From a virus, in the IMG/VR virus record IMGVR_UViG_3300046543_000266, positions 124,001 to 188,000 of that record: a stretch of 64,000 nt of DNA; one strand, given 5' to 3'. The notes beneath the pieces were generated by a model. It saw only the letters and a program-made list of their open reading frames with translations, had not been told where the DNA came from and made no database searches. Within the stretch, counting starts at the first letter, position 1. Each line of letters opens with the position of its first letter. Shown one piece after another: positions 1 to 64,000 of this stretch. Both the position numbers and the translations under genes were made by a program.

Positions 1-1
1 T

Positions 2-508
2 CCGCGTTCAAACCAGTGGACGGTATTCGACGACATGTACTGCACGCTGGATGACGGCACAGGCACGGTTGGTCCGGTTGGTCCTTCATATATGGTGGTG
101 CGTCGCCCGACGTCGGATACTACGGCTCAGTGGACGAAAGACGGGGCAGAAGCGTCGAATGCAGCGGCTGTATCGGCGCTGGCATTGTCGTCGACCAATG
201 GTTACGTGCAGACGACTACCGACGGTGCGAAAGATGTGTACGCGTCGACGGATACGCTCCCAGCCTCGGGATACCGAGTCAAGGGTGTGGCAGTCGAAGG
301 TTACTTCGCCCGCATGAGCGCAGGTTCGCCGGTAGTTACGATTGGCGCTACGATCAGTGGGGTTGAAGTTGACAGTGCCAATATCACGGTGTCGTCTGCA
401 GCCTATACGTTCGCCCAGAAGATCCTGGAAAAGAATCCGAATGGCAACGTGAACTGGACAACCACTACGGCGGCGCAAGTCTCTTCGGTGATCAACAAAC
501 TGAGCTAA
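2..508 (+). CDS. Tail fibre-type structural protein, C-terminal part (5' end outside window)
   Basis: The frame is open from the first bases of the window, so this is the end of a larger gene and the ATG at 35 is internal. The visible 168 residues align along their length with the end of the protein at 859-3045: both carry a DDMYxTxDxGTG motif followed by G(P/L)xG, QWTK, TDGAxDxY, a Ser/Val-rich strand region and EK(N/D)PNGNVxWT near the stop. That segment looks like the end of a concanavalin/LamG-type jelly roll plus a C-terminal domain common in phage virion proteins. It is followed 10 bases later by a small partner gene, the same arrangement as the next pair, which indicates tandem duplication. 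The exact role (fibre or decoration) is inferred from the neighbourhood. Confidence 0.7.
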   Translation, partial: PRSNQWTVFDDMYCTLDDGTGTVGPVGPSYMVVRRPTSDTTAQWTKDGAEASNAAAVSALALSSTNGYVQTTTDGAKDVYASTDTLPASGYRVKGVAVEGYFARMSAGSPVVTIGATISGVEVDSANITVSSAAYTFAQKILEKNPNGNVNWTTTTAAQVSSVINKLS

Positions 509-518
509 GGAGAGACTA

Positions 519-848
519 ATGTCGAGCAGTAATCAACCGAAAGCTCGGGCGATAGCTCAGCAGGTGATGCTGGCTCCAGGCACTGATCCGGTGAACAAGG
601 CTGGAGCCACAGCAGTCGGGCTCCAGACCTTCCTCCAACCCGCACCGAACGTCCAAGACTTCGGTGTGAAGTTGGAGGTTCTGGGTCGAGGCCTGATTCC
701 GGTGCAGCTAGCCAAGGTGGTGATGGAAGTCATAAGCGGTGTGCCCTACGCTGTCCCTGACTCAAAGGTAACTATGGAAGTCGTGGCAGCAACCACTCAG
801 ACTCCCGCCAAACCCATGCAACGGATTGTGTGGTTCATGCCTAATTAG
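519..848 (+). CDS. Small virion-associated protein, paralogue of the gene at 3058
   Basis: A 109-residue protein of unknown function. Its second half matches the 122-residue protein at 3058-3426: LEVL, G-IP, K(V/A)xxE(V/I)ISGVPY, then TxEVxAxTTQxPxKPMQRIVWFMPN at the very end. The first half is Ala/Gln-rich and diverged. A strong AAGGAG site lies just before the ATG. It sits immediately behind a large fibre-type gene, as its paralogue does, so a role as a partner, cap or assembly factor of that protein is plausible but unproven. Confidence 0.75.
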   Translation: MSSSNQPKARAIAQQVMLAPGTDPVNKAGATAVGLQTFLQPAPNVQDFGVKLEVLGRGLIPVQLAKVVMEVISGVPYAVPDSKVTMEVVAATTQTPAKPMQRIVWFMPN

Positions 849-858
849 GAAAATACAA

Positions 859-3045
859 ATGACTCTCAAATACGCTCAGGGATTCGAGACCATGCGCGAT
901 GACACCGACCTGCGTGCGCAAGGCTGGGTCAATGGTCCGGTGTCCCGATCCTGCGGTTTCGTTCCGTCGGCGAATGGTAGCGGCACCGGATACGCGATGG
1001 CTCTTATGGGAGCAAATCGTGTAGGAACTTCAGGATACGCAGGGGGTTCCGGCGTTACTGACCCCGCGTATTTCAACCTCGGTGTTACCATCAACTCGTT
1101 GTGGAATGCGGGCGGGTTCACGCTTGGCGCCTCTGGTAAGCTCAATGCCGGGGCTGCGAATGCTCCAGGTGCTGGCTCGTCCAATCAGTTGGCCTTTGAC
1201 GGCACCAAGTACTGGACTATCCTGCGCAACTTGACGACAAGTTCGGCAAACGTTGCCACGTCGACCGACCTGATCAACTGGACGGTAACTCCGGCACAGC
1301 CGTCGAACGCAGGTGTCTACGCAGGATTGGCTGTTCTCGGTAGTGGACTGGTCGCAGTCATCGGTATCGACAGTTCGACAAGCGTCCAGTATTACTACTC
1401 CACGAACTCGGGTGCTACGTGGAACCAGAAGGTCCTGTACACGACGGCGTCAACCGCTGGCGCAGTTACAGGACACGTCATCAACACCGGCAACTCATCG
1501 TTCCCGCACGCGCTGATCATCTCCAGCAACTCCTCGGGAGCAACGGGTACGAACAACGGCGTCTGGATCGGTGACATCACAGGCACCATGACCAACGTCA
1601 CAGGTGCTGGCGCAGGCAACATCTACTTCTGCCCGTGGCGAATCACGAACGGCTATCTAAATGTGATTGGGAACGGCTTCGTCTATTCGGCGCTTGCCAA
1701 TAACGTAGCACTCAACACAGCGGGTGCGTGGTCGAAGTCAACAACCACGCTGACCGGCGGGGCCAGTGACTTCGTGTTCTTCCCGGCAGGCAATCTCTGG
1801 GTTGCGAGCACTCAGTCGGGTATCTCCACGACGCCGAACACCGGTACGGTAGGAGCTCCGATTCCTCCGACTGGATCGTTCACCTGGACCAGTCGTTACA
1901 GCACGCTTGCCGTCTATAGGTTGGCAGTTGACGGAAGCAACATCTACGCCTTCTGTGCGAACGGCACGGTGGTCACGTCAACCGATGGTCTTACGTGGAC
2001 GGTAACGGCTCAGCAGCACATGATGCCCGCAGTATCCGCGTCTAACTACTGGACGAACTGCATCTATGACGGCACGCGTTGGGTCATGTCGTCGTCTGGT
2101 CCATACGGACTGGTAGCTACAGCGCCGACTCTAGCATACGGCTGGCAGCTCGTGTCAACCGCAGAAGCGGCAGAAGCGAATCCGGGCCCGTATAGCGCGC
2201 TGTCAGTGCTGAGCTACACCGGTACATTCGGTTCGACGTTCACCATGCCGATCGTGCAAGGTTTCGGTATCGTGGTCGGATCGATCTCCGCAGGTAATCG
2301 GCCGGTGACACTGTACGGGTGGACGAACGCGACAACCAACGTCGCGGCGGTAACTGGTTCCATTCCGTCGGCGCCTAATGCGTGGCATAGCTACGAGCTC
2401 AAGGCAGTCAAGGACACGACGGTCAACACGTTCAAGCTTTCGCTCTACATTGACGGCGTCCTGATCGGAACATCGGCTGCGGCCTATGCAATCGGCGCAG
2501 GTACTAGTGATACGACGTCGCAGGCGTTCATCAACGTGCAAGCTAGCGGACAGATCACGCAGTACGATGATATGTATTTCACGATCGACAATGGTACTGG
2601 CGTGGTCGGCCCGCTCGGTGTTATCAACATCATGGCTATTCGTCCATCCGGCGATGTTCAAGCTCAATGGACTAAGGCCGGGTCTGCTGGTACGAACGCC
2701 GCATCGGCTCGTGTGGATGGATTGTCGCAAGCCAATCCGGCCAACTACGTGACCACCAACACGGACGGTGCACAGGACCAGTATTCGTTGGACGACATTC
2801 CGACTACCTACAAGGTCGCGGCAGTCATGTCCGAGGCGTACTTTGCCAAGATCGGAACTTCGGCACCGACGACTAGTGTGGGTGTGGTAAGCGGAGCAGT
2901 CGAGGCGGATTCGACTCAGGTTGCTATTGCGAGCACCAACTTCACCTACATGAGTTCGATCGTCGAGAAAGACCCGAACGGTAACGTAGCCTGGACTCCT
3001 TCGACAGTGAACGCGTTGAAGCTCGCCATCAACAAGGTTAGCTAA
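859..3045 (+). CDS. Large tail fibre/receptor-binding protein with beta-propeller-like repeats
   Basis: About 728 residues. I start at ATG 859 (MTLKYAQGFETMRDD) rather than at the longer frame from 826, which would overlap the upstream gene. The N-terminal half has repeated blocks of the sialidase/propeller type, with TSTDLINWT, YYSTNSGATWN and VTSTDGLTWT (roughly residues 140-430). The second half contains a jelly-roll-like segment (YELKAVKD, FKLSLYIDGVLIGT), then the DDMYFTIDNGTG module and the QWTK/EKDPNGNVAWT C-terminus shared with the truncated gene at the window start. A host-binding or polysaccharide-recognising virion protein is the likely role; no catalytic residues can be assigned by eye. 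Confidence 0.7.
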   Translation: MTLKYAQGFETMRDDTDLRAQGWVNGPVSRSCGFVPSANGSGTGYAMALMGANRVGTSGYAGGSGVTDPAYFNLGVTINSLWNAGGFTLGASGKLNAGAANAPGAGSSNQLAFDGTKYWTILRNLTTSSANVATSTDLINWTVTPAQPSNAGVYAGLAVLGSGLVAVIGIDSSTSVQYYYSTNSGATWNQKVLYTTASTAGAVTGHVINTGNSSFPHALIISSNSSGATGTNNGVWIGDITGTMTNVTGAGAGNIYFCPWRITNGYLNVIGNGFVYSALANNVALNTAGAWSKSTTTLTGGASDFVFFPAGNLWVASTQSGISTTPNTGTVGAPIPPTGSFTWTSRYSTLAVYRLAVDGSNIYAFCANGTVVTSTDGLTWTVTAQQHMMPAVSASNYWTNCIYDGTRWVMSSSGPYGLVATAPTLAYGWQLVSTAEAAEANPGPYSALSVLSYTGTFGSTFTMPIVQGFGIVVGSISAGNRPVTLYGWTNATTNVAAVTGSIPSAPNAWHSYELKAVKDTTVNTFKLSLYIDGVLIGTSAAAYAIGAGTSDTTSQAFINVQASGQITQYDDMYFTIDNGTGVVGPLGVINIMAIRPSGDVQAQWTKAGSAGTNAASARVDGLSQANPANYVTTNTDGAQDQYSLDDIPTTYKVAAVMSEAYFAKIGTSAPTTSVGVVSGAVEADSTQVAIASTNFTYMSSIVEKDPNGNVAWTPSTVNALKLAINKVS

Positions 3046-3057
3046 TGTGGGGTCCAC

Positions 3058-3426
3058 ATGTCCACAAGTAACGTAGCAAAATCAGTCGGAGGGGCGGTAT
3101 CGGTAGTCACTGTACCTAACGCAGTCGCTACTGCCAGAGCACCGGCAGTGACTGCGGTTCTGCAGACAGCCAGCAATGCGAAGGCCCTCGCCCCGGCGGT
3201 GATGGTCATCTCGCAGGTGATGAACACGGTGAACGTGAGCAAAACCAATCTCGAAGTGCTGGCTTCGGGCTACATTCCGAACAGCAATTCTAAGGTGGCA
3301 CTGGAGATCATCAGCGGCGTTCCGTACAGTGCGCCAGCCAAGCAAGTAACGCTTGAGGTGATTGCACAGACGACGCAGATACCGCAGAAGCCCATGCAAC
3401 GTATCGTATGGTTCATGCCTAACTAA
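3058..3426 (+). CDS. Small virion-associated protein, paralogue of the gene at 519
   Basis: A 122-residue protein of unknown function with an Ala/Val-rich N-terminus and a C-terminal half nearly superimposable on the protein at 519-848, ending in the same PMQRIVWFMPN. The DNA of the two ends is also clearly related. It follows the large fibre-type gene by 12 bases. The repeated order (large gene, small gene, large gene, small gene) makes a functional pairing likely. The internal repeats of the form (L/A)EV(L/I)xxGxxP suggest a small beta-rich domain. Confidence 0.75.
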   Translation: MSTSNVAKSVGGAVSVVTVPNAVATARAPAVTAVLQTASNAKALAPAVMVISQVMNTVNVSKTNLEVLASGYIPNSNSKVALEIISGVPYSAPAKQVTLEVIAQTTQIPQKPMQRIVWFMPN

Positions 3427-3438
3427 CAGGGAAATCAA

Positions 3439-3726
3439 ATGGAGATTCAACTGAACGACGTCCAGAAGCTCGTCCATGTGTTTGATCTGGATTTCAATGA
3501 CTTGGCTGAGTTCAACAGGCAGCGGTCTACGATACCTGACGACTACCTAGTGCAGTTCATCCCCACCGTCGAGGATGCGCGGGTGCCGGAACTGGGTCTC
3601 GCCGGACGAAATCTGTACTTCACCACACGCACAGTCTACGAGACGCGGTCTACGGGAAATGGTTTTGTATCACATCCGTCGACGGTGTATGACCAGTTCC
3701 TGTCGGCGGTGAAGGCTGGGGAGTGA
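3439..3726 (+). CDS. Hypothetical small protein in the fibre region
   Basis: 95 residues, no recognised domain. The sequence is mixed helical and strand-like, with a DLDFNDLAEFNRQRS segment near the N-terminus. Start ATG 3439 is preceded by AGGGAAAT. Its TGA overlaps by one base the ATG of the next gene (TGATG), so the two are probably translationally coupled. Function is not assigned. Confidence 0.65.
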   Translation: MEIQLNDVQKLVHVFDLDFNDLAEFNRQRSTIPDDYLVQFIPTVEDARVPELGLAGRNLYFTTRTVYETRSTGNGFVSHPSTVYDQFLSAVKAGE

Positions 3727-4190
3727 TGATGAAACTCCACGCCAGTAAGCGGCTAATGGCCGATCAGAACAGTCGGTGGCAGGACGAGGTTGAGAAGGAC
3801 TACAAGGGCAAGCCTCGTCCGTATGGTGACAAGCTACCGGAAGGTACGTTCACGAACAAGTCGCCTGGAACTATCGCTAATGATCTGAAGCAACACTCGG
3901 AAGATCATGGTGAAGCCAGTTCCAAGCTCAACATGTACGTGAATCGGCAAGGTCGCAATCTACAAGGTGCAGACAAGGTTCGGATGCAACAGACCAAGGA
4001 TGCACTGGACCAAGCCTACGGCATGGAGCACAAGCCGGACAGCCCCAAGCCGACTACCGCAGACATGACCAGCATCTGCGCACCACGTGACGGATTCAAC
4101 CCGGATGCCCCGTCCTTGGAAACAGGGCTGGACGTCGACCCAGCAACGGAAACTCCGACGCTGAACGCATCCAACAGGTTGCTTGCGTGA
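3726..4190 (+). CDS. Hypothetical protein with matching terminal ASxRL motifs
   Basis: About 154 residues, hydrophilic and largely helical, with no recognised domain. It could start at GTG 3723, ATG 3726 or ATG 3729; ATG 3726 gives the usual stop/start overlap. A short motif occurs at both ends: KLHASKRLMA at the N-terminus and LNASNRLLA at the C-terminus. This looks like a targeting or interaction tag present twice. The middle is rich in Lys, Asp, Gln and Pro and resembles no enzyme. A hairpin follows the gene. Confidence 0.6.
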   Translation: MMKLHASKRLMADQNSRWQDEVEKDYKGKPRPYGDKLPEGTFTNKSPGTIANDLKQHSEDHGEASSKLNMYVNRQGRNLQGADKVRMQQTKDALDQAYGMEHKPDSPKPTTADMTSICAPRDGFNPDAPSLETGLDVDPATETPTLNASNRLLA

Positions 4191-4197
4191 CCTCAAG

Positions 4198-4247
4198 ATC
4201 CCCGCAATTTGACTCGGTACATACCCGGTCAGGTTGACGGGGATTTT
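4198..4247 (+). terminator. Candidate rho-independent terminator
   Basis: ATCCCCG (4198-4204) pairs perfectly with CGGGGAT (4238-4244) across a long loop and runs into a short T stretch. It lies in the 101-base gap between two plus-strand genes. The long loop makes it a weak example. Confidence 0.45.
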
Positions 4248-4291
4248 GCATTTTCCCTTCCCAATCCATAGCAGATAACACGAGATATGCG

Positions 4292-5593
4292 ATGACCACA
4301 GTGATACAGATACTGCGTAATTCCACCGCCGGGAAGGTTCCACTAGCCGCAGAAATGTCGCAAGGCCAGTTGGCAATCAATCTGGTGGACAAGAAGCTCT
4401 ATACCAAAGACAACACAAACACGATCGCGCAGATCGGTGTCGCTCGGTCTGAAATGTCCGCCGTCGCGTTCAGTGGCGCATACGGTGATTTGCTCGGTGC
4501 ACCCTCAGCATACGTGTTGCCGGTTGCTACCTCCAGCATTCTGGGTGGCGTGAAAGCCGGAACCGGAGTCACCATCGCCGGTGACGGTACCATCAGTGTG
4601 TCCGGTGGTGGATACACGCTGCCGACGGCAAGTGCCAGTGTGCTCGGTGGTATCAAGATCGGCACTGGATTGTCCATTGACGGAAGTGGTGTAGTATCGG
4701 TCAGTGGAAGCAGTTACACTCTTCCGGCGGCAACGACGTCTGTTCTGGGTGGCGTGATCGTCAAGACTGGCCTGACCGTAGACGCCTCGGGTAATCTGAG
4801 TGCCAACGTGACAAGCGTCGCTGGACGGACCGGCATAGTCACACTGTCGGCTAGTGACGTGAGTGGGTTGGCAACGGTAGCGACCACAGGTGCTTACGCA
4901 GATCTGAGTGGCAAGCCCACGATTCCGGCGGCTCAGGTCAATAGCGACTGGAACGCCGTATCTGGGGTAGCTCAGATACTCAACAAGCCGACTATCCCAG
5001 CCGCACAGGTCAGCAGCGATTGGAATGCCTCTTCTGGTGTGGCACAGATACTGAACAAGCCTACGACGTTCACTCCGCCGATTGCTACCGCTAGTGTCCT
5101 TGGTGGCGTGAAGATCGGTAGTGGTGTTACCGTCGCAGGTGATGGTACGATCAGCGTCACGGCCTATTCACTTCCGACTGCAAGTGCCAGCGTCTTGGGT
5201 GGTGTGAAAGTTGGTACAGGATTAGCCGTCGCTGGGGATGGGACGCTTAGTGTCAGCAATATCGATCTCGGTTCGTTCTTCCCGGGGATTCCGGCTAATA
5301 GTCAGCGAATGGCTCGTACCAAGATTATACGCACCATCATACTGAAGGCTGGATTGCCTTCCAGTCAGGCTGATGCCGATGCAGCAGCGACCGCGGCAAC
5401 CACGCTGACGATCAAGCAGAACGGCACTTCGATCGGCACAGTCAATTTCGCGGCCGGAGCAAGCATCGCAACGTTCACGTTCAGTGCCGATATCACGTTG
5501 GCCGCTGGTGACGTACTGGCTATCGATAATCAAGCAAGTGCCGACGCGACACTCGGCAACATCTCAATCACGTTGGCTGGGCTTCGAGGTTAA
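4292..5593 (+). CDS. Tail fibre protein, Mtd-like N-terminus plus LGGVK repeats
   Basis: 433 residues. The first ~50 residues (TVIQILRNSTAGKVPLAAEM, GQLAINLVDKKLYTKD) fit the N-terminal domain of the phage major tropism determinant family, which anchors fibres to the virion. The shaft consists of repeated units of the type LPxAxxSxLGGVKxGTGLTVxxDGTISV, at least six copies, interspersed with two NSDWNAxSGVAQILNKPTxPxAQ-type units. The last ~110 residues form a distinct beta-rich tip (IKQNGTSIGTVNFAAGA, LAAGDVLAIDNQ) shared with the end of the fibre at 12967-14529. The start ATG 4292 is the only one that gives the complete N-terminal domain. Confidence 0.85.
   Translation: MTTVIQILRNSTAGKVPLAAEMSQGQLAINLVDKKLYTKDNTNTIAQIGVARSEMSAVAFSGAYGDLLGAPSAYVLPVATSSILGGVKAGTGVTIAGDGTISVSGGGYTLPTASASVLGGIKIGTGLSIDGSGVVSVSGSSYTLPAATTSVLGGVIVKTGLTVDASGNLSANVTSVAGRTGIVTLSASDVSGLATVATTGAYADLSGKPTIPAAQVNSDWNAVSGVAQILNKPTIPAAQVSSDWNASSGVAQILNKPTTFTPPIATASVLGGVKIGSGVTVAGDGTISVTAYSLPTASASVLGGVKVGTGLAVAGDGTLSVSNIDLGSFFPGIPANSQRMARTKIIRTIILKAGLPSSQADADAAATAATTLTIKQNGTSIGTVNFAAGASIATFTFSADITLAAGDVLAIDNQASADATLGNISITLAGLRG
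4714..4762 (+). repeat. 49-bp segment identical to 13914-13962
   Basis: This stretch inside the LGGV-repeat shaft is identical at every base to 13914-13962 in another fibre gene, although the flanking sequences differ. Exact DNA identity within otherwise diverged proteins points to recent recombination or gene conversion between the two fibre genes. Confidence 0.9.
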
Positions 5594-5595
5594 TA

Positions 5596-7626
5596 ATGAC
5601 AATCTGGTATCTTGATCCTGAAGGCGGTAACGATAGCAACAACGGCCAGTCGTTCGCTAATCGCAAATTAACCGTCCAGAGTATCACCGCCGCAGCAGTG
5701 GCGGCCGGGGATGAAATCCGATGCATCGCGTCAGTTGATCCGTGGAGTGTAGGCAACGCTACCTGGACAGACAACAGTGCCAGTATCACGCTGGCTGCCG
5801 CGCAGACCTTGACGTTGGATAACTGTGACGTCGTGTGGACGGCTGGAACGAATGTGACTGCAGCATTGACAACTCAGCGCCGCAAGCAAGGTACGAATGC
5901 GATGCAGTTCACGATGGGGGCTAGTTACGCTGGCGGACTGATTGGATACAAGGCGTTCGGCAGCACCCAGAACTTGAGCGCCTATAACTGCATTTCGTTC
6001 TGGTTCTATTCGTCAAACACGTTCGTAGCAGCAACCGGTATCAATCTACGGATAGCGCTGTGTTCGGATGCGGCAGGTGCCACGCCTATCGCCAGCTATC
6101 CGTTGTCCGCGGCATGGTTATCTCTACTGAACACCGCAAGTTTGCCGAACAACCCGTGGCCTATTCTGCTCAACGAAGGTGGGTCAGCGCTACCTAACGG
6201 TGTGAACTCGATTGCCATCTATGCCGATGCCCAACCGCGTTCCGGGTTAAACCTTGTGTTCGACAACATCATCGCAACGACGCCGTCCAATGCCGCTGGG
6301 CATTTGTCACACGGATGTCTCATCAGTAAGAACACTACTGGCGAGCCGGAGTTCTATCCGATCCAATACATCGACGGCACTACAGTCAACCTCGGGAGCA
6401 GCGCCGACTTTTCGCTAGCTTCCGGATCACGTCCGTACCGAGGCACTACTGCGACAGTCACCACGTATGCGTTGCTCGGCTTGCGTCCATTACCGTGGAC
6501 CACTACCCAGAGCACCACGTCCAAAAGTGGGGTGTTCGGTAATCCAATCAAGTGGACGGGTGGTTGGGATCGTACTACGATGACCACCCAAACCGGAAGG
6601 TCCTGGTTCAACGGATTCGCAGGCATGTTCACCAACGGACTTACGGTCTCGAATGACTTCCACCTGTTCGACGATCTGACCTTCGCGTTTACTGGCTACA
6701 CTAACGGAATTAACTTATCCATCGGCAAAGGTTCTAAGATACGAATCTATTCAGCAAGCAACTGCGGTCAGGCAGTATCAGGCGCTTCCGGGGCGAGCTG
6801 GTACTCGCGGTATATTGAGGTTAACTCAATAACGGCGTGTCTTGGTCAGGACGTTGCAACAGCGATTTCCACCGAATCTGGATTCTACAAGGCGCGGCGG
6901 ATACATCACGGCACAGCGGGCGGGATCCAAACTAGTTCAACACTTCCAAACATGCGACAAGCGGCACGCTGCGTCATTGGTCAGATTGATAACAACACGG
7001 GTTACGGAATTAACTTTGGGACGGCGGTGACGCTGACTATCGACGGGCTGACGCTGCAGAACAATAGTACAGCGTCTATCAGCACCGGGTCCAGTGGTCA
7101 GCTTACGCTGAACAGACCAATCCTGAACGATGCGACATTTGCGTCAATAAGTGCCACGGATGCGATGATCAAAGTCAATCAAGCGAACGGTAATCGATAT
7201 GACTATCGCATATACACGGCCTCGTACACGCTGCTCACTGATCAGGCTACGGTACACGCCCCGGCGACGCAGTCGTTGAAGTTCACGATGAACGACTTCA
7301 ACAGGTTCCCGGCCTATCTGCCTGCCCGCATTTCATTGTCCAAGATTGCCTGTTTCGCTAACAAGACGATCACGTTCAAGATATGGGTACAGCGTACGAC
7401 GCAGAACGTTCAGAACGGTATTGCCGTCTATGCAGGTCCGATCGCCGGGATGGTTGATACGTTTGTGCTAGGGACTGCGGCCAACGCAACGTGGGAACAG
7501 CTGACAGTCACGTTCACACCTACTGAAGACGGAGTGGCGGAAGTGTGGGGCACGGTTGCCGCATTGAATTCTAGTGCCAACACTTCCGTCAGTTACTTCA
7601 GTAATCCTACGGTGAGTTCAACATGA
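5596..7626 (+). CDS. Tailspike-type protein, beta-helix family, paralogue 1
   Basis: 676 residues, beginning MTIWYLDPEGGNDSNNG. The WYxDPEGGxDxxxGxSFxxRK opening is typical of right-handed beta-helix phage tailspike and fibre proteins, where the helix follows directly. It is paralogous to the proteins at 7880-9955 and 10001-12736, sharing that opening, the CDVVW and VDNIIAT-type strands, EPE(F/Y)YPI and SRPYRGTT in the middle, a GGWDRT turn, IDNN(S/T) rungs, and a C-terminal carbohydrate-binding-like domain ending FTPTEDGVAEVWG. Host glycan binding or degradation is the expected role; catalytic acids cannot be assigned by eye. The stop overlaps the next ATG (ATGA). Confidence 0.8.
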   Translation: MTIWYLDPEGGNDSNNGQSFANRKLTVQSITAAAVAAGDEIRCIASVDPWSVGNATWTDNSASITLAAAQTLTLDNCDVVWTAGTNVTAALTTQRRKQGTNAMQFTMGASYAGGLIGYKAFGSTQNLSAYNCISFWFYSSNTFVAATGINLRIALCSDAAGATPIASYPLSAAWLSLLNTASLPNNPWPILLNEGGSALPNGVNSIAIYADAQPRSGLNLVFDNIIATTPSNAAGHLSHGCLISKNTTGEPEFYPIQYIDGTTVNLGSSADFSLASGSRPYRGTTATVTTYALLGLRPLPWTTTQSTTSKSGVFGNPIKWTGGWDRTTMTTQTGRSWFNGFAGMFTNGLTVSNDFHLFDDLTFAFTGYTNGINLSIGKGSKIRIYSASNCGQAVSGASGASWYSRYIEVNSITACLGQDVATAISTESGFYKARRIHHGTAGGIQTSSTLPNMRQAARCVIGQIDNNTGYGINFGTAVTLTIDGLTLQNNSTASISTGSSGQLTLNRPILNDATFASISATDAMIKVNQANGNRYDYRIYTASYTLLTDQATVHAPATQSLKFTMNDFNRFPAYLPARISLSKIACFANKTITFKIWVQRTTQNVQNGIAVYAGPIAGMVDTFVLGTAANATWEQLTVTFTPTEDGVAEVWGTVAALNSSANTSVSYFSNPTVSST

Positions 7627-7829
7627 GTCTTCCAGTACAGTCTGATCTGTTGGGTCTGGGATGGGGCTTCGACGGGGAGCCCGCCGCTTGGGTTGCCCCG
7701 TCGCCGCTGTTCGCAGAGTACTCCATGCGTTGGGGATTCGACGGCGAGCCTATGAACGCGCTTCAATCGGCGTCGACCGGTGGAGTCCCTATCATCAGTG
7801 GCAGTGCCTCGATACAGATACTTATGTGA
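7623..7829 (+). CDS. Small accessory protein behind tailspike paralogue 1
   Basis: 68 residues containing a repeated GWGFDGEP / RWGFDGEP element. It overlaps the tailspike gene by four bases, so translation is coupled. The 66-residue protein at 12745 occupies the equivalent place behind the third paralogue and has a similar size and start (MSxPV), suggesting the same kind of accessory. Function unknown. Confidence 0.65.
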   Translation: MSLPVQSDLLGLGWGFDGEPAAWVAPSPLFAEYSMRWGFDGEPMNALQSASTGGVPIISGSASIQILM

Positions 7830-7836
7830 AGAGGCC

Positions 7837-7847
7837 GTAATTTTATG
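7837..7847 (+). promoter_or_regulatory. Candidate AT-rich promoter element GTAATTTTATG
   Basis: The 11-mer GTAATTTTATG occurs 33 bases upstream of ATG 7880 and again at 16574-16584, 46 bases upstream of another plus-strand ATG. Both sit in the few real gaps of a tightly packed region. A promoter role is inferred from position and recurrence only. Confidence 0.3.
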
Positions 7848-7879
7848 TCATCGGCACCACACACTACACGAGATAAACT

Positions 7880-9955
7880 ATGACGATCTGGTACGTTGAC
7901 CCGGAAGGCGGGAACGATAGCAACGCGGGTACGAGCTTCGCGCTGCGCAAGAGGACGATGAACAGCATCGCCAGCCCTCAAGCCGGGGATCAAGTCCGTG
8001 TGATCGCGAGCCGTCCACGGCAGCAGCCGATGAACGTGACGTGGACGGATGGTTCGTCGGTGCTTACAATGGCAAACGGCGCAGTCACCAAGACGATCGA
8101 CACGTGTGACGTGGTATGGTCGATCACAGGTGGGAATCCGAGTGCTGCCACCAACGTGCAGACGGTGGGCAGTCGTCGGGAAGGGACGGCTTCTGTTCAG
8201 TTATCAATTCCGGTTGGAACGTTTACCGGCAAGATCGCATATCACAATCTTGGGACGCCGGTTGACTTGAGTGGATATAAGGGTGTATCCATGGCGTTCA
8301 TCCCGCCTAGCAATATTCCGGCGGGTAACACACTGGTCCTGGACCTCTGCTCCGATACTACCGGTGACGTGCCGATCCTCTCTATCCCGATGAACTACGG
8401 TAGCACGTCCAACGCCGCGTTCTCCAGCCCATCTGCTCAAGCCTGGACTGCAGTGGCATACGACACGGGAGCCGCGCTTCCGGCAGTCGTGCAGTCGATA
8501 GCGATTCGGATCGCGACGTCGCTGGTTGTGGGAGGCACTGGCGTTCTTATGTACATCGATAACATCCTCGCAACCTTGGGTTGGGACGATCCGAATCACG
8601 TATCTCACCTGTCGGTGATCTCGAAGGACACAGTGGCTGAGCCTGAGTATTACCCGGTCATGGCTATCAGCGGCACCTCACTGCGTATCGGAAGCGTGTC
8701 GGACACCACGACGTCGGCGCGTCCGTACAAAGGAACCACCGAGACGGTCCCCACGTACTTCCGGCTAGCAACTCGTAGCTGGGTCGGTACGGATAACCGG
8801 CTGAACAACGGCGGGACTGTAGGTAATCGCATTGTTGTCAGCGGAGGGTGGGATCGCACAGCAATGTCTACCCAGTCCGACTACACGGTGCTCACTGGAA
8901 TGGGCGCGCTCGGGACGGCTATTGATATCGGGAGCTGGTTCTCTTCGGCGTTCAACTCCGTGGAGGTGTCAGGCTTCGGCTACGCTAACTTCCCCGGAAC
9001 GCTCATTCAGATCGCACAAGGGACGGGCGATCACAAGTTCGTGTATGAATTCGTGATCGGCGGGTACTTCACGAGCCTCACCTATGTAGGGTCGGCGTCC
9101 AACGCTGGATTGCCCTATGAACTGACGGTCAAGCGCAACTACGGGTTCAACAACGGAAGTGGTCCGCTCGCGTCCGCCACAACGCTGTGGGCTATTGGAT
9201 TCACGATGGCTCCGGTCAAGCTGTACATCCGACGCGTTCACGGCCGATCCGACGGTAGCGGTATGGTGCTTCCGAGTGGCAACCGCGAGACCATGGACGT
9301 CACGATCGACCGGATCGACAACAACAGCGGCGCAGCACTGGCGGTCGCCAGCTTCTACACCAACTTCCAGTATCTGCGTGGGTGTACGCTTCAGAACAAC
9401 GACAGCGGTGACTTTGCCAACGGAAGTATCCAGCACACGCTGCATCTTGATCGCTGCTTCTTCTCCACGACGCCCTCAGTCAACGCCTTCTCGGATGACG
9501 GCTGGTCCGGCAAGCTCTTGGTGACTGCAGCCAACGGCAACGCATGGGACAACCGTGAGTATTCGAAATACTACACGTGGATATCAGATCAGGCTACCCG
9601 ACATTCGGCGGATGGAGTAGCTTGGAAGATCTCGATCCGGAACGCCAGCTTCTTCACGGCAGATGCGCCAGTTAAGAAGTCGCTGGTGAAGATCCCGTGT
9701 AAAGCGAATAGTCCGAAGACGGTCAACATGTGGATGCAGCGCGACAACGTCGGGTTGAACATGGGGCTAATGACCATGAGTGGATACGTCGCAGGGGTGG
9801 TTGATCAGCAAGTGGCAATGACCGCGGGTGCTGGAACATGGCAACTGGTGACGCTGAATTTTACACCAATAGAGGACGGACTAGTCGAGGTGTGGGGTTA
9901 CGCCTACGGCGGTACGACGTACAATGGCTGGTTTAGCGATGTGTCCGTGACGTAA
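7880..9955 (+). CDS. Tailspike-type protein, beta-helix family, paralogue 2
   Basis: 691 residues, MTIWYVDPEGGNDSNAG at the start. Same architecture as the genes before and after it: N-terminal WYVDPEGG element, a jelly-roll-like segment (GKIAYHNLGTPVDLSGYKGVSMAF, LVLDLCSDTTGDVPI), AEPEYYPVMAISG, then beta-helix rungs (TIDRIDNNSGAALAVASF, LQNNDSGDFANGS) and a C-terminal domain with KSLVKIPCKANSPKTVNMWMQRDN and FTPIEDGLVEVWGYAYGGTTYNGWFSDVSVT. The last ~120 residues are very close to those of paralogue 3, much closer than to paralogue 1. Likely a receptor-binding or glycan-degrading virion protein. Confidence 0.8.
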   Translation: MTIWYVDPEGGNDSNAGTSFALRKRTMNSIASPQAGDQVRVIASRPRQQPMNVTWTDGSSVLTMANGAVTKTIDTCDVVWSITGGNPSAATNVQTVGSRREGTASVQLSIPVGTFTGKIAYHNLGTPVDLSGYKGVSMAFIPPSNIPAGNTLVLDLCSDTTGDVPILSIPMNYGSTSNAAFSSPSAQAWTAVAYDTGAALPAVVQSIAIRIATSLVVGGTGVLMYIDNILATLGWDDPNHVSHLSVISKDTVAEPEYYPVMAISGTSLRIGSVSDTTTSARPYKGTTETVPTYFRLATRSWVGTDNRLNNGGTVGNRIVVSGGWDRTAMSTQSDYTVLTGMGALGTAIDIGSWFSSAFNSVEVSGFGYANFPGTLIQIAQGTGDHKFVYEFVIGGYFTSLTYVGSASNAGLPYELTVKRNYGFNNGSGPLASATTLWAIGFTMAPVKLYIRRVHGRSDGSGMVLPSGNRETMDVTIDRIDNNSGAALAVASFYTNFQYLRGCTLQNNDSGDFANGSIQHTLHLDRCFFSTTPSVNAFSDDGWSGKLLVTAANGNAWDNREYSKYYTWISDQATRHSADGVAWKISIRNASFFTADAPVKKSLVKIPCKANSPKTVNMWMQRDNVGLNMGLMTMSGYVAGVVDQQVAMTAGAGTWQLVTLNFTPIEDGLVEVWGYAYGGTTYNGWFSDVSVT

Positions 9956-9963
9956 GAACACGT

Positions 9964-9981
9964 GGAGGGACTAGTCCCTCC
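9964..9981. repeat. Perfect 18-bp palindrome between two tailspike genes
   Basis: GGAGGGACTAGTCCCTCC is self-complementary over its full length and fills most of the 45-base gap between the stop of paralogue 2 and ATG 10001. In RNA it would fold to a 7-bp stem with a CTAG loop. The left arm contains a GGAGG sequence that the hairpin would hide. It may affect RNA processing or translation. Confidence 0.6.
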
Positions 9982-10000
9982 GCATCTCACAGAGAACAAT

Positions 10001-12736
10001 ATGGCTATTGGATTTAACACCGCGAACAAGACGTCGGGCATGACCATATCGCCAGACGGGCGGACTGCCACGAACTCTGCGGCAAATGGTGTAGCAAGCG
10101 GAGTTCAGGGGCTTCTGGCGTTGACGACTCGGTGCTACATCGAGTTCACTGTAATCGCCAACGCAAACACCAACTCCGCAACCTCCGGCGTAGGTATCGG
10201 TCCGGTTGGTATCGACCTGACACAGATGGCTGGTAGTGTGGCAACCCATTCGGCGGCCGCACTGTTCACTACGCTGACCGGCATCTACTTCAACGGCAGT
10301 ACTCTGCGTAACATCGGCGGAGCTACTCCCGCTGGAACCACTATCGGGATGGCGTGGGATCCGGCCACGCGGAAGGTGTGGTTCCGCAGCACGTTCAACA
10401 CGAATGGGACAACCACTTACTGGAATGCATCCGACGTATCCGGTATCACTGAGAATCCGGCAACTGGACAGGGTGGTTACGTAATCGCTGGTGCCGAAAC
10501 CATGTATGCAGTGTTCCAGTCCACAGTCAACGGGATGTCGCTGCTGATGAACAGTGGTGAGTCGCCGTACGTGATGATACCGCCCGACATGTCACCAGCC
10601 GGTTCGAAGGTCTGGTATGTGGATCCGGAAGGTGGACAAGATACCGGCACTGGTCTGTCGTTTATTCAACGCAAGCGTGTGATTGGTGGTCCTACTGGTA
10701 TCCCGTCTTCGCTGGCGGGTGGCGATGTTATCCGTGTGATGGCGAGCCGACCGAAGAGCTTGGTGGGCAACGCAACGTGGACGGACAACAGCGGTACTGT
10801 CACGCTGGATGCGTCACTGTCGGGGCTCACGCAGGTGGTAGACAACTGTGAAGTCGCGTGGCTTCGCACTGGAGGCGCAGCCAGCATTTCCACGGCGTCG
10901 ACTGTGATCGTCAACAGCCGCGAAGGGAACAACGCGATCTCGATCGACATTCCGGCGAGCGGCACAGGCAAGCTCGCGTATAAGACGTTGGGCGCGGCGT
11001 TGGACTTGAGTGCGTTCACAGGCGTTTCGATGAGCGCATGGTACACGGGCAGCACGGCGACTCCTGCACCCGGAGTCTTGGTCCTGGATCTGTGCTCGGA
11101 CGCCACTGGTGACGTACCGCTGAAGACTATTCCGTTGAACTACGGGAACAGCGCGTCTCTGACGCTGCCTACCACGAACGGTTCCACCATCCTGATTGGT
11201 GATACGCAAGTAGCCCTCCCGTCAGGTGTCAACTCAGTGGCTCTGCGATTGACTGCCGCCTATGGGACGACGCAAACCATAATAGTGGACAACATCATTG
11301 CGACGAAGAGTTGGAGCGATCCCAACCACATTTCGCACATGAGCCTGATATCGAAGGACAATGCTGCAGAACCTGAGTATTATCCTATCATGTCGATCAG
11401 CGGTACGACGGTGGTGATCGGTGGTATTGCCGAGCGAGTGCGTGGGGCCAGCGTTCCCCAACCGCGCCCCTATCGTGGAACTACCGAAACAGTGCCTACG
11501 TACTTCCGCACACCGACGCGATACAACTGGACTACCGCACAGAGCGCCATTGTCACCGGCGGGACTGTCGGTAATCGAGTGGTGGTGAGCGGAGGCTGGA
11601 GTCGTACCGATATGAGCACTCAGACTGACATCACGGTGTTCAGCGCTGTGGGTGCATACAGTCAGGTGTTCAGCGTAGGACCCGGTATCAGCTCAGTAGA
11701 GGTGTCGAGCTTTGCGTACGCACACTTCAACAACGGCAATCTGTTCCAGACCAGTTTCTTGGCGAGCGGGGACTTCAAGCATCACGTGTCGTTTGTGGCC
11801 GGATGTTGGAATACGCCGTTCATTCGCACCGACACGTCACCGGCCAATGGTCAGCTGTACGATCTGCGCATTTCGCGCGGGTGGACCTTCAACTCCGGCG
11901 CGCTGGTCCTGGACAATGCGAATATCTGGAAGGTCAACGGGATGCAAACTCCGTTGAAAGCGTACTTCCGACGGCTGCACGGGCGCTCAGAAGGCTCAGC
12001 GATAACGCTTCCCAACGGAAGCCGTGAGTTGATCAATATGCGTATCGACATGATCGACAACAACTCGGCTTTTGCGCTGACTGACAGCACGACGTATTAC
12101 CTTCAGAACTGCTACCTGCGGAATTGCGTGATGCAGAACAACGCACAGGGCGACTTCGCACCGGGTCTGGTGCAGCTCAACCTGTTCTTGGAACGATGCA
12201 CGTTTCAGGGTCCAGTCATTAGCGGTAATCCCAACACTGGTCTAGGTTCACCGTTCAATAACGGCGGATGGGCCGGTAAGATTCTGGTCAACGCGTTCGG
12301 CGGCGTGACGTGGGACAACCGCGAATACTCCATGTGGTATCGGTGGGTATCGGACAACGCGAATAGGCATATCCCAGCAGGTCCGCCATCGCAAGGTGCC
12401 AGCTGGAAAGTGTCGCTGTACAACTCCACGCTGTTCACGGCCGATTTCCCGGCTCGCAAGTCGCTGGTCAAAGTCGCGTGTAAAGCCAACGAAGCGCGCA
12501 CCGTCAGCGTGTGGTTGATGCGTGACGATCCTGGATTAACTCTGGGTCTGATGACGCTGTCCAGCTACGTCGCGGGTGTGACGCGACAGCAAGTGCCGAT
12601 GACCGCAGGTGCTTCGACGTGGCAGCAAGTATCGATCTCGTTCACGCCGACGGAAGACGGTCTGGTAGACATCTGGGGTTACGCCTTCGGCGGCACTACG
12701 TTCAACGGCTGGTTCAGTGATGTATCAGTCACCTAG
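10001..12736 (+). CDS. Tailspike-type protein, beta-helix family, paralogue 3 with added N-terminal domain
   Basis: 911 residues from ATG 10001 (MAIGFNTANKTSG); a longer reading from GTG 9962 would run through the palindrome and is unlikely. Residues ~1-190 form an extra domain absent from the other two paralogues, with SPRY-like features (SGVGIGPVGIDL, IYFNGSTLRNIGG, GTTIGMAWDPATRKVWFRS). From about residue 200 the WYVDPEGGQDTGTGLSF opening and the whole paralogue 2 architecture follow, including AEPEYYPIMSISG, GGWSRTDMSTQTD, IDMIDNNSAF and the near-identical C-terminus ending WFSDVSVT. The added domain probably changes attachment or adds a second binding site. Confidence 0.8.
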   Translation: MAIGFNTANKTSGMTISPDGRTATNSAANGVASGVQGLLALTTRCYIEFTVIANANTNSATSGVGIGPVGIDLTQMAGSVATHSAAALFTTLTGIYFNGSTLRNIGGATPAGTTIGMAWDPATRKVWFRSTFNTNGTTTYWNASDVSGITENPATGQGGYVIAGAETMYAVFQSTVNGMSLLMNSGESPYVMIPPDMSPAGSKVWYVDPEGGQDTGTGLSFIQRKRVIGGPTGIPSSLAGGDVIRVMASRPKSLVGNATWTDNSGTVTLDASLSGLTQVVDNCEVAWLRTGGAASISTASTVIVNSREGNNAISIDIPASGTGKLAYKTLGAALDLSAFTGVSMSAWYTGSTATPAPGVLVLDLCSDATGDVPLKTIPLNYGNSASLTLPTTNGSTILIGDTQVALPSGVNSVALRLTAAYGTTQTIIVDNIIATKSWSDPNHISHMSLISKDNAAEPEYYPIMSISGTTVVIGGIAERVRGASVPQPRPYRGTTETVPTYFRTPTRYNWTTAQSAIVTGGTVGNRVVVSGGWSRTDMSTQTDITVFSAVGAYSQVFSVGPGISSVEVSSFAYAHFNNGNLFQTSFLASGDFKHHVSFVAGCWNTPFIRTDTSPANGQLYDLRISRGWTFNSGALVLDNANIWKVNGMQTPLKAYFRRLHGRSEGSAITLPNGSRELINMRIDMIDNNSAFALTDSTTYYLQNCYLRNCVMQNNAQGDFAPGLVQLNLFLERCTFQGPVISGNPNTGLGSPFNNGGWAGKILVNAFGGVTWDNREYSMWYRWVSDNANRHIPAGPPSQGASWKVSLYNSTLFTADFPARKSLVKVACKANEARTVSVWLMRDDPGLTLGLMTLSSYVAGVTRQQVPMTAGASTWQQVSISFTPTEDGLVDIWGYAFGGTTFNGWFSDVSVT

Positions 12737-12744
12737 GAGATAGC

Positions 12745-12945
12745 ATGTCCCAGCCAGTAGCAGACGGGGTGGCCCAATTCGCGTTCGCGTGTCTTGGGGA
12801 CCCCTATGTGGTGATTCCAGCCAGTGCCGCGACCCCGAAGTACAACAGCTTCCCGTTCGCTGTAGAGGGTGAAGTGTACAACGACGGGTCCGTGGGATTG
12901 TCTGCCAACAGTCAGCAGCAGCCGATCGTCATGATCTGTATGTAA
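12745..12945 (+). CDS. Small accessory protein behind tailspike paralogue 3
   Basis: 66 residues, no recognised domain (MSQPVADGVAQFAFACLGDPY). It is the positional counterpart of the 68-residue protein at 7623, following a tailspike gene by 8 bases. AGGAGATAGC immediately before the ATG gives a good ribosome site. Role unknown. Confidence 0.65.
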   Translation: MSQPVADGVAQFAFACLGDPYVVIPASAATPKYNSFPFAVEGEVYNDGSVGLSANSQQQPIVMICM

Positions 12946-12966
12946 CGCATTCAAAAAGAGAACCAT

Positions 12967-14529
12967 ATGAATTTTCAAATCACACAAGCGGCACTCGATG
13001 CGTTGGCGGTCACTCCGGGATTGAGGCCCACCCTGTATCGCCTCGGTAGCGGCACTGGCTACACACCGGTTCCCGGCGATATCGCTATCCACGGTGGTCT
13101 GATCTATCAGGGATCGCTGACCACACAAGACGTCGTCAGTGGTAACATCATCCGCCAATCGGTGGTGCTGCCGTATGACTTGGGTCCCTTCGATTTCGGT
13201 GAAGTCGGCCTGTACACCGAGAGCGGTATGCTGTTTGCATTGGGCGTGTGTGACGTGCTCATGCACAAGACGGTGAACAGCGACACCACGAAAGCCAATT
13301 CCATTCGCTTCGACGCGTATCTGTCGAGCGTCGGCTCCATGTACAATATGTGGCTGGACGTTGCGGAAACTAGCAACGCCTTCCAGATGGCAGTGCTGGA
13401 TTCGGTTGATCAGTTGCCGATGGCGGCTAACAGTGTTCCGGCTGCGTACATCATTCGCGGCCGCAATCTGGCAGACAGCTTCCGTGCCTACACCGATGGT
13501 TACGGTCTGTGGAACTTCGACGAGTACGTGGTAACGCCGACTCCGAGCACGGTAGTGTCGGCAGACATGAACAGCATAACGCTGCCGATCTCGGATTACT
13601 ACGGATACACGAGTGTCACGTCGGATGGTGACCTGATCGTAGAGTTTATCACGGGCGCTTGCTACTCGACGCCGCGTATCGTCCACCAAGCTGTCATCAG
13701 CGGGGCGAACATCACGCTGATCTATAAGACCCCGCTGCAAGTATCACCGCAGCCGGGCGACCAGTTCCTGATCTTCAAGCGACGCACGGGCACGCAGTAC
13801 GTGTTGCCCATCGCGAGCTCGACGATTCTGGGTGGTGTGAAGATTGGTTCTGGTATCACCATCTCGGCAGACGGCACGATCAGCGCAGCAGGTGGTGGCG
13901 GAGGCGGCTCGGATTACACTCTTCCGGCGGCAACGACGTCTGTTCTGGGTGGCGTGATCGTCGGCGCTGGATTGGCTGTGCAGCTCAATGGTCTGATCAA
14001 CGTGAAGGCCGCAACGTCGGCGCAGATCGGTGGTGTGAAAGCCGGAACCTCGATGACCATCGCAGGTGACGGAACGATCGACTACAATCTTCCGAAAGCG
14101 ACTGCCGTGGTATTGGGTGGTATCAAGGTAGGTACGGGCTTGACAGTCGCCGCAGACGGTACGCTGTCAGCAGTGGCTACGACCAATCCGTACGACATGC
14201 CGATTGGATACATCGGGGCAATGCCCGCCAACAATGCGCTGATGGCGCGTGTGATGTTCGCACGTCAAGTTCAGTTCCCGAATAACTTCACAGGTTCGGT
14301 GGCGAGTGCAGCGACGGCGGCGACGGGTACGGTTGTCCTGTCCGTGCGTAAGAACGGTACGGAAGTCGCACAGGTGACGTTCTCAGCTGGACAAGCGACT
14401 GGTGCAGTAACCGGTGCCAGCGTCACGTTCAACGCTGGTGACGTGCTTACTCTGTACACGACCCAAACGATTGCCGATGCCACGTTGGCGAACATGAGCG
14501 TCACGCTGACGGGTACGCGCCTGTCCTAA
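12967..14529 (+). CDS. Tail fibre protein, DUF3751-like N-terminus plus LGGVK repeats
   Basis: 520 residues. The N-terminal ~150 residues contain LGSGTGYTPVPGDIAIHGGLIYQGSL and DLGPFDFGEVGLYTESGMLFALGV, the hallmark of the phage tail-collar fibre family (DUF3751 type) that docks P2/Mu-like fibres to the baseplate. A middle domain runs to about residue 280. Then come LPIASSTILGGVKIGSGITISADGTIS-type shaft repeats, separated by a Gly-rich hinge, and a tip (LSVRKNGTEVAQVTFSAGQATG) related to the tip of the fibre at 4292-5593. The minus-strand fibre at 18418-19896 has the same plan. Confidence 0.85.
   Translation: MNFQITQAALDALAVTPGLRPTLYRLGSGTGYTPVPGDIAIHGGLIYQGSLTTQDVVSGNIIRQSVVLPYDLGPFDFGEVGLYTESGMLFALGVCDVLMHKTVNSDTTKANSIRFDAYLSSVGSMYNMWLDVAETSNAFQMAVLDSVDQLPMAANSVPAAYIIRGRNLADSFRAYTDGYGLWNFDEYVVTPTPSTVVSADMNSITLPISDYYGYTSVTSDGDLIVEFITGACYSTPRIVHQAVISGANITLIYKTPLQVSPQPGDQFLIFKRRTGTQYVLPIASSTILGGVKIGSGITISADGTISAAGGGGGGSDYTLPAATTSVLGGVIVGAGLAVQLNGLINVKAATSAQIGGVKAGTSMTIAGDGTIDYNLPKATAVVLGGIKVGTGLTVAADGTLSAVATTNPYDMPIGYIGAMPANNALMARVMFARQVQFPNNFTGSVASAATAATGTVVLSVRKNGTEVAQVTFSAGQATGAVTGASVTFNAGDVLTLYTTQTIADATLANMSVTLTGTRLS
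13914..13962 (+). repeat. 49-bp segment identical to 4714-4762
   Basis: Second copy of the exact 49-base repeat, lying in the LGGV shaft of a different fibre gene about 9.2 kb away. It is in the same reading frame and encodes the same residues (TLPAATTSVLGGVIV). Confidence 0.9.
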
Positions 14530-14542
14530 GGAGTGCCGGGCC

Positions 14543-14731
14543 ATGGAATTTTATAAGGTAGCGGCACGTAACGGCGGCATTCGCACCGACCTCATTCTGT
14601 ACAAGGACGACAACGGTGTGAAGTGGAATGTGCCGAGCGTACATCGGATCTGGCGTGAAATCTATCTGCCTTGGCTGGCAGCAGGTAACACGCCGAAGGA
14701 GCCAGACACGTCAGATAACGCCAGAGGTTAG
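14543..14731 (+). CDS. Small hypothetical protein between fibre genes
   Basis: 62 residues, mixed charge, with an aromatic helix-like segment (VPSVHRIWREIYLPWLAAGN). No known family recognised. It has a GGAGTGCCGGGCC leader before the ATG. It lies between a fibre and a further virion-type gene, so it may be a fibre accessory or chaperone. Confidence 0.6.
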   Translation: MEFYKVAARNGGIRTDLILYKDDNGVKWNVPSVHRIWREIYLPWLAAGNTPKEPDTSDNARG

Positions 14732-14733
14732 TA

Positions 14734-15306
14734 ATGATAGAGCAACTGAACTTCCCGTACACTGCGGTGAAGGCGGACGGGCAGATGATCATCGCACAGT
14801 CCCCGTCGGTCGATGCACTACCGTCCAGCGCGACGGTAGTGGATCAGGTTGGTCACAACAACGTGGTGCTGACAGCAGACCTCAACGATAGTTATCGATT
14901 GGGGATGTACCAATACACGACGATCCGCAATCGGTGGCAGATGGTGCTCCCGTACGAGGTCATCTGTTCGGAGCTGTTCGGCATCTCCACGATGTACGTG
15001 TGTCTTCCCAACGATGGGGACAATCTGCTGCCGATAGGCGATACGGGGCAAGCACTGCTGACCGTAACGCGGAACGGCGTGTCGATCTCCAACTACGATC
15101 GCACGAACACCGGATTGGCGTTGCAGTTACCGGCAGTCCGTGGTGATGTGTACGGTATCCTGTGTGCGTCTCCGATCACCGCAGCAACCGTAATACCGGC
15201 TGGAATAGCAGACGCACCGTTTGATAGCAGTCCCTACGTCCGCACTAACGGGATGTGGGACACGCTTCAAGATCACCTCAACGAAGGCGAATTCACAGGT
15301 TCCTAA
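14734..15306 (+). CDS. Hypothetical virion-associated protein
   Basis: 190 residues, beta-rich, no domain recognised. The ATG follows the preceding stop by two bases and its stop abuts the next ATG directly, so it belongs to the same coupled fibre operon. A central LPNDGDNLLPIGDTGQALLTVTRNGVSISNY region resembles a small beta-sandwich. Function unassigned. Confidence 0.6.
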   Translation: MIEQLNFPYTAVKADGQMIIAQSPSVDALPSSATVVDQVGHNNVVLTADLNDSYRLGMYQYTTIRNRWQMVLPYEVICSELFGISTMYVCLPNDGDNLLPIGDTGQALLTVTRNGVSISNYDRTNTGLALQLPAVRGDVYGILCASPITAATVIPAGIADAPFDSSPYVRTNGMWDTLQDHLNEGEFTGS

Positions 15307-16557
15307 ATGGCTACGAAATTAATTCATCTACACAATAGCACGGCCGGGAAGGTTCCGCTGCCTTCGGAGTTGGTTGCAGGACAGATCGCAATCAATACCG
15401 CGGATAAGAAGATCTTCATTCTGGCCGCCGATGGTACGGTAGCATCTATCGCTGGCGGAGGTGGTGCTGGATCAGTAACCAGTGTGAACGGCGTGGCTCC
15501 TGACGGAGGCGGTAACGTCGCACTCACAGCATTCAATCTCGGTGCGTCTACCGTAGGGAACTCGATATTCACAGCGGTGACCGCGGCAGCAGCGCGCACT
15601 GCTCTGGGGGCAACTACGGTAGGATCGTCGGTGTTCACAGCAGCGACTGCAGCAGCAGCGCAATCCGCAATCGGCGCGACTTCAGTTGGTAGCGCAGTGC
15701 TGAGTGCGACGGATGCTCCGACTGCAGTCAGTGCCTTGGGTGCGTCATCGGTAGGAGCCGCAGTCTTTACGGCGAACAATACTGCGACTGCGCAATCAGC
15801 TCTCGGTGCTACGGCGATTGGTAAGTCGATCTTCACGGCAACGGATGCACCGACTGTCGTGTCGTTGCTGCAAGTAGTTCCGTCCGGCTCAGTAGGCGCA
15901 GCCAACGGCGTAGCTCCGCTGGATGTCAACGGTAAGGTGCCGGTCGCCAATCTGCCGTCGTCTATCCTGGGGTCGGTGAACTACCAAGGCACGTTCACTC
16001 CCGGATCGTCCACGCTCCCCATCGCAGGTGTTGGTAACAAGGGATGGTACTACGTCACGACGTCAGGCGGCACGTACACTCCGCCGGGTGGAACGCTTAT
16101 CACGTTCAGCCAAGGCGACTGGCTGATATCGGATGCTTCCAAGTGGTCAGTGCTCGACTCGCAGGATGCAGTCACTGCGGTGAACGGCAAGACGGGTACA
16201 GTCACATTGGTTGCTGGTGACATCACGAGCGGAACGTTCGGTGCTGCTCAGTTGGGTTCCAATCCGGCTACAGGTATCCGTGTGCTGACTACGGATGCTG
16301 GCGGAAGCCCAACATGGTTGACCGTTGCACCGTCGGGTGTTCTGGGTGCGAATCCGGGTACGACCAAGGTGTTGACGACAGACGTTGCAGGGAACCCGAC
16401 ATGGGTGACGGCGATTCCGTATGCAAATCTTCCGGTAGCAACTGCTTCTTCGCTGGGACTGGCACAAGCTGGATCCGGTTTGTCGGTGGTCTCCGGTGTG
16501 ATGAGTGTGAACACATCAGCTTTGACACTGGACGAAGGAACCTACGTCGGAGCGTAA
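15307..16557 (+). CDS. Tail fibre protein with Mtd-like N-terminus and Ala-rich repeats
   Basis: 416 residues starting immediately after the previous stop. The first ~45 residues (LIHLHNSTAGKVPLPSELVAGQIAINTADKKIFI) match the anchoring domain of the fibre at 4292. The shaft has five or six short repeats of the type (S/A)ALGA(T/S)xVGxxVFTAxxAxTA (about residues 75-190), then PLDVNGKVPVANLP and VNGKTGTVTL units common in phage fibres, and late VLTTDAGGSPTW / VLTTDVAGNPTW repeats. No separate tip domain is evident, so this may be a short or adaptor fibre. Confidence 0.85.
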   Translation: MATKLIHLHNSTAGKVPLPSELVAGQIAINTADKKIFILAADGTVASIAGGGGAGSVTSVNGVAPDGGGNVALTAFNLGASTVGNSIFTAVTAAAARTALGATTVGSSVFTAATAAAAQSAIGATSVGSAVLSATDAPTAVSALGASSVGAAVFTANNTATAQSALGATAIGKSIFTATDAPTVVSLLQVVPSGSVGAANGVAPLDVNGKVPVANLPSSILGSVNYQGTFTPGSSTLPIAGVGNKGWYYVTTSGGTYTPPGGTLITFSQGDWLISDASKWSVLDSQDAVTAVNGKTGTVTLVAGDITSGTFGAAQLGSNPATGIRVLTTDAGGSPTWLTVAPSGVLGANPGTTKVLTTDVAGNPTWVTAIPYANLPVATASSLGLAQAGSGLSVVSGVMSVNTSALTLDEGTYVGA

Positions 16558-16573
16558 CCCTTGGCTTCGTCGT

Positions 16574-16584
16574 GTAATTTTATG
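16574..16584 (+). promoter_or_regulatory. Second copy of the GTAATTTTATG element
   Basis: Same 11-mer as at 7837, here in the 72-base gap before the gene at 16630. Position and recurrence suggest a promoter core; there is no independent support. Confidence 0.3.
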
Positions 16585-16629
16585 CTGTAACACTTTGTTA
16601 CAGAACGATCTTGCGCGACGGGGCCAACG

Positions 16630-16845
16630 ATGTGCACAACAGATAAAGCAATTGAATCACAAGAAGTACTCACTGAGTATGCAATCGCGGCGATCCGCAG
16701 GAACGCTAAGCGAACGCTACTTTATTCTGGACACTGTTACTACTGTGACGAGACGGTACGTTCGCCGCATCTTTTCTGCGATCTCGATTGCCGCGATGAC
16801 TGGGAACGAGAGAAACGGTTGAAGGAGATCGCTGGTAAGAAATAA
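16630..16845 (+). CDS. Small treble-clef-type zinc-binding protein
   Basis: 71 residues. The C-terminal half reads GHCYYCDETVRSPHLFCDLDCRDDWE, a CxxC-x9-CxxxC arrangement typical of small treble-clef zinc knuckles, followed by a basic helix. The N-terminal half is helical. Such proteins often bind nucleic acid or act as small adaptors. It is bounded by the AT-rich element upstream and a strong hairpin downstream, so it may be a separate transcription unit. Confidence 0.65.
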   Translation: MCTTDKAIESQEVLTEYAIAAIRRNAKRTLLYSGHCYYCDETVRSPHLFCDLDCRDDWEREKRLKEIAGKK

Positions 16846-16848
16846 CCA

Positions 16849-16883
16849 AAGGGTCCGCACGAGTGCTTGCTCTGCGGACCCTT
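16849..16883. terminator. Strong hairpin, probable terminator or RNA-stabilising element
   Basis: AAGGGTCCGCA (16849-16859) is perfectly complementary to TGCGGACCCTT (16873-16883), an 11-bp stem with a 13-base loop, four bases after the stop of the zinc-knuckle gene. No T tract follows, so termination is not certain. Confidence 0.5.
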
Positions 16884-16922
16884 GACTCATTGAATGGCAC
16901 ATCCCCTCACGCACGGTATCCT

Positions 16923-17261
16923 ATGTATCCATCCAACGCGGTAGTACGTCGGCAGGCGGTCGTAGAAGCCACGCCGGTGACAATCGGTGACGCAGGTGCG
17001 GTCTACAAGCCGGGTCAAGTCATCAACCATTCCATTGTGCTGAACCCTGGACACAGCTTCGACAGTCCGACAGGGTTTTCGGCCGTCTCGATGTCCGTGA
17101 ACAATACGGTATTGTTCGTGTCGACGGTCGACGGTGTCAGCACCGAACAGAAGGTCAACAGTACCCTGTCGATGAACGAAAGTGTGGATTCGTTCAACAT
17201 CCGTAACCTGAGCTATGCCGTGGTCGGGGTCCTACTCACGTTCATCACAAAGGAGGCTTAA
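16923..17261 (+). CDS. Small virion-type protein, probably related to its downstream neighbour
   Basis: 112 residues from ATG 16923 (MYPSNAVVRRQAVVEATP). The upstream GTG at 16863 lies inside the hairpin and is rejected. The protein is beta-rich with no known domain. It resembles its neighbour at 17262 in size and plan: both have a central V(S)MSVN/SMTFIVN strand and a late ESVDSFNIRNLSYAVVGVLL / DTYDSVSVVNTGTNTADATI segment. A small head, tail or fibre decoration protein is a reasonable guess. Confidence 0.6.
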   Translation: MYPSNAVVRRQAVVEATPVTIGDAGAVYKPGQVINHSIVLNPGHSFDSPTGFSAVSMSVNNTVLFVSTVDGVSTEQKVNSTLSMNESVDSFNIRNLSYAVVGVLLTFITKEA

Positions 17262-17657
17262 ATGCCCACTCCCGTCGTAGGCGATTGCGCAGATTGCATT
17301 GTCGCACTGCCGCAGACTCCACCCAAAGCTCTGAAGCTCGAGACTTACGTATCCACAGGGAATCGTCTGGTGATTCAGCGTGTCGGCACGTTCACCGGAT
17401 ACTATCCCTCCAATTCGGACCCGATGGTCCACGCAGGGCCAATGGCACCGGCGAGCAGCTATACCGTGCCTTCACCCGTTTCTGGTCTGTTTGTAGCTAC
17501 AAATCAGCCTCTTAGCGTGACTGTGACGAAGGCTTCGGTCTCCATGACGTTCATTGTGAACCGTATGCTAGTTCTCGATGATACGTATGATTCGGTATCA
17601 GTGGTCAATACCGGAACCAATACGGCAGACGCCACTATCAGTTACGTGACTCCGTAA
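17262..17657 (+). CDS. Small virion-type protein, last gene of the plus-strand block
   Basis: 131 residues, beta-rich, no recognised domain. It directly abuts the preceding gene and looks like its diverged sibling. A CADC pair occurs near the N-terminus. It ends five bases before a perfect bidirectional terminator that closes the plus-strand transcription block. Confidence 0.6.
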   Translation: MPTPVVGDCADCIVALPQTPPKALKLETYVSTGNRLVIQRVGTFTGYYPSNSDPMVHAGPMAPASSYTVPSPVSGLFVATNQPLSVTVTKASVSMTFIVNRMLVLDDTYDSVSVVNTGTNTADATISYVTP

Positions 17658-17661
17658 CGTC

Positions 17662-17699
17662 AAAAGCCCCATCCGAGTGTGATATCGGATGGGGCTTTT
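17662..17699. terminator. Bidirectional rho-independent terminator
   Basis: AAAAGCCCCATCCGA (17662-17676) pairs perfectly with TCGGATGGGGCTTTT (17685-17699), a 15-bp stem with an 8-base loop flanked by A and T tracts, so it can act on both strands. It lies exactly between the converging plus-strand and minus-strand gene blocks. Confidence 0.93.
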
Positions 17700-17713
17700 C
17701 TCATTCTGCGCGC

Positions 17714-17881
17714 TTACAGGCTGGAGAACGGCTTGTTTAACCAAGCAGAATACTCACCGGGTTTCCACCCACGAGCTTGCTGTTCCTGGTCAACCTTTTC
17801 GCATGTGGCAACCAGCCGCCTGACATCTTCGGCAGTTGGTTTGAAGCGCTTCGCTGCGGCAATAAGTTCAGTAACCGTCAC
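17714..17881 (-). CDS. Small hypothetical protein, 55 residues
   Basis: An open frame starting at GTG 17881 and reading MTVTELIAAAKRFKPTAEDV and onward to a TAA at 17714. GAGGAA lies six bases before the GTG. The product is helical and hydrophilic and ends GWKPGEYSAWLNKPFSSL. It follows the Acb1-like gene by 17 bases and ends just before the shared terminator, so it is the last gene of the minus-strand operon. Function unknown; its pairing with a candidate anti-defence gene is suggestive only. Confidence 0.5.
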   Translation of the reverse strand: MTVTELIAAAKRFKPTAEDVRRLVATCEKVDQEQQARGWKPGEYSAWLNKPFSSL

Positions 17882-17898
17882 GTGCAGTTCCTCAGTGA

Positions 17899-18408
17899 TT
17901 ACTTCAGCGAACAGGCTTTCAGCGACTTATCGAATTCGACCGGAATCGGATTCTCCTTCAAGAAGCTGTTGGCTTCTTCCAGCCATGTACGCACTTCAGC
18001 AGTGAGCTCGACTTTCTTACCCACACTGATGTGCGGAGTGTAGTCGTCGAAGCTGTGCTTGAATTGCTGGCCGATCAGCTCGTAGTGCAAGCTCATCAAC
18101 TGCGGACTGTTGATCAACGCAACGATGATCTTCTCACCGTCTCGCTCTTCCCACACCACGAACTCCGTGAGCTCACCGCTACACGTCCGATCCTTTGGCA
18201 CGTTGACTTCGGTGGGGATATCACCCGCATGGTACAGCACGGTAGTATGGAACTCCGTGCTGTTGCGGGTTTTGAACGGCGCGTTCTTCAGGATGCGGCT
18301 GAGCAACACGACGGTGCTTTCCGTAGGATCGACCCACACGTAGAAACCACCCGTGGGGTCGCTGCCCGCGATTTCGTCGTACAAGATTCTTGCTGTGACT
18401 TTGTTCAC
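17899..18408 (-). CDS. 2H phosphoesterase, Acb1-like putative anti-CBASS protein
   Basis: 169 residues from GTG 18408, with AAGGAT five bases upstream. Two HxT/S motifs of the 2H phosphoesterase fold are visible: HTT at 54-56 (EFHTTVLYH) and HIS at 126-128 (YTPHISVG). The order and surroundings (GFYVWVD strand, EFHTTVLY, FVVWEERDGEKIIVALINSPQLMSLHYEL, YTPHISVG) follow the plan of phage Acb1 (T4 gp57B type), which degrades cyclic di- and trinucleotide CBASS signals. LigT-like RNA 2',3'-cyclic phosphodiesterases share the two motifs, but the VVWE...ALxxxSPxLxxLH middle favours Acb1. The assignment is by motif and plan; activity is inferred. Confidence 0.6.
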   Translation of the reverse strand: MNKVTARILYDEIAGSDPTGGFYVWVDPTESTVVLLSRILKNAPFKTRNSTEFHTTVLYHAGDIPTEVNVPKDRTCSGELTEFVVWEERDGEKIIVALINSPQLMSLHYELIGQQFKHSFDDYTPHISVGKKVELTAEVRTWLEEANSFLKENPIPVEFDKSLKACSLK

Positions 18409-18417
18409 GGGCTATCC

Positions 18418-19896
18418 TTACGTGTTGAAGTTGCAAAGCTGAAGCGTGATGACGGCACCAACGTTGGCGGAGTATATGATTTCATCGCCGGGCAAGAACA
18501 TTGCAGTGTCATGGTGACGTCGACCATAACCACCACCGCCGTCCTTAGTGTTGCGCGAGACCATAGCACCATTGACGGACATGGAAGTGTTGCGCGACTG
18601 GTCGTCGACCACCCATGTATGGCAGACACCCTGCTTGAATGTCCGAATCGCATTGTTGCTGGTATATCCAGGAACTGTGTTGCCGCCACCATTGATGACG
18701 ATGTTGGGTGCCGTCATGGTGAACGAGATCATCGCGTTGTTACCACCGCTCGGAGTATAGCTGTAGGGCGGAACGCTGATGGTACCGTCACCCGCTTCGT
18801 TGATTCCCGAACCGATCTTCACACCGCCGAGCTGTCCGCCGTTAGCTATCGGCAGCACATACGGAGGAGGCGGGCTGTACGGCGGATTGGCACTGATACG
18901 TCCGTTGCCATCTACAGTCAGGTAATCACCGACGATCACACCACCGAGGCTACCCGTCGTTGCTTTCGGCAGCACATACTGAGCCGGGATCACGGGCGGA
19001 TCTACGATCTGGCCGTAGTAGACAGTACCGCCGCGCTGATCGTCGCGATAGATACGCATCTGCGAGCCAATGGTCGGCGCACTCAACAGCGGATTGGCAT
19101 TCAGGTAGAATCGGTAGTTGCCGCCCGACACCACCACTTGCGATACCGAACGGAAGAACTGGTCGGCAGTCTTGATGACGAAACGTCGGTTCACAGTAGT
19201 CAGATCCGACGGGCGGAACTGTGCAGCCGGGAACTCGATCCACGTAGTCGTGCTGTTGGCAACGGTGAACGCTGAACCGTTTGCCGACGCGTATTCCATA
19301 TAGCCAGTGGATTCGAGGGACCACGTAGCATCGCTGGTGTTGGTCAGCAACGAGCTGTCCCCATGCGAGTTCAGTTCACGCACCAGAACCAGAGGGATAT
19401 CCGGATTGGCCGACAGTACCGGCGGATACACATCGCTCCAGTTGTAGACTTCCCATACCGCCGGAGGGCCGTTCATAGTGTCGATCTGGAAGACTGCCGT
19501 GGACTGTTGCAGCTTCAGCAGCGCGTGGAACGTATAGCTCGACACGACGTTGGTTCCCAGCGAGCTGTACTTCGTCTGCGGAGTTTCGAACACAGCCTTC
19601 GCGAACATCGTGCCGTCTTGCAGGAACACTGCGACCTCACCGAAGTCGAAGGGGCCAGCGTCCGGCGGGATCTCCAGAACGATGTCGATAGTGTTGTTGC
19701 CGATATTGTTGTACGTGGTGGGGACGCCGGTGTACAGCAGATTGCCGTTGATCCCAGCGTCGGTAGTCTGCGGGTCGTACCCGTAACCACTGCCGATCTG
19801 AAAGCTGGTGATGTGGATGTACGGTCCAGTCGGGGTTGCGACACTGGCAACCGCCAGCCCCCGATCGGTGATGAGAAACAGTGGAGTACCTGCCAT
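18418..19896 (-). CDS. Tail fibre protein, DUF3751-like N-terminus plus LGGV repeats
   Basis: 492 residues. The N-terminal domain (HITSFQIGSGYGYDPQTTDAGINGNLLYTG, DAGPFDFGEVAVFLQDGTMFAKAVF) is the same fibre-docking family as in the plus-strand gene at 12967. A middle domain spans roughly 150-300, then LPKATTGSLGGVIVGDYLTVDGNGRISA and LPIANGGQLGGVKIGSGINEAGDGTISV shaft repeats separated by a Pro-rich linker, and a C-terminal tip with a Gly-rich YGRRHHDTAMFLPGDEI segment. It is last but two in the baseplate operon, the usual place for the primary fibre. Confidence 0.85.
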   Translation of the reverse strand: MAGTPLFLITDRGLAVASVATPTGPYIHITSFQIGSGYGYDPQTTDAGINGNLLYTGVPTTYNNIGNNTIDIVLEIPPDAGPFDFGEVAVFLQDGTMFAKAVFETPQTKYSSLGTNVVSSYTFHALLKLQQSTAVFQIDTMNGPPAVWEVYNWSDVYPPVLSANPDIPLVLVRELNSHGDSSLLTNTSDATWSLESTGYMEYASANGSAFTVANSTTTWIEFPAAQFRPSDLTTVNRRFVIKTADQFFRSVSQVVVSGGNYRFYLNANPLLSAPTIGSQMRIYRDDQRGGTVYYGQIVDPPVIPAQYVLPKATTGSLGGVIVGDYLTVDGNGRISANPPYSPPPPYVLPIANGGQLGGVKIGSGINEAGDGTISVPPYSYTPSGGNNAMISFTMTAPNIVINGGGNTVPGYTSNNAIRTFKQGVCHTWVVDDQSRNTSMSVNGAMVSRNTKDGGGGYGRRHHDTAMFLPGDEIIYSANVGAVITLQLCNFNT

Positions 19897-19922
19897 GATA
19901 TGCCTTGAACGTTATACGTTGG

Positions 19923-21038
19923 TTAGATGAGGCGCGGGCTGATAACGTTCAGCGGACGCGACTGCTGATCCTTCTGCAACCCGAAGAAGTAGTTGCGGAT
20001 ACCATAGCTAAGGTCGAAGTTCGCCGGGAATGTTCCCAGATTGGTCTTGCCCGTGGTCACAGTCAGCGCTTCGGTATCCGTCCAACTCAAATTAAGGATG
20101 CCGCTGCCGCTGCTACTGTTCGCACTGGTAGGGCTCAACACACTCGTCGTAGTGTTGCCCGGGATGTCGGCGTACAGCTTGATGAAGTACTGACGCGCCA
20201 GAAGCTGAGCTGCTGACGGGCCCGACGCCGCGTTCATCAGCAGACCGTTGATCTGGAACTGCGATGCGAACTGCGTGAGGTTGAGGCCTAGGGCACGAGC
20301 TTGCACACCCAAGAAGCCGAAGTACGCATTGGTGTCCGTCATGTTGACGATACTACCAACCAACTGAACGTATCCAGCGTCTGCCAGCGAAGGGCTGCGC
20401 ACAACGTCGATGTTCTGCGAGTACAAGCCGATGGAAGGAGTAGCAGGTGCCGCCGGAAGGTTGAGTTTCACGCCGCGGATGATGACGGTGCCACCCAGAC
20501 GATTGATACCGTTCATGTACCACTGCGCGCTGATGTTCTGCACAGCGAACGTGATGACTGGACGGTTCAGATCAGCCATCCATGCGGGAGCCGCACCTGT
20601 GCCGATTGGAGCGCCGTTGAAGTCACCGTACTGAGCATCGCCGTAGAACGTCAGGGTTACACGTCCACCGTAGATGTTGAAGTCGGCGTTCATCGAGAAC
20701 GACTGTCCGGCTTGCAGTGCGATCGTGGTATCCGCCGCGCGATATTGACCGAAGGGGCTTTGCGACGACAGGTAGGCCAGCGCATAGTCCAGCGAGCGGA
20801 ACGGTGCGGCTTTCGTGCCGTGTGCCGGATCGTCGACTCCAGTGCTGGAGTTCACGTAGTAAGCAGTCGAACCGAGCTGACCGCCGACGTACAGTCCGTC
20901 ACCAACGCTCTGAATGGTATTGCCAGCACGCGCAGACAACGGGACCAGCGCCGGGTTCACAGCCTCGACGCCCGAAGTCATGGGTCGATGGACCTTCGCG
21001 GTCGCATCATACACATCAGGGTTTAAAAAGTTTGCCAT
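19923..21038 (-). CDS. Baseplate-proximal fibre/tailspike protein with beta-helix element
   Basis: 371 residues. The segment AYYVNSSTGVDDPAHGTKAAPFRSLDYALAYL (about residues 58-90) is the opening seen in right-handed beta-helix phage fibres, and the following ~200 residues are strand-rich with Asn/Gly turns. The C-terminus (DLSYGIRNYFFGLQKDQQSRPLNVISPRLI) is distinct. Located between the baseplate wedge genes and the DUF3751-type fibre, it is probably a structural adaptor or short spike. Confidence 0.65.
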   Translation of the reverse strand: MANFLNPDVYDATAKVHRPMTSGVEAVNPALVPLSARAGNTIQSVGDGLYVGGQLGSTAYYVNSSTGVDDPAHGTKAAPFRSLDYALAYLSSQSPFGQYRAADTTIALQAGQSFSMNADFNIYGGRVTLTFYGDAQYGDFNGAPIGTGAAPAWMADLNRPVITFAVQNISAQWYMNGINRLGGTVIIRGVKLNLPAAPATPSIGLYSQNIDVVRSPSLADAGYVQLVGSIVNMTDTNAYFGFLGVQARALGLNLTQFASQFQINGLLMNAASGPSAAQLLARQYFIKLYADIPGNTTTSVLSPTSANSSSGSGILNLSWTDTEALTVTTGKTNLGTFPANFDLSYGIRNYFFGLQKDQQSRPLNVISPRLI

Positions 21039-21045
21039 GTCTTAT

Positions 21046-22299
21046 TTACCAATATGGGGTGAACTGGCCGCTGCCCGGGACGACTTCCTTGAAGCCCTTC
21101 GGATTCACGAGCAGATTAGCGCGTTGATTGCCTACGACCTGTGACGGTATCCAGTCCGGGTGTGTACCCGTCCGTGCGGTAGGTATCACGGTGTAGACCG
21201 GGAGTCGAGCATCCGACCGACTGCTGCCCGGTACTGGAATCCAACCTACGGGTCCGTACAGAACCTTGTATCCGTCAGGCGTACCAGTCGTGGACGCGCC
21301 ACCACACAGAGTGGTTGGCAACGTCGGCGTGTTGCTAACTGCCTGATCATGCAGAGTGTACGCGGGGAGCTTGTTGCCGGACTGGTCCTGAATCCAGGCA
21401 GTCGGCTGGCTCAGCATGTAGATGCTGGTGTAGTCGGTCGCCGCCGGATTGGACATCAACGCACCTGACGGGACGTTCGGAGCCGTGTCGTAAATCGGCG
21501 GACTATCCACACCCATACGCATGGTATTGGACAGCACGATTGCCGAGTCGCCCCACAGACCGATGGCTACGACCTTGGCGTCGGTGTATCCAGCTTCCAG
21601 GTGGTCAACCACCGGGATCTTGTAGTCGAGCCTGACAGACTCAAGAACCAGATTGTAGTTGGCGATTTCATAGAAGAAAGACACCAGAGTCTTGATGTCC
21701 AGCTTCTCCAAACCACCGGATGCAATCACAGCTACGTGCGTAGTCGGATACCATGTGCCGCCGTCCCAGATCGCGGTGCCGATAGTCTGGTCACCTTCGT
21801 CGTAGAAGTTCACATAGTCCTGCGTCCACTGCTTGCGCACGTCGAGGCTGGTGGACAGGCAGTAGTTGATGAAGTTGATGAACGACTCGGTGCCTTTGCC
21901 GAACCAGTATTGCCCGACCCATCGACTGATCGTCTGATAGTTGTCGCTGGTTACAACTCCGGCGTTCTGCAGCTTCATCCCCAACGCGTTCACTTGCTTG
22001 ACCAGCAAGTCCCGCTCAGGCTGCGACCACGCCTCGAACGGGATGAGCTGGCTCTCGTTGATGTACGTAGCTTCCATCTCCGGATTGGTCACCCACATAT
22101 TACGCAGGTTGCCCAAGATCTCCGTCTTCTTGTCCACAGTCGTTTCGAACACTTCGTCGACCGCGTCCATGAAGTCCGTGAAGTACGGGTTGATCTCCAG
22201 ATACGGCGGCAGCAGGATTGACCGCGGTGTGCGATAACCAAGCCGCCGATTCTCAGCAGGATCGTTAGACGGTGGATCCGTCGTGTATTGGTAGCTCAT
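21046..22299 (-). CDS. Baseplate protein, P2 gpI-like position
   Basis: 417 residues. The N-terminal half is helical (YFTDFMDAVDEVFETTVDKKTEILGNLRNMW, SRWVGQYWFGKGTESFINFINYCL), resembling wedge or tail-fibre-connector proteins that follow the J/gp6 gene in contractile tails. The C-terminal half is Pro/Gly-rich and looser. It begins three bases after the gp6-like stop. Family identity is inferred mainly from order (gp25, gp6/J, then this, then fibres). Confidence 0.6.
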   Translation of the reverse strand: MSYQYTTDPPSNDPAENRRLGYRTPRSILLPPYLEINPYFTDFMDAVDEVFETTVDKKTEILGNLRNMWVTNPEMEATYINESQLIPFEAWSQPERDLLVKQVNALGMKLQNAGVVTSDNYQTISRWVGQYWFGKGTESFINFINYCLSTSLDVRKQWTQDYVNFYDEGDQTIGTAIWDGGTWYPTTHVAVIASGGLEKLDIKTLVSFFYEIANYNLVLESVRLDYKIPVVDHLEAGYTDAKVVAIGLWGDSAIVLSNTMRMGVDSPPIYDTAPNVPSGALMSNPAATDYTSIYMLSQPTAWIQDQSGNKLPAYTLHDQAVSNTPTLPTTLCGGASTTGTPDGYKVLYGPVGWIPVPGSSRSDARLPVYTVIPTARTGTHPDWIPSQVVGNQRANLLVNPKGFKEVVPGSGQFTPYW

Positions 22300-22302
22300 G
22301 GT

Positions 22303-24087
22303 TTATCCGTTTGACAGACGCGTCGGATTGTTGCTGTCGATACGCTGCTGACGTTCCGCGTAGAACACGTTGATGGTCAAGCTGTTCAGCGAGTTGTAGC
22401 GAATCGGCGTGTTAGCGATCGTGGTAGGCGCACCACCCGTCGGCGTTATCGTACCGTTGTCCGTGAAGGTCAGCGGCGACGCAGCCGATACGTTAGCCAG
22501 AATACCTAGCTGGCCGCTCTTGCGACCCCAGACTTGATACGAGGCAGCGTTCACGACGGCGGGCCAATCAAGCTTGACCGCATAGCTATTTGTCACACTG
22601 ACGATCTGCGGGAATGTCCAGTTGGTCGGAACACCGACTTCGCCCGTGGTAAGCGTGGTGCTGACTGCGTATGCGTATACTGACGAACCCAAACCACCAC
22701 CGCCCGGAATCAGAGTGTACGTGGCATCAGGACTTTCCGGGCTGGTGACGACCATCGAACCAGTAGGAGCATTCGGGATGATGTACGATATCTGACCGGG
22801 AGCCGCAGCCGTTGCCACGTCGATCAAGTCGGACACGTAGAAGTTGGTCATCAACAAACCGGGGCGCGGAGCAAACAGCTTGGTGATCGCGCTGGTCACT
22901 GCGGTCTGCACTTGGGACGGAATAGCCGTGTTGAACACGTACACGTCCAGCGCCACGTCGCGCGGTACAGCGATCGGATCCTGCCACAGGAAGTACGGAG
23001 CGTACATCGTGACTGATTGGCAGTAGTCCGTGAAGCTCCTCTTCTGCGCCTGTGTCCACGGACTGCTGGTCAACCCGGCTACGCGGATAACGTTCATCCA
23101 GCGATAGTCCGAGGGGTTGATCTCACGCTGTGCCTGCGTCACTGCATCCAGGATACCGGGATACGTGGCGATGGTTGCTTGATACTGCGACTTGGTGACC
23201 GCCGACTGGTAAGTCCCGAATCCACCGGCTGCCACGTTCTTGTAGGCGACCACAGGCTTGTCGTTGGAACCACCGGTCGGATTGGCGTTGAACGTGCCGG
23301 TGATCTGCGGGAAGCCAGTGACGCTCACTGCCTTGTTGATGGTTACGACGTTGTTCCCGTTCGAACCCTGAGTAACCGGGTACGAGATGACAACCGCGTC
23401 GTTGACCTGCGGGATGGTGCCGAACTGGCCGTTCAACCCACCCAGATTACCGAACTGAATGAGCAACCGTCCGTCAGACATAGACAGGTCAGCGTAACCG
23501 GGCACACCGTCGAAGTTCCACAAGACGCCGAACGACTTGGGAATGATGGTGCCGTTCACCTGCACGATAACGTCCTGATCCGAGATCACGAACCCGTCTT
23601 GCGAGGACACGAACGTCTGCCGTTCAGTACCCAGACCGTTCATGGCGTAGCTGTAGACCTTGCCTTCATACAACGTTACTGCCAATGGCACGCCCGCCAT
23701 GATGGTGATCTGCGAGCGGTTGAAGAAGTACGCGCCGCCACATGAGAACTGTGTCAGTGGCGGAAGGCTGACTGATACCGGGCTGTTGAGCGTACCGGTC
23801 ACACCGGCCGGCAGATAGCGGGCGATACGCAGTCCCTGCATCTGCGTGATGGACAGGATCGAATCGTCAGCCTGTGCCGTTTCCGAGAACACGTCCTCGA
23901 CTTCGCGCATGATACGGCCTTGCGCAAAGGCACCAACAGCGCTGATAAGTTCGATCAGGGTTTGCGATGTCTGCGTTGTGAGGTTGCCTACCCAAGTAGG
24001 CTTGTTCGCCAACGCCTGTTGGAACTGTGCGACGAACTGGTCAACGTCCGCGGTCAGGTCCGACAAAACGAGATTGGTGGTTGCCAT
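22303..24087 (-). CDS. Baseplate wedge protein, gp6/J-like
   Basis: 594 residues. The N-terminal helical region (LIELISAVGAFAQGRIMREVEDVFSETAQADDSILSITQMQGLRIARYLPAGVTGTLN) and the central DAVTQAQREINPSDYRWMNVIRVAG and VPRDVALDVYVFNTAIPSQVQTAVTSAITKLFAPRPGLLMTNFYVSDLIDVATAAAPG segments are characteristic of the baseplate J/gp6 family, which forms the wedge ring that links hub and fibres. Near the C-terminus (about 470-560) there is a fibronectin-III-like insert (VYAYAVSTTLTTGEVGVPT, VKLDWPAVVNAASYQVWGRKSG). It sits directly behind the gp25-like gene, the conserved order. Confidence 0.88.
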   Translation of the reverse strand: MATTNLVLSDLTADVDQFVAQFQQALANKPTWVGNLTTQTSQTLIELISAVGAFAQGRIMREVEDVFSETAQADDSILSITQMQGLRIARYLPAGVTGTLNSPVSVSLPPLTQFSCGGAYFFNRSQITIMAGVPLAVTLYEGKVYSYAMNGLGTERQTFVSSQDGFVISDQDVIVQVNGTIIPKSFGVLWNFDGVPGYADLSMSDGRLLIQFGNLGGLNGQFGTIPQVNDAVVISYPVTQGSNGNNVVTINKAVSVTGFPQITGTFNANPTGGSNDKPVVAYKNVAAGGFGTYQSAVTKSQYQATIATYPGILDAVTQAQREINPSDYRWMNVIRVAGLTSSPWTQAQKRSFTDYCQSVTMYAPYFLWQDPIAVPRDVALDVYVFNTAIPSQVQTAVTSAITKLFAPRPGLLMTNFYVSDLIDVATAAAPGQISYIIPNAPTGSMVVTSPESPDATYTLIPGGGGLGSSVYAYAVSTTLTTGEVGVPTNWTFPQIVSVTNSYAVKLDWPAVVNAASYQVWGRKSGQLGILANVSAASPLTFTDNGTITPTGGAPTTIANTPIRYNSLNSLTINVFYAERQQRIDSNNPTRLSNG

Positions 24088-24095
24088 CTATTTCT

Positions 24096-24515
24096 CTACT
24101 GAGTGATCGTGAAGTTAATGGCCTGTCTTGCACTCGTGAGTCCTACACCAAACGCCAGCCTCACGTTGTAACCGGGGAGCGTCAGGTCAGGTGTGATAAA
24201 CGAGTTAGACATGTCGAGGTTGATGCGCGGTTCCCAGCGAGCGATAGCCTGGATCATCGCGATCTGCATCTTGTTGGCGGTTGTCTGATCGATCGGTTCC
24301 TGCAAGAACTGATACCACATCGAGCCGTACTCCGGCTGGAAGATGCGGGACCGGGAACCTATGGGGCAGTTGAACAGATTGAAGAGGCTACACAACTGGA
24401 TAGCCTGTGCGTCAGGCAAACGATCCGGTAGATTGTTCATACCGAACTGAGTATTTACGTCGATCCAGGTTGCGCCGTCCAACGACGTCTGGTACGAAGT
24501 GAGTTGAGCGGCCAT
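24096..24515 (-). CDS. Baseplate wedge protein, gp25-like
   Basis: 139 residues. The core IGSRSRIFQPEYGSMWYQFLQEPIDQTTANKMQIAMIQAIARWEPRINL is diagnostic for the gp25/gpW family of contractile-tail wedge proteins: the EPEYG-type turn followed by the helix ending RWEPRI. The family connects sheath initiation to the wedge. It lies between spike and gp6/J genes as expected. Confidence 0.93.
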   Translation of the reverse strand: MAAQLTSYQTSLDGATWIDVNTQFGMNNLPDRLPDAQAIQLCSLFNLFNCPIGSRSRIFQPEYGSMWYQFLQEPIDQTTANKMQIAMIQAIARWEPRINLDMSNSFITPDLTLPGYNVRLAFGVGLTSARQAINFTITQ

Positions 24516-24541
24516 TGCTATACCCTGTAAAATTCGGATTG

Positions 24542-25351
24542 TTAGATCGGCTGATTCGGCTTGCCAGTCGTGCGCTCGTTGCCGTCGTCAGTGTATTCGT
24601 GATCGTGATTGTCGTAGGTGCTGCGCATGTTCCCGACGGTCTTGGAGTTACCCGAACTCGTCAAGTCGGTAATGTCACCACCGGCCGCGATCGTGGAATC
24701 CGCAACGATGGGGCCGTGGAAGTTATGTGCCGACGCAGTGTACGTAGCGGTTCCACCTGCCTGAACCGTGATGTTACTACTGGCGTGGACCGCGGCATTG
24801 CCACTAGCGGTGATAGACGCGTTCCCAGTAACGTTGACAGTCCAGTCGCCATTGGAATTCGTGACGTCCCCGTTGACCTGCGTGATGCGCTTGCCGTTAG
24901 CGTCGATATTGATTTGCGCGCCGCCCTTCGTGATGAAGGTATAGGTATGGTTCGTCATATCGTACTTGACGATGTTACCATCCGGGTCCTTGAAGCCCCA
25001 CACGTTCGGATCGCTGAAGTCCGCGTTCACATCGGCCTTGACTTGCACCGGCGAGTACAGAGCGTTGTGCTCATCACCGTTCTGCAACTCGATCTTGATC
25101 TTGCTGCCAACCGCCGGACTGCCGTAGGTTCCGTACTGTCCGTTAGCGCCAGTACCGAAGCCGAACGGGCTGTCCTTGTGCGGACCAATCCAGGGCACTT
25201 CACCGGCAGCGCTGTCATACAGACCGGGCACGTCGGCCTGTACTCGATGGAGGCCTAACGGATCTTGATTGTTGGTCACGGTTCCCAAGTAATAGCCGGA
25301 GCCGTACTCCTCGGAATGTGATACTGTGTCGTTGGCTGTGTGGAAGGCCAT
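24542..25351 (-). CDS. Baseplate central spike protein, gp5/gpV-like
   Basis: 269 residues from ATG 25351 (a TTG two codons earlier is less likely). Residues ~20-115 form an OB-fold (GTVTNNQDPLGLHRVQADVPGLYDSAAGEVPWIG, SPAVGSKIKIELQNGDEHNALYSP) as in T4 gp5 and P2 gpV. Then come short repeats forming a triple beta-helix (INIDANGKRITQVNGDVTNSNGDWTVNVTGNASITASGN). The C-terminus has DNHDHEY, an HxH motif comparable to the metal-binding tip of P2 gpV. No lysozyme domain is present here; the tail lysozyme is separate (27838). Confidence 0.88.
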   Translation of the reverse strand: MAFHTANDTVSHSEEYGSGYYLGTVTNNQDPLGLHRVQADVPGLYDSAAGEVPWIGPHKDSPFGFGTGANGQYGTYGSPAVGSKIKIELQNGDEHNALYSPVQVKADVNADFSDPNVWGFKDPDGNIVKYDMTNHTYTFITKGGAQINIDANGKRITQVNGDVTNSNGDWTVNVTGNASITASGNAAVHASSNITVQAGGTATYTASAHNFHGPIVADSTIAAGGDITDLTSSGNSKTVGNMRSTYDNHDHEYTDDGNERTTGKPNQPI

Positions 25352-25353
25352 GA

Positions 25354-26478
25354 TCAACCCGATGTGTAATTAGAATTCGTGCCCTGACGTACTCCCAGCA
25401 ACTTCTCAGCGTAGTTGGCACCGACAATCAGAAAGGCTTTGGCTGAGATGATATACGTCCCGGCGTAGGCCACATCCTGCTTCTGGTTCTCGGTATCCAC
25501 TGCGAAGGTGAAGGTATCGAACAGTTGCAACGTTGTCGGCGTGGAGATGTTGAACTCAACACTCAGACTGTACGTGTTGGCAAACCGCATGTTCTGATAG
25601 ACTGCGCGCTCGTAGTTCGTGTGGACGTTGCCAACGTCGATAGCGCTGAAGGTACGGTAGCCCTGCTGGATCTTGTCTTTGATAGCTACGTTGAACAGCG
25701 GACTATTGCTGTCCGGCGTGAACGTCACCTGATCGTGCATAGTGTGCGTGTCGTCGCCAATCATCGACTGCTGGACCCGGGTATTCTGGTAGCCAGTCAT
25801 CTTGTTGTTAAGCCCAGACTTGGCTTGCGGCTGGTAGTCAGTAGCTGTGAACGCGCCGATGAGGTACTGGCCCAGAACAATCTTGGCAGACGGATCAGGC
25901 AACGTGTTCACATCCTTGTACTTCATTCCCCCGACAGGATCCACACCCAGAACCATGTATGATCCATCGTTTGCGTATCCGCGCTTCGCCACTTGCTTGG
26001 CGAACTCACCGTAGGTTCGGTTGCGAGGCATCCACAGTTGCGAATCGTTTGTGGCGGTGCCGCTATACGGGATACCGCACGTCGAAGCAATCTGAGACAG
26101 GACGTCGTCGCTTGTACCACGAACACCTCCAGTAGCAGTGCCCGTCCAGTAGCGAGGGGCGTCGTAGTAACCGTCCACCTCGTACTCAAACGACGAGCCG
26201 TTGAACTGCTTCACGTGATGGAACTTGCGGAAGTTATACGTGACTGTGGCAGCGGCTGACGGCTTGACCACCACGCGGATCGGAATGGCATCCTGCAACT
26301 CTAGCTGGTCCAGAGAGTGGATTACGTCGATGAGCTTGAAGTGCACGGTCGGAAGGAACGTCTTGGTCGAATAACCAACGTGCAGAAAGGCCAGCGTGTT
26401 AGTACCCGGATCCAGCGGATACTCCACGTTGTTGATGAAGATTGCTACTTCCAACCTTCCGTTTACGTTATAGCCCAT
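25354..26478 (-). CDS. Baseplate hub protein, gp27/gpD-like
   Basis: 374 residues located immediately upstream of the spike gene. It shows the hub pattern: a strand-rich N-terminus (VAIFINNVEYPLDPGTNTLAFLHVGYSTKTFLPTVHFKLID), a VLSQIASTCGIPYSG helix, YGEFAKQVAKRGYANDGSYMVLGVDPVGGMKYKD and a second ring domain ending YIISAKAFLIVGANYAEKLLGVRQG. The paired toroid of gp27/gpD holds the spike and caps the tube. Assigned from order plus these segments. Confidence 0.75.
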   Translation of the reverse strand: MGYNVNGRLEVAIFINNVEYPLDPGTNTLAFLHVGYSTKTFLPTVHFKLIDVIHSLDQLELQDAIPIRVVVKPSAAATVTYNFRKFHHVKQFNGSSFEYEVDGYYDAPRYWTGTATGGVRGTSDDVLSQIASTCGIPYSGTATNDSQLWMPRNRTYGEFAKQVAKRGYANDGSYMVLGVDPVGGMKYKDVNTLPDPSAKIVLGQYLIGAFTATDYQPQAKSGLNNKMTGYQNTRVQQSMIGDDTHTMHDQVTFTPDSNSPLFNVAIKDKIQQGYRTFSAIDVGNVHTNYERAVYQNMRFANTYSLSVEFNISTPTTLQLFDTFTFAVDTENQKQDVAYAGTYIISAKAFLIVGANYAEKLLGVRQGTNSNYTSG

Positions 26479-26485
26479 GCTATCC

Positions 26486-26827
26486 TCAGATGGTCAATGT
26501 CTGCTGCTGATTGTTCTGCTGCTTCGACAGATACGCGATAACGTCTGCCTTGGTTGGCACACGAAGCACCAATCCGACAGCAAGATCCGAGATCGGGTCG
26601 GACAGACCGTTGTATGCCAGAAGGGCGCGCCACAGTGACGTGTCCCCGAACAAGCGGAAGGCCAGACCCGGCAGATTAGCGACGTCGGTGGACTTCAGCT
26701 GGATCTGCGTGTTAGGCTGCACGTTGAAGCGCAGATTCTTGTAACCCGATTTGAACTTGTCGTAGTTGCCACTGTTATCCAGCGGCGTGTAGCGACTCCA
26801 GTTGTAATCGCCGGTGTAACCGTCCAT
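26486..26827 (-). CDS. LysM-containing baseplate protein, gp53/gpX-like
   Basis: 113 residues. The segment DVANLPGLAFRLFGDTSLWRALLAYNGLSDPISDLAVGLVLRVPTKADVIAYL is a LysM-type fold of the sort found in P2 gpX and T4 gp53. These link hub and wedge in the baseplate; the fold here serves protein contacts rather than wall binding. The gene is adjacent to the hub gene. Confidence 0.8.
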   Translation of the reverse strand: MDGYTGDYNWSRYTPLDNSGNYDKFKSGYKNLRFNVQPNTQIQLKSTDVANLPGLAFRLFGDTSLWRALLAYNGLSDPISDLAVGLVLRVPTKADVIAYLSKQQNNQQQTLTI

Positions 26828-26837
26828 GATCTATCTC

Positions 26838-27821
26838 CTACAGGTGGAAGCCGAATGAACTGGCGGCTTTCGAGGCAGCGCCAGATGCGGCTTGGAATGC
26901 GTTCTGACCGACGCTGGAAATTGCGTTCGGAATGCTGAACCCGAAGTTGTCGGCACCGCTGGTGGTCCCACCGTTAGGATTCAGGAACAACTGATCCAAG
27001 TCCGACTGGACCAGCATGAAGAGTGGCTTGAATCCGACCATCACCTTCGCGTGGTGCGGCAAGCCAGTCTGCGCATCGAAGTTGGAACTGAACGTCTGCT
27101 GCACGTTCGTGATGACCACGCTATCGAAGAACATGTAGTTACCGATGCGGATGCTGATCTGATTCTTGATACGCGACTTCCAGTAAGCGGACGTACCGAG
27201 ACTGGGGTTCTGCTGCAAGCTCGACTGAATGGTCGAGTTAGCCCCGTCGTTAGACGTCGTTGCACTGTTACTCAACGTGCCTAGTTGCGGGGACACACCG
27301 ATAGCGCTGCCTACTTGGTTGACGACATCCTTGCCAAGATTCGTCGCGGTGTTCCACAGACCTTTGGCAACCGTACCGAACGTGGTGCCAGCGCTTTTGA
27401 TACCGTCAGCGGCGGTCCCCACCAACTGCGACAAGTCCATGGACGGGCCGGGCTGTTGCAGCAATCCGAACGTGGAGTTGATTGAAGGCATCGTCAACTT
27501 CAACAGGTTCAGAATCGGCTGCCGCACGTCGGCATCCGGATCCGTTTCGGTGTGGAACTCCAATTCGATCGACAGGTCCGAGTCCTGATTACCAGACCAG
27601 ATCTGAGCCGTAAGCGCTTGCACCGACAGCTTGGTGCCGAACAACGCCATCGCGTCGTTCAGCTTCTTGTTGCCTGAGAGCCCTTGTGCGAACGGTGTGT
27701 CGTAAGTGGCACGAGCATCGAACGCGAAGCTATCAGGCATCGGTGCAGTCACGACGATAGGCTGTCCGCCGTTGCTCGGCTGCGTCTGTTGAATGACGCA
27801 CAGATAATTCGTATTTGCCAT
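26838..27821 (-). CDS. Tail/baseplate structural protein of unknown family
   Basis: 327 residues from ATG 27821 (the TTG at 27833 is rejected). No family is firmly recognised. The ends carry strands reminiscent of tube-type proteins (MPDSFAFDARATYDTPFAQGL; IRIGNYMFFDSVVITNVQQTFSSNF, PHHAKVMVGFKPLFMLVQSDLDQLFL). A long Ser/Thr/Ala/Gly-rich middle (about 110-215) separates them. A gp48/gp54-like tube-initiator role would fit its place between tail lysozyme and LysM protein. Confidence 0.55.
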   Translation of the reverse strand: MANTNYLCVIQQTQPSNGGQPIVVTAPMPDSFAFDARATYDTPFAQGLSGNKKLNDAMALFGTKLSVQALTAQIWSGNQDSDLSIELEFHTETDPDADVRQPILNLLKLTMPSINSTFGLLQQPGPSMDLSQLVGTAADGIKSAGTTFGTVAKGLWNTATNLGKDVVNQVGSAIGVSPQLGTLSNSATTSNDGANSTIQSSLQQNPSLGTSAYWKSRIKNQISIRIGNYMFFDSVVITNVQQTFSSNFDAQTGLPHHAKVMVGFKPLFMLVQSDLDQLFLNPNGGTTSGADNFGFSIPNAISSVGQNAFQAASGAASKAASSFGFHL

Positions 27822-27837
27822 TGTAAACCCCAATCAA

Positions 27838-29397
27838 TCAAGCGTTGACTGCTATGAGAACACCCTGCGGTCCGCGAATCACAGTGTTCCCGTTTGATCC
27901 GTCCTTCGAAGCGACGACGTTGCCGTTAGCCATCCGCTGACCAGGAGCTGACGCCGTGCCATTGTTAGGTTTCCCGTTGGGCTGCGTGGTCGCCCCGTTC
28001 TGCATCGCTACCTGTGCGTCTGGAAGTGACGACGTCGCACCCTGCGGATACTGCGTATTGTTTGCCAGCTGGACCAGCGATGCCTTTTCTGATTCGGCAC
28101 GCTTACGCAAACCTCCCCACAGCGTAGGGCTCTTCGAGAACAGCTTCTCGGTGTTCGCGTATTTGTAGTCCTGGATAGCAGCGACGATCTGAGCGTCTGT
28201 CCACTTCTGCCAGTCCTGACCAGCCAGCGCTCCCTGCACGACCTTCAGAGTTAGGCCACGCATCTGCACAGCCGTCGACCAGATGTTATCCTGTACCGCT
28301 GGACCACGGTCGCTGAAGTCGAAGCCCGCCTGTTTCAAGCGGCGCATCTGCACATCGTAATACTGACCCTTGATGAAGTCGTGCTGTGCCTGTCCAAACG
28401 CTGGATCCTTTGCCAGTTCCTTCCACTTGGCATTAAACGCATCCGTGGCTGGAACCAGACCTTCGAACTCCTTACCGTATGGCGTGTTCTTCAGGAACTC
28501 CTGCACACCACCGGTCTTCGAGCTGAACTGATAGATACCGTAGGACACACCACCCAAGTCGCCAGCGCCGGACGAGATAGTGCCAGCACCACCTGAACCA
28601 GACTCGAAGCGCTTGGACGTCTGACCGAGACTCCAGGCACCACTCTGCGTGATTGCACGAATAGGAGCACCCGCTTCGCCTGGAGCTCCGGCCGCGATAG
28701 GGGCTCCGGCCATGCCTTCCATGCGAACAGGACTTTCCAGCAGTGCATCCGCTTGATCAGCGAGATTGCTCTTATCCGCATTGGCATCTTTCAGTGAATC
28801 CTTGTTACCCTTGAAGAACATGTCCCATGCCGCGTAACCAAGGACCGCAGCACCACCCAAGACTACGATAACCGGCCACAGTTCAGGGTTCAGGCCGATG
28901 AAGCCCAACACTTCCATGAGCACTGGACGCACCAACCATTCGACCATACCCATCATGCCGCGTACGATAACCTCTTTGACTATCCACTTCACGAAGCGAA
29001 ACACTGCGCGCACTGCCGTCTTGACCACCCATTTCACGATCTTCTTCAGCGCCCACTTGGTAACGCGTTTCAGCAGACTGTCGCCTTGGCGTACTCGCTT
29101 GGCTTCAGCTTCATCAGCATCGGCCTCTTCGTCCAATCGCGACTGGATGAACGCTTCCTTGGCTGCTGCCTGTACTCGTTCCCAGTCAGCTTGCTCGTCA
29201 TCGTGATTAGCGAAGTGCGTAACCACACCCTGGAAGGTCCAGGCCATGTAGTCACGCTTCTCCTGCTCGCGAGGTACGATAACCTTGTCGATAAATGACG
29301 ACAGGTCCATAAACGACTTGGGGTTATCGACCGCAGTGCTGTCTTCCTTCGGTTCTCTGAAGGGCACCAGAGCCGTTGCGTCCGTCAGAGTAACCAT
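27838..29397 (-). CDS. Tail-associated peptidoglycan hydrolase with membrane-active helices
   Basis: 519 residues. The C-terminal part (about 255-430) has the lysozyme-like pattern ESGSGGAGTISSGAGDLGGVSYGIYQ, with E265 as the likely catalytic acid, followed by VQEFL and a helical body. This pattern occurs in many phage tail lysins. Residues 108-160 are strongly amphipathic and basic (LLKRVTKWALKKIVKWVVKTAVRAVF), and 172-192 form a hydrophobic segment (WPVIVVLGGAAVLGYAAW). It probably acts during DNA entry, crossing the outer membrane and wall. Adjacent to the tape-measure candidate, which suggests it travels in the tail tube or hub. Confidence 0.75.
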   Translation of the reverse strand: MVTLTDATALVPFREPKEDSTAVDNPKSFMDLSSFIDKVIVPREQEKRDYMAWTFQGVVTHFANHDDEQADWERVQAAAKEAFIQSRLDEEADADEAEAKRVRQGDSLLKRVTKWALKKIVKWVVKTAVRAVFRFVKWIVKEVIVRGMMGMVEWLVRPVLMEVLGFIGLNPELWPVIVVLGGAAVLGYAAWDMFFKGNKDSLKDANADKSNLADQADALLESPVRMEGMAGAPIAAGAPGEAGAPIRAITQSGAWSLGQTSKRFESGSGGAGTISSGAGDLGGVSYGIYQFSSKTGGVQEFLKNTPYGKEFEGLVPATDAFNAKWKELAKDPAFGQAQHDFIKGQYYDVQMRRLKQAGFDFSDRGPAVQDNIWSTAVQMRGLTLKVVQGALAGQDWQKWTDAQIVAAIQDYKYANTEKLFSKSPTLWGGLRKRAESEKASLVQLANNTQYPQGATSSLPDAQVAMQNGATTQPNGKPNNGTASAPGQRMANGNVVASKDGSNGNTVIRGPQGVLIAVNA

Positions 29398-29398
29398 A

Positions 29399-31306
29399 TT
29401 AGTTCACGAGGAAAGTAGAGTTCATCAACGGCAGACTATCATCAATGCCTGACTGGAAGCCGAAGCTTGACCCACCAATCTTCGGTGAGCCTACACCCGG
29501 AGCGTTGCTACCAGTTCCAGCCGGACCACTCGGCGAGCTGGCTCCCGGTGGGGGAGTGGATGTTCCCGGATTTACCTTGACGGTAGTGCCCGGATTCGAC
29601 ACCGTCGAGTTGGTGATGCTACCGGCATTGGCCTGATTGTTGACGGTCGAGCGGTTGCCTCCGACGTTAGCACTCGACGACGCGGTCACCGTAGTGTTGG
29701 CGTTGACGCTGGTAGTGTTGGAGTTGCCACCCTTGTTCGCATAGTAGCTCGGATTGCTCGTGGCGTTGGCTACGTCGCTCTTCACCACGTTCTCATCACC
29801 GAGCTTGATGCCAAAGAAGTTGCCGATCTTCGACTGCCACGACTGATGCGCACCCGGATCTTTGGCTTCCGGTAGCTTGGCTCCAGGATGCTGGTCCTTC
29901 AAGCCCGCGTCCATCTTTGCCAGTTCAGCCTGTACCTTCGGATCTTGTAAGCGCTGCGCGTTGGACTTGGTGAGCTTGGCACCACCGTGATCCTTGGCTG
30001 CGTCTACTTCAGGCTGCTCGATCTTCTTGTTGAGCCCGAGCTTCTCGAGAACCCAATCAATGATCGTCTTGCCCTGATCCTTCATGTACTCCCACGAAGA
30101 GACCGCCATCTTCTTGATGTTATCCCATGTGAGGATCTTCTGAACCGTTTCCGCCAATCCAGTGAACAACTGCGGGTCCATGATCATGGCGGCCAACACA
30201 CCACCCAGACCCTTCAGCCATGAACTAGTGTCGTCCTTCTCCTTCTTGGACTTCTTGCCTGAAGACTTATCGCCGAACTCATTCTTCAGGGCGCGGGCGA
30301 CGGCGTTGGCATTCTCTTCAGCCTTATCCGACTCACCACTCTTGTGACCGTTCGGGTTAGCCAGGAAGTCCATCAGCTGTTTGTACAGCGACGTCTGGTC
30401 GTTAGCCGCAGTGGTGATCGCAGCTTCCGTATTCGGAGACAGCGACACCACGTCTGCACCCTTGACGGTACTGCCCTGAGTAGCAGTGTTGCCCGTCGGC
30501 ATATCGATGACGTCGGCTGCCGGAGCACGATCACTTTCGCGATTGCCGCCAACCAACGACATCGCACGATTCAGCACCGAAGGCTGTTCTGCTAGGTGCC
30601 AGTCGTTGCTCTGATACGGGACCAGCGAGTTACCACCCGAAGGTCCCGACAGAAGCGGGGTATTGGCGTGATGTCCAATCTCGCCGTTCCCCATCGCAGT
30701 GCGTTCCCGCTTGATGGACGCCGCCAGATCGCGCAACGTGTGTTGAAACACGTCGGCAATGCTTTCCAGCAGATCCTTCTTGCGAGTAACCCATCGAGCG
30801 TCGTCGCGCGCCATCAGCTCGTCGACCATAATGTCCTGCGCAGTCAGAACATCATCCACACTTGCCGGATCTGCCTGTTTGCGCGGGGCCACCATGTTCT
30901 GGAAGTCCGTGAGCTTCGTGCCGATCACGCGCTCGATCTCTTCGGACTGTTCCAGGTTACTGAGCTCGACCACATCCTGGATCTGATGCAACAGATCAGG
31001 GAATGCGTCGGCAAGCGCCTTGTTCAGGGCTTGCTCGTAGGCCGTGAGTTGCGCGCCGCCACCGTCGTCAGCGCCGTGAAGCTTTTCATACTGTGCTTCG
31101 AACTTCTTGGCACTGACTTCGGCAGCGCTGATCGCCTGATCGAACACCTGCTTCGCCAGTCCACTCAACCCGTTGAGCGCGGTACTAACCGCCTTCACAT
31201 CGGATGCGCTGGCAACTCCCTTTGCGATGTTCTGCAACGAGAGGCCCGCCTTGTGTTCCAGCGAAGCCCACTTCTTTTTCTCTGCGTCACTACGAAAAGC
31301 GGCCAT
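29399..31306 (-). CDS. Probable tape-measure or tail hub protein
   Basis: About 635 residues from ATG 31306. The N-terminal 340 residues are mostly helical and coiled-coil-like (LSLQNIAKGVASASDVKAVSTALNGLSGLAKQVFDQAISAAEV). Residues near 350-395 contain a Lys-rich stretch followed by WLKGLGGVLAAMIM, a possible membrane segment. The last 130 residues are Ser/Asn/Thr/Gly/Pro-rich and disordered. Position after the gp26/gp51-like pair, which act as chaperones in tail initiation, supports a tape-measure or gp29-like role, but no family motif was identified. Confidence 0.5.
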   Translation of the reverse strand: MAAFRSDAEKKKWASLEHKAGLSLQNIAKGVASASDVKAVSTALNGLSGLAKQVFDQAISAAEVSAKKFEAQYEKLHGADDGGGAQLTAYEQALNKALADAFPDLLHQIQDVVELSNLEQSEEIERVIGTKLTDFQNMVAPRKQADPASVDDVLTAQDIMVDELMARDDARWVTRKKDLLESIADVFQHTLRDLAASIKRERTAMGNGEIGHHANTPLLSGPSGGNSLVPYQSNDWHLAEQPSVLNRAMSLVGGNRESDRAPAADVIDMPTGNTATQGSTVKGADVVSLSPNTEAAITTAANDQTSLYKQLMDFLANPNGHKSGESDKAEENANAVARALKNEFGDKSSGKKSKKEKDDTSSWLKGLGGVLAAMIMDPQLFTGLAETVQKILTWDNIKKMAVSSWEYMKDQGKTIIDWVLEKLGLNKKIEQPEVDAAKDHGGAKLTKSNAQRLQDPKVQAELAKMDAGLKDQHPGAKLPEAKDPGAHQSWQSKIGNFFGIKLGDENVVKSDVANATSNPSYYANKGGNSNTTSVNANTTVTASSSANVGGNRSTVNNQANAGSITNSTVSNPGTTVKVNPGTSTPPPGASSPSGPAGTGSNAPGVGSPKIGGSSFGFQSGIDDSLPLMNSTFLVN

Positions 31307-31311
31307 AGTAA

Positions 31312-31506
31312 TCAACCTGTGTAGATCATTCCATTGCGTGCAGCATCGATGCGCTCGTCACGACGTTTCTGAGCATACTCCGAATACTGCTGGAACCGAT
31401 AAAGCGGCATTTCGTCAGATGGATCAAAACCGAATTCCGAAGCTATCAGAAAGTAGCGGTCCTTGACGTCAGCCGCGCTTGTCAGGGGAAAGAAACGAGA
31501 ACGCAT
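31312..31506 (-). CDS. Small tail-assembly protein, gp51-like position, overlapping frame
   Basis: 64 residues from an internal ATG at 31506 (MRSRFFPLTSAADVKDRYFL and onward), ending six bases before the next gene. It overlaps the last 38 bases of the gp26-like gene in the +1 frame. The conserved-looking part is helical and charged (MPLYRFQQYSEYAQKRRDERIDAARNG). It may be translated from this ATG or made as a frameshift extension of the upstream protein: TTTCTTTCCCC lies in the overlap. T4-like phages encode a small protein, gp51, next to gp26. Confidence 0.55.
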   Translation of the reverse strand: MRSRFFPLTSAADVKDRYFLIASEFGFDPSDEMPLYRFQQYSEYAQKRRDERIDAARNGMIYTG

Positions 31507-32734
31507 CGAGGATGAGCTTACTCTTCCTCGATGCGCCACACCCCTTGCACGTAACAACGACTTCTTCATCAACACCGTAAGTGCCAATGGCCTGTTCATA
31601 GTCTTGCAGCAGCTGAACTTGGTCTGCGGTTGCTTCCCCGACGATATCCACGCGCACGGCCAGCGTGAGCAGGAGTTCCTGATGCTGGATATGCGACGCC
31701 ATCTGAGCCAGATACGCAAACTCGGTACGGGTAGCCTTGTCCTGCATCTGCGGCGCATCCTGGAACTCGATGACATCGCGCATGGTAGGCGGGCGGAAGA
31801 ACATCGCCGAGGTATCGCTGAAGTGGTAGTGTTCCGGATTCGGGATTTCTTCCAGCTCCTTAACTACCATCGTGGATTGACGAATGATCTCGGCAATCTG
31901 CAGCGAGTCTTCCGGCAGGACTTGCGACTGGATGAGGTCGAACTGCTCCTGGGACATTTCGCCAGCAGCGACCGCGGCAGCGTACTGTTCCAGCTTGTAG
32001 CCGTCCTCGACGCGCTTCATGTGCGCTTCGTTGTTACACGTCGTCTTGTGCGTGTAGTTCGACTTCGTGAAGCTATTCAGACGCAGCCAATACAGCACGA
32101 AGTAGAAGTCCGGCAGGGTCAGGTCGAATGCGACAGCCGAATGTCCAGGCGTGGTCGTCATCAGAATCGATGACACGGCTTCCACCAGCGGAAGCAGTGA
32201 CTGTTCACGGTGCGCGCGTTGCAGCTTCGCCAGATGCTTGGCACGAAACGGCGAGGCGTACAGATCCTTGAAGTTGTAGAAGGCGAAGCGCGAAGGCAGT
32301 GCCAGCGACGTACCTTCCGGTTCAGCGATCGCGTTCGTGAATCCAGGCATTTCCACCGGAACCGTCGGCGCGCTCACTTGAGCTTGTCCAGCAGGGACGC
32401 CGTTGAACGACATTCCCATCGGATTGGGTTGCGGAGCCTGACGAGGAGCTTGCGGCTGATCGTCAAGCACCGGCTGCATCATCGGGCGACGTTGCAGCTG
32501 CGGCGCGTGTTGCGCTTGCGGGGCTGCCTGAGGTTGCGGCTGTGCCGTAGGTTGATGCGGCGTCTGACCTACCTTCGTCATCTGCTGAGGTGCCTGAGGA
32601 TGTGCCTTGGGCGGCGTCATGAAGTGAGCAGTCGACGCAGAACGCGCATCGACCTTCTTCTGGATCGCTTCCTGCCGCTCACGTGGGAACTCCATCGTGG
32701 TGGTGGAATGGATCGTGGTGTTGTTACCACTCAT
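31469..32734 (-). CDS. Baseplate hub assembly protein, gp26-like
   Basis: 421 residues. The first ~130 residues are Pro/Gln/Ala-rich and disordered. The folded part begins at SLALPSRFAFYNFKDLYASPFRAKHLAKLQRAHREQSLLPLVEAVSS and includes TLPDFYFVLYWLRLNSFTKSNYTHKTTC and a C-terminal CKGCG, so cysteines near residues 230 and 400 may bind zinc. This matches the plan of T4 gp26-type proteins, which have a conserved LPDFYxxLYWLR segment and a zinc site and help initiate the tail. The long N-terminal extension is unusual. Confidence 0.65.
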   Translation of the reverse strand: MSGNNTTIHSTTTMEFPRERQEAIQKKVDARSASTAHFMTPPKAHPQAPQQMTKVGQTPHQPTAQPQPQAAPQAQHAPQLQRRPMMQPVLDDQPQAPRQAPQPNPMGMSFNGVPAGQAQVSAPTVPVEMPGFTNAIAEPEGTSLALPSRFAFYNFKDLYASPFRAKHLAKLQRAHREQSLLPLVEAVSSILMTTTPGHSAVAFDLTLPDFYFVLYWLRLNSFTKSNYTHKTTCNNEAHMKRVEDGYKLEQYAAAVAAGEMSQEQFDLIQSQVLPEDSLQIAEIIRQSTMVVKELEEIPNPEHYHFSDTSAMFFRPPTMRDVIEFQDAPQMQDKATRTEFAYLAQMASHIQHQELLLTLAVRVDIVGEATADQVQLLQDYEQAIGTYGVDEEVVVTCKGCGASRKSKLILDAFSFLSPDKRG

Positions 32735-32771
32735 CGTTTACTCCTAGGTTGGGAAGGGTATTGCTTTGTGT

Positions 32772-33971
32772 TTATATCGTCGGTTGATACAGCGACGACG
32801 AGCCGGGCAACGGCAGATTATTGGCAAGGAAGTCAGTAGCACTGGACAGCATATGCGAACCGCTGCTGATCAGATCACCGACGTTACCAACTCCACTACC
32901 GATTAGATTCGTCAGCGCGTTGCTACTAAGGTTGGACGCAATCGCCGAAGTGAGGTCCGGGTTGACATCCATGACATTGATGAACACGTCGCCAACACTG
33001 AACGTCACGTGGTTGACTAGGCGCTCGCTGCTGTTGCTACCCATCTGGTAGGTGTCTACCGAGATAGGCCAGCACTCGGTGTACTGCACGATGGCGATAA
33101 CGCTCTTGGTGACATCCAGCAAGTAGATATAGATCGGCTTCTTGTAGTCAGACGGGCGACCCCATCCACCAGCGAGCTGTCCAGCAGTTGCCGCGCTGAA
33201 TGGCGTGAGCACTGCGTTGTTCCAGGCTTGCAGGTACTTCAACGAAGTGTTGGAGCTGTCCGCGTAGACCGCCAGACGAAGCGTATCCACAGAATACTTA
33301 TCCGGGTAGTTGCGGTCGCGACCTTCACGGAAGATGGCCTTCGACGCGAACTGGCGGAAAGGCATAGTAGCCTCTTCCACGAAGTACCACGGAAGTTGCG
33401 CTGCTTGGCTAGTGGACACAGCGCCGCCCATAGCCGAAGACAGAGCGCCACCGACACCGCTGAGTGCGCTGCTCGCAAGACTAGCCAGCACTCCAGCGCT
33501 CGCGCCAGATGCGGTCTGCGTCGTGCCGGGGCTGATGACTGGGAGCTGAGCGTACCATGTGAACGACATCAGCGGATCTGGACGTGCGGAGATACCAGCC
33601 AACGGATTGCCGGGGTCTGCGCCACCGATGCTGCTCATAGCACTGAAAGTGCCAGGACTCTGCAGAGTTGCTGACGGGGCGAAGCCACCTAGGCCAGACA
33701 ATGCTGAATCGAAAATCTTGGAGGGTGCGTTGAGTATGGAACCAACTGCACCGCTGACGTTGCCTGTGAGTAAGCTACCGACTGCACCTGTTACGGCGCC
33801 AATACCGGTCTTAACCACATTATTTACTGTGCCGCTGACTGCGGAACTAGCGTTGTTCTTGACGTTGGTGACAGCGCCTTTGACGCCCTGCTTGAGCGCG
33901 TTGACCTGCCCCTTCGTGTTCACGTGAATCTGTTGCTCGGCGTTGGATATTGCGTCGGAAAGAAAGCTCAT
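32772..33971 (-). CDS. Tail-tube-fold protein (tube or tube-initiator)
   Basis: 399 residues from ATG 33971 (MSFLSDAISNAEQQIH). Residues ~130-330 resemble the gp19/gp54 tube fold: PWYFVEEATMPFRQFASKAIFREGRDRNYPDKYSVDTLRLAVYAD, then an AWNNAVL helix and YIYLLDVTKSVIAIVQYTECWPISVDTYQMGSNSSERLVNHVTFSVGDVF. The first 110 residues are Ala/Gly/Val/Thr-rich (repeated GAVTGAVGSLL-type stretches), an added low-complexity arm. It may be the baseplate tube initiator; the main tube is presumably outside the window. Confidence 0.6.
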   Translation of the reverse strand: MSFLSDAISNAEQQIHVNTKGQVNALKQGVKGAVTNVKNNASSAVSGTVNNVVKTGIGAVTGAVGSLLTGNVSGAVGSILNAPSKIFDSALSGLGGFAPSATLQSPGTFSAMSSIGGADPGNPLAGISARPDPLMSFTWYAQLPVISPGTTQTASGASAGVLASLASSALSGVGGALSSAMGGAVSTSQAAQLPWYFVEEATMPFRQFASKAIFREGRDRNYPDKYSVDTLRLAVYADSSNTSLKYLQAWNNAVLTPFSAATAGQLAGGWGRPSDYKKPIYIYLLDVTKSVIAIVQYTECWPISVDTYQMGSNSSERLVNHVTFSVGDVFINVMDVNPDLTSAIASNLSSNALTNLIGSGVGNVGDLISSGSHMLSSATDFLANNLPLPGSSSLYQPTI

Positions 33972-34049
33972 GATTGGCACGCCCGTAAGGAGGCACCAAG
34001 AGTGGATTAGCTGACGGTTGAACCTCAAGAGTCAGCTGAACTCTTGGGT

Positions 34050-34107
34050 AAAGAGGAAAAGAGGAAAAGAGGGGACGCGAGACTCGAACTCGTTTTGATC
34101 GTCCCCC
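34050..34107 (-). terminator. Hairpin with T-loop-like arm and T-rich tail; terminator or tRNA-like remnant
   Basis: Read on the minus strand, GGGGGAC (34101-34107) pairs with GTCCCCT (34070-34076). Inside is an arm ACGAG-TTCGAGT-CTCGC, whose 7-base loop fits the T-psi-C consensus TTCRANY. A TCTTTTCCTCTTTT tract follows. This is the acceptor plus T-arm half of a tRNA with a 7-base linker in place of the D and anticodon arms. As a plain reading it is a rho-independent terminator. Confidence 0.6.
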
Positions 34108-34116
34108 AAACCACAA

Positions 34117-34156
34117 TGCAGTGTGTCACCCTTCCCACAAGTTTGAACCCACTGCA
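34117..34156. repeat. Inverted repeat TGCAGTG/CACTGCA
   Basis: Seven-base arms at 34117-34123 and 34150-34156 enclose 26 bases. It lies just upstream (minus strand) of the terminator-like hairpin and may fold with it. Confidence 0.45.
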
Positions 34157-34210
34157 CGTCGTCGAGTATGCGATACTGATGCTATTAAATTGGGGCTACT
34201 GGTGCCGTGC

Positions 34211-34906
34211 TTAGATCAGATGCACGTCATCGACAGTGAACGCCGGGAGGTCCGCAGTCTTCGTAGCGTTGCCAATCTGATCACGGAGCTTCTGGTATGC
34301 GGCAAGCAACGTCGCGTATTTGTCGTTGTACGCGTTCGACTTGGCGATGATCGAAGCCGCCAGATAGGAGACTTCGATACCGCGTGCGGTTGCCAGCGTG
34401 GACAACAGATGCGAAGCGGGTTGTCCGTCGATGACTGCGTGTGCGTCGACGACTTGCTGCTTCCACGAGGCTTGCTCGGACTTCGTGTAACCTGACGACA
34501 GCGCGTAGACTGCTTCGTCGAAGTCCATGGCGGCACGCGCATACGCTGCAGACTGCTGACTGGCGATCGGTGCGTTGATCAGGTCAGCACCGACTTGCCA
34601 CGCGTTGCCAGTCCAGTAAACTACCAGTCCGGTGCCGAGTACCATCGGCGGTTCCCACGGCGTGCTGTTGTCGGGTTGCGCTGCGTCGGCGTCGAGCTCG
34701 ACACTGGTATCGTACACGGTCAGTGCGCCAACGCCCGAAGCCTTGAACAGATACCACGTTTTCTTGGCGGGCGCTGCCGGAGTTTCTTCGACAGTCGGAG
34801 CGGGTTCTTCAGCAGGAACGCCGGTCTGGATGTTGATGGTTGCATCCGGCTCGATCGTTTCAACCGTCGTCGGTTGTTCAGGAAGGGTGTCTTGAGTGTC
34901 GGACAT
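34211..34906 (-). CDS. Fibre-assembly-like protein with acidic Pro-rich N-terminus
   Basis: 231 residues. Residues 1-48 are acidic and Pro/Thr-rich. The C-terminal ~85 residues (SEQASWKQQVVDAHAVIDGQPASHLLSTLATARGIEVSYLAASIIAKSNAYNDKYATLLAAYQKLRDQI) match the helical domain common at the end of phage tail-fibre assembly and tail-chaperone-type proteins: W..Q..A..A, LxxLAxARG, Lxxxixxkxxay. The middle (WYLFKASGVGALTVYDTSVELD, TPWEPPMVLGTGLVVYWTGNAW) is strand-rich. Probably helps fold or attach a fibre. Confidence 0.55.
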   Translation of the reverse strand: MSDTQDTLPEQPTTVETIEPDATINIQTGVPAEEPAPTVEETPAAPAKKTWYLFKASGVGALTVYDTSVELDADAAQPDNSTPWEPPMVLGTGLVVYWTGNAWQVGADLINAPIASQQSAAYARAAMDFDEAVYALSSGYTKSEQASWKQQVVDAHAVIDGQPASHLLSTLATARGIEVSYLAASIIAKSNAYNDKYATLLAAYQKLRDQIGNATKTADLPAFTVDDVHLI

Positions 34907-34910
34907 GTTG

Positions 34911-35399
34911 TTAAGACCAGATGAGTGTGAGTGCGGGGTCGACCGGGATGTAGCCGTTAGGAGCCGGCCGATCGAGCGAGATGGTATCCGGACACGGACG
35001 ACCCTGCTCTGGCAGGTAATAGCCGTTGTCGTGAGCCTCGTCGGGAGCGATCATCTGCACGTTCTTCGTCGCAACGTACAGATCGCGCTGAACTTCCAGT
35101 GTCGTGCCTTCGGGAGCTACCGGCCAGTCCGCGTTCGTGCGGTACACCAACCATTCAGTGGTCAGCGTCGGGATCATCACACGACGCATACCAATGGCTT
35201 CCAGCAGTTGATCCGGTTTGTCGCTTTGACACACCAGAACAACCTCGTCGTACCGTTCCTTGCGCGCCACATCCATAAGCATGATGCAGTCACGCAGGAG
35301 TTGCGCTTCGACTTGCGGCGTGTACTCGTCGAAAAGCGCACCAAAATATTTACGCTTCGGTGCGGTCACTGGTTGATCGTTCGGGATATGCGTATCCAC
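34911..35399 (-). CDS. Hypothetical protein
   Basis: 162 residues from GTG 35399, preceded by AAGGGAG. No family recognised. It is alpha/beta-looking (EAQLLRDCIMLMDVARKERYDEVVLVCQSDKPDQLLEAIGMRRVMIPTLTTEWLVYR) with a Pro-rich C-terminus. Tightly packed between the fibre-assembly-like gene and a small gene, in the portal transcription unit. Confidence 0.6.
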   Translation of the reverse strand: MDTHIPNDQPVTAPKRKYFGALFDEYTPQVEAQLLRDCIMLMDVARKERYDEVVLVCQSDKPDQLLEAIGMRRVMIPTLTTEWLVYRTNADWPVAPEGTTLEVQRDLYVATKNVQMIAPDEAHDNGYYLPEQGRPCPDTISLDRPAPNGYIPVDPALTLIWS

Positions 35400-35400
35400 G

Positions 35401-35658
35401 TCAGACTCCCTTAGCGAGCTTGTCGGCTTGCTGCTTGGTTAGGGTGTGAACCTTGGTAGGTTCACCCTTGAAGATAAGCCGGATGTCCGTGCCGTTGACG
35501 GAAGGGCGCACGCCGAAGCGCATACCCTTTTCAACGACTACCGTCTTGCCACGGAAATCCAACTTGACCGGACGAGCTCCCTTGTAAGAAAACCACTGAT
35601 AGGCCGTTTCGGGCTTGATTGCGGCAGTAACAGGTTTGCTGATCAGGAATGAATACAT
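35401..35658 (-). CDS. Small hypothetical protein downstream of portal
   Basis: 85 residues, basic and beta-rich (ARPVKLDFRGKTVVVEKGMRFGVRP, IRLIFKGEPTKVHTLTKQQADKLAKGV). No family recognised. It begins ten bases after the portal stop; a head-completion or decoration role would fit, without direct evidence. Confidence 0.55.
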   Translation of the reverse strand: MYSFLISKPVTAAIKPETAYQWFSYKGARPVKLDFRGKTVVVEKGMRFGVRPSVNGTDIRLIFKGEPTKVHTLTKQQADKLAKGV

Positions 35659-35667
35659 AGAGCATCC

Positions 35668-37572
35668 TTACATCGGGAGTGTTGTACGACCGAGCTTTTC
35701 TTTGTTGCGCTTCGCCAGTTCCAGGCGATAGTTCGGATCGCGGTCGGCTTTCGCTGCGATCTTGATGATCCGGCTGTTTGCTTCTGCCTTGGCACGCGGC
35801 TGGCTGATAGACGGGATGTGCTTGATCTTACCCGTCTTCGACAACGTCCAGCTGTCACCACTGTCGCCAAAGTCACGAGACAGCAACGGCTTCCGGTATC
35901 CACGTGAATGCGAAGCCGATTGTGTGGTCAGTTGACCAGCACTAGCACGTTCCAACAAGCGTGCGTGTTCCTGCTTGGCTTCTTCACGTGCGTCGACGCT
36001 ACCACCGAAGTCATCGTCGAACTCGTCAGTGCCGAAGTCGTCTTCACCTTCGTGGCTGGTGTCCTTGCCCGTGTACTTCTCGAGCTTCTTGCGGAGCTCG
36101 GCGTCTTCGTCCAAGTCACGCATCAGCGCATCCGGATCGATCTTCGCAGCAGCCATCCACATCTTCAGCGGGATAGGTACACCCTTGTCGGATGCTTGCT
36201 GAAGCAGTTCCGCCATGTTCTCTTCACCCTTCGCTTCCAACTCCTTATGCCAGTGAAGCTGCGGCATCTTCAGGTTGTTGCGATTGGTGCGGTTGAACAG
36301 GAAGTCAACAACACGGCCAGCCTCTGCGCGTTTGCTCGGATCCTTGTACAGATTGTTGGTAACGGCGACCAGCGGGAAGATCTTCGAGTAGAACACCCGT
36401 TCCGTCATGTCGGTACGGAAGCTGTTCATCGATTCCAGGAACGTGGAGTACGCCGACTCAGCCGAAGCGTAGCTGGCATCACCCGAAAGGAACGACTCCG
36501 AGATACCGAGTGCCCGCAGCTTGTAGGCAACCAGAATGTCGGCCATGTCGGTCCACTTCCAGAAGTCACCACCAGGACGCAGATCGGTTGCTTGCACGGC
36601 GTTACGTGTGGATACCCATCCGCCAAGCGGATCCATTTCCGCGCTCTGGAACTCCTGCACCAATGCGCCGAGCTCTTCGCCTGTCGGTGTCCACTGATCG
36701 TCACCTGCGGTCAAGTGGGTCATCGCGCGCTGACGACGTTGCGATTCAACCAACGTACCGCGGAACAGCGTCTTCTCGATGAGGTACATCGGGAGGATGC
36801 GGTGCAGGTACGAGGTGAAGGCCCGGTCCGTTGTCGAACGGCGCGGCACGAACAGCGTAGTCACCGGGTCTAGAGTGAATGCACCCGACTTCAGCATGTC
36901 AACGAACTGCGACGGCATCTGCTGCAGATAGCGGCGTGCGTACTCCGAGGTATCGTTGAGGAACTGCTGCGTTGACTGTCCAACCCGCACGTTGATCGTG
37001 GGGTCGATGTTGAAGAACGGCGAAGGCATCACGCTGCAGGACAGTGCGTCGTGCAGCAGAGTGTCCATGAACACCTTAGCCTTCGGATCGAACACCAAGC
37101 TTCCGGCGAAGAAGCCGTCCACAAGGTGCGTTGTCGAGATCAACGGCATCATCTGCTGAACGTTGAGGCGCTCCAGCGTTTCATTGAACGGGCGCAGTTC
37201 CTTTTCTTCCAGACCCCGCAGTTCCCAGCTTGAGAACGGGAAGTGCGCCTGAATGTCCACTGCGCTACCTGCCGTGTTATCGAACAGGTAGATGTCCCGA
37301 TACATCAGGGCCAGCGTGGAGGTGTCGACCAGATGCGGATCCGCCGGGATCAGGCCAGTCATGTAATACTGGTAGTTCGATTGCCAGAAGCCGTTGACGG
37401 ACATCGAGGCACCACCGGCACCGCTTCCACCACCGAACATCGACATGTTAGCGCTGACCTCTGACTTGCTGGCTTTACGCGAAGCGCGTGCGCTGATACC
37501 ATTTCCCTGGGAAGGAGGGGCCATGTTGAAGTTCTTGCCGTTCACACCCAGAATCTTTTGTTTGGCGAACAT
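35668..37572 (-). CDS. Portal protein
   Basis: 634 residues. The body has portal features: MYRDIYLFDNTAGSAVDIQAHFPFSSW near the N-terminus, FVPRRSTTDRAFTSYLHRILPMYLIEKTLFRGTLVESQRRQRAMTHLTAGDD in the middle, and ATDLRPGGDFWKWTDMADILVAYKLRALGISESFLSGDASYASAESAYSTFLESMNSFRTDMTERVFYSKIFPLVA, the stem and tunnel-loop region typical of T4 gp20-like portals. An acidic linker (about 515-545) and a basic C-terminus follow. It forms the dodecameric DNA channel of the capsid. Length is normal for large myoviruses. Confidence 0.85.
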   Translation of the reverse strand: MFAKQKILGVNGKNFNMAPPSQGNGISARASRKASKSEVSANMSMFGGGSGAGGASMSVNGFWQSNYQYYMTGLIPADPHLVDTSTLALMYRDIYLFDNTAGSAVDIQAHFPFSSWELRGLEEKELRPFNETLERLNVQQMMPLISTTHLVDGFFAGSLVFDPKAKVFMDTLLHDALSCSVMPSPFFNIDPTINVRVGQSTQQFLNDTSEYARRYLQQMPSQFVDMLKSGAFTLDPVTTLFVPRRSTTDRAFTSYLHRILPMYLIEKTLFRGTLVESQRRQRAMTHLTAGDDQWTPTGEELGALVQEFQSAEMDPLGGWVSTRNAVQATDLRPGGDFWKWTDMADILVAYKLRALGISESFLSGDASYASAESAYSTFLESMNSFRTDMTERVFYSKIFPLVAVTNNLYKDPSKRAEAGRVVDFLFNRTNRNNLKMPQLHWHKELEAKGEENMAELLQQASDKGVPIPLKMWMAAAKIDPDALMRDLDEDAELRKKLEKYTGKDTSHEGEDDFGTDEFDDDFGGSVDAREEAKQEHARLLERASAGQLTTQSASHSRGYRKPLLSRDFGDSGDSWTLSKTGKIKHIPSISQPRAKAEANSRIIKIAAKADRDPNYRLELAKRNKEKLGRTTLPM

Positions 37573-37581
37573 GTTGTTCCT

Positions 37582-38055
37582 TTATTTGGCCTTGCGATGT
37601 TTCGCAAACCGATTGAACTGCGCGTTGCGAAACGCCAGCCGGATTATCAGGTCGAGGTTGACTACGGCGTCGAGCTCACGGCGGAACGCGTACTTGGCAA
37701 CCTTGGACTTCAGCAGATTACGACCCATTCGATCAGTAGCCCGGCTGACCAGCAACACACCGACTCCGCGTGGAATGTCGTCCTTCACCTTAGCGTACAC
37801 GGCGGGCGACATGGCGAAGTAGAAGCGATTGCTCAACTCGACATAGTTGTGCCACTTCTTGTCTGCACGAAAATCGGCGACGCTCGACTTGACTTCTACG
37901 ATAGTAACATCGCCGGAGAAGCTCAAGCACAGCAGGTCAGCACGGAAACGACCGCCTCGACACAAGCCCATCTCTTCGTTGACTGCCATGCGCTTCTTGA
38001 CGAAGTATCGCGTGGCCGCAGTCTTGATCTCTGATGCAACCAGTGGTGTGCTCAT
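37582..38055 (-). CDS. PD-(D/E)XK nuclease-fold protein, MmcB-like
   Basis: 157 residues. RADLLCLSFSGDVTIVEVKSSVADFRADKKWHNYVELSNRFYFAMS contains the nuclease core: Asp in RAD and the ExK in VEVKSS. The DFRADKKWxxYxxxxxRFYFA continuation is typical of the MmcB family, DNA-repair nuclease-fold proteins of alphaproteobacteria. It overlaps the upstream gene by four bases and precedes the portal. It could trim or repair DNA during replication or packaging. Confidence 0.75.
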   Translation of the reverse strand: MSTPLVASEIKTAATRYFVKKRMAVNEEMGLCRGGRFRADLLCLSFSGDVTIVEVKSSVADFRADKKWHNYVELSNRFYFAMSPAVYAKVKDDIPRGVGVLLVSRATDRMGRNLLKSKVAKYAFRRELDAVVNLDLIIRLAFRNAQFNRFAKHRKAK

Positions 38056-38897
38056 CGCTGCATCGCCTGAATGATTTCCGTCTTCATCTTGTCGTGCTGC
38101 TCTTGCATGACTGTACCAAGCCGAGTACGACTCTGCACCATGCGCTCCCGGAATTCCTTCATGTTGGATTCGGGCAGCCCCAAGGTCTTGGCGTCATCGG
38201 TGATAAGCGCTAGCTCCTTCATGATCGCCATACCGATGTCCAGCATACCCGGACGCAGCACCTTCTCGACCAGCATCATGCCGACGGCACCGCGGTCTTG
38301 CGTGGACTGCAGGTCGATCATCAGCTCACGGATCGACTGGACCAAGCCGTTGAACGAGTGAACGCCGTAGCGGCCCTTCGACTCACGAATACCAGCTTCT
38401 ACTTCCGAGATCAAGTCGATGGACGTTTGGATAAGCCGCTTGTTCAGCTGGGACAATGCGTTGTCCGCTTCACCAGCTTCCAGCATCTGTTGCAGTGCTT
38501 CTGCGTCATCACCGAGGATAGAGTTCAGACCCTTCTTGTTGAGGCGCGAAATACGACCCGGCTTCTGCGGTTCCAGCACCATGAGCTCAGTCCCCGGTTT
38601 ATTCGGGGACGGGGCGGCTTTAGCTTTCTCAGCCTTGGGTGCCAGATGACGCTTGGCCTTCTTTGCTTTCGGAGGACGCGGCCGGAAGTCATTCTCGAAA
38701 TCCGCGTCGTCCGGTTCATCTGTGTGGCGCGCCTTCTCAGGCTGTGCTGCCGACTTGTTCTTCCCCTTGCGCAACGGTTGCTCGTCGCCGTCTGCACCTT
38801 TCTTCTTGGATGGCTTTGGACTGGGGGACTGGGAAGGGTTGCTACCGGGACCCGAAATGTTGAACGAAAAGTCCCGTGTTTTAGTTTTCTTCAACAT
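38052..38897 (-). CDS. Hypothetical protein with basic N-terminus and helical C-terminus
   Basis: 281 residues. Residues 1-105 are Lys/Pro/Ser-rich and presumably disordered (KKTKTRDF, SPSPKPSKKKGADGDE, RPRPPKAKKAKRHLAPKAEKAKAAP). The remaining ~170 residues are helical (LNSILGDDAEALQQMLEAGEADNALSQLNKRLIQTSIDLISEVEAGI). No family recognised. Position between the RuvC/zinc-protein genes and the nuclease/portal genes suggests a DNA-packaging or head role. Confidence 0.55.
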   Translation of the reverse strand: MLKKTKTRDFSFNISGPGSNPSQSPSPKPSKKKGADGDEQPLRKGKNKSAAQPEKARHTDEPDDADFENDFRPRPPKAKKAKRHLAPKAEKAKAAPSPNKPGTELMVLEPQKPGRISRLNKKGLNSILGDDAEALQQMLEAGEADNALSQLNKRLIQTSIDLISEVEAGIRESKGRYGVHSFNGLVQSIRELMIDLQSTQDRGAVGMMLVEKVLRPGMLDIGMAIMKELALITDDAKTLGLPESNMKEFRERMVQSRTRLGTVMQEQHDKMKTEIIQAMQR

Positions 38898-38922
38898 CAG
38901 CTACTCCTTTCGTGCGTGCTGG

Positions 38923-39177
38923 TCACTCGCTGTCAGCAACCGGAAGGGCGATACGGTGGTCTTCGCACACGAGAACCGGAATGCCGTTGGCGTGGCTGGC
39001 AGTCATCGGTTGACGGCATTCGGGACACAGACCCTTGCCTGCGACTTCGGCGCTCATGTCGATGCGCGCAGTCAGCTTCTTCTGGGTGGTAGCGGCAGCC
39101 GCGCCAATCTTCTTCGCGACCGCTTCGCTTTTGGTGGACGATGCTTCGAGATACGCTTTCGGGAATTGCATTGCCAT
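38923..39177 (-). CDS. Small zinc-finger protein
   Basis: 84 residues. The C-terminal half holds CPECRQPMTASHANGIPVLVCEDHRIALP, with CxxC and a later CxxH (VCEDH) as likely zinc ligands. The N-terminus is an Ala/Lys-rich helix. The gene ends three bases before the preceding gene context and follows the RuvC-like gene directly, so it may assist DNA processing. Confidence 0.6.
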   Translation of the reverse strand: MAMQFPKAYLEASSTKSEAVAKKIGAAAATTQKKLTARIDMSAEVAGKGLCPECRQPMTASHANGIPVLVCEDHRIALPVADSE

Positions 39178-39179
39178 GA

Positions 39180-39794
39180 TTACACTCGCTTGTTGATTAA
39201 GGGCATACGGCTACTGTCTTCGACCATCTTGACGATGCCCATCGGCTGGTAGTCAAGGTATTTACCAAGACCGGCTTCCAGACCATACAGACCGATGAAG
39301 CTGCAGTCCAGTTGGTGCGGAGGCGTCCGACAGACACGGTACAGCTGATCAAGAGTGTAGCCTTCGAACCGCCGATGGAACTCGTTCTTCCACGTTGCCG
39401 CGGTGATGTACTTGACAGGAACGTTGTAGCGGCCAGCCAGCAGACCGTTCATCATCGAGACGCATTCAATGAGCGGACCCATCGAACTACCACCACGCGT
39501 CTGGAACCGTTCGGCGATGATGCCGTTCGGTTGATAAAGATCGATCCACCTACCAACCTCAGTCAAGAACAGATCGCGCTGCGGGCCGAACTTCGTCAGA
39601 TCGTAGATTGGATTGGTCAGGATGGCGTTAGCCAGAACCCCGACCTTTCCGTTCTCGTTCACGGCAACTACCGAGATTCCCATATTGCGACTTCCCGGGT
39701 CGAATGCCAGCACCCGCTTCGTTGTGGGCTTCAGCTTCACATTGTCCGGCAAGTCATATTCCCGATTGGGCTTTCGTATTTTTCTGCGGGCCAT
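39180..39794 (-). CDS. RuvC-like Holliday junction nuclease
   Basis: 204 residues. RVLAFDPGSRNMGISVV (first catalytic Asp about residue 32), GIIAERFQTRGG (Glu about 95) and the distal HQLDCSFIGLYGLEAGLGK (Asp about 163) reproduce the RNase-H-fold RuvC/resolvase active site in order. The substrate is presumably branched DNA, resolved before or during packaging. The gene follows the large terminase gene by 48 bases, and phages commonly place a resolvase near the terminase. Confidence 0.8.
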   Translation of the reverse strand: MARRKIRKPNREYDLPDNVKLKPTTKRVLAFDPGSRNMGISVVAVNENGKVGVLANAILTNPIYDLTKFGPQRDLFLTEVGRWIDLYQPNGIIAERFQTRGGSSMGPLIECVSMMNGLLAGRYNVPVKYITAATWKNEFHRRFEGYTLDQLYRVCRTPPHQLDCSFIGLYGLEAGLGKYLDYQPMGIVKMVEDSSRMPLINKRV

Positions 39795-39842
39795 CTCGTG
39801 TTACCTCGTATTCACATACGGTTAAATTGCGACAATCCGCAA

Positions 39843-42104
39843 TTAACGTAAGCCCCTGAATCCTCGGAAGGCGCCACCACTGCGTCCGGCACTGGCGGGC
39901 ATCGGCATGGTTGCACGACTCCCGTCGTACGTCCAGTCCTTGGCTTCGTTCAAGCGTTCCATGATTTTCGGATCGTGTAGCTTGGCACCCCACAGCACGA
40001 ATGCACGGAAGATGTCGTCTGTGAATCCGTCACCCTTCTCAGGGCAGCGCGCTTCGCCAACATCTTTCACGGTAACGATCTGGAGCATCAAGTGCGGGAC
40101 AGGCTTGCCGAACATATCCGTCTTGTAGTTCTCGACACGTCCGTCCAATATCATACGTTTCTCGGCGTCGTTGATGGTTGGGGCGACGATGTTCTTCTGT
40201 CCAAGCATTGCCACCACTGCGTTGAAATCCTTCCGACGCGGACTGTACTGACGCGCCAAACAACGCGGCTTCTGCGACGGGTTGTTACCCATGTCATCCT
40301 TCGCACGGTTCAGCAAGTCGATGGATTGCCACTGATCCGCCAGCAATGCCACAGCGTTGAGTTGCTTGAGCATCGGGAGGATCACGTGCTGATACATCAT
40401 ATTGTGATTGATGCGTCGGCCGTCATGTGGCATACACTCGATGACTGTAGTCAACACGCTCTTGCCTGAGTTGAAGTCGTAGTGACCGCCACACAGCGTG
40501 AACGAGTTATCTACTACTCCAGCGTCGATAGTTACCAGTGACGGCCAGCGGAAGCTACGAACACGATCCAGCTTGAGGTAGACCTCGTCGGCCTTGTCGT
40601 ACTGGTAGGTTGCGTTGTGGCTGTTCTGACCGTTAACGAAGATCTCCTCTTCAACAACCTTGGGCTGAATGAACCGCGAGTGTACCGACGGCGGATTAGC
40701 CCCGAAGTCTCGCTCAGCCTTTTCCGGATTGGAGTTGTAGGCCATAGCGATGATCGGATCGTCCTTTTCCATTTCCGGGTGCATTTCCCATGTCGGGAGA
40801 TTCACGCCCAGAATGTACTTGGATCCCACTTCGGTGCGCGACTCAGCCAGCAATCGCATCACCTTATCGCGCTTCGAGATCGGCGACGACACGCACATCA
40901 TCAGAGCAGATGGAGCACTGGAAAAGCCAGCGGCCAGCAACTTGCGGCTCACCTTCTGCACCGTAGTCAGACTGTTGGTCAGTGACTTGTGTGCTTCGTC
41001 AGCGTTGGCGCGCTCGGACTGTTCGTCCTCATCTTCGTTACCTTTCGGCAGCGGGAACAAACCCAATTCGTCAAGGGCAGCGCCGATGCGTGTGTCACCC
41101 CGGAGGGTAGTAGAGTTCGGCCCACTCGGGTAGAACTTCATGTTGCGGTGATGGAACGTCAGGTACATTGACGAGTCGCGATACAGTTCTGTGCCTGAAC
41201 GGGCCTTGGTATCGTCCAACACTTCGAAGTATGATTGGAACCAGGAACTGTTGTCAATCAGCTTCTTGAACGGAGTCCACAACACGCCGACGGCCTTGTT
41301 GAAGTTCAAGCTGACCATCGTACAGGTCAACTGCGTCGAGGCTTGCATCATAGTAGGAGCGAGCTCCGCGATGTTCGGAAACATCAAATACTGATGGGCC
41401 ATGTACGCAAAGTAGCCAGCGGCCGACGATGATTTGCCGGATCGCTGGCCCAGAACGTTGACTAACTGCTGATAGTGATGCAGACCGTGGTTCTTTATCA
41501 GATCCCACTTGTGACGCTTGCACTTCGGACATACACCGTGCTCCAGCATCACCACGCTCTTCTTCAGGCGATCTGGTTCCAGTGCCTTCGGAATGTTGTA
41601 GATGTCGAATACGCGCTTGTCCGAACAGCACGGGCAGATCTCGGCGAACAACATCAGGCCGATCCACATCTGGCGCGCCCACGGAACGCTGTACTTCGGA
41701 GCATCACGCGACAGCACATTCATAGTGAAGTCGTAGAAGTTCTTGGCATGAGTAAGCTGTCGTGTATCGATCTTCAGATCACGTAGCGTACCCGTTGCCG
41801 GATCCTCCGCGTCGTTCATGTAAGCCAGGATGTCGAAGTCATCGACGGCCATACCACCTTCTTCGAATCCACCATGCTTGATGATGTACTCGTCAGGCGA
41901 GATCTCCTTGAACTTGATCTTCTTGCCCTTCTTCTTGGCAAGTTTAGCCTTCAGCATCCGCTTCTCGTGGATGCGTTGCATGTCGTCGTCAGACAGCAAG
42001 CCCTTCAGGAAGACGTCGGCATCCGCGTCCATCAAGCTGTCGGTACGAGCCGTTGCCAAGCGATCACTCGCAGACTCCACGGCATTATAATCGATCTTCT
42101 GCAT
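39843..42104 (-). CDS. Terminase large subunit
   Basis: 753 residues from ATG 42104; the frame opens earlier with TTG. The ATPase carries Walker A GQRSGKS (about residues 219-225) and Walker B AALDELGLF (about 345). The nuclease domain has LVTIDAGVVDNSFTLCGG, VALLADQWQSIDLLNRA and GDGFTDDIFRAFVLWG, supplying the three acidic clusters. Upstream of Walker A there is a CPCC...CPKC zinc-binding pair (about 157-195), an added element. The N-terminal ~130 residues are charged. It powers DNA translocation and cuts the concatemer. Confidence 0.9.
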   Translation of the reverse strand: MQKIDYNAVESASDRLATARTDSLMDADADVFLKGLLSDDDMQRIHEKRMLKAKLAKKKGKKIKFKEISPDEYIIKHGGFEEGGMAVDDFDILAYMNDAEDPATGTLRDLKIDTRQLTHAKNFYDFTMNVLSRDAPKYSVPWARQMWIGLMLFAEICPCCSDKRVFDIYNIPKALEPDRLKKSVVMLEHGVCPKCKRHKWDLIKNHGLHHYQQLVNVLGQRSGKSSSAAGYFAYMAHQYLMFPNIAELAPTMMQASTQLTCTMVSLNFNKAVGVLWTPFKKLIDNSSWFQSYFEVLDDTKARSGTELYRDSSMYLTFHHRNMKFYPSGPNSTTLRGDTRIGAALDELGLFPLPKGNEDEDEQSERANADEAHKSLTNSLTTVQKVSRKLLAAGFSSAPSALMMCVSSPISKRDKVMRLLAESRTEVGSKYILGVNLPTWEMHPEMEKDDPIIAMAYNSNPEKAERDFGANPPSVHSRFIQPKVVEEEIFVNGQNSHNATYQYDKADEVYLKLDRVRSFRWPSLVTIDAGVVDNSFTLCGGHYDFNSGKSVLTTVIECMPHDGRRINHNMMYQHVILPMLKQLNAVALLADQWQSIDLLNRAKDDMGNNPSQKPRCLARQYSPRRKDFNAVVAMLGQKNIVAPTINDAEKRMILDGRVENYKTDMFGKPVPHLMLQIVTVKDVGEARCPEKGDGFTDDIFRAFVLWGAKLHDPKIMERLNEAKDWTYDGSRATMPMPASAGRSGGAFRGFRGLR

Positions 42105-42111
42105 GGCAATC

Positions 42112-42831
42112 CTATTCTTCAATTACCGGCGAACGTTTAGGTGTGGGTGTCTTGGGCGTGTCGTCGGAAGACGCTGCTGATTGGGCTTTCTCTTTCGGCC
42201 TACGACGTTCATCGTCGGAAAGCGCCGGGAAGATGATATTCGCTGGCTGCTTAGGCGTGATTGAGTTGATCAACGAGTCGACTGCAGACCGCGGCAATCC
42301 AAGATACTTTGCAATGTAGCGAGCCATCAACAATTGAGATCCGGTCGCTACCATGCGTTCAAATTGCGCGAATTGGGTATTGTCGACCTCAGCGTTCAAG
42401 GTACGCTGGACTACCTCACGTGCTTGCGAGGTGCCCGCCTGAACGGCCAGAGTAAGCGGTCCGAGGTCATTAAGGAAGAACTCTCGTACACGCTCGATGT
42501 TGGATTGGAGGGCGACTGGAAGCTCGTCAGAGTAGGCACTCTTACGGATCTCCACCTCCTCGGTGATGAGGGATAGTGCGTGCGGGGCCACCACCTTCTT
42601 GGTAGCATTCAACGACTCGTCGAAGGACTGGGTCGGACGGTAGAAGAAGCGGGAACGCCTGGACTTGGTGGTCTTTTTCTTTTTCTTGGGTGCTTCGGGA
42701 GCTTCCACTTCGGGTTGCTGCTGTGACTTCGGTGTCGGGTGGGCCATCACAGTCAGCGCACTGAGAAGATCGTCTGCCACGTCCTCCTGCTTCTTGGTGG
42801 ACAAACTCAGGTGGGATAAACGACTTGCCAT
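42112..42831 (-). CDS. Candidate terminase small subunit
   Basis: 239 residues from ATG 42831 (MASRLSHLSLSTKKQ); the longer open frame runs into recA and is rejected. It has a Lys-rich stretch (KKKKKTTKSRRSRFFYRP), a helical middle (SNIERVREFFLNDLGPLTLAVQAGTSQAREVVQRTLNAEV, FERMVATGSQLLMARYIAKYLGLPRSAVDSLINSI) that could include a helix-turn-helix, and a charged tail. It ends eight bases before the large terminase start, the usual place for TerS. No sequence motif proves it. Confidence 0.5.
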   Translation of the reverse strand: MASRLSHLSLSTKKQEDVADDLLSALTVMAHPTPKSQQQPEVEAPEAPKKKKKTTKSRRSRFFYRPTQSFDESLNATKKVVAPHALSLITEEVEIRKSAYSDELPVALQSNIERVREFFLNDLGPLTLAVQAGTSQAREVVQRTLNAEVDNTQFAQFERMVATGSQLLMARYIAKYLGLPRSAVDSLINSITPKQPANIIFPALSDDERRRPKEKAQSAASSDDTPKTPTPKRSPVIEE

Positions 42832-42863
42832 TGCGGACCTCTGACTGTGATGGTTGATTACGA

Positions 42864-44417
42864 TTACTCTTCTGCGTCGTCGTCCATGGACTTCGACTTC
42901 TTCTGGTTGCGTTTCGCTACGTACAACTCTTCGCCAACGCCGGAAGCCAACTGGCGGAAGCACCACGAACGCAGATTCATAGGCTTGTAACCCATGCGGT
43001 TCGAATGCTCGGTCATCTTGGCCTTGTCGCCGAGGACCCATTCCTTGAGTTGCGCCCAGCTGATGACCTTCTTACCAGCGCCCAGACCCTTGAGGTCGAT
43101 ATACATATTTTTCCGATTCTTGCCGGTGAGCTGGCCCGTCTGGCGGAGATAGTACACCGTGTCGAAGAACGGGTCGAAACCGCGAGCTTCACCACTGCCG
43201 TCTTCTTCCCACAAGCGAACGAAGCCCATACGACCCGGCGTCCACAGCTTGTTCTTGATAGCCTTGAACCGGACGTAGCGATAACGGTCGGTGCCCTCTA
43301 CTTCTACCGACGGCTCGTGCTCGCGACGATCTTCCGCGTCGAACTTCGGATTGAACGGCAGGTTCGAGGCCAACGGCGTCCATTGGATACGCACGTCACT
43401 GTTGAAGCGCAGTGCCTGTCCACCCGGTTCTGCTTCCTTCGGACCGTACATCGCCATCGGAACAGCACGCAGCTGATTGATACCAATGACCGCGACCATC
43501 TTTGATGCCAGACGACCCTTCACGCGCGGCAGATGCTTCGAGAACATACGCGCTTGCAACGCCAGCGAGTTGTCGCCGTCTTCCTTGTCGTTCGACGTCG
43601 GGTTCATTGCCGGATACGAGTCGACCAAGATCAGAGCTTGCAGTGCTCCATCGGGTGCCGGGATCCAGATGCCCTTGCCGTACTTCTTGGACATCGTCTT
43701 GTCGGAATGGCTATCGAGCTTCGCCTTGTTTTCCTTCGTCTCGTCGAACACGAGCCACCACTTACCCGCGATGAACTTCTTGTCCGGCAGCTTCTGCAGC
43801 ATGTCGTGCAACCAGTCGAAGAACTTCTCGCCGATGGTTTCCGCACGATAACGCACACGCGGAGCCACCGTCCACTTGCCGGTTTGCGCGTCCTTCTTGC
43901 CGAACACTTCCTTGATCGAGATCTTCGCGCCGCAGGTACGCAGAATGTTGGCGACGTAGGGCTTGGAGTTCTTGGTCGAACCTTCGTAGTCCGCCAGCCC
44001 GATGATCGGGATGTTGGCGTTGATACCAGCGGCCATGATGTGCAGCGCGCCAGTAGTCTTACACGACTGTTCCGGGCCGAAGTGGGTGTACCATGCCGGG
44101 CGGATACCACCACCCTCGACGAGGTCCAGCGCCAGAATGCCGGTGGACATCGGCGGTACGTCTTCGAGCAAGTCGCTATCGAAGTCTTGACGGCGGCTGA
44201 CGTCGTCGAGCGTATCCGAGTACAGACCAGCGACGTCGAAGGTTACTTCACCCTTCGCACCCTTCTTGCCACGAGGTGCCTTACCTACGACCGCTTCGAT
44301 TGCTTCTTCGACTTCGTCTTGCTTGGCGCGGCGTGCTGGAGCTCGCTTGACTGCTGGCGCCTTCTTGGCTGCGACCTTACGGGCCGGAGCCTTAGCTACT
44401 GGCTTCTTTGTTGCCAT
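42864..44417 (-). CDS. RecA/UvsX-family recombinase with histone-like N-terminal tail
   Basis: 517 residues from ATG 44417. Walker A is GPEQSCKT (114-121) after STGILALDLVEGGGI; Walker B is ALILVDS (261-267). The region AVIGINQLRAVPMAMYGPKEAEPGGQALRFNSDVRIQW matches RecA motif 4 and loop 2. Residues 1-32 are a Lys/Ala/Pro tail (KKPVAKAPARKVAAKKAPAV), like histone H1 tails and unusual for the family. It catalyses homologous strand exchange in replication and repair. The SSB gene lies upstream and shares part of the tail at DNA level. Confidence 0.87.
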   Translation of the reverse strand: MATKKPVAKAPARKVAAKKAPAVKRAPARRAKQDEVEEAIEAVVGKAPRGKKGAKGEVTFDVAGLYSDTLDDVSRRQDFDSDLLEDVPPMSTGILALDLVEGGGIRPAWYTHFGPEQSCKTTGALHIMAAGINANIPIIGLADYEGSTKNSKPYVANILRTCGAKISIKEVFGKKDAQTGKWTVAPRVRYRAETIGEKFFDWLHDMLQKLPDKKFIAGKWWLVFDETKENKAKLDSHSDKTMSKKYGKGIWIPAPDGALQALILVDSYPAMNPTSNDKEDGDNSLALQARMFSKHLPRVKGRLASKMVAVIGINQLRAVPMAMYGPKEAEPGGQALRFNSDVRIQWTPLASNLPFNPKFDAEDRREHEPSVEVEGTDRYRYVRFKAIKNKLWTPGRMGFVRLWEEDGSGEARGFDPFFDTVYYLRQTGQLTGKNRKNMYIDLKGLGAGKKVISWAQLKEWVLGDKAKMTEHSNRMGYKPMNLRSWCFRQLASGVGEELYVAKRNQKKSKSMDDDAEE

Positions 44418-44445
44418 GAGTTCTGTTCCTGGGAAGGGCAAATGA

Positions 44446-44483
44446 AAAGACCCGCCGCGAACGGTCATCTGTTCGGCGGCGGG
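44446..44483 (-). terminator. GC-rich hairpin with T-rich tail between ssb and recA genes
   Basis: On the minus strand CCCGCCGCCGAAC pairs with GTTCGCGGCGGG (one bulge) and runs into TCTTTTCATTT. It lies between the SSB stop and the recombinase start. A late-promoter-like motif sits just upstream of it, so it could be a terminator for ssb or a leader hairpin for recA. Confidence 0.65.
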
Positions 44484-44511
44484 CCCGAGGCTTCACGATG
44501 AGTTACGTGAG

Positions 44512-44520
44512 CTATTTACT
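44512..44520 (-). promoter_or_regulatory. Late-promoter-like motif AGTAAATAG
   Basis: Exact 9-mer on the minus strand in the gap after ssb, 95 bases upstream of the recombinase ATG. It belongs to the recurrent AGTAAATA set described under the sigma-factor gene. Confidence 0.5.
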
Positions 44521-44529
44521 ACTGACGCT

Positions 44530-46068
44530 TTAGCGACGTGCCTTCTTCACCGGAGCCTTCTTACGTGCGGGCGGCTCGTCGTCCTCGTCTTCATCTTCGT
44601 CGTCGAAGTCATCGTCATCTTCATCTTCTTCCTCGACGACCTTCTTGCTTTTGGCTGCCGTCTTCTTGGCGGGAGCCTTGGCTACCGGCTTCTTGGCACC
44701 CTTCTTGGGCGGCGGGGCTTCGTCTTCATCTTCGTCGTCGAAGTCATCTTCATCTTCGTCATCCGAATCTTCGTCCTCGTCCTCGTCTTCCTCGACGGCG
44801 GCCTTCTTGCCCTTGGCTACAGGCTTCTTCGCCGGGGCTTTCTTGGCACCCTTCTTCGGAGCCGGCTCGTCGTCTTCGTCTTCGTCTTCGTCCTCGTCGT
44901 CGAGATCGTCGTCTTCGTCTTCCGAGTCTTGATCATCCTCGTCGTCCGAATCTTCGTCCTCGTCTTCATCATCGCCGAAGTCGTCCTCGTCTTCTTCGTC
45001 TTCCTCGACCTTCTTGCCCTTCTTGGCCGGTGCAGCCTTACCCTTCTTGGGCGGCGGTGCATCGTCCTCGTCTTCATCTTCGTCGTCGAAGTCATCGGAC
45101 TCTTCGTCCTCGTCTTCTTCGTCTTCCTCAGCAGCCTTCTTGCCCTTGCCCTTTGCCGGAGCAGCCTTCTTGGCGGGAGCCGGTTTGCCCTTGCCCTTCT
45201 TCGGCGCCGGTTCGTCGTCCTCGTCCTCGTCTTCCTCGTCGAGGTCTTCGTCCTCTTCGTAGTCGTCTTCAGCAGCCTTCTTGCCCTTCGACTTCACCTT
45301 GATGCCCATGCGCTTTGCCCACGATTCGTAGTCACGCTTGGTTTCTTCTTCCGTCGATTCAGCAGCCAGATCCGACAGGTCCCACGTGAGGAATGCCAGT
45401 TCTTCTTCGGTCAGCGGCGAACGCTCGCCGATCTGCACGGAGTACTGCTCAGCCGGTGCCTTCGTGCTGTCGAACATGATACGCACGTCGCAACCGAACT
45501 TATCGTGGCTGACTGCGTAGGCCGTCGTGCTGCCAGTCTTCTTCGACGTTACCGTGTTGAGGGGCTTCAGTTCAGCCAGCTTGCGGATAGCGCCGCCCGG
45601 CAGTGCCAGAGCAACCCACGGTGTCCACGTTTCCGAGTCCTTGTCCTTGTGGCCCGACTTGCGTTCGGCAGCCGTCGGCTTCGGCAGACGCGACGGTTGC
45701 TGCTTCTGGGCAGCACGCGACAGAGCGTTGCAGTAGAACTTCTTTGCCACCTGAACCGTCTTCTTGTCGTTCTCGCGGATGTCTTCCTCTTCCTGCACGA
45801 TTGCATACCACGGATCGTACTTCGTGGTGTCGAACTGCTGCGTGTCCGGATCGTACGACGGGAAAGAGACCGGGAACTTCGTGGGCTTGCCGTCCTTCGT
45901 CTTCGTCTTGACCCAACCCGTTGCGTAGCTGAACGTCGGTCCGAAGAAGCGGAACGTCACCCACTTCTTTTCCGGGAACTTGAACAGGTTGATCTTGTCG
46001 GTGATCTTCGGTTTGTCCGAACGGTTGCCAGTGCGGACGTTATCGAAATCTGTACCCTTTTGAGCCAT
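44530..46068 (-). CDS. Single-stranded DNA-binding protein (gp32-like) with alternating acidic/basic tail
   Basis: 512 residues. The first ~255 look like a phage ssDNA-binding protein: KWVTFRFFGPTFSYATGWVKTKTKDGKPTKFPVSFPSYDP, AKKFYCNALSR, VALALPGGAIRKLAELKPLN and VSHDKFGCDVRIMFDSTKAPAEQYSVQIGERSPLTEEE. From about 265 to the end there are five Asp/Glu blocks, each followed by a Lys/Ala/Pro block (PAPKKGKGKPAPAKKAAPAK type), ending in basic residues. SSBs normally end in one short acidic tail, so this is exceptional. Next to recA, it should cover ssDNA and recruit partners. The SSB assignment rests on context and pattern. Confidence 0.6.
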   Translation of the reverse strand: MAQKGTDFDNVRTGNRSDKPKITDKINLFKFPEKKWVTFRFFGPTFSYATGWVKTKTKDGKPTKFPVSFPSYDPDTQQFDTTKYDPWYAIVQEEEDIRENDKKTVQVAKKFYCNALSRAAQKQQPSRLPKPTAAERKSGHKDKDSETWTPWVALALPGGAIRKLAELKPLNTVTSKKTGSTTAYAVSHDKFGCDVRIMFDSTKAPAEQYSVQIGERSPLTEEELAFLTWDLSDLAAESTEEETKRDYESWAKRMGIKVKSKGKKAAEDDYEEDEDLDEEDEDEDDEPAPKKGKGKPAPAKKAAPAKGKGKKAAEEDEEDEDEESDDFDDEDEDEDDAPPPKKGKAAPAKKGKKVEEDEEDEDDFGDDEDEDEDSDDEDDQDSEDEDDDLDDEDEDEDEDDEPAPKKGAKKAPAKKPVAKGKKAAVEEDEDEDEDSDDEDEDDFDDEDEDEAPPPKKGAKKPVAKAPAKKTAAKSKKVVEEEDEDDDDFDDEDEDEDDEPPARKKAPVKKARR

Positions 46069-46075
46069 GCTGGTG

Positions 46076-46468
46076 TTACTCCTGTGTGGGATGAGTTGGT
46101 CTCGACGCGCGCCCTTGTGATTGGTTCATCTGGGCGAGCGACATGGTAAGTGCCTTCTGAATACTATTTACTGTGTGCCGCAGAGTTGCATCGTCGAGCG
46201 GCGCAGCGCTATTCAGGGCAACCAGAGTGGTTTGTAGCAATGCCTGTTGATGCACAGCCAGCTGATTGGCACGCGATTCCAAGTGAGCGGCGACGAGCGT
46301 AGCAAACTTCTCAATGCCGTCAGCGTCCATCTTCTCGCGCATCATCAACGATACCGCTTGTTCTGCCTGTTGAGTGCGCTGCGAATACTCAGCAAGCAAT
46401 CCCTTGTGGGCCTGAAGGGATAGTTCGAGACTGGCCTCCCGATTGGCGTTACGGCTAACGTGCGTCAT
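46076..46468 (-). CDS. Hypothetical helical protein
   Basis: 130 residues, almost entirely helical and Gln/Ala-rich (LSLQAHKGLLAEYSQRTQQAEQAVSLMMREKMDADGIEKFATLVAAHLESRANQLAVHQQALLQ). No family recognised. Its ATG overlaps the sigma-like gene's stop (TAATG), so the two are coupled. A late-promoter-like motif lies inside its 3' end and would serve ssb. Confidence 0.6.
   Translation of the reverse strand: MTHVSRNANREASLELSLQAHKGLLAEYSQRTQQAEQAVSLMMREKMDADGIEKFATLVAAHLESRANQLAVHQQALLQTTLVALNSAAPLDDATLRHTVNSIQKALTMSLAQMNQSQGRASRPTHPTQE
46164..46172 (-). promoter_or_regulatory. Late-promoter-like motif AGTAAATAG upstream of ssb
   Basis: Exact 9-mer on the minus strand, within the 3' end of the preceding gene and 96 bases upstream of the SSB ATG. 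Confidence 0.5.
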
Positions 46469-47439
46469 TAAATTTCCAATGCGAACGAGCGCAGTAAGTC
46501 ACGGTTCTTGCGGCTCACATGCTCGGGGATTCCGAGACTGGCTCGGATATATCCGTGCGTGTCCGCCTGTTTGGCTACGAAGGCGATGTGTTCTTCGAGC
46601 TCACCACTGGTATCCGGCATTGTGAAGCCGAGGATATCAGAAGCCGCGTCGCCGTGCGCATCGGTCAGACTCTCGACAGACTGGTCCGATTGTCCACGCG
46701 CCATGTTGGCTACTTCAGAGCGCGCACTCTTGAACCAGTTCTGTATGAATGTGGTAAGAACACCTTGCCGCGCGTCACACCGATCAATCGCCCGCGACAC
46801 CACGATCATGTACGTCTGAGCGACGTCGTCCAATGGAACGTAGTGGTTGAAGTCCTTGTAGGTAGCTTGCGCTTGCATGATCGCCATCCGGGTGTACTTC
46901 TGGACAATCATCTCCTTGAACTCGCGAGCCTTGTCATACCAGTAACGCACCTGCTGGATTGCGCTATACAGACTACCACCCGGACGCAGTCCCATCTCGC
47001 GCTCGACCTGATGCATCCGTGAGTTGCGCACCACGTTGTCCACACGGGCAAACGGTGAATGCAACCACTCGTAGTGACGCAACTTCTTCAGGAACATCGA
47101 CAGGAAGCCGAACAGCAAGCCTCGGTTGATGTACATGGACTTGGCGTGCTCGTGCGCCTTGGTTATGTCCGGGGCGGTGATTACATTGAACAAGTGGATA
47201 GCCAGTTTGGCCCGGTCATCCGACGTGAACTTGGTACTAGCCTTCAGCGACTGGTGCGCCGTGATCTTCGCCAGATAGTTGTTGAACAGCGACGGGCACT
47301 CCGCGTGAATCGGTTCGAGGGCTTTCCAGAGAAACAGGTCGAGCGTCTGCAGATACTGGAGGCTCGTCAGATTGCCCGTGATACTTTCGGTGATACCCTT
47401 CAGCGAGTCGAAGGCGCGGCTGTGCTCGTAGCTTTTCAT
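46468..47439 (-). CDS. Sigma-factor-like protein (possible gp55-type late sigma)
   Basis: 323 residues. Residues ~176-248 read like sigma region 2: EMIVQKYTRMAIMQAQATY, VPLDDVAQTYMIVVSRAIDRCDARQGVLTTFIQNWFKSARSEV. This is the same order as the sigma-70 family helix, the (L)DDLxQ acidic turn, AIDxFDxxxGxxFxTYxxxWI and the following helix. The next residues (SVESLTDAHGDA) resemble the start of region 3. A short C-terminal helical part could stand in for region 4. The N-terminal 170 residues are unlike standard sigmas. T4 gp55 is a similarly reduced sigma. It would direct host polymerase to late promoters such as the AGTAAATA motifs. Confidence 0.6.
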   Translation of the reverse strand: MKSYEHSRAFDSLKGITESITGNLTSLQYLQTLDLFLWKALEPIHAECPSLFNNYLAKITAHQSLKASTKFTSDDRAKLAIHLFNVITAPDITKAHEHAKSMYINRGLLFGFLSMFLKKLRHYEWLHSPFARVDNVVRNSRMHQVEREMGLRPGGSLYSAIQQVRYWYDKAREFKEMIVQKYTRMAIMQAQATYKDFNHYVPLDDVAQTYMIVVSRAIDRCDARQGVLTTFIQNWFKSARSEVANMARGQSDQSVESLTDAHGDAASDILGFTMPDTSGELEEHIAFVAKQADTHGYIRASLGIPEHVSRKNRDLLRSFALEI

Positions 47440-47441
47440 GA

Positions 47442-47894
47442 TTACTTCTTACGTTGAGATACCGGCGAGGGTTTCTGAGGCGGCGGGAGTTTGGACTCGA
47501 TCTTGTTGAAGAGGGATACGACATGCTTGCACATCCCTGTGCGAAGCTCGGGATTGGTTTGGATCGGATACTCGCCGTTGGAGTACTCGATATCAGCGGC
47601 ACCCTTCTCGTGTAAGGCCGTTTCCCAACGGTACGTGAAGTCGGCGCAACTGCAAGACAGCTTGACGTGCAGTTGCTTGTCCAAGAACACAATCACAGTC
47701 ACGTACTTCTGTGGGTCTGGGTTCTTGACCGGACGGCCCTCGTTGTTGATGACGTGAGTGCTGTAGCTGGCACTCGCCACGTATCCTCGACCTTTAGAGT
47801 CGAAGCCCTTCTTCATATCGGTGATCCGCACGTACTTCGCACCCTCGTGGCGGAGGCGAGTGGTACGGCGGATGATTTGCGGCAATGTCAGCAT
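47442..47894 (-). CDS. SWIM zinc-finger-type protein
   Basis: 150 residues. SCSCADFTYRWE (CxC) followed by GMCKHVVSLFNKI (CxH) is the SWIM zinc signature CxC...CxH, found in DNA-binding or protein-adaptor contexts. The N-terminal half is strand-rich (YVRITDMKKGFDSKGRGYVASASYSTHVI). It precedes the sigma-like gene by two bases; a transcription or replication accessory role is possible. Confidence 0.65.
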   Translation of the reverse strand: MLTLPQIIRRTTRLRHEGAKYVRITDMKKGFDSKGRGYVASASYSTHVINNEGRPVKNPDPQKYVTVIVFLDKQLHVKLSCSCADFTYRWETALHEKGAADIEYSNGEYPIQTNPELRTGMCKHVVSLFNKIESKLPPPQKPSPVSQRKK

Positions 47895-47924
47895 GATGGA
47901 TCCTCGGTGAGCCGAGTAATCAAA

Positions 47925-48053
47925 TTACGTGAAGCTGATGTGCAGGTGTTGGAACAGGTGGATTAGCCAGCCGAACTCCGTGTAGACGCCGATCACCAGC
48001 AGAGTTGCCACCCATAATAACAGTAGGCCAATCCAGAATTCACTCTTGTTCAT
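47925..48053 (-). CDS. Small membrane protein, 42 residues
   Basis: A short frame from ATG 48053 to TAA 47925: MNKSEFWIGLLLLWVATLLV and onward. One clear transmembrane helix spans about residues 7-24; the tail is His/Phe-rich (GWLIHLFQHLHISFT). Its ATG overlaps the stop of the GntR-like gene by four bases. GGAG lies ten bases upstream. Function unknown; an inner-membrane modifier is possible. Confidence 0.55.
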   Translation of the reverse strand: MNKSEFWIGLLLLWVATLLVIGVYTEFGWLIHLFQHLHISFT

Positions 48054-48325
48054 GGGTATGCAACTCCGGCACGCTCTTGCCATGCAATCACTTCGGGATT
48101 GCGCGTCTTCCAGCGGCCAGCCGGATTTACCTTAGTGCCAGCGCGCGGACGCATGGTTATCACGTTCAGCAGCGTGAGTCGGCTGAGCGCTTCACGCAGA
48201 ACGGTACGGCTCACCCCCAACTGCACAGCCAGATCCAGCTGATCCGGAAGCATACCGCCGGGGCCGACTTTGACTACGAGGTCAACCAACGATTCGAGCG
48301 TCTTATCTACTTTGCTGACTGCCAT
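48050..48325 (-). CDS. Stand-alone GntR-type winged-helix DNA-binding domain
   Basis: 91 residues. PGGMLPDQLDLAVQLGVSRTVLREALSRLTLLNVITMRPRAGTKVNP is the GntR/FadR winged helix, including the helix-turn-helix LGVSRTVLREAL and the GTxV wing. The next part, WKTRNPEVIAW, is the linker segment that in FadR-type regulators leads into the ligand-binding FCD domain, but the protein stops there. So it is a regulator reduced to its DNA-binding half, either acquired from a host or specialised as a constitutive or interfering binder. Confidence 0.75.
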   Translation of the reverse strand: MAVSKVDKTLESLVDLVVKVGPGGMLPDQLDLAVQLGVSRTVLREALSRLTLLNVITMRPRAGTKVNPAGRWKTRNPEVIAWQERAGVAYP

Positions 48326-48349
48326 GATGCACCTCTTAAGATGGGTGGT

Positions 48350-48823
48350 TTAATAGTCGGCTACTGCGGTGTGATAGCAAACGATGCCGCGTGCGCGCCA
48401 CATATCGACTACGCATTGACGATCGTCGAACGCCATGAACACGTCGGCCAAGTCGAAGCCCGCTTGCTGCACGATCCACGGCTTGTAGTCTTCGTCCGAC
48501 ATCTTCGCAAGACCGTGGAGGCCGGGCGGACGCATCAGCAGTTGATCGTTGGTGATCTTCGGGCCAACGTACTCGTGAATCTGGTGGAGCGTCATACCCC
48601 GATACTCAGGACCGTCGCCACGGCTGGTAACGAACAGCATGTGGAACGCCGGATTGTCGTAGAAGGCGCGGTAGACGTGTGCTCCTTGTGGGATCACCGT
48701 GTCATTGACCGTTGCCTTGATGTAGGCTTCACGATCACCCTTGAAGTAGTGGGCCGTGCGATGGCTGGAGTTGATGAGGCAGCCGTCCAGATCACAGATG
48801 ACCAGCTTGATTGGTGCTTGCAT
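48350..48823 (-). CDS. HAD phosphatase resembling the 3'-phosphatase half of T4 polynucleotide kinase
   Basis: 157 residues. ICDLDGCLIN supplies the HAD nucleophile motif DxDG (Asp 11 and 13); FVTSRGDG is motif II; DVFMAFDDRQCVVDMWRARGIVCYHTAVADY is the distal motif. The DDRxxVVxMWRxxGxxCxxxAxxD ending is specific to the polynucleotide 3'-phosphatase domain (PNKP/T4 Pnk C-terminal). The kinase half is absent. It may repair 3' ends of DNA or RNA or act on nucleotides in the modification operon. Confidence 0.75.
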   Translation of the reverse strand: MQAPIKLVICDLDGCLINSSHRTAHYFKGDREAYIKATVNDTVIPQGAHVYRAFYDNPAFHMLFVTSRGDGPEYRGMTLHQIHEYVGPKITNDQLLMRPPGLHGLAKMSDEDYKPWIVQQAGFDLADVFMAFDDRQCVVDMWRARGIVCYHTAVADY

Positions 48824-48856
48824 GAGGGAACCTCGTTGGGTTGGTTGTGGAGATGA

Positions 48857-49309
48857 TCAGTTGGCGGCTGCGGTTTCCGGCGACGCGAGCAGCAGTGCGC
48901 GCTCAGCGATCATGCGTTGCTTGGTGCGACGCTTCTCCAACAGCAGCGCGAAGTAGAAGATCGCGTCGAGAAGCGTTTCGTCCAGCGACTCGGTGGCATT
49001 CGCATCACCTTCAACGTTGAACACGTCGTAGTTCAGCAGTTCGCACTGCGTCTCGAGGCGGTCGATCTTGCGCCAGATCGTGAAGAAGGCACCCGGTCCC
49101 ACACGCTTGCACCACGACGCGCCGTACTCGCTGTCCTTCTTGATGCCGAGGTCGACCAGTTCGTTCATCATCTGGCGGATGTTCTCGAAGTTGGTATGCG
49201 GCAGGTCACGGTCTTGAATCAGCGAGTTGGGGAAAAAGGACACGCCGAAGTCCGGATGCAGCATCGACTGTTGTTTGGGTTGTTGGGGTTGTTTGGGTTG
49301 GTTGCTCAT
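48857..49309 (-). CDS. MazG/DUF1599-like nucleotide-metabolism protein (tentative)
   Basis: 150 residues with a Gln/Pro/Lys-rich start. The core IKKDSEYGASWCKRVGPGAFFTIWRKIDRLETQCELL...TESLDETLLDAIFYFALLLEKRR resembles the helical DUF1599 / nucleotide-modification-associated family, where K.xxYGxSWxxxG is followed by a KxxRI helix and an acidic ExxxD helix. Such proteins are linked to dNTP handling in modified-base phages. The assignment is by pattern only. Confidence 0.5.
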   Translation of the reverse strand: MSNQPKQPQQPKQQSMLHPDFGVSFFPNSLIQDRDLPHTNFENIRQMMNELVDLGIKKDSEYGASWCKRVGPGAFFTIWRKIDRLETQCELLNYDVFNVEGDANATESLDETLLDAIFYFALLLEKRRTKQRMIAERALLLASPETAAAN

Positions 49310-49506
49310 GTTGGTTCCTTGGGTTGGAAGCGGTTCAATACTACGGCGGTTCCGTCAGCGCTAATACGTTGCCACACTAGCGCTTTCTCTTCGACGCTGA
49401 GGAATACCCAATTGTCTACTTCGAATTGGGTACGACCGCAGCCTTTGCATTTGGCGTCGAAGAGCGTGGAACACACGCCGATACATGGGGTGTCGAGTCC
49501 GTGCAT
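49306..49506 (-). CDS. DUF1289-family small cysteine protein
   Basis: 66 residues from ATG 49506, which overlaps the stop of the upstream gene (TAATG); a GTG at 49530 is the alternative. DTPCIGVCSTLFDAKCKGCGRTQFEVDNWVFLSVEEKALVW matches DUF1289: PCIGVC, CxGCGRTxxEVxxW. Four Cys are probable metal ligands. Bacterial members are often encoded beside metabolic genes; function is unknown. It overlaps the next gene by four bases. Confidence 0.75.
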   Translation of the reverse strand: MHGLDTPCIGVCSTLFDAKCKGCGRTQFEVDNWVFLSVEEKALVWQRISADGTAVVLNRFQPKEPT

Positions 49507-50600
49507 TACTTCATCCGGCGGCCGAGCCACATGATACCGGCGGTCAGCCAGTCGTTGCCGAGCTTGGTGTCGAGGTCAAGCTGGAGGCACTGCTTGTTGT
49601 ACGTGAGCAGAGCCAGACCGCTCGCCGTGTCGCCGGCCTTGTGCATGTTGTAAGCCCGAGCCATCGGCATTGCCACGTAGTCCAGGAACTGGTTCTCGTA
49701 GTCACGGGGGTTCACCTGCTCGGTACACACCGTGACGAAGTCGCGCAGTTCGTCTTCGAATTCATCGCTGTCAGCTTGCAGCGGCAGCGGTGCCACGTCT
49801 TCGTCATACCGACCTGGATAGGCCAGACCACCCTCGACCCCACGGAAGCCGTTGCCCGCGCGCTCGATGAACCGCTTTGTTACGTCGAACTCCGTGTAGA
49901 TGTGCAGGTTGTTGGACACCTGATAGTAGTTGCCAACTTCGACGCCGATCTTGTTCGCCAGATATTCATGGAGGAACGCGAAGTGAACGGCGTTGGCGCC
50001 GTAGGCACCCCAGATCATGTCGTTGCTACGGTTCGTCACCGTGATATTGAGCTTGCCCTGACAGATGTCGACGTAGACCGCGGTATTGCACGGCAGGTCC
50101 TTCGACGTCTGGTTCAGCAGATCCGACGGCTTATACTCGTTGTACATGCCGATGCCGCTTTCGTGCTCGACATCTTCGCCCTTGCCGTCCCACATGCTGA
50201 TCACACAGCGACGGCTGCCCGGATTCTTGCGCAGTTCGGCGATCACGGCGTCCAGCTGATCGTAGCCGAAGTGGTTGCGCCAGCGGAAGCCATACGCGCC
50301 GTTGAGCGTCTCACCGTCGTCGGTGTACTGGAGCATCTGCTTGGCATAGTAGCCGATGGTCGCCACGTCGTTGTTGCCATTCAGCATCCACATGCTTTCG
50401 ATCAGGTGGAGGAACGGGTTGGCGTCGCGAGCCTTGCTGAACGACACACGGTGCATCGGGCTCGACCACATGGTCGTCACCGGACGGGGGAAGCGCAGGA
50501 CCGGACCGTTGCGGCTGTCGGTGACAACACCGTTGGCGAGGATCTGGGGGATGCCAATGCTGAGGGCATGGTCCGGGTTAGCTGCATGAATCACAAACAT
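49506..50600 (-). CDS. Thymidylate-synthase-family enzyme (TS or dUMP hydroxymethylase)
   Basis: 364 residues from ATG 50600, with AGGAG six bases upstream. LPCNTAVYVDICQGKLNITVTNRSNDMIWGAYGANAVHFAFLHEYLANKIG holds the nucleophile Cys (about 171), the phosphate-binding Arg of NRSND and an Asn (about 203) aligning with the dUMP-selecting Asn. HIYTE follows. The GxYGAN spacing differs from classical TS (GxPFN), indicating a divergent subfamily. Relatives in modified-base phages make 5-hydroxymethyl-dUMP. With the hmdU-kinase-type gene upstream, hydroxymethylation of dUMP is the favoured reading over plain dTMP synthesis. Confidence 0.8.
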   Translation of the reverse strand: MFVIHAANPDHALSIGIPQILANGVVTDSRNGPVLRFPRPVTTMWSSPMHRVSFSKARDANPFLHLIESMWMLNGNNDVATIGYYAKQMLQYTDDGETLNGAYGFRWRNHFGYDQLDAVIAELRKNPGSRRCVISMWDGKGEDVEHESGIGMYNEYKPSDLLNQTSKDLPCNTAVYVDICQGKLNITVTNRSNDMIWGAYGANAVHFAFLHEYLANKIGVEVGNYYQVSNNLHIYTEFDVTKRFIERAGNGFRGVEGGLAYPGRYDEDVAPLPLQADSDEFEDELRDFVTVCTEQVNPRDYENQFLDYVAMPMARAYNMHKAGDTASGLALLTYNKQCLQLDLDTKLGNDWLTAGIMWLGRRMK

Positions 50601-50643
50601 GAACAACTCCTATGAGAAGGGTTTGATTGGTTGCATACACCAG

Positions 50644-50654
50644 CTTATTTACGC
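50644..50654 (-). promoter_or_regulatory. Late-promoter-like motif GCGTAAATAAG
   Basis: On the minus strand in the gap before the TS-family gene, 44 bases upstream of its ATG. Same core (GTAAATA) as the other motif copies. Confidence 0.45.
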
Positions 50655-50671
50655 GCTGGCTTAGAGTTGGA

Positions 50672-51676
50672 TTAGGAGCCTTTGTAGCCGCTGCGAGGCT
50701 CGCCTTCACCGCTGATGACGCGGCAGTATTTGTCGTACTCGCACAGACAGTTGCTGAGGTTCGCTGCGCTCAGGTCGACGAAGCCCGTCTCGAAGCTACC
50801 GGACCACCACTTCGGAGGCACGATCGTCTTCGCCAACTTGTTCATGTCGCGGCGCAGCTTGACCATCGGCTCGTTGAGAGCATTGCCGCGGACGTCGGCT
50901 TTACGACCGCCGCTCATCACTCGGTTCATACCCCGCGTAGTGCCCGGTCCAGGACTAGTGAACGTCTCGATGTCCGTGGCATTCATCAGCCACTTCTGGC
51001 TGTACGTCAGGTCGACGATAACCTGATATGCCATGAACGGTCCCCAACCTTGATACTCACGAAGGGTGGATACGGCCTCTTCCTGGGACTCCTTGAACTT
51101 ACTGCGCAATTCCTTGCGATCCTTCCACAGCGGATCCAGCCCAAAGTACGGGATGTAGTAAGCCTTGCTGTTGTCCGGCGGGTTCGTGCCCTTCGGGAAC
51201 ACGCTGTTGACGATGTAGGCACCGGTGATCAGCTTCTGCTTCTCGTTCTTGATAGCGTTGAACGTGGCGTAGGCTTTCTTGGCACTCCAGCCGTCGACTG
51301 GGAAGCTACCTTCGTCCATCATGCGTTGCAGCGTATCCGGCCAGTTGATGATACGAGCCAGCGCCAGCATGAACCACAGGTCCGGATGGTTCTGGTACGG
51401 CGTGATGATGTTGTCGATTATCCACTTGCTGACCGTGTCGAGCTCACGGTAGATGTTGCAGAAGCGGTAAGCGCGCAGCACTGGATCGTTGGTCCACGGC
51501 TTGGCCTTGCCTACGTGATAGCGCTTCAGGTAGATAGAGTGGCGCTCGATCCAGAACTTCGTGATCGACTCTACCTTGTTTTGATCTTCGGGCTGGAACA
51601 GATAGGGCAGCTTCTTCGGAGCCGCCGCTGGCTGATCAAACAGACTGCCTTGACTGGCGTTTGTTTTGCGCTTCAT
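50672..51676 (-). CDS. 5-hmdU DNA kinase helical-domain / aGPT-PPlase family protein
   Basis: 334 residues from ATG 51676, which overlaps the upstream stop (ATGA). ITKFWIERHSIYLKRYHVGKAKPWTNDPVLRAYRFCNIYRELDTVSKWIID matches the family named alpha-glutamyl/putrescinyl-thymine pyrophosphorylase or 5-hmdU kinase helical domain: FWxxxRHxIYxxR, PWTxDPxLxxYRFxNxYRELD. The helix-hairpin-helix-like GWGPFMAYQVIVDL and a C-terminal LCEYDKYCR follow. Known members process hydroxymethyl-uracil in DNA during thymine hypermodification. No P-loop is present, so the kinase must be separate, for example at 58128. Confidence 0.78.
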   Translation of the reverse strand: MKRKTNASQGSLFDQPAAAPKKLPYLFQPEDQNKVESITKFWIERHSIYLKRYHVGKAKPWTNDPVLRAYRFCNIYRELDTVSKWIIDNIITPYQNHPDLWFMLALARIINWPDTLQRMMDEGSFPVDGWSAKKAYATFNAIKNEKQKLITGAYIVNSVFPKGTNPPDNSKAYYIPYFGLDPLWKDRKELRSKFKESQEEAVSTLREYQGWGPFMAYQVIVDLTYSQKWLMNATDIETFTSPGPGTTRGMNRVMSGGRKADVRGNALNEPMVKLRRDMNKLAKTIVPPKWWSGSFETGFVDLSAANLSNCLCEYDKYCRVISGEGEPRSGYKGS

Positions 51677-51981
51677 TTGAATAAGCCTCGTGTTCTTTGA
51701 TTGGCAATCGTTGCCAGATACGTACCGTGACAGCGCTTGGGATTGCACCAACATCCGAGACGCTGTCCTTTTAAATCACGGCGGATCTCGTCTCGGGTTG
51801 GTGGCGTTTCTCCGTTAGGTGCTTCGAGCAATCCGTCTAGCCACTTCATGTGCTTGTCGCAGCATTCGGTACGCGTGCCGTGAACGCCGACCACAAAGGG
51901 ATTGCCGTACTTCTGAGGCCTCCCGATGTAGACGTCGTATTCGGATCGCTCGCAGTGGACAACCAACGGATGGTTCGTCAT
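51673..51981 (-). CDS. DUF4326 protein
   Basis: 102 residues from ATG 51981. VVHCERSEYDVYIGRPQKYGNPF, GTRTEC, WLDGLL and GQRLGCWCNPKRCHGTYLATIA are the DUF4326 signature (YDVYIGRPxxxGNPF; LGCWCxPxxCHGxxLA). The family occurs in phages and near nucleotide or DNA-modification genes; its chemistry is not established. Overlaps both neighbours by four bases, so it is translationally coupled to the sulfotransferase and hmdU-type genes. Confidence 0.8.
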   Translation of the reverse strand: MTNHPLVVHCERSEYDVYIGRPQKYGNPFVVGVHGTRTECCDKHMKWLDGLLEAPNGETPPTRDEIRRDLKGQRLGCWCNPKRCHGTYLATIANQRTRGLFK

Positions 51982-52772
51982 AGCAGGAAGTGTTCGGCTT
52001 CGATTGCACGAGTGCGCCAGTACATGCACTGGTCACCGAGCGACATGTTGCGAATGTCGTCTTCGGAATAGTACCCGAGCACCTTGCGCGCCAGCGTGTC
52101 CACGGTATGTGCGTGGGTTGTACCCCTATTTACGCTGCCGACCATTTCGTAGCCGAAGAGCTTGAAATCGCGCTCGTACAGACGGTTGATCAGGCCCAGA
52201 ACATCTTCGTCCAGTTCTTCGATTTTCAGCTTCGGACCAGTCGGATACTTCGTCTGATCCTTCGAGTGGCCGAACTCTTCGGTTTCCACGCCGATCATTT
52301 CACGCACCGTTTTCCAGTCGGCATCAAGGCGCTCGTAGCGGCCGATGAAGTCAGCGTAGCACTTGTTGCCTTGATAGAAGAAGTAATGCTGCGGGCAGAA
52401 GTGCGTGTACTTCCAGTCGAAGCGCACACTTACTTCGTTCAGATTGCGGCGCGCGAATTCGTTGAAGTCGGCATCGGCCGGCAGATTGTGTTGGCGCTTG
52501 TGCTCGGCCCACGAACTGATGAGACGAGTGTACGGATCACGCACGAAGCCGAACTTGAAGTACTCCTCGAAGTAGTGATGGGGCCACACTGCCGGGATGT
52601 CGGCAACGCACACGTGGAACACTTCGATCACACGTTCGAGCTTGGGAATGAACGACTGGTAGTCCAGCTTCAGCGGGTTGCTGTCATACTGGAAGAGGGT
52701 GCGGCGAATCGACGTTCCTGCAACCTTTGGGTTGTGCAAAAACATGAACTTGTTTTGGTCACTGATGATCAT
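51978..52772 (-). CDS. Sulfotransferase (PAPS-dependent)
   Basis: 264 residues. FMFLHNPKVAGTSIRRTLF is the 5'-phosphosulfate-binding loop of carbohydrate-type sulfotransferases (K/R in the loop binds the donor phosphate), and FKFGFVRDPYTRLISSW is the 3'-phosphate-binding motif. HYFFYQGNKCYADFIGRYERLDADWKTV and a C-terminal DFKLFGYEM complete the family pattern. It should transfer sulfate from PAPS to an acceptor hydroxyl, often a sugar. In this operon, the acceptor could be a sugar attached to DNA; this is an inference. A PAPS source may be the kinase at 58128. Confidence 0.8.
   Translation of the reverse strand: MIISDQNKFMFLHNPKVAGTSIRRTLFQYDSNPLKLDYQSFIPKLERVIEVFHVCVADIPAVWPHHYFEEYFKFGFVRDPYTRLISSWAEHKRQHNLPADADFNEFARRNLNEVSVRFDWKYTHFCPQHYFFYQGNKCYADFIGRYERLDADWKTVREMIGVETEEFGHSKDQTKYPTGPKLKIEELDEDVLGLINRLYERDFKLFGYEMVGSVNRGTTHAHTVDTLARKVLGYYSEDDIRNMSLGDQCMYWRTRAIEAEHFLL
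52125..52135 (-). promoter_or_regulatory. Late-promoter-like motif GCGTAAATAGG
   Basis: On the minus strand inside the 3' part of the sulfotransferase gene, about 144 bases upstream of the DUF4326 ATG. Shares GTAAATA(G) with the other copies; being intragenic, it is less certain. Confidence 0.35.
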
Positions 52773-53664
52773 TGAGCAGTCTCTTGAGGTATTCGCGGTC
52801 TTTGTTTTGAAACGCCAGTTCGGCCTTCAGTAGTAATTTACCCTTCTCGCGGAACTTGGCGCGCTTTTCTTTGTCTTTGAACAGGCCCGGTGCGTTCATG
52901 AAGTCGACGCGCAGGAAGGACGCAACGTGCTGAGCTTGCTTGCCGCGCTTGATCAAACCTGGGAACATCACCATCTGGCGCAGGAACGAGTCGTGGACAT
53001 GCTGGACCTTGCGCTCGCTGCCTGCACCACCTTGATCTTTCGGGTCGAAGGTGGTGTTCCACAGCATGTGATAGTCGACGACCGAACGATAGCCGTTGCA
53101 CAGCACCGCCAGATTGTGAACTGTGTCGATGCCCCACAGATCGCGCGTTTCCTTCTTGTCGATGCAGTGCAGCAGGATGTTCACATCGTAGCCCGCGACG
53201 TTGGTACACTTGTGATTCTTGCGCTCCAGTCCCCAACGTTCGATGATGTTCTTGTGCATGAAGTAAGCGCCAGCGCCGACCAGCGCGTTACCCTTGCGGA
53301 ACAGTTGCGGAGCCCTCTTCAGGAACCACTCGTCCGCAGCGCTGATGTCTTTGGTTGCGCCCACGTACTTGTCACCACGACGACCGTAGAACAGCATGTC
53401 GTCCTCTATCACCATTGCGAACTTGGCCCCCTGCTTGCGATGATGATCGAACACCGAGTAGCGCTTGTTCGGCAGCAGGATGTCGTCCTTGGTGCGCAAG
53501 AAGTCCACGTGCTTGGCGTAGGCTTCCTTCTTGTGGGCCGCATGCTCTGAGGCCGGGCACACCACTGTGATGTGCTTCTGCACTTCAGGGGACAGGTAGG
53601 ACAGCGTCTTCTGCCGTCCTACTCGCCCCTTGGTCAGCAGGTAGATGTGGTAGTCTTTATCCAT
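52759..53664 (-). CDS. Glycosyltransferase, TAGT-like (1)
   Basis: 301 residues from ATG 53664. DYHIYLLTKGRVGRQKTLSYL, HITVVCPASEHAAH and FAMVIEDDMLFYGRR (acidic metal-binding motif at 87-89) form the nucleotide-sugar-binding half of a GT-A fold. The (Y/F)xIYxxTxGR opening and the DD(M/L)xFY motif are shared with 54175 and 57238. They resemble the TET-associated glycosyltransferases of phages that decorate modified bases in DNA. Its ATG lies inside the end of the HNH-type gene. Confidence 0.65.
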   Translation of the reverse strand: MDKDYHIYLLTKGRVGRQKTLSYLSPEVQKHITVVCPASEHAAHKKEAYAKHVDFLRTKDDILLPNKRYSVFDHHRKQGAKFAMVIEDDMLFYGRRGDKYVGATKDISAADEWFLKRAPQLFRKGNALVGAGAYFMHKNIIERWGLERKNHKCTNVAGYDVNILLHCIDKKETRDLWGIDTVHNLAVLCNGYRSVVDYHMLWNTTFDPKDQGGAGSERKVQHVHDSFLRQMVMFPGLIKRGKQAQHVASFLRVDFMNAPGLFKDKEKRAKFREKGKLLLKAELAFQNKDREYLKRLLNDHQ

Positions 53665-54175
53665 ATGATACGTAGGTTCCAACCCACCCTTTATGGTGTT
53701 CTTTTATACCGCCGCAGACGGCCTTCATGCAAGAGTAGTCTAGACCGTGAATGCGGCATAGACCCCTGAGATTGTTTCCAATGTAGCTCACCCAACGTGG
53801 AGAAGTCACGTGGTAGCCGCGCGCCAGCTTGTTGCCAATCTCCACATCACCGCCGTTGAGGGCGCGCTCCGACAAGTTCTGAGCGGTTGTGATGAACCGG
53901 CAGTTACCCCAGACGTAATCACCGACGTCACCGAGGCGACCCATCTGGAATTCGGATACTGCCTTTCCGATCTGATCGGGGTGTTTTATACCGGCACGTT
54001 TCGCGAGCTTCATGTACTGGCGGAAGGTCAGCAAACAGACGCAACCACGACGACTAGCATTTCCGCGTAGATCGCGCCATTTCCTTCGCCATTGAAACCA
54101 GTAGCTCTGATCGAAGCTGAGCTTCTGCAGCACACCACAAGCTTCCTCTTCAGTTAGAACACGATCCCGAGTCAT
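53657..54175 (-). CDS. HNH/NUMOD-type homing-endonuclease-like protein
   Basis: 172 residues. WFQWRRKWRDLRGNASRRGCVCLLTFRQYMKLAKRAGI and SEFQMGRLGDVGDYVWGNCRFITTAQNLSER resemble HNH-superfamily proteins in which GNCRFIT..QN closes the metal finger. The classical DH pair is not obvious. The C-terminus LRGLCRIHGLDYSCMKAVCGGIKEHHKGW resembles the NUMOD/IENR repeat that gives homing endonucleases DNA specificity. It sits between two glycosyltransferases, overlapping one by one base and the other by eight, consistent with a free-standing selfish gene in the operon. Confidence 0.55.
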   Translation of the reverse strand: MTRDRVLTEEEACGVLQKLSFDQSYWFQWRRKWRDLRGNASRRGCVCLLTFRQYMKLAKRAGIKHPDQIGKAVSEFQMGRLGDVGDYVWGNCRFITTAQNLSERALNGGDVEIGNKLARGYHVTSPRWVSYIGNNLRGLCRIHGLDYSCMKAVCGGIKEHHKGWVGTYVSYG

Positions 54176-54942
54176 TAGACCAGCCCTCCGATTTTAGCAG
54201 CACCCCTCCAACTGATGCGAGTGTTGGAATCCGGGTGTTGGGCCGATGGCGGCTTTTCCTTCACGACATCGGGGTGCAGCTTGAGCAGCTTCTGCAGCGC
54301 AGCCTTCGCCATATCACGGGTACGTTCACCTTCTAGCCCACCTGGAGCGTCGGCCTTACGCTGCGCCACCGCCATGTCGTACGTGAGGGCGATTCGCGTT
54401 CCACCCTTGAGTAGTTGGAGCGTGTAGTCTATGTCCTCGTACGGAAATAAACGATCCCACACGATCTTCTTTACGGTGCCGCGGGACATGCCGAAGGCGA
54501 ATCCTAGATGGCTGTTCTCTTTGATACCACCCTTCGGCGCGAAAGCCTTGGTCCCGAGCCCGACGCACTTGTAGCGCGAGCACAGGTCCGGAAGCACCTT
54601 GGTCCAGAAGCCCTTGGTCACTTCGGGAACCGTCGACGCCACGACGTGCTTGTCCTGCTCCTTATCGAAGGCATACAGGTACAGATCGTCGTCGAACATG
54701 AACGCGTACTTGTGCGGGCTGTTCTCCATGATCCACTGGCGCTTGGCACTCAGCGTCTGGATGGACTTCGGCTGCGCCAGCACGTTGACCTTCGGGTAGT
54801 TGGCCTTGAGGATAACGACTTCATCCTTGGGGCATACCAGAGTGACGTGACCGTGCATTCCCTTAGGCAACCGCTCGACCGTCAGCTGGTTGGCAGTACG
54901 GCCCCGCGTTGGGATGTAGATATGATAGTTGATCTTGGACAT
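54175..54942 (-). CDS. Glycosyltransferase, TAGT-like (2)
   Basis: 255 residues. NYHIYIPTRGRTANQLTVERL, HVTLVCPKDE, LSAKRQWIMENSPHKYAFMFDDDLYLY (DDD at 84-86) and DRLFPYEDIDYTLQLLKGGTRIALTYDMA show a GT-A glycosyltransferase. The IPTxGR opening, the AKRQWI helix and FMFDDDL are shared with 57238-58116 (IPTHQR, AKKRQWI, QMDDDM) and fit the TET-associated glycosyltransferase family. The likely donor is supplied by the nucleotidyltransferases just upstream, and the acceptor may be a modified base in DNA. Confidence 0.7.
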   Translation of the reverse strand: MSKINYHIYIPTRGRTANQLTVERLPKGMHGHVTLVCPKDEVVILKANYPKVNVLAQPKSIQTLSAKRQWIMENSPHKYAFMFDDDLYLYAFDKEQDKHVVASTVPEVTKGFWTKVLPDLCSRYKCVGLGTKAFAPKGGIKENSHLGFAFGMSRGTVKKIVWDRLFPYEDIDYTLQLLKGGTRIALTYDMAVAQRKADAPGGLEGERTRDMAKAALQKLLKLHPDVVKEKPPSAQHPDSNTRISWRGAAKIGGLV

Positions 54943-55676
54943 CAGAAGCGAGCCTCGTTTCTGCGTTGGAATTCCGCCAGATGCTCAGGCGTACCCAGAT
55001 TGGTGAACTGACGGGTCTCGAAGTACCGCAGCGGCAGTCGTGTGATCCCGTTGATGACGGCGCTCAGTGGCAGTTCGGCATAAGGCTTTCTGTTGCGCTC
55101 GGCTTCAAGGAACGCATCCGCCATGTCGTCCACGTTACGGAACCAGTAGCAGCCAGTGTTGATGTAGTCGGAGATCCGCAGCTTCTCGGACAGACCATGG
55201 AACACGGCAGTCTTACGCCACGCCGAATGATACTTGGCTGGATTGTTCAGGAAAGAGTACTCTTCCGACCCGCTCTTGTCTTCGTAGGCAATGACGCCGG
55301 AGCTGCCCTCGATGACTGCTTCGGTCATGGTGTACTTGAGGTCGACGTGTGCCGAGCAGTCACAGTCGAAGATGATGACCGGTCCTTCACGCGGTGGATC
55401 GCACATCAACGCCAGAGCCATCGCGCTGAATGCCGGACCCGGCGAAACGTCTTCGAGATAGTGGACGGCCTTGAAGGTATCCCCGTACTGTGCGAGCAGC
55501 TCCTCGTCCTTGCGCAGGATCAGGATCTCGACGTCCGACGGTTCCAGCCCATACGAGTCGATAACCCATCGGTACATCGGGACGCCCGGAAGTACTTCGA
55601 TGAACGGCTTGCTGACCGGGAATCCCTGCTCCCGGAAGCGTGAGCCCATTCCGGCGGCGGACATTAGATAGCGCAT
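54942..55676 (-). CDS. Sugar-phosphate nucleotidyltransferase
   Basis: 244 residues. MRYLMSAAGMGSRFREQGFPVSKPFIEVLPGVPMYRWVIDSYG is the NTP-transferase signature (AAGxGxRF...PKP), here as SKPF with the catalytic Lys. VIIFDCDCSAHVD carries the metal-binding Asp pair, and YINTGCYWFRN is the typical product-site strand. It would make an NDP-activated sugar or polyol. Its start overlaps the end of the next upstream gene by 13 bases. Confidence 0.78.
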   Translation of the reverse strand: MRYLMSAAGMGSRFREQGFPVSKPFIEVLPGVPMYRWVIDSYGLEPSDVEILILRKDEELLAQYGDTFKAVHYLEDVSPGPAFSAMALALMCDPPREGPVIIFDCDCSAHVDLKYTMTEAVIEGSSGVIAYEDKSGSEEYSFLNNPAKYHSAWRKTAVFHGLSEKLRISDYINTGCYWFRNVDDMADAFLEAERNRKPYAELPLSAVINGITRLPLRYFETRQFTNLGTPEHLAEFQRRNEARF

Positions 55677-57202
55677 GATTGCTGTTCCATGAGTTGGTAT
55701 ATTTCTTGGCCCTTCTTGAACAGAGCCAGTTGTCGTTGCAGCGAATCGCTGTGTAGCGGCAGCATTGAGAAGAACAGCAGCGCAGTCATCGCCAGCACTT
55801 CTTGGAAGTCGATACCGAAGCGCTCCCGAACTACGACGCTGAAGTAACTAATGACCTCACGGTTCAGCGGAGGCGGGTTGATTGCCGAGACACTGTAGTG
55901 CCCGGCGATAATCGAGTCGTAGCCAACCATCGAGTGCAGCAGCTTTGCCAACTCGTAGCGGACGTCGCCGTATATGGAGCGCTCGTCGAATCCGTTGAGG
56001 CCGCGCGGGTCAAACACCTTGATGCTATTAGTGCGATGGTCATACGCGATGTTGCTGAAGCACAGGTCACCATGAACTACCGAGATACGGTCAGGGCGAT
56101 CGGGTATCTGTGCGATGCAGTGCTCGGACAATGCCGTAAGCTCAGGCACAATCTCCGAGAAGGTGTCGGACTGGCCGCTGGACTGACCACTGAGTTGTAG
56201 CTGCTGGATGCGCTGGCGAGTCTTACCTTCGATGAGCTCACGGAACGCCGCCGCTTCATGCAGGACGGTCTCTGAGTCGATATGGTGTCCCGGGTCACCA
56301 CCAATGAAGTCGAGGCACTTGTCGATGATGGTGTGCCACACACCAAACTCTTGATTGCCGAACACGTACAGTTCAGCCAGCGTCGGCAGCGGCAGGTACT
56401 CGATCTCGTAGGATCCGTAGCAGTCGTACGACAGCAGGGCCGGAGTGTACTTACGCAGCTTGACTGGGAGGTTGCTGTACCAATCGAACTCAGCGTGGAT
56501 CTTGGCTGGAGTACCACTCTTACTCACCACGTTGTCTTCGATGCGAAGTTGGTTGAAATGCCGCGACGTCAGGAAGTTCTGCTTGGACAGGAAGTAGGTA
56601 GCAGCGTGTCCGAAGTCAAACCAGTCGACGCCGTCCGTATAGTCCTGATAGGTTACGGCGACTTCGTCGTGAATCCAATCCAGGGCTTCACTGATATCGT
56701 CGTCAGGTGCTATCACACGCGCTACCGTGTTGAGCGGAGCCATGAAGTATCCGATGAACACAGCATTGCGGCCGTTATCCAAGCGTATATCCAACCAGTT
56801 GAAGTTACCCGGACGGGTCGCAGCCACCCCGATGCACGGAGTGGTCGCCCACTTGCTGATCAGTGTATCGCCCCACAGAACGTGTAGTTCCACACCCTCA
56901 CAGTTTCGAGCACCGTTCAAGTGGTTCACTATCCTGGTCACCGCATAGTACAGAACGTGCGACAACGGACGTGGGTGCTTGGACGAGTACTCACTTAACA
57001 TGGTCACGCGATCATCGCACGGCGGCATCGGGAAATCTTCCGGATGTGTGACAAATACCTTGTCGAAGTCTGCACCCATCTTCAGCTGATGTTGGATCAA
57101 CGACTTGCCAGCTACCGGAATGCGTGAGGCGGGCAGCTTACCGAACATGAACTGAAGCTCGGGGTTGCACAGCGCTGAAGACAGGATAAGCAGGACCTTC
57201 AT
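55664..57202 (-). CDS. Fusion protein: nucleotidyltransferase-like domain plus APH-type kinase domain
   Basis: 512 residues from ATG 57202. Residues 1-230 look like a nucleotidyltransferase (GKLPASRIPVAGKSLIQHQLKMG, VELHVLWGDTLIS, DGVDWFDFGHAATYF), though the G-rich loop is degenerate. The C-terminal half is an aminoglycoside-phosphotransferase/choline-kinase fold: VVHGDLCFSNIAYD (catalytic Asp near 379) and IKVFDPRG (metal Asp near 398). This pairing is known from capsule sugar-activation proteins, which phosphorylate a substrate and then load it on a nucleotide. With the neighbouring nucleotidyltransferase it probably builds the donor for the glycosyltransferases. Confidence 0.7.
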   Translation of the reverse strand: MKVLLILSSALCNPELQFMFGKLPASRIPVAGKSLIQHQLKMGADFDKVFVTHPEDFPMPPCDDRVTMLSEYSSKHPRPLSHVLYYAVTRIVNHLNGARNCEGVELHVLWGDTLISKWATTPCIGVAATRPGNFNWLDIRLDNGRNAVFIGYFMAPLNTVARVIAPDDDISEALDWIHDEVAVTYQDYTDGVDWFDFGHAATYFLSKQNFLTSRHFNQLRIEDNVVSKSGTPAKIHAEFDWYSNLPVKLRKYTPALLSYDCYGSYEIEYLPLPTLAELYVFGNQEFGVWHTIIDKCLDFIGGDPGHHIDSETVLHEAAAFRELIEGKTRQRIQQLQLSGQSSGQSDTFSEIVPELTALSEHCIAQIPDRPDRISVVHGDLCFSNIAYDHRTNSIKVFDPRGLNGFDERSIYGDVRYELAKLLHSMVGYDSIIAGHYSVSAINPPPLNREVISYFSVVVRERFGIDFQEVLAMTALLFFSMLPLHSDSLQRQLALFKKGQEIYQLMEQQSCAI

Positions 57203-57233
57203 TATGACCTCGGATTGTTGTGGGCGTACTACC

Positions 57234-57242
57234 CTATTTACT
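57234..57242 (-). promoter_or_regulatory. Late-promoter-like motif AGTAAATAG
   Basis: Exact 9-mer on the minus strand, overlapping the stop of the upstream glycosyltransferase gene and 32 bases upstream of ATG 57202. The best-spaced copy for a promoter with a short leader. Confidence 0.5.
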
Positions 57243-58116
57243 TCTGGCTGGCAGCATAGCATTTCTGCCAGTAGATGATGACTTCCTTGCGGGAGATGCT
57301 CTCTTTGTACTTACGGTCCACCACCTTGACGAACGGCTCGTGCGCACGCGCCAGCTTGACCGCAGCGATGTCCGAGCGCTTGATCGTCCGCTCTTCGAAT
57401 GCCCCACCCTTTGCCCCGTAGGACAGCGGGTTGACTACGAAGTTGTTCATGATTAGATTGGGGATGCCGCGCTTGAGCAGATGCAAGGTCACGTTGAAGT
57501 CTTCGCGGAACTTGATCTCGTCGAAGCGGATGTCGTTGTCGAGTAGCGTGCGGCGGTGATGACCCATCGCGTGCATGGCGCGACCGGCTTCCATGGTTTC
57601 CTTGCGCTGCCGATTGTTGTTCTGCCGTGAAGCAATGCAGGTATGCCGATACTCACGTTCGAGCATGGCATCACGGATGAAGTCGAAGCGGCGGATCTTC
57701 TGCTCGTCGGTGAAGCCGTCCTTGAACAGGAACAGCACACCCTTCTTCTTGTACTCAGGCAGCACATCCCACTGCACCTTCTTGGGGTCGAAGGCTCGAT
57801 ACTTCTTGTTGCAGCGCCGGAAGAAGTACATGTCGTCGTCCATCTGGAAGATGTTGTCCGACTTGACGTTCTCGATGATCCACTGGCGCTTCTTGGCGAT
57901 GCCGTCCACCGTCGGATCGTCGATAGCGTACACCAGATCGTGTTTATACTTCTTCTTTAAGGCCCGCGCATCTTCGAGGGTCGAAGTAATGAGCAGTACC
58001 TTGGCACGCAGTTCTTCGGGGATGCCCAAGAACGTCACTTGGCGATCCACCCGTTGATGCGTTGGTATGACCAGCTGAAAGTCTTTATCAGCCACGAGGA
58101 GTCTGTTCTTGAACAT
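57238..58116 (-). CDS. Glycosyltransferase, TAGT-like (3)
   Basis: 292 residues. FQLVIPTHQRVDRQVTFLGI, DDPTVDGIAKKRQWIIENVKSDNIFQMDDDMYFFRR (DDD at 93-95), HAMGHHRRTLLDNDIRFDEIKFREDFNVTLHLLKRGIPN and NFVVNPLSYGAKGGAFEER fit the TET-associated glycosyltransferase plan: IPTxxR, gi..KRQWI, DDD, and a later acidic catalytic region (F.EDF). First enzyme of the sugar-transfer set in transcription order after the kinase gene. Confidence 0.72.
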   Translation of the reverse strand: MFKNRLLVADKDFQLVIPTHQRVDRQVTFLGIPEELRAKVLLITSTLEDARALKKKYKHDLVYAIDDPTVDGIAKKRQWIIENVKSDNIFQMDDDMYFFRRCNKKYRAFDPKKVQWDVLPEYKKKGVLFLFKDGFTDEQKIRRFDFIRDAMLEREYRHTCIASRQNNNRQRKETMEAGRAMHAMGHHRRTLLDNDIRFDEIKFREDFNVTLHLLKRGIPNLIMNNFVVNPLSYGAKGGAFEERTIKRSDIAAVKLARAHEPFVKVVDRKYKESISRKEVIIYWQKCYAASQK

Positions 58117-58127
58117 GCCCGAGCCTG

Positions 58128-58832
58128 TTAGTAGGTGAGAACGAACTTGCGGAATCCGTCAGGTGTGTTCTCGATGGAAGGGTAGCCAGTGGCCTCGACG
58201 TTGTACTTGGTGACGCCGTGCTCGACCGTGGTGGCGGGAACCATCAGACCACGCAGTTCGAAGTCGTCGAACAGATACTCTTCCATCGTGGCTGCGTTGA
58301 TAACGCGCCACTGATTGGTGTGGCCGTCCGAATGCGTGTTGTACCGGATGTAGTACTTCTTGTGACCGGTCGTCACCACCTTGGCGATCTGACGTGCTTC
58401 CTTGTCGAACTCTTCGGCGCTCTCCAGATAGTTGCCGATCTGATAGTCCACCTCATCGTACTTGGGCGGCACGTACATCTTGTTCGTGTCCTCGAAGCGG
58501 CCCTTGTCGATGGTGTTCATCCACACCTTGAACACGTCGTCTGTGTGATCGAGGAACTGTTCTTGGAACGCGTTGCGCGTGGTTGCCAGCGGACACACGA
58601 AGTCGACGATAACCCAATGGCCTTGGAAGTGCAGCATCCGAGCCAACTGACCGAGAGTGGTTGCTTGCTTGACGCGGTCCAGGTTGGAGAAGCCCAGATG
58701 CGACGTGATGGTGCTACGCGCCCAGTCAGCGTTGACGTGGATGGCGTTCAGCTTCTGTTGGAGAACCTTTGCCAACGTGGTCTTGCCGCTGCCGGGCAAA
58801 CCCTGAATGAAGATGACTTTGTTTTGGCTCAT
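58128..58832 (-). CDS. P-loop kinase, adenylylsulfate-kinase-like
   Basis: 234 residues. FIQGLPGSGKTTLAKVLQQKL is the Walker A loop (10-18). VNADWARSTITSHLGFSNLDRVKQATTLGQLARMLHFQGHWVIVDFVCPLATTRNAF matches APS kinase step by step (NxDxxR, LGFSxxDR, G.VVI.xFxxP...R). MYVPPKYDEVDYQI takes the place of the APS-kinase lid. The last ~75 residues (WRVINAATMEEYLFDDFELRGLMVPATTVEHGVTKYNVEATG) are an added domain. It may make PAPS for the sulfotransferase, or be the separate hmdU-DNA kinase; the sequence alone cannot decide. Confidence 0.72.
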   Translation of the reverse strand: MSQNKVIFIQGLPGSGKTTLAKVLQQKLNAIHVNADWARSTITSHLGFSNLDRVKQATTLGQLARMLHFQGHWVIVDFVCPLATTRNAFQEQFLDHTDDVFKVWMNTIDKGRFEDTNKMYVPPKYDEVDYQIGNYLESAEEFDKEARQIAKVVTTGHKKYYIRYNTHSDGHTNQWRVINAATMEEYLFDDFELRGLMVPATTVEHGVTKYNVEATGYPSIENTPDGFRKFVLTY

Positions 58833-58887
58833 GATGGTTTGTTGTGTGTAGAGAGGGAAGAGCAGTAAAACTAGGAAGAGCGATTTT

Positions 58888-59280
58888 TCAGGCGGTGCGA
58901 GCCGAGGCTTGGTACGGCTTCATGCGCGTGTGGTGGACGATGATGTACTGCGACCGGCCGCCACGCGACATGTGATCAGCGTTGACCCATTGCCGTTCGC
59001 GCGGAAGGAACGCATCGGTGAACACGTAAATGTTGCTGTCGATACGGCACAGGAACCCTTCTGCCTTCTGAGCCGCAGTTGCCAGCAACGTCCGGTCCTG
59101 GATCTCCTCGTAGTTACGGCCGAGATGCTCGTACGTCGAGGGGTCCACGATGACGTGGGTGGTGAGCCGCGGATCGATGGTCACCAAGAAGTCCGGGATG
59201 GTCGTGAACTCCTGACGGGCCAGACCCATCGGGAAGTCCTTGTTCTTGTACACCTGGACAGGCTTGATCGGATTAGTCAC
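58888..59280 (-). CDS. Hypothetical protein
   Basis: 130 residues from GTG 59280, preceded by GGAG at seven bases; an upstream ATG frame would overlap the small membrane gene fully. No family recognised. Alpha/beta-looking: PVQVYKNKDFPMGLARQEFTTIPDF, VIVDPSTYEHLGRNYEEIQDRTLLATAAQKAEGFLCRIDSNIYVF. Lies in the early/accessory end of the minus-strand block. Confidence 0.55.
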   Translation of the reverse strand: MTNPIKPVQVYKNKDFPMGLARQEFTTIPDFLVTIDPRLTTHVIVDPSTYEHLGRNYEEIQDRTLLATAAQKAEGFLCRIDSNIYVFTDAFLPRERQWVNADHMSRGGRSQYIIVHHTRMKPYQASARTA

Positions 59281-59413
59281 GAGTGTTCTCCAGTGCTTTA
59301 CGGCGACGCATTGCACGCACGTCATGAGCAACCTGACGTAACGTGTGAATGATGACTGCTAATGCCACGACGCCGAGCGCCAACATTATAGCGGATTGCA
59401 GCCGGGGTTCCAT
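59273..59413 (-). CDS. Small membrane protein, 46 residues
   Basis: Frame from ATG 59413 to TAA 59273: MEPRLQSAIMLALGVVALAV and onward. One transmembrane helix (about 8-24) followed by a basic helix (LRQVAHDVRAMRRRKALE). Its end overlaps the GTG of the next gene by eight bases. The single helix plus basic tail resembles small phage inner-membrane proteins; not clearly a holin, although the spanin genes lie 3.5 kb away. Confidence 0.5.
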   Translation of the reverse strand: MEPRLQSAIMLALGVVALAVIIHTLRQVAHDVRAMRRRKALENTRD

Positions 59414-59437
59414 AGTGAAGATCCTTCAAATTGACTA

Positions 59438-59590
59438 TTACAGATTGGCCTTCTCTTTCGGGTCGCAGCACGTTGCTTCGATTGGGATAACGAAGCAGCA
59501 CCACCAACAGCGTTTGGTATCCGGACCAACTACAAACGGGAAGGGGTGCGGCGACGGCGGTTCGGTGTTCTCCCCCACGTCGTTTTCCAT
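59438..59590 (-). CDS. Small Cys-rich protein, 50 residues
   Basis: Frame from ATG 59590 to TAA 59438. The C-terminal half KRCWWCCFVIPIEATCCDPKEK has five Cys (28, 31, 32, 41, 42), likely a metal-binding knuckle; the N-terminal half is Pro-rich. Starts one base before the preceding gene's stop region. Function unknown. Confidence 0.45.
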   Translation of the reverse strand: MENDVGENTEPPSPHPFPFVVGPDTKRCWWCCFVIPIEATCCDPKEKANL

Positions 59591-59591
59591 G

Positions 59592-59876
59592 TTAGCGGCG
59601 ACCCTTCGTATTGAACTTGGCCTGTTGCCGCTGCTGGAAACGCTTCTGGTCTTGACGCTGGATCTTCAGTTCGTGACGCTTGTTCGCTTCGTCGTGGTTG
59701 AAGTCGGATGCAGGTGCCTGACACGGCGTATCGTCATAGTCATGTAGCTCGCGACGTTTACGCTGTTCGATGCTCGGTGTGCTCTCGTGAACGGCGCCCT
59801 GACTGGCGAGCATAGCCATTGCTGCGACTGCCGAAATGCTGGAGCGACCACCAAGTCCAATGCGACGCTGTGTCAT
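59592..59876 (-). CDS. Small basic hypothetical protein
   Basis: 94 residues. A short hydrophobic stretch near the N-terminus (ISAVAAMAMLASQGAV) is followed by a long charged helix (DEANKRHELKIQRQDQKRFQQRQQAKFNTKGRR). The Arg-rich end recalls the next two upstream genes. It overlaps the upstream gene by four bases. Function unknown; nucleic-acid binding is possible. Confidence 0.5.
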   Translation of the reverse strand: MTQRRIGLGGRSSISAVAAMAMLASQGAVHESTPSIEQRKRRELHDYDDTPCQAPASDFNHDEANKRHELKIQRQDQKRFQQRQQAKFNTKGRR

Positions 59877-60064
59877 TTGCGACGTCTCCCTGTTCTAGCG
59901 CGGCGCTGTGCCTTGCGTTTGTGGTGTAGCTTGCGTAGCGCCCGGACGCGGTTGACTTCATACGCCATAAGACGTAGCTGTGAGTCAGTCAGAATACGAT
60001 AGTCAACCGCCCCCGGAACCTCGACCCATGTGAACTTCAATGGTTGTGGAAAGTAGAGGCCCAT
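59873..60064 (-). CDS. Small Arg-rich protein (1)
   Basis: 63 residues from ATG 60064 (MGLYFPQPLKFTWVEVPGAV). The C-terminus KLHHKRKAQRRARTGRRRK is strongly basic and closely matches the end of the upstream gene (KRKRQKRARTGRR). A longer frame from 60142 would duplicate the upstream coding region and is rejected. Start overlaps the upstream stop (TGATG). Probably an RNA- or DNA-binding peptide. Confidence 0.5.
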   Translation of the reverse strand: MGLYFPQPLKFTWVEVPGAVDYRILTDSQLRLMAYEVNRVRALRKLHHKRKAQRRARTGRRRK

Positions 60065-60240
60065 CAACGCCTTCCGGTGCGTGCGCGCTTCTGGCGCTTG
60101 CGCTTGTTGAGCTTGAGTCTGTGTTGGCGATACAAAGCCCACAGAGTACCGAAGATCCGCCGGTTCTCAATTTCCTCGATCTGGTTAGCAAACTCTACGG
60201 CCAGTGGATCATCCAAATCGTTCATTGTCAAAGTAGGCAT
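60064..60240 (-). CDS. Small Arg-rich protein (2)
   Basis: 58 residues, MPTLTMNDLDDPLAVEFANQ and onward. Acidic N-terminal helix, then LWALYRQHRLKLNKRKRQKRARTGRR, a basic helix ending like the downstream neighbour. Its ATG at 60240 overlaps the stop of the metallopeptidase gene (TGATG). Function unknown. Confidence 0.5.
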   Translation of the reverse strand: MPTLTMNDLDDPLAVEFANQIEEIENRRIFGTLWALYRQHRLKLNKRKRQKRARTGRR

Positions 60241-61259
60241 CAACGTTTCTCCGAATTGGCCTTCGCATACGAGAACGTCTTGTCCACCAGCGACTCGACG
60301 TTCTTGGGCAGTTGCTTGCCGACCAACCGGAAGGCGATGGCCTCGGCGATCAGTTCGTTGACGTGCTTGGTGGCATACTCGGTGACGATGGGTTCAAGGT
60401 CACGCTTGGATACACCACGCGTAGGCCACAGCGCCCGGATGTCGTCCTTGAAGTCAGCCTCGAACAGCAGGTCCAGTTCCTTCACCGACAGGGAGTGGCG
60501 CTGGCTGATACTGCGCAGTATCCACTTGTAGGTGATGGTGTCCTCTTCCGACAGGATGGACCGGAAGTCTGACGGCATGTCTTCTTGACTCAGCAGCATG
60601 TCCAGCAGCTCCTGGGACTTGTCGCGCTTGATGTCCTCGACCTTGATGCTGGTATTGTACGCCCGGATCCACGCGGCATTGAGCTTCTTGCCGGTAGCGT
60701 ATTCCTTGTGGAGGTGATGGCCGAGCTCGTGGTAGATCACGTACGGATACTCCGAGAACGGCATGATCTCCGGGCGGATCTGGAACGTATGCGGCCGCAC
60801 TTCGGGCTTCTTACTGCGCTTGTAGAGGCCCGCGTACTTCTCGCCGTTGAACGGGATGACTTCCCACACGCAGGTGGAGGGGTCGATGATGAAGTCGAGG
60901 CCGTGTTGCTTCAGCACCTTGGCACACTTGTCGAACGCCGCGAACAGCTTCTTGCCGAGTTCAGCTTCGGGCTTGTAGAAGAAGTGGATGGTGCCGAAGT
61001 TGTCGTGTACCTTGCGGCCCGTATGCAGGATCGACGTATCGCAGCCGTACACCTTACCCGGAACCGGCGTCGGCCCCAGATTGACGACGATGTCCTTTGT
61101 GGACACTTCGACTGTGGACCGCAGGTTCGCGAAGTGGCAGTCCTTCTCTACTACACCAGTCACTTGATTGTTGGTCTTGCCAGTGACCTTGAACAGGAAG
61201 AGCTTGGCCTTCGTGTTGTTGGATTGGGTTCGTCCTACAGCGTAATCGCCTTTCTGCAT
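60240..61259 (-). CDS. Zincin-type metallopeptidase-like protein
   Basis: 339 residues from ATG 61259 (MQKGDYAVGRTQSNNTKAKL); the earlier frame opening lies in the terminator hairpin. YVIYHELGHHLHKEY supplies the HExxH zinc site (about residue 195) and NELIAEAIAFRLVG later could give the third, Glu, ligand. An N-terminal beta domain (~1-75) precedes GTIHFFYKPEAELGKKLFAAFDKC. Substrate is unknown: host protein, phage protein or inactive scaffold are all possible. Confidence 0.65.
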   Translation of the reverse strand: MQKGDYAVGRTQSNNTKAKLFLFKVTGKTNNQVTGVVEKDCHFANLRSTVEVSTKDIVVNLGPTPVPGKVYGCDTSILHTGRKVHDNFGTIHFFYKPEAELGKKLFAAFDKCAKVLKQHGLDFIIDPSTCVWEVIPFNGEKYAGLYKRSKKPEVRPHTFQIRPEIMPFSEYPYVIYHELGHHLHKEYATGKKLNAAWIRAYNTSIKVEDIKRDKSQELLDMLLSQEDMPSDFRSILSEEDTITYKWILRSISQRHSLSVKELDLLFEADFKDDIRALWPTRGVSKRDLEPIVTEYATKHVNELIAEAIAFRLVGKQLPKNVESLVDKTFSYAKANSEKR

Positions 61260-61300
61260 GGTGCCTTCCTGTTCGTGGATAGAGATATGGTCTGGAAACG

Positions 61301-61334
61301 AAAAATGCCCGACCCTGAGTAACAAGGCCGGGCA
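61301..61334 (-). terminator. Rho-independent terminator
   Basis: On the minus strand TGCCCGGCC pairs with GGTCGGGCA (one G-U pair) around an 11-base loop and is followed by TTTTTCG. It lies between the stop of the acidic protein gene (61355) and the metallopeptidase start. Confidence 0.85.
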
Positions 61335-61350
61335 TCCGTTACTGTACAGC

Positions 61351-61359
61351 TTATTTACT
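61351..61359 (-). promoter_or_regulatory. Late-promoter-like motif AGTAAATAA
   Basis: Exact 9-mer on the minus strand overlapping the stop of the gene at 61355, just upstream of a terminator hairpin and 92 bases from the metallopeptidase ATG. Same promoter-then-hairpin order as before recA. Confidence 0.45.
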
Positions 61360-62437
61360 GCGGATCGGCAGGTTGCACCGGGGCGACCACAACGGGTTCA
61401 GCCGGAGCCGGCGTCACAGTCAGCGTGACTGCGGGTTGCTCGGCGGGCACTTGCTGGATGGCTTCTTCGAACACAGCAGCCGGAGTAGGCGATGCCGTAA
61501 CCTCTTGCGCGTTGAGGTCGGGCGGCAAGCCAGCGCTCGTGGTGGTGACCGAGCCGTCTTCGTGCTGCACGCTGGCGACGTCTTGATGTTCAGACACGTC
61601 CGACTCTTCGACGCGGAAGTCCGACTCGTCAGTGCTCGGGTTGTCTTCGGTGCCGACCAAGACGCTGGCGTACAGGCCGTTGGTGCTGAACTCCGGGTAC
61701 ACACCGATGAAGTGCGTCCAGTACACGAGATCCGTGCCGAGCTTGGTGCGAACTTCGAAGGCGTCGACCGTGGAGTTGGTTTCCGACGGGGCGAATGCTG
61801 TGCGCAGGTTGTCGATCGTGACCTTTTCCGACAGTTCGAACAGCAGACGGTGTTGCGTGAGGTTGAACGTGCCGTTCGGATCTTGGCTGTACACCACCAG
61901 AGAATCCGTGAGTTCGCGCGCCGACAGCGGCGAATCGACCAGACCTTCTTCGACTGCGAATGCGAAGCCGACGTGCACGCCGTCGTTGCTGTTGCTGGCT
62001 GCGACAACCGGCTCGTTGTCACCGGAGAGCTCCGCCATGAGCTGTTCTGCGAGCGTGCCTTCGTTTGCGCTTTGCGGAACTTCGTCCGTGACCAGCAGAT
62101 CGACAGCGGCTTGCTCGACGGCTTCGGAGGCTTCTGCCGTTTCGGCTTCGTCGTCCGACGCGTAATCCGCCTCGTTGAATACGAACAGATTGTTGAGCTT
62201 GAGTTCGAGTTCGCCGTCGACGTTGTAGAACTTGTACATTTCGAGGAAACCGTCGATGTCGCGGTTGTACACCTTGCCGTCGTTGTCCGCGTACACGACT
62301 TGCGGCGGATGTTGCAACTGCGTCTTGGCTTTCAGCGCAGTGTTCGTGATGAACAGGAACTTCGCGGTGCGCCCGTCTTTGCGCATCCACACAGAACCGG
62401 GCGACAGGAATTCGAGTTGGGAAGCAGGAGTTGCCAT
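61355..62437 (-). CDS. Acidic hypothetical protein
   Basis: 360 residues, strongly acidic. The first ~85 residues are a compact basic/aromatic domain (GSVWMRKDGRTAKFLFITNTALKAKTQLQHPPQVVYADNDGKVYNRDIDGFLEMYKFYNVDGELELKLNNLFVF). A Glu/Ala/Ser-rich linker, a central strand-rich domain (FNLTQHRLLFELSEKVTIDNLRTAFAP, VYWTHFIGVYPEFSTNGLYASVLVG) and a Pro/Ala/Val-rich C-terminus follow. No family recognised. It is transcribed alone between a promoter-like motif and a terminator. Confidence 0.6.
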   Translation of the reverse strand: MATPASQLEFLSPGSVWMRKDGRTAKFLFITNTALKAKTQLQHPPQVVYADNDGKVYNRDIDGFLEMYKFYNVDGELELKLNNLFVFNEADYASDDEAETAEASEAVEQAAVDLLVTDEVPQSANEGTLAEQLMAELSGDNEPVVAASNSNDGVHVGFAFAVEEGLVDSPLSARELTDSLVVYSQDPNGTFNLTQHRLLFELSEKVTIDNLRTAFAPSETNSTVDAFEVRTKLGTDLVYWTHFIGVYPEFSTNGLYASVLVGTEDNPSTDESDFRVEESDVSEHQDVASVQHEDGSVTTTSAGLPPDLNAQEVTASPTPAAVFEEAIQQVPAEQPAVTLTVTPAPAEPVVVAPVQPADPQ

Positions 62438-62467
62438 TTGAATGGGATCCTTTGTAGGAAGGGTTAT

Positions 62468-62481
62468 AGGTCGGCCGACCT
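62468..62481. repeat. 14-bp palindrome AGGTCGGCCGACCT
   Basis: Perfect palindrome in the leader of the acidic protein gene; a partial copy, GGTCGGCCGA, recurs at 62521-62530 on the other side of the AGTAAATAA motif. The pair could be an operator flanking a promoter. Confidence 0.45.
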
Positions 62482-62509
62482 TGGCGTCTATTGGGTTGCT
62501 TTACGCAGT

Positions 62510-62518
62510 TTATTTACT
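62510..62518 (-). promoter_or_regulatory. Late-promoter-like motif AGTAAATAA
   Basis: Exact 9-mer on the minus strand in the 108-base gap upstream of the acidic protein gene, 73 bases from its ATG and bracketed by the GGTCGGCCGA repeats. Confidence 0.5.
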
Positions 62519-62545
62519 ATGGTCGGCCGAGTTGCTTTTTGGCGC

Positions 62546-62866
62546 TTATTTCACGGGTTTTGCCGCTGGGACCGGCGTCTTCGTGATGTCGAATGCTTCC
62601 GCAGTCAGGTCCGAGAGTTTGGCTTGCTTGTTCGCACAGGCAGTGTACATGTCTTGCCACGTCTGCGCGGTAACGAGCGTTTCGCCCTGCGCGTATTTCC
62701 GCACCGGAAGTGTTTTCATGGGCGGACATTTCTCCAGAAGTTCTGGCGGAATATTGACCTCCTCCTTCGGTGCTACGATCGGCAGCGGCGTTGCAGTGAT
62801 CGTGGGCTGACTTCCACATCCGTACAGGAGTGTGAAGACATACGACATCGCGAGATATCTTTTCAT
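62546..62866 (-). CDS. o-spanin, Rz1-like outer-membrane lipoprotein
   Basis: 106 residues. MKRYLAMSYVFTLLYGCGSQ is a short lipoprotein signal with lipobox LLYGC (Cys 17), followed by a Pro-rich mature chain (ITATPLPIVAPKEEVNIPPELLEKCPPMKTLP). Small Pro-rich lipoproteins encoded just behind an Rz-type gene are outer-membrane spanin subunits. It overlaps the i-spanin by four bases. Acts with it to fuse inner and outer membranes at the end of lysis. Confidence 0.85.
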   Translation of the reverse strand: MKRYLAMSYVFTLLYGCGSQPTITATPLPIVAPKEEVNIPPELLEKCPPMKTLPVRKYAQGETLVTAQTWQDMYTACANKQAKLSDLTAEAFDITKTPVPAAKPVK

Positions 62867-63312
62867 TTCGTAACTCCGGTTGGTGCCGACGCTTCGTCGG
62901 GATGTGCGGCCTCGTAAGCGTTTGCTGCGGCGTTGACAGGATCCGCGTCGATGATCTCGTTAATCGCAGACACGGTTGCTTCATCCCACCCGCACGACTT
63001 GGTTACGACGTCGGGAACCAGCAGCTGATACTTGGTAACTACGGAGGCGCGCGTTGACGCCGCTTTGGCGTTAGCCGTAAAAATGTCACCAGCCGCCTTC
63101 ATGGCCTTCTGCTCCAAGTCGCTGATCCGAGCGTTCTGCGCAGTGGTTTGCGCATTCTGCTGATCGACCATCTTTTGAATGGTCTTCTGCTGCTCGTTCC
63201 AGCCAGCGGTGTGTCCGCTGTCGTAGCCATTGCTGTGTCCGTAGCTGTACACTCCGAACAACGCGCCGAGTATTGCAACGGTCATGAGACCGTACTTCAC
63301 CAACGTTGACAT
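62863..63312 (-). CDS. i-spanin, Rz-like inner-membrane protein
   Basis: 149 residues. One N-terminal transmembrane helix (about 6-24, YGLMTVAILGALFGVYSYG), then a long helical periplasmic part (EQQKTIQKMVDQQNAQTTAQNARISDLEQKAMKAAGDIFTANAKAA) and C-terminal SCGWDEATVSAINEIIDA. Topology, length and pairing with the Rz1-like gene identify the inner-membrane spanin. The endolysin and holin are not adjacent in the visible sequence. Confidence 0.85.
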   Translation of the reverse strand: MSTLVKYGLMTVAILGALFGVYSYGHSNGYDSGHTAGWNEQQKTIQKMVDQQNAQTTAQNARISDLEQKAMKAAGDIFTANAKAASTRASVVTKYQLLVPDVVTKSCGWDEATVSAINEIIDADPVNAAANAYEAAHPDEASAPTGVTK

Positions 63313-63323
63313 GGTCTAACCTC

Positions 63324-64000
63324 TTAGTAGAATTTCTTTTTGATCTTTTCGAGGATCTGTTGCGGAAGATTGCCCGGATCCCAGAGCGTTACTCCTGCGG
63401 CCTTTGCTGCTTTGGACGGCTCTTCCTCGTCCTTGAAGGGAATATACGGCGACCCCTTTACCGCCCACAACCGGATGACCGACAGCTTGAACATCCGCTT
63501 GATCAGTGGCCGCAATCTCTCAGTGGCATCGATACCTGCATCGTCACCATCCATGAGCAGCACTACTTGATCGACCCCTGCGATCTCAAGTAGCTTGGCC
63601 TTGTTATCCGTCCACGACTGTGTACCGAAGATACACATAGCCGGGATGCCGTTCATGAGCAAGCGGAGTGCATCCCGCTGCCCCTCCACCAGAACAATAG
63701 TGCGACTCTTCTTCTGCACCATCATGTCGATAGCGTAGTCGAAGGGCCAGAGTCCGTGGGTAAGCGCCCATTTGCTGCCACCTTCCGCAGCCGCCAGCAG
63801 ATAGGAGGGTGCCTCCCCTGTAGGGTCTTTCTTCAAGCGCGCACGGAAGAAGCCCTGCTGCTCGCCGTTTATAATAACCGGCATGTAGATATGCTTCGTG
63901 GTTCCCCACTTCTCCCACTCGTCATTCCACTTCAGACACATACGTCCACCCAACTCGATCAGCATGTCGGTTGGGATAGTACGCCACTTCTTTCCCTTCG
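63324..64000 (-). CDS. DNA primase / primase-helicase TOPRIM part (5' end outside window)
   Basis: The frame remains open to the window end with KKWRTIPTDMLIELGGRM preceding the first internal ATG, so the gene starts outside. TIVLVEGQRDALRLLMNGIPAMCIFG gives the TOPRIM Glu, and VVLLMDGDDAGIDATERL the DxD motif, as in DnaG/T7 gp4-type primases. The upstream KHIYMPVIINGEQQGFFRARLKKD is the usual strand region before TOPRIM. It ends soon after this domain, so a helicase part is not fused on the C-terminal side. It primes DNA replication. Confidence 0.83.
   Translation of the reverse strand, partial: KGKKWRTIPTDMLIELGGRMCLKWNDEWEKWGTTKHIYMPVIINGEQQGFFRARLKKDPTGEAPSYLLAAAEGGSKWALTHGLWPFDYAIDMMVQKKSRTIVLVEGQRDALRLLMNGIPAMCIFGTQSWTDNKAKLLEIAGVDQVVLLMDGDDAGIDATERLRPLIKRMFKLSVIRLWAVKGSPYIPFKDEEEPSKAAKAAGVTLWDPGNLPQQILEKIKKKFY

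Follow-up and report, generated by a model that had tools for sequence, protein, structure and literature searches.

We analysed a 64,000-nt window (positions 124,001 to 188,000) of the IMG/VR virus record IMGVR_UViG_3300046543_000266. The record comprises 217,605 bases with one match to Acb1, and it comes from a large relative of the Burkholderia jumbo phages. With the enzyme Acb1, phages destroy the cyclic nucleotides that serve as alarm signal in the CBASS immunity of bacteria. The match lies at the end of a tail operon, at a junction with the following features:

18418..19896, minus strand: tail-collar fibre gene directly upstream of acb1, separated from it by a 9-nt gap (Pfam PF12571, E 2.8e-8)
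17899..18408, minus strand: acb1 homologue of 169 aa with a GTG start (Pfam PF23474, phmmer, fold match, codon score)
17714..17881, minus strand: 55-aa open frame downstream of acb1, an uncertain gene (Shine–Dalgarno-like GAGGA upstream of its GTG)
17662..17699, no strand assigned: 15-bp hairpin bounded by runs of A and T, between the converging operons (RNA fold −30.5 kcal/mol, z −5.9 versus shuffles)
17262..17657, plus strand: 131-aa convergent gene, marker of a conserved junction (homologues convergent in BcepSauron, BcepSaruman, and the metagenomic phages L048 and L055)

The open reading frame at 17899–18408 is a real gene. It encodes 169 aa from a GTG start on the minus strand, exactly as an earlier sequence-only reading of this DNA had stated, and a Shine–Dalgarno-like AAGGA precedes the GTG by ~7 nt. 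The codon score of the frame (0.26 per codon; reference genes 0.17–0.44) is genome-like, and its codon usage resembles that of the phage's large genes. The 55-aa frame scored 0.007, a value reached by 7.6% of non-coding frames. Searches for its homologues in phage records (E up to 10) returned chance-level matches only, the frame was absent from the five related records searched, and its relatives were confined to identical contigs whose copies were 100% identical over the region compared. The earlier suggestion that it encodes a partner of Acb1 was rejected on these grounds; the frame may be a gene, with no demonstrable relation to acb1.

The initial assignment had been based on two HxT/S motifs 72 residues apart. 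We located these at residues 54–56 (HTT, in HTTV) and 126–128 (HIS, in HISV), with starts 72 residues apart. Of the 158 open frames in the window with 120 codons or more, seven have two such motifs at a spacing of 60–85 residues, as do 4% of shuffles of the 169-aa protein. When a hydrophobic residue was demanded after each motif, the figures fell to one of the 158 frames and 0.6% of shuffles. By itself, the motif pair is weak evidence for Acb1; it was suggestive only, yet it indicated the right family.

Identity as Acb1 extends beyond chance because the Pfam Acb1 profile (PF23474) matched the protein with 49.7 bits (E 4.2e-13), above the curated cut-off of 27; relatives scored 47–68 bits. PHROG 755, labelled RNA ligase, also matched (E 1.9e-22), and this name is likewise borne by T4 57B-like proteins in RefSeq. 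A phmmer search against the PDB returned Acb1 entries only (9q2g, E 5.9e-30; 9q2y, E 1.5e-28; 7t26, E 3.6e-4), the nearest solved structure being Acb1 of Burkholderia phage BCSR5 (9q2g/9q2y). A profile of 11 relatives matched the Acb1 of FBB1 (7t26) with E 5.5e-36. The 169-aa protein is a true member of the Acb1 family, divergent but recognisable.

The predicted structure agreed with this assignment. An AlphaFold model of the window protein, built on 11 related sequences (pLDDT 87.8, pTM 0.83), has the 2H fold with a base-stacking pocket that characterises Acb1. All top five Foldseek matches in the PDB were Acb1-type, with TM scores to the query of 0.88 for 9q2y (E 6e-17), 0.83 for 9q2g, and 0.62 for both 7t27 and 7t26; for 7t27, also FBB1 Acb1, TM was 0.62 by query length and 0.74 by target length. 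The BCSR5 protein is 35% identical to the window protein over 159 aligned residues, is similar in length, matches the model at TM 0.88, and shares the N-terminal ILYD stretch and the catalytic motifs. It differs in the wording of these motifs (HVT and HLT in BCSR5, HTT and HIS in the window protein) and in a shorter C-terminus in the matched sequence. The T4 (gene 57B, the founding member) and FBB1 (7t26, 7t27) enzymes share the 2H fold and the HxT/HxT(S) tetrad but show 27% identity to the window protein. Sequence, profile, and predicted structure all lend good support to the Acb1-like assignment of the sequence-only reading.

In T4 Acb1, the tetrad consists of H44, T46, H113, and T115, the base-stacking residues are Y12, W74, F107, and W147, and E141 contacts adenine (PMC9117128; the T4 sequence in our alignment is numbered one residue shorter than in that paper). 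Aligned with T4, the window protein carries the HxT/HxT tetrad as H54, T56, H126, and S128, of which the first three are conserved and the fourth is Ser for Thr. Ser at this position is allowed by the general 2H motif, and all other aligned rows have Thr there. The catalytic histidines were invariant in 11 of 11 aligned rows. Three of the four stacking aromatics of T4 (Y12, W74, and F107) are kept as Y23, W86, and F120. In the alignment of the window protein, the T4 lid residue W147 has no counterpart, nor does E141, since the stretch NPIPVEFD aligned there lacks a Glu at this position; both counterparts are also missing in BCSR5, BcepSauron, and Motura. E141 bears on specificity in the T4 branch and is not demanded by the family model.

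The window protein and its relatives have a conserved N-terminal stretch (ILYxEI) with A6, L9, and Y10 invariant, and residues 6–16 of the window protein form a helix in the predicted model; T4 Acb1 is without this helix. The absence of E141 and W147 combined with the N-terminal helix is common to BcepSauron, BcepSaruman, Motura, BCSR5, and metagenomic phages. On the phylogenetic tree, the T4-like branch was split from the window clade with support of 100/99; the joining branches were long and the branching within the clade was largely unresolved. Because E141 and W147 have no counterpart in the alignment, the window protein may depart from T4 Acb1 in its need for adenine and in its range of substrates, and caution is due in carrying over T4's exact specificity. 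We consider it possible, if unlikely, that the jumbo-phage branch (window, BcepSauron, Motura, BCSR5, and relatives) is functionally distinct, with the N-terminal helix partly replacing the lid and a substrate range unlike that of T4, perhaps without an adenine requirement. If this is true, enzymes of the clade would destroy signals that T4 Acb1 cannot cleave.

The same differences bear on whether CBASS is the main target at all. A signal degrader of the Acb1 fold could act chiefly on type III CRISPR cyclic tri- or tetra-adenylate or on another nucleotide signal, as an altered lid would permit. Such a role would fit a clade without the adenine-reading Glu and the lid Trp of T4 and with a conserved N-terminal helix instead, and 9q2g and 9q2y are deposited as a phosphodiesterase from Burkholderia phage BCSR5 with a closed and an open lid, respectively. 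We nevertheless regard it as quite improbable: the protein retains the catalytic core along with three stacking residues, the PDB molecule name of the BCSR5 entry is anti-CBASS protein Acb1, and nothing but cyclic di- and trinucleotides fits a pocket of the T4 type (PMC9117128).

Slightly less credible still is a LigT-type 2H enzyme acting on RNA ends or tRNA-splicing intermediates (a 2',3'-cyclic phosphodiesterase or "2'-5' RNA ligase"), which would serve RNA repair and not immune evasion. E. coli LigT and related RNA 2',3'-cyclic phosphodiesterases share the 2H phosphoesterase fold and the two HxT/S motifs with Acb1, relatives of the window protein are named RNA ligase in RefSeq, and Pfam 2_5_RNA_ligase2 gave a weak match. 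However, this match (22.9 bits) was below its cut-off of 27, and NCBIfam TIGR02258, the LigT equivalog, scored 14.5 bits where its cut-off is 65.7, whereas the Acb1 profile exceeded its own. In the Foldseek ranking, Acb1 was followed by plant cyclic phosphodiesterase, Usb1, and E. coli LigT (TM ~0.5–0.6, E 1e-4 to 1e-3), with LigT at TM ~0.5 and E 1e-3 (5ldm, TM 0.51, E 1.4e-3) versus TM 0.88 and E 6e-17 for Acb1. The better structural match to LigT-type phosphodiesterases that the sequence-only reading had named as evidence against Acb1 was thus looked for and not found. A LigT-type RNA enzyme was rejected based on the failed TIGR02258 cut-off and the weak fold match.

Placement of acb1 behind fibre genes, noted previously, was correct. 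The genes upstream of it with the same orientation comprise a baseplate wedge gene, two more genes of which one matches a tail family, and the tail-collar gene, with which acb1 is presumably co-transcribed. BcepSauron, L015, L016, L048, and L055 each have a tail-collar homologue that is placed likewise relative to acb1. The full order of collar gene, acb1, and convergent gene recurs in BcepSauron, BcepSaruman, L048, and L055; in L015 and L016, acb1 likewise follows the collar gene. BcepSauron gp269 and BcepSaruman gp266 ("RNA ligase") are 43% identical to the window protein, occupy the same tail-operon end, and have a member of the same convergent gene family nearby. They differ in that one more gene, a homologue of phrog_2618-type genes found in relatives, stands between the collar gene and acb1, and an extra gene also precedes acb1 in L048 and L055. 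The protein preceding acb1 in L055 matches phrog_2618 and phrog_1604, and a 231-aa homologue of it is encoded in the window at 34211–34906 (minus strand, E 6.5e-28), 16 kb away. In T4 and Vibrio phage D479, acb1 follows a tail-fibre chaperone gene (57A in T4); in T4 it is co-oriented and close behind that gene, much as the window acb1 follows a tail-fibre gene.

The strong, symmetrical hairpin at 17662–17699 is probably a bidirectional terminator for the acb1 operon and the convergent fibre-like genes; a consensus terminator scan, which needs at least five T in eight, did not report it. Across the convergent junction from acb1, on the opposite strand, the window encodes a 71-aa DksA-like zinc-finger protein (16630–16845, plus strand; phrog_54, E 5.8e-9), whose homologue BcepSauron gp270 lies just downstream of acb1 in that phage. 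Because the gene order recurs in related phages, the acb1 site looks like a stable tail-operon end in this lineage and not a special anti-defence island. The "anti-defence spot" proposed earlier was not supported: the neighbours are tail and fibre genes, in an order common to related phages.

That acb1 in several phages immediately follows the tail-collar gene in the same orientation, together with an Acb1-like stretch within the Pam3 portal protein 8hds, could suggest a fibre-associated protein whose 2H fold is kept for a structural tail role and not for catalysis, but the invariance of the catalytic histidines across 11 rows and the position of Motura acb1 next to helicase and head genes, away from tail genes, make this reading barely credible. 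The stretch in question, residues 500–586 of 8hds_A near the C-terminal end of the cyanophage portal protein, matched the Acb1-family profile with E about 1e-5 and keeps HVT and HIS motifs, which makes it an Acb1-like domain embedded in a protein of the virion.

Phages retain the gene with 34–46% identity at the protein level. A plasmid search yielded no relative, the BCSR5 protein gave no match when viral contigs were scanned by pattern, and a scan of bacterial genome contigs with the clade alignment, weak as evidence and limited to a single peptide pattern, confirmed no relative. RefSeq labels the acb1 genes of BcepSauron and BcepSaruman (8989–9501 in both loci, L001 and L002) as RNA ligase, and GenBank as prohead protease or hypothetical protein; these homologues are probably misannotated.

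Judged by its family and its residues, the window protein is very likely a divergent Acb1, that is, a metal-independent phosphodiesterase of the 2H fold that linearises the cyclic di- and trinucleotides of CBASS. The analysis establishes its family, predicted fold, catalytic residues, and gene order; hydrolysis, substrate range, timing, and protection from CBASS are what we infer for it. As in T4 Acb1, the 2'-OH of the substrate would attack the 3'-5' bond, with acid-base catalysis from the HxT/HxS tetrad (H54, T56, H126, and S128) and with the bases stacked against Y23, W86, and F120. With the alarm signal, a cyclic di- or trinucleotide, linearised, the effector would stay off and the infected cell would survive long enough to release phage. 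Besides T4, nine further acb1 genes gave products that all cleaved 3'3'-cGAMP and cAAA (PMC9117128), and because nine of nine were active, transfer of this activity to the window protein is supported, with the qualification that the nine may lie outside the window clade. No assay description for BCSR5 Acb1 (9q2g/9q2y) was found in the literature searched. Because acb1 is co-oriented behind tail genes in its operon, its product is probably made in the late phase, and late expression would fit the late onset of CBASS in infection (PMC9117128).

The Acb1 family was already known, and the window protein adds a divergent member with a solved relative. With it, the family now includes a lineage of large phages that are uncultivated, and acb1 holds one place, the tail-operon end, in several phages related to BcepSauron. 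The differences from T4 in the lid and the adenine contact pose a concrete, testable question on substrate range. Our results also suggest that labels such as RNA ligase and prohead protease in such phages hide CBASS evasion enzymes.

Follow-up and report, generated by a model that had tools for sequence, protein, structure and literature searches.

An operon of about 10 kb in the window (the whole stretch of DNA analysed here, 64,000 nucleotides, positions 124,001 to 188,000 of IMG/VR record IMGVR_UViG_3300046543_000266) appears to encode a pathway by which the phage would replace part of the thymine in its own DNA with hmdU, glycosylate this base and then probably sulfate it. Judged from sequence, this reading has a probability of roughly 0.55. 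Glycosyl-hmdU in the phage DNA is likely, and sulfation of the DNA sugar is plausible, at about even odds. The record (217.6 kb) is of the lineage of the Ralstonia jumbo phage phiRSL1. A broader proposal is held tentatively, at somewhat less than even odds: that phiRSL1-type jumbo phages, and independently those resembling L177, carry sulfated glycosyl-hydroxymethyluracil, which would be the first sulfated nucleic-acid base, and that the helical protein HMUDK_hel is a partner-neutral, base-presenting subunit that can work with an hmdU kinase or, alternatively, with a glycosyltransferase (GT).

Operon layout and conservation

The original prediction described a cluster of about 10 kb on one strand with overlapping stops and starts, and this description holds. 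Between 48350 and 58832 every gene that it named is an open frame on the minus strand, with intergenic gaps of -25 to +71 bases after starts were refined via homologue alignments and ATGA overlaps. Pfam matches were counted if above the curated cut-off, as were those behind its PNKP, TS, DUF4326, sulfotransferase, APS-kinase-family and three TAGT labels. Two genes had been overlooked, a DUF1289 gene (49306-49530) and an HNH-like ORF (53657-54175). The features are as follows.

58128..58832, minus strand: APS-kinase-family P-loop kinase (APSK-like) with a C-terminal extension of ~75 aa; the operon's first gene; PF01583, 56.6 bits
57238..58116, minus strand: TAGT3 glycosyltransferase; PF20691, 44 bits; phrog_842; DDDM motif
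55664..57202, minus strand: fusion of a nucleotidyltransferase-like and an APH-type kinase part (NT-APH); phrog_24015; weak APH; VHGDLCFSN and DPRG motifs
54942..55676, minus strand: NT1, nucleotidyltransferase of NDP-sugar pyrophosphorylase type; profile against PDB, 4e-6; phrog_3980
54175..54942, minus strand: TAGT2 glycosyltransferase; PF20691, 131 bits; DDDL motif
53657..54175, minus strand: HNH-type ORF; phrog_2081, 1.5e-7
52759..53664, minus strand: TAGT1 glycosyltransferase; PF20691, 41 bits; EDDM motif
51978..52772, minus strand: sulfotransferase (SULT); PF03567 (Sulfotransfer_2), 86 bits; phrog_3347; PAPS-binding motifs
51673..51981, minus strand: DUF4326 protein; PF14216, 78 bits; ATGA overlaps
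50672..51676, minus strand: HMUDK_hel (aGPT-PPlase1-like) helical protein; PF18723, 165 bits
49506..50600, minus strand: predicted TS-family dUMP hydroxymethylase; PF00303, 77 bits; phrog_5131, 374 bits
49306..49530, minus strand: DUF1289 small protein; PF06945, 49 bits
48857..49309, minus strand: conserved small protein (earlier label DUF1599); phrog_1485, 3.6e-5; synteny in relatives
48350..48823, minus strand: PNKP-type HAD phosphatase (HAD_PNKP); PF25109, 46 bits

The DUF1599/MazG label was not borne out, the protein having no Pfam or NCBIfam match and just the weak phrog_1485 one; the gene, syntenic in relatives, is possibly nucleotide-pool related. The HNH-type ORF has a homologue in L029 (68%) and is missing between the same genes in L030, so it is probably a homing insertion. 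The PNKP-type phosphatase also adjoins hmdU pathway genes in the unrelated loci L016 and L018. Screened as a defence system with PADLOC, the operon gave only weak P-loop matches, from the kinase.

No close DNA relative was found in the phage collection. The operon core is common to eight distinct phage loci (the window and seven further), among which two sugar cassettes are interchangeable: NT1 with NT-APH, or UDP-galactopyranose mutase (GLF; 161 bits in L003) with a GT. Sulfotransferase and APSK-like genes are present in 8/8 loci. Since synteny is kept in the seven further loci, with two different sugar cassettes, chance grouping is excluded. The GLF and GT cassette implies galactofuranose in the sister phages that carry it. 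The full gene set is present in L030, which we take to be the phiRSL1 genome.

Predicted formation of hmdU

The TS-family protein shares 42% identity over 99% with the orthologous dUMP hydroxymethylases of YuA/M6-type phages, and its discriminator residue is the uracil-specific Asn, where a solved CMP hydroxymethylase has Asp. This orthology and the Asn discriminator point to a dUMP hydroxymethylase that would make hmdUMP. Together with TAGT-family enzymes whose DxD is intact, they support the thymine substitute first put forward, a hydroxymethyl-derived base carrying a sugar.

The label of an aGPT-PPlase/hmdU-kinase helical domain stood as to the domain, which occurs once in the record; the protein is a stand-alone helical one, in a record without the HMUDK_HMUD1 kinase. 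The genome to which the window belongs gave no hit to that kinase (PF18748), with a Pfam profile that does recover the YuA-group kinase, and a local hmdU-kinase profile had none in the relatives' operon loci. The amino acid:DNA transferase (PF18724) was absent from all nine RSL1-type records and found in the positive control W01. With the PF18748 kinase absent from the phage's own genome and the transferase from the nine records, the amino-acid route that the label had implied is unsupported.

By sequence, neither the HMUDK_hel nor the sulfotransferase profile has a PDB relative. The AF2 model of HMUDK_hel (pLDDT 86) gave weak fold matches, the best to the glycinyltransferase PUGT (E 0.07) and others to DNA glycosylases. 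Homology with the amino acid:DNA transferase is not claimed, the profile-profile match being weak (E 0.05, probability 1%). On the grounds of gene neighbourhood, with the fold matches being weak, we propose that HMUDK_hel is an hmdU-DNA-binding partner of the glycosyltransferase.

HMUDK_hel partners across phages

We surveyed 107 HMUDK_hel clusters from many phages, labelling kinases and GTs with locally built profiles; the GT class includes the GTx group, which has no Pfam match. An hmdU kinase was present in 43 clusters, a GT in 41 and both in 1, with neither recognised in 22. The amino acid:DNA transferase occurred in 28/43 kinase clusters versus 0/42 GT clusters. Conversely, SULT/APSK genes occurred in 9/42 GT clusters versus 0/43 kinase clusters (p=0.001; p=0.09 with the RSL1 lineage counted once). 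On the HMUDK_hel tree there are at least seven partner changes, four of them forced by starred branches. This suggests an amino-acid-type modification where HMUDK_hel goes with a kinase and a sugar-type one where it goes with a GT, a pairing that had not been seen in the original prediction.

Predicted sugar activation and transfer

All three PF20691 TAGT copies in the operon have an intact DxD, TAGT2 being the closest to the Pfam family, and from this family membership they would transfer sugar to hmdU in DNA. The NT1 family profile matches nucleoside-diphosphate-sugar pyrophosphorylase in PDB (4e-6), so that the earlier call of a second, smaller nucleotidyltransferase is upheld by solved structures and not by Pfam, where there is no match. 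For the nucleotidyltransferase fused to an APH kinase, the APH cut-off of 23.2 is missed by the window protein (17.1) but attained by its homologue in L029 (23.9). The VHGDLCFSN and DPRG motifs are kept across homologues, and the fusion is predicted to activate free sugar. Its AF2 model is poor (pLDDT 57), and the fold matches, sugar-NT-like at the N terminus and sugar-kinase/APH-like at the C terminus, are not relied on. Contigs scanned with NT-APH or the sulfotransferase as a single query sequence gave no match; alignment-based queries were needed.

The sugar genes might instead serve to make or alter a polysaccharide on the host surface, for superinfection exclusion, and be unrelated to DNA. 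NT1-type enzymes are generic sugar activators, and UDP-galactopyranose mutase has a known role in making cell-wall precursors, which is how it is read in Agrobacterium phage Atu_ph04 (PMC6630229). This explanation is very improbable. Profile searches placed all three operon GTs in the TAGT family, known for glycosylating phage DNA bases (PMC13216743), and not in the capsule/LPS families that would have told against a DNA role. Moreover, the TAGTs form a single series of genes with TS and HMUDK_hel, in which many frames overlap, and in unrelated phages HMUDK_hel adjoins TAGT or other GTs.

Candidate sulfation genes

The original prediction had not read the sulfotransferase and APS-kinase pair as a sulfation module, a reading that the comparison of loci now favours. 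The PAPS-binding motifs of the sulfotransferase, HNPKVAGTS and VRDPYTRLxS, are kept across relatives. The best PDB matches of the APSK-like family profile are APS kinases (5.8e-18, vs 6e-4 for T4 polynucleotide kinase). Against the TIGR00455 equivalog the protein scores 52.2 bits, well under the cut-off of 138.7; superfamily membership holds, and the kinase is predicted to supply PAPS.

A different role for this kinase would follow the classical route, with the APSK-like protein as hmdU-DNA kinase, HMUDK_hel as transferase and a primary substituent other than a directly attached sugar. The short form of the kinase does adjoin HMUDK_hel or TS in L003, L029 and L121, and in M6-type phages a kinase adjoins HMUDK_hel. 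However, the profile prefers APS kinases, and the BLAST alignment with the YuA-group hmdU kinase covers the P-loop alone. Among 79 other viral APSK-like loci, an RSL1-type SULT is nearby in 17 and TS/HMUDK_hel in 0. In L177 an APS kinase adjoins the sulfotransferase within a GT-type locus. With the amino acid:DNA transferase also missing from the nine records, this route is quite improbable.

Another explanation is that the DNA carries glycosylated hmdU while SULT and the APSK-like protein act elsewhere, for example on a host surface or virion glycan, and are merely co-transcribed. PHROGs places the sulfotransferase under moron/host takeover, and the two genes are also found together in phage loci that have no hmdU genes. 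In the related record G001 (L033/L035), GLF and SULT are kept with no detectable TS, HMUDK_hel, TAGT or GLF-cassette GT, so SULT can exist without hmdU genes; yet, as there is no matching GT there, these two genes may be remnants. Against this explanation, every one of the eight loci keeping hmdU genes has SULT, and none of the kinase-type loci in the survey has SULT/APSK. In addition, in the unrelated phages L150 and L177 a sulfotransferase of another kind lies between HMUDK_hel and TS. These two score 21.7 and 24.3, just under the Pfam cut-off of 27, and the call is based partly on motifs. We consider action elsewhere unlikely.

Proposed pathway

In the pathway we favour, the TS-family enzyme would produce hmdUMP, to be incorporated for part of the thymine, and NT1 and NT-APH would activate a sugar as NDP-sugar. 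HMUDK_hel would then bind or present hmdU in DNA, and the TAGTs would add a first sugar and extend it, as the TAGT family and the kinase-or-GT pairing of HMUDK_hel suggest. Finally, the APSK-like enzyme would make PAPS and the sulfotransferase place sulfate on the sugar, a step proposed because the PAPS motifs are conserved, the linkage is invariant and two further cases are independent. DNA modified in this way would be bulky and negatively charged, and resistant to nucleases and other DNA-targeting defences.

Comparison with known systems

Known DNA hypermodifications are sugars, amines, amino acids or phosphosugars. We know of no sulfate ester on DNA, and none was found in the literature searched. 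If true, sulfated DNA would be charged much as heparin is, and this would affect how it is packaged, how well it resists nucleases and how DNA-binding defence proteins act on it. As phiRSL1 is a cultured phage, the prediction is directly testable. The view that no described pathway has this gene set agrees with the same literature, whose scope does not extend to Iyer 2013, Lee 2022 and Burke 2021.

The thymidine hypermodification systems of M6/YuA and ViI (5-NedU, 5-NeOmdU) have a dUMP hydroxymethylase and HMUDK_hel that are orthologous to, and partly syntenic with, those of the window. These phages combine them with an hmdU kinase, an amino acid:DNA transferase and radical-SAM/PLP tailoring, whereas the window operon has GT, NT, sulfotransferase and APS-kinase genes in place of the PF18748 kinase and transferase. 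The partner of HMUDK_hel, kinase or GT, may offer a simple rule by which to predict the DNA chemistry of a phage. The cultured Brevibacterium phage LuckyBarnes has the order TS, TAGT, TAGT, HMUDK_hel, with no kinase found; unlike the window, it is without nearby sulfotransferase or sugar-activation genes.

The T2/T6 TAGT (beta-glucosyl-HMC-alpha-glucosyltransferase) belongs to PF20691/phrog_842 like the window TAGTs and also has a hydroxymethyl pyrimidine in DNA as its substrate. In T6 it adds a second glucose onto cytosine, after alpha-GT, whereas in the window the predicted base is uracil, there are three TAGTs and the operon showed no GT of T4 type. TAGTs described as 'solitary' occur in 288/753 phage genomes (PMC13216743), and hmdU in DNA is a candidate substrate for part of them.

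Bacillus phage SP-15 makes dihydroxypentyluracil with phosphoglucuronolactone and a second substituent (PMC5977210). It differs from the product predicted here in its base side chain and in drawing its charge from a phosphodiester, not sulfate, and no sulfotransferase appears in the text of PMC5977210. The two are alike in a negatively charged, sugar-bearing thymine substitute, and SP-15 likewise has uridylyltransferase and glycosyltransferase genes (PMC5977210).

Gene content of the operon

The candidate hypermodification genes are closely packed: once starts are refined from homologues, neighbours are separated by -25 to +71 bases, and several pairs overlap by 1 or 4 bases.

Window: bases 124001-188000 of the 217,605-base virus record
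Operon: 48350-58832, minus strand; compact, 14 ORFs

Pfam matches above curated cut-offs bore out the labels originally given to the PNKP phosphatase, TS-family enzyme (TS), DUF4326 protein, sulfotransferase, helical protein of the hmdU pathway (HMUDK_hel, PF18723), three TAGT glycosyltransferases (PF20691) and APS-kinase-family kinase. For the smaller nucleotidyltransferase (NT1), a family profile backs an NDP-sugar pyrophosphorylase. Within the proposed nucleotidyltransferase/APH-kinase fusion (NT-APH), the APH part matched only at or near threshold, and the DUF1599 label found no Pfam support. The operon also contains a DUF1289 gene and an HNH ORF, both absent from the original prediction. 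Directly downstream is a small GntR-type winged-helix protein (window:48050-48325). Beside a UvsX/RecA-like gene, window:44530-46068 encodes a protein whose very long tail consists of acidic/lysine repeats, possibly the phage ssDNA-binding protein.

The predicted modified base and its probable sugar

The operon TS is a full-length orthologue of the YuA/M6-group enzyme (42% over 99%), which several records annotate as deoxyuridylate hydroxymethyltransferase, and is included in phrog_5131. Alignment to solved enzymes revealed an Asn, as in thymidylate synthase, where CMP 5-hydroxymethylase has Asp; in the TS family this position is known to distinguish uracil from cytosine. Orthology and the Asn together make hmdUMP, a thymine substitute, the expected product, and hmdU is very likely to occur in the phage DNA. 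In the related locus L003, the TS gene (L003:10973-13033) carries an in-frame intein-like insert with HNH-like sequence, exactly at the catalytic Cys (LP|C...VTHN|CNLQV).

Alignment-based scans found the core in seven further distinct loci (L003, L029, L030, L032, L034, L039 and L121), and TS, HMUDK_hel, the sulfotransferase and the APS-kinase-like gene are kept in 8/8. Type A loci (window, L029, L030, L032, L121) carry NT1, NT-APH and two or three TAGTs. In type B loci (L003, L034, L039) these sugar genes are replaced by a UDP-galactopyranose mutase (GLF, 161 bits) and a group-1 glycosyltransferase (GT), alongside one divergent TAGT. Exchange of the sugar genes while the core stays constant implies that a sugar would be part of the modified-base product and that its identity varies; that of type B is probably galactofuranose. 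We put the probability that hmdU is glycosylated at about 0.75.

A kinase or a glycosyltransferase beside HMUDK_hel

An hmdU kinase and an amino acid:DNA transferase accompany HMUDK_hel in the M6-type pathway. The transferase was found in 0/9 records of the phiRSL1 lineage (RSL1-type), although the positive control did match. The PF18748 kinase had no match genome-wide in the window's own record, and the operon loci of relatives had none to a local kinase profile.

A survey of HMUDK_hel yielded 134 loci, or 107 clusters at 80% identity, labelled from locally built profiles. A kinase without a GT was present in 43 clusters and a GT without a kinase in 41; a single cluster (L208) had both partners, and 22 had neither. 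Kinase clusters included the amino acid:DNA transferase in 28/43 cases, GT clusters in 0/42. Before the GT profiles were extended, a step that brought in a Pfam-negative GT-like group (GTx), the four partner classes numbered, in the order above, 52, 38, 0 and 28 (Fisher p 4e-13, relatedness ignored). On the HMUDK_hel tree the kinase/GT state changes at least 7 times, 4 of these forced by well-supported branches. Therefore, the pairing has been re-made repeatedly, and both partners are rarely found together. The sole such locus (L208:10892-12513) combines an hmdU-kinase-like gene with a Pfam-negative GT-like gene. Two giant phages (L151, 455,708-base contig; L199, 463,033-base contig) encode HMUDK_hel, and none of TS, kinase or GT was recognised in its neighbourhood.

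Tentatively, HMUDK_hel may bind hmdU within the DNA, or present it there, for the next enzyme, whatever that is in a given phage. Its predicted model (pLDDT 86) weakly matched the DNA-acting glycinyltransferase PUGT and AlkA/OGG1 glycosylases as best folds, which fits but does not prove such a role.

Possible sulfation and other tailoring

The operon sulfotransferase has PAPS-binding motifs that its relatives retain. APS kinases are the best PDB matches of the operon kinase profile, although the kinase itself scores below the APS-kinase equivalog cut-off. Near the APS-kinase-like gene in 79 other viral loci, an RSL1-type sulfotransferase occurs in 17 and TS or HMUDK_hel in none; this sulfotransferase is found in 0/118 HMUDK_hel loci without the APS-kinase-like gene. 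A different sulfotransferase (SULT) lies inside the hmdU operon of two unrelated phages:

L150: HMUDK_hel - SULT - GT-like - TS
L177: GT4 - PIG-L deacetylase - HMUDK_hel - APS kinase (47 bits) - SULT - TS

Sulfotransferase/APS kinase genes are confined to GT-type clusters (9/42 versus 0/43 kinase-type, p 0.001; p 0.09 with the RSL1 lineage counted once). Counting against sulfation, a related phage record (G001, holding L033/L035; 230,110 bases) keeps GLF and SULT with no detectable TS, HMUDK_hel, TAGT or type B group-1 GT; these may be remnants, or genes with another use. Sulfation of the sugar stands at roughly even odds. What the analysis establishes directly is which genes are present, conserved or missing and how HMUDK_hel is paired; hmdU in the DNA, its glycosylation and its sulfation are inferred.

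The product of L080:9998-10759 joins an APS-kinase-like domain to a C-terminal domain whose adenylyl/cytidylyltransferase-like match is weak, and relatives of similar length are common in the family's other viral loci. A TAGT-radical SAM/SPASM fusion (L005:3324-5063) is encoded beside HMUDK_hel and TS. Radical SAM genes also occur close to HMUDK_hel in L143, L189 and L193; together these suggest other sugar or base tailoring. PIG-L type deacetylases adjoining HMUDK_hel and GT4 (L177:596-1147, L180:2164-2901, L186:6941-7504) suggest an N-acetyl sugar placed on hmdU, then deacetylated.

Comparison with known systems

Neither a glycosyl branch equipped with a sulfotransferase and a PAPS source nor the kinase-or-GT rule was met in the literature searched; earlier mention elsewhere is possible. 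Solitary TAGTs, role unknown, occur in 288/753 phage genomes (2026 paper, PMC13216743). Thymine hypermodification via hmdU is itself of a known kind.
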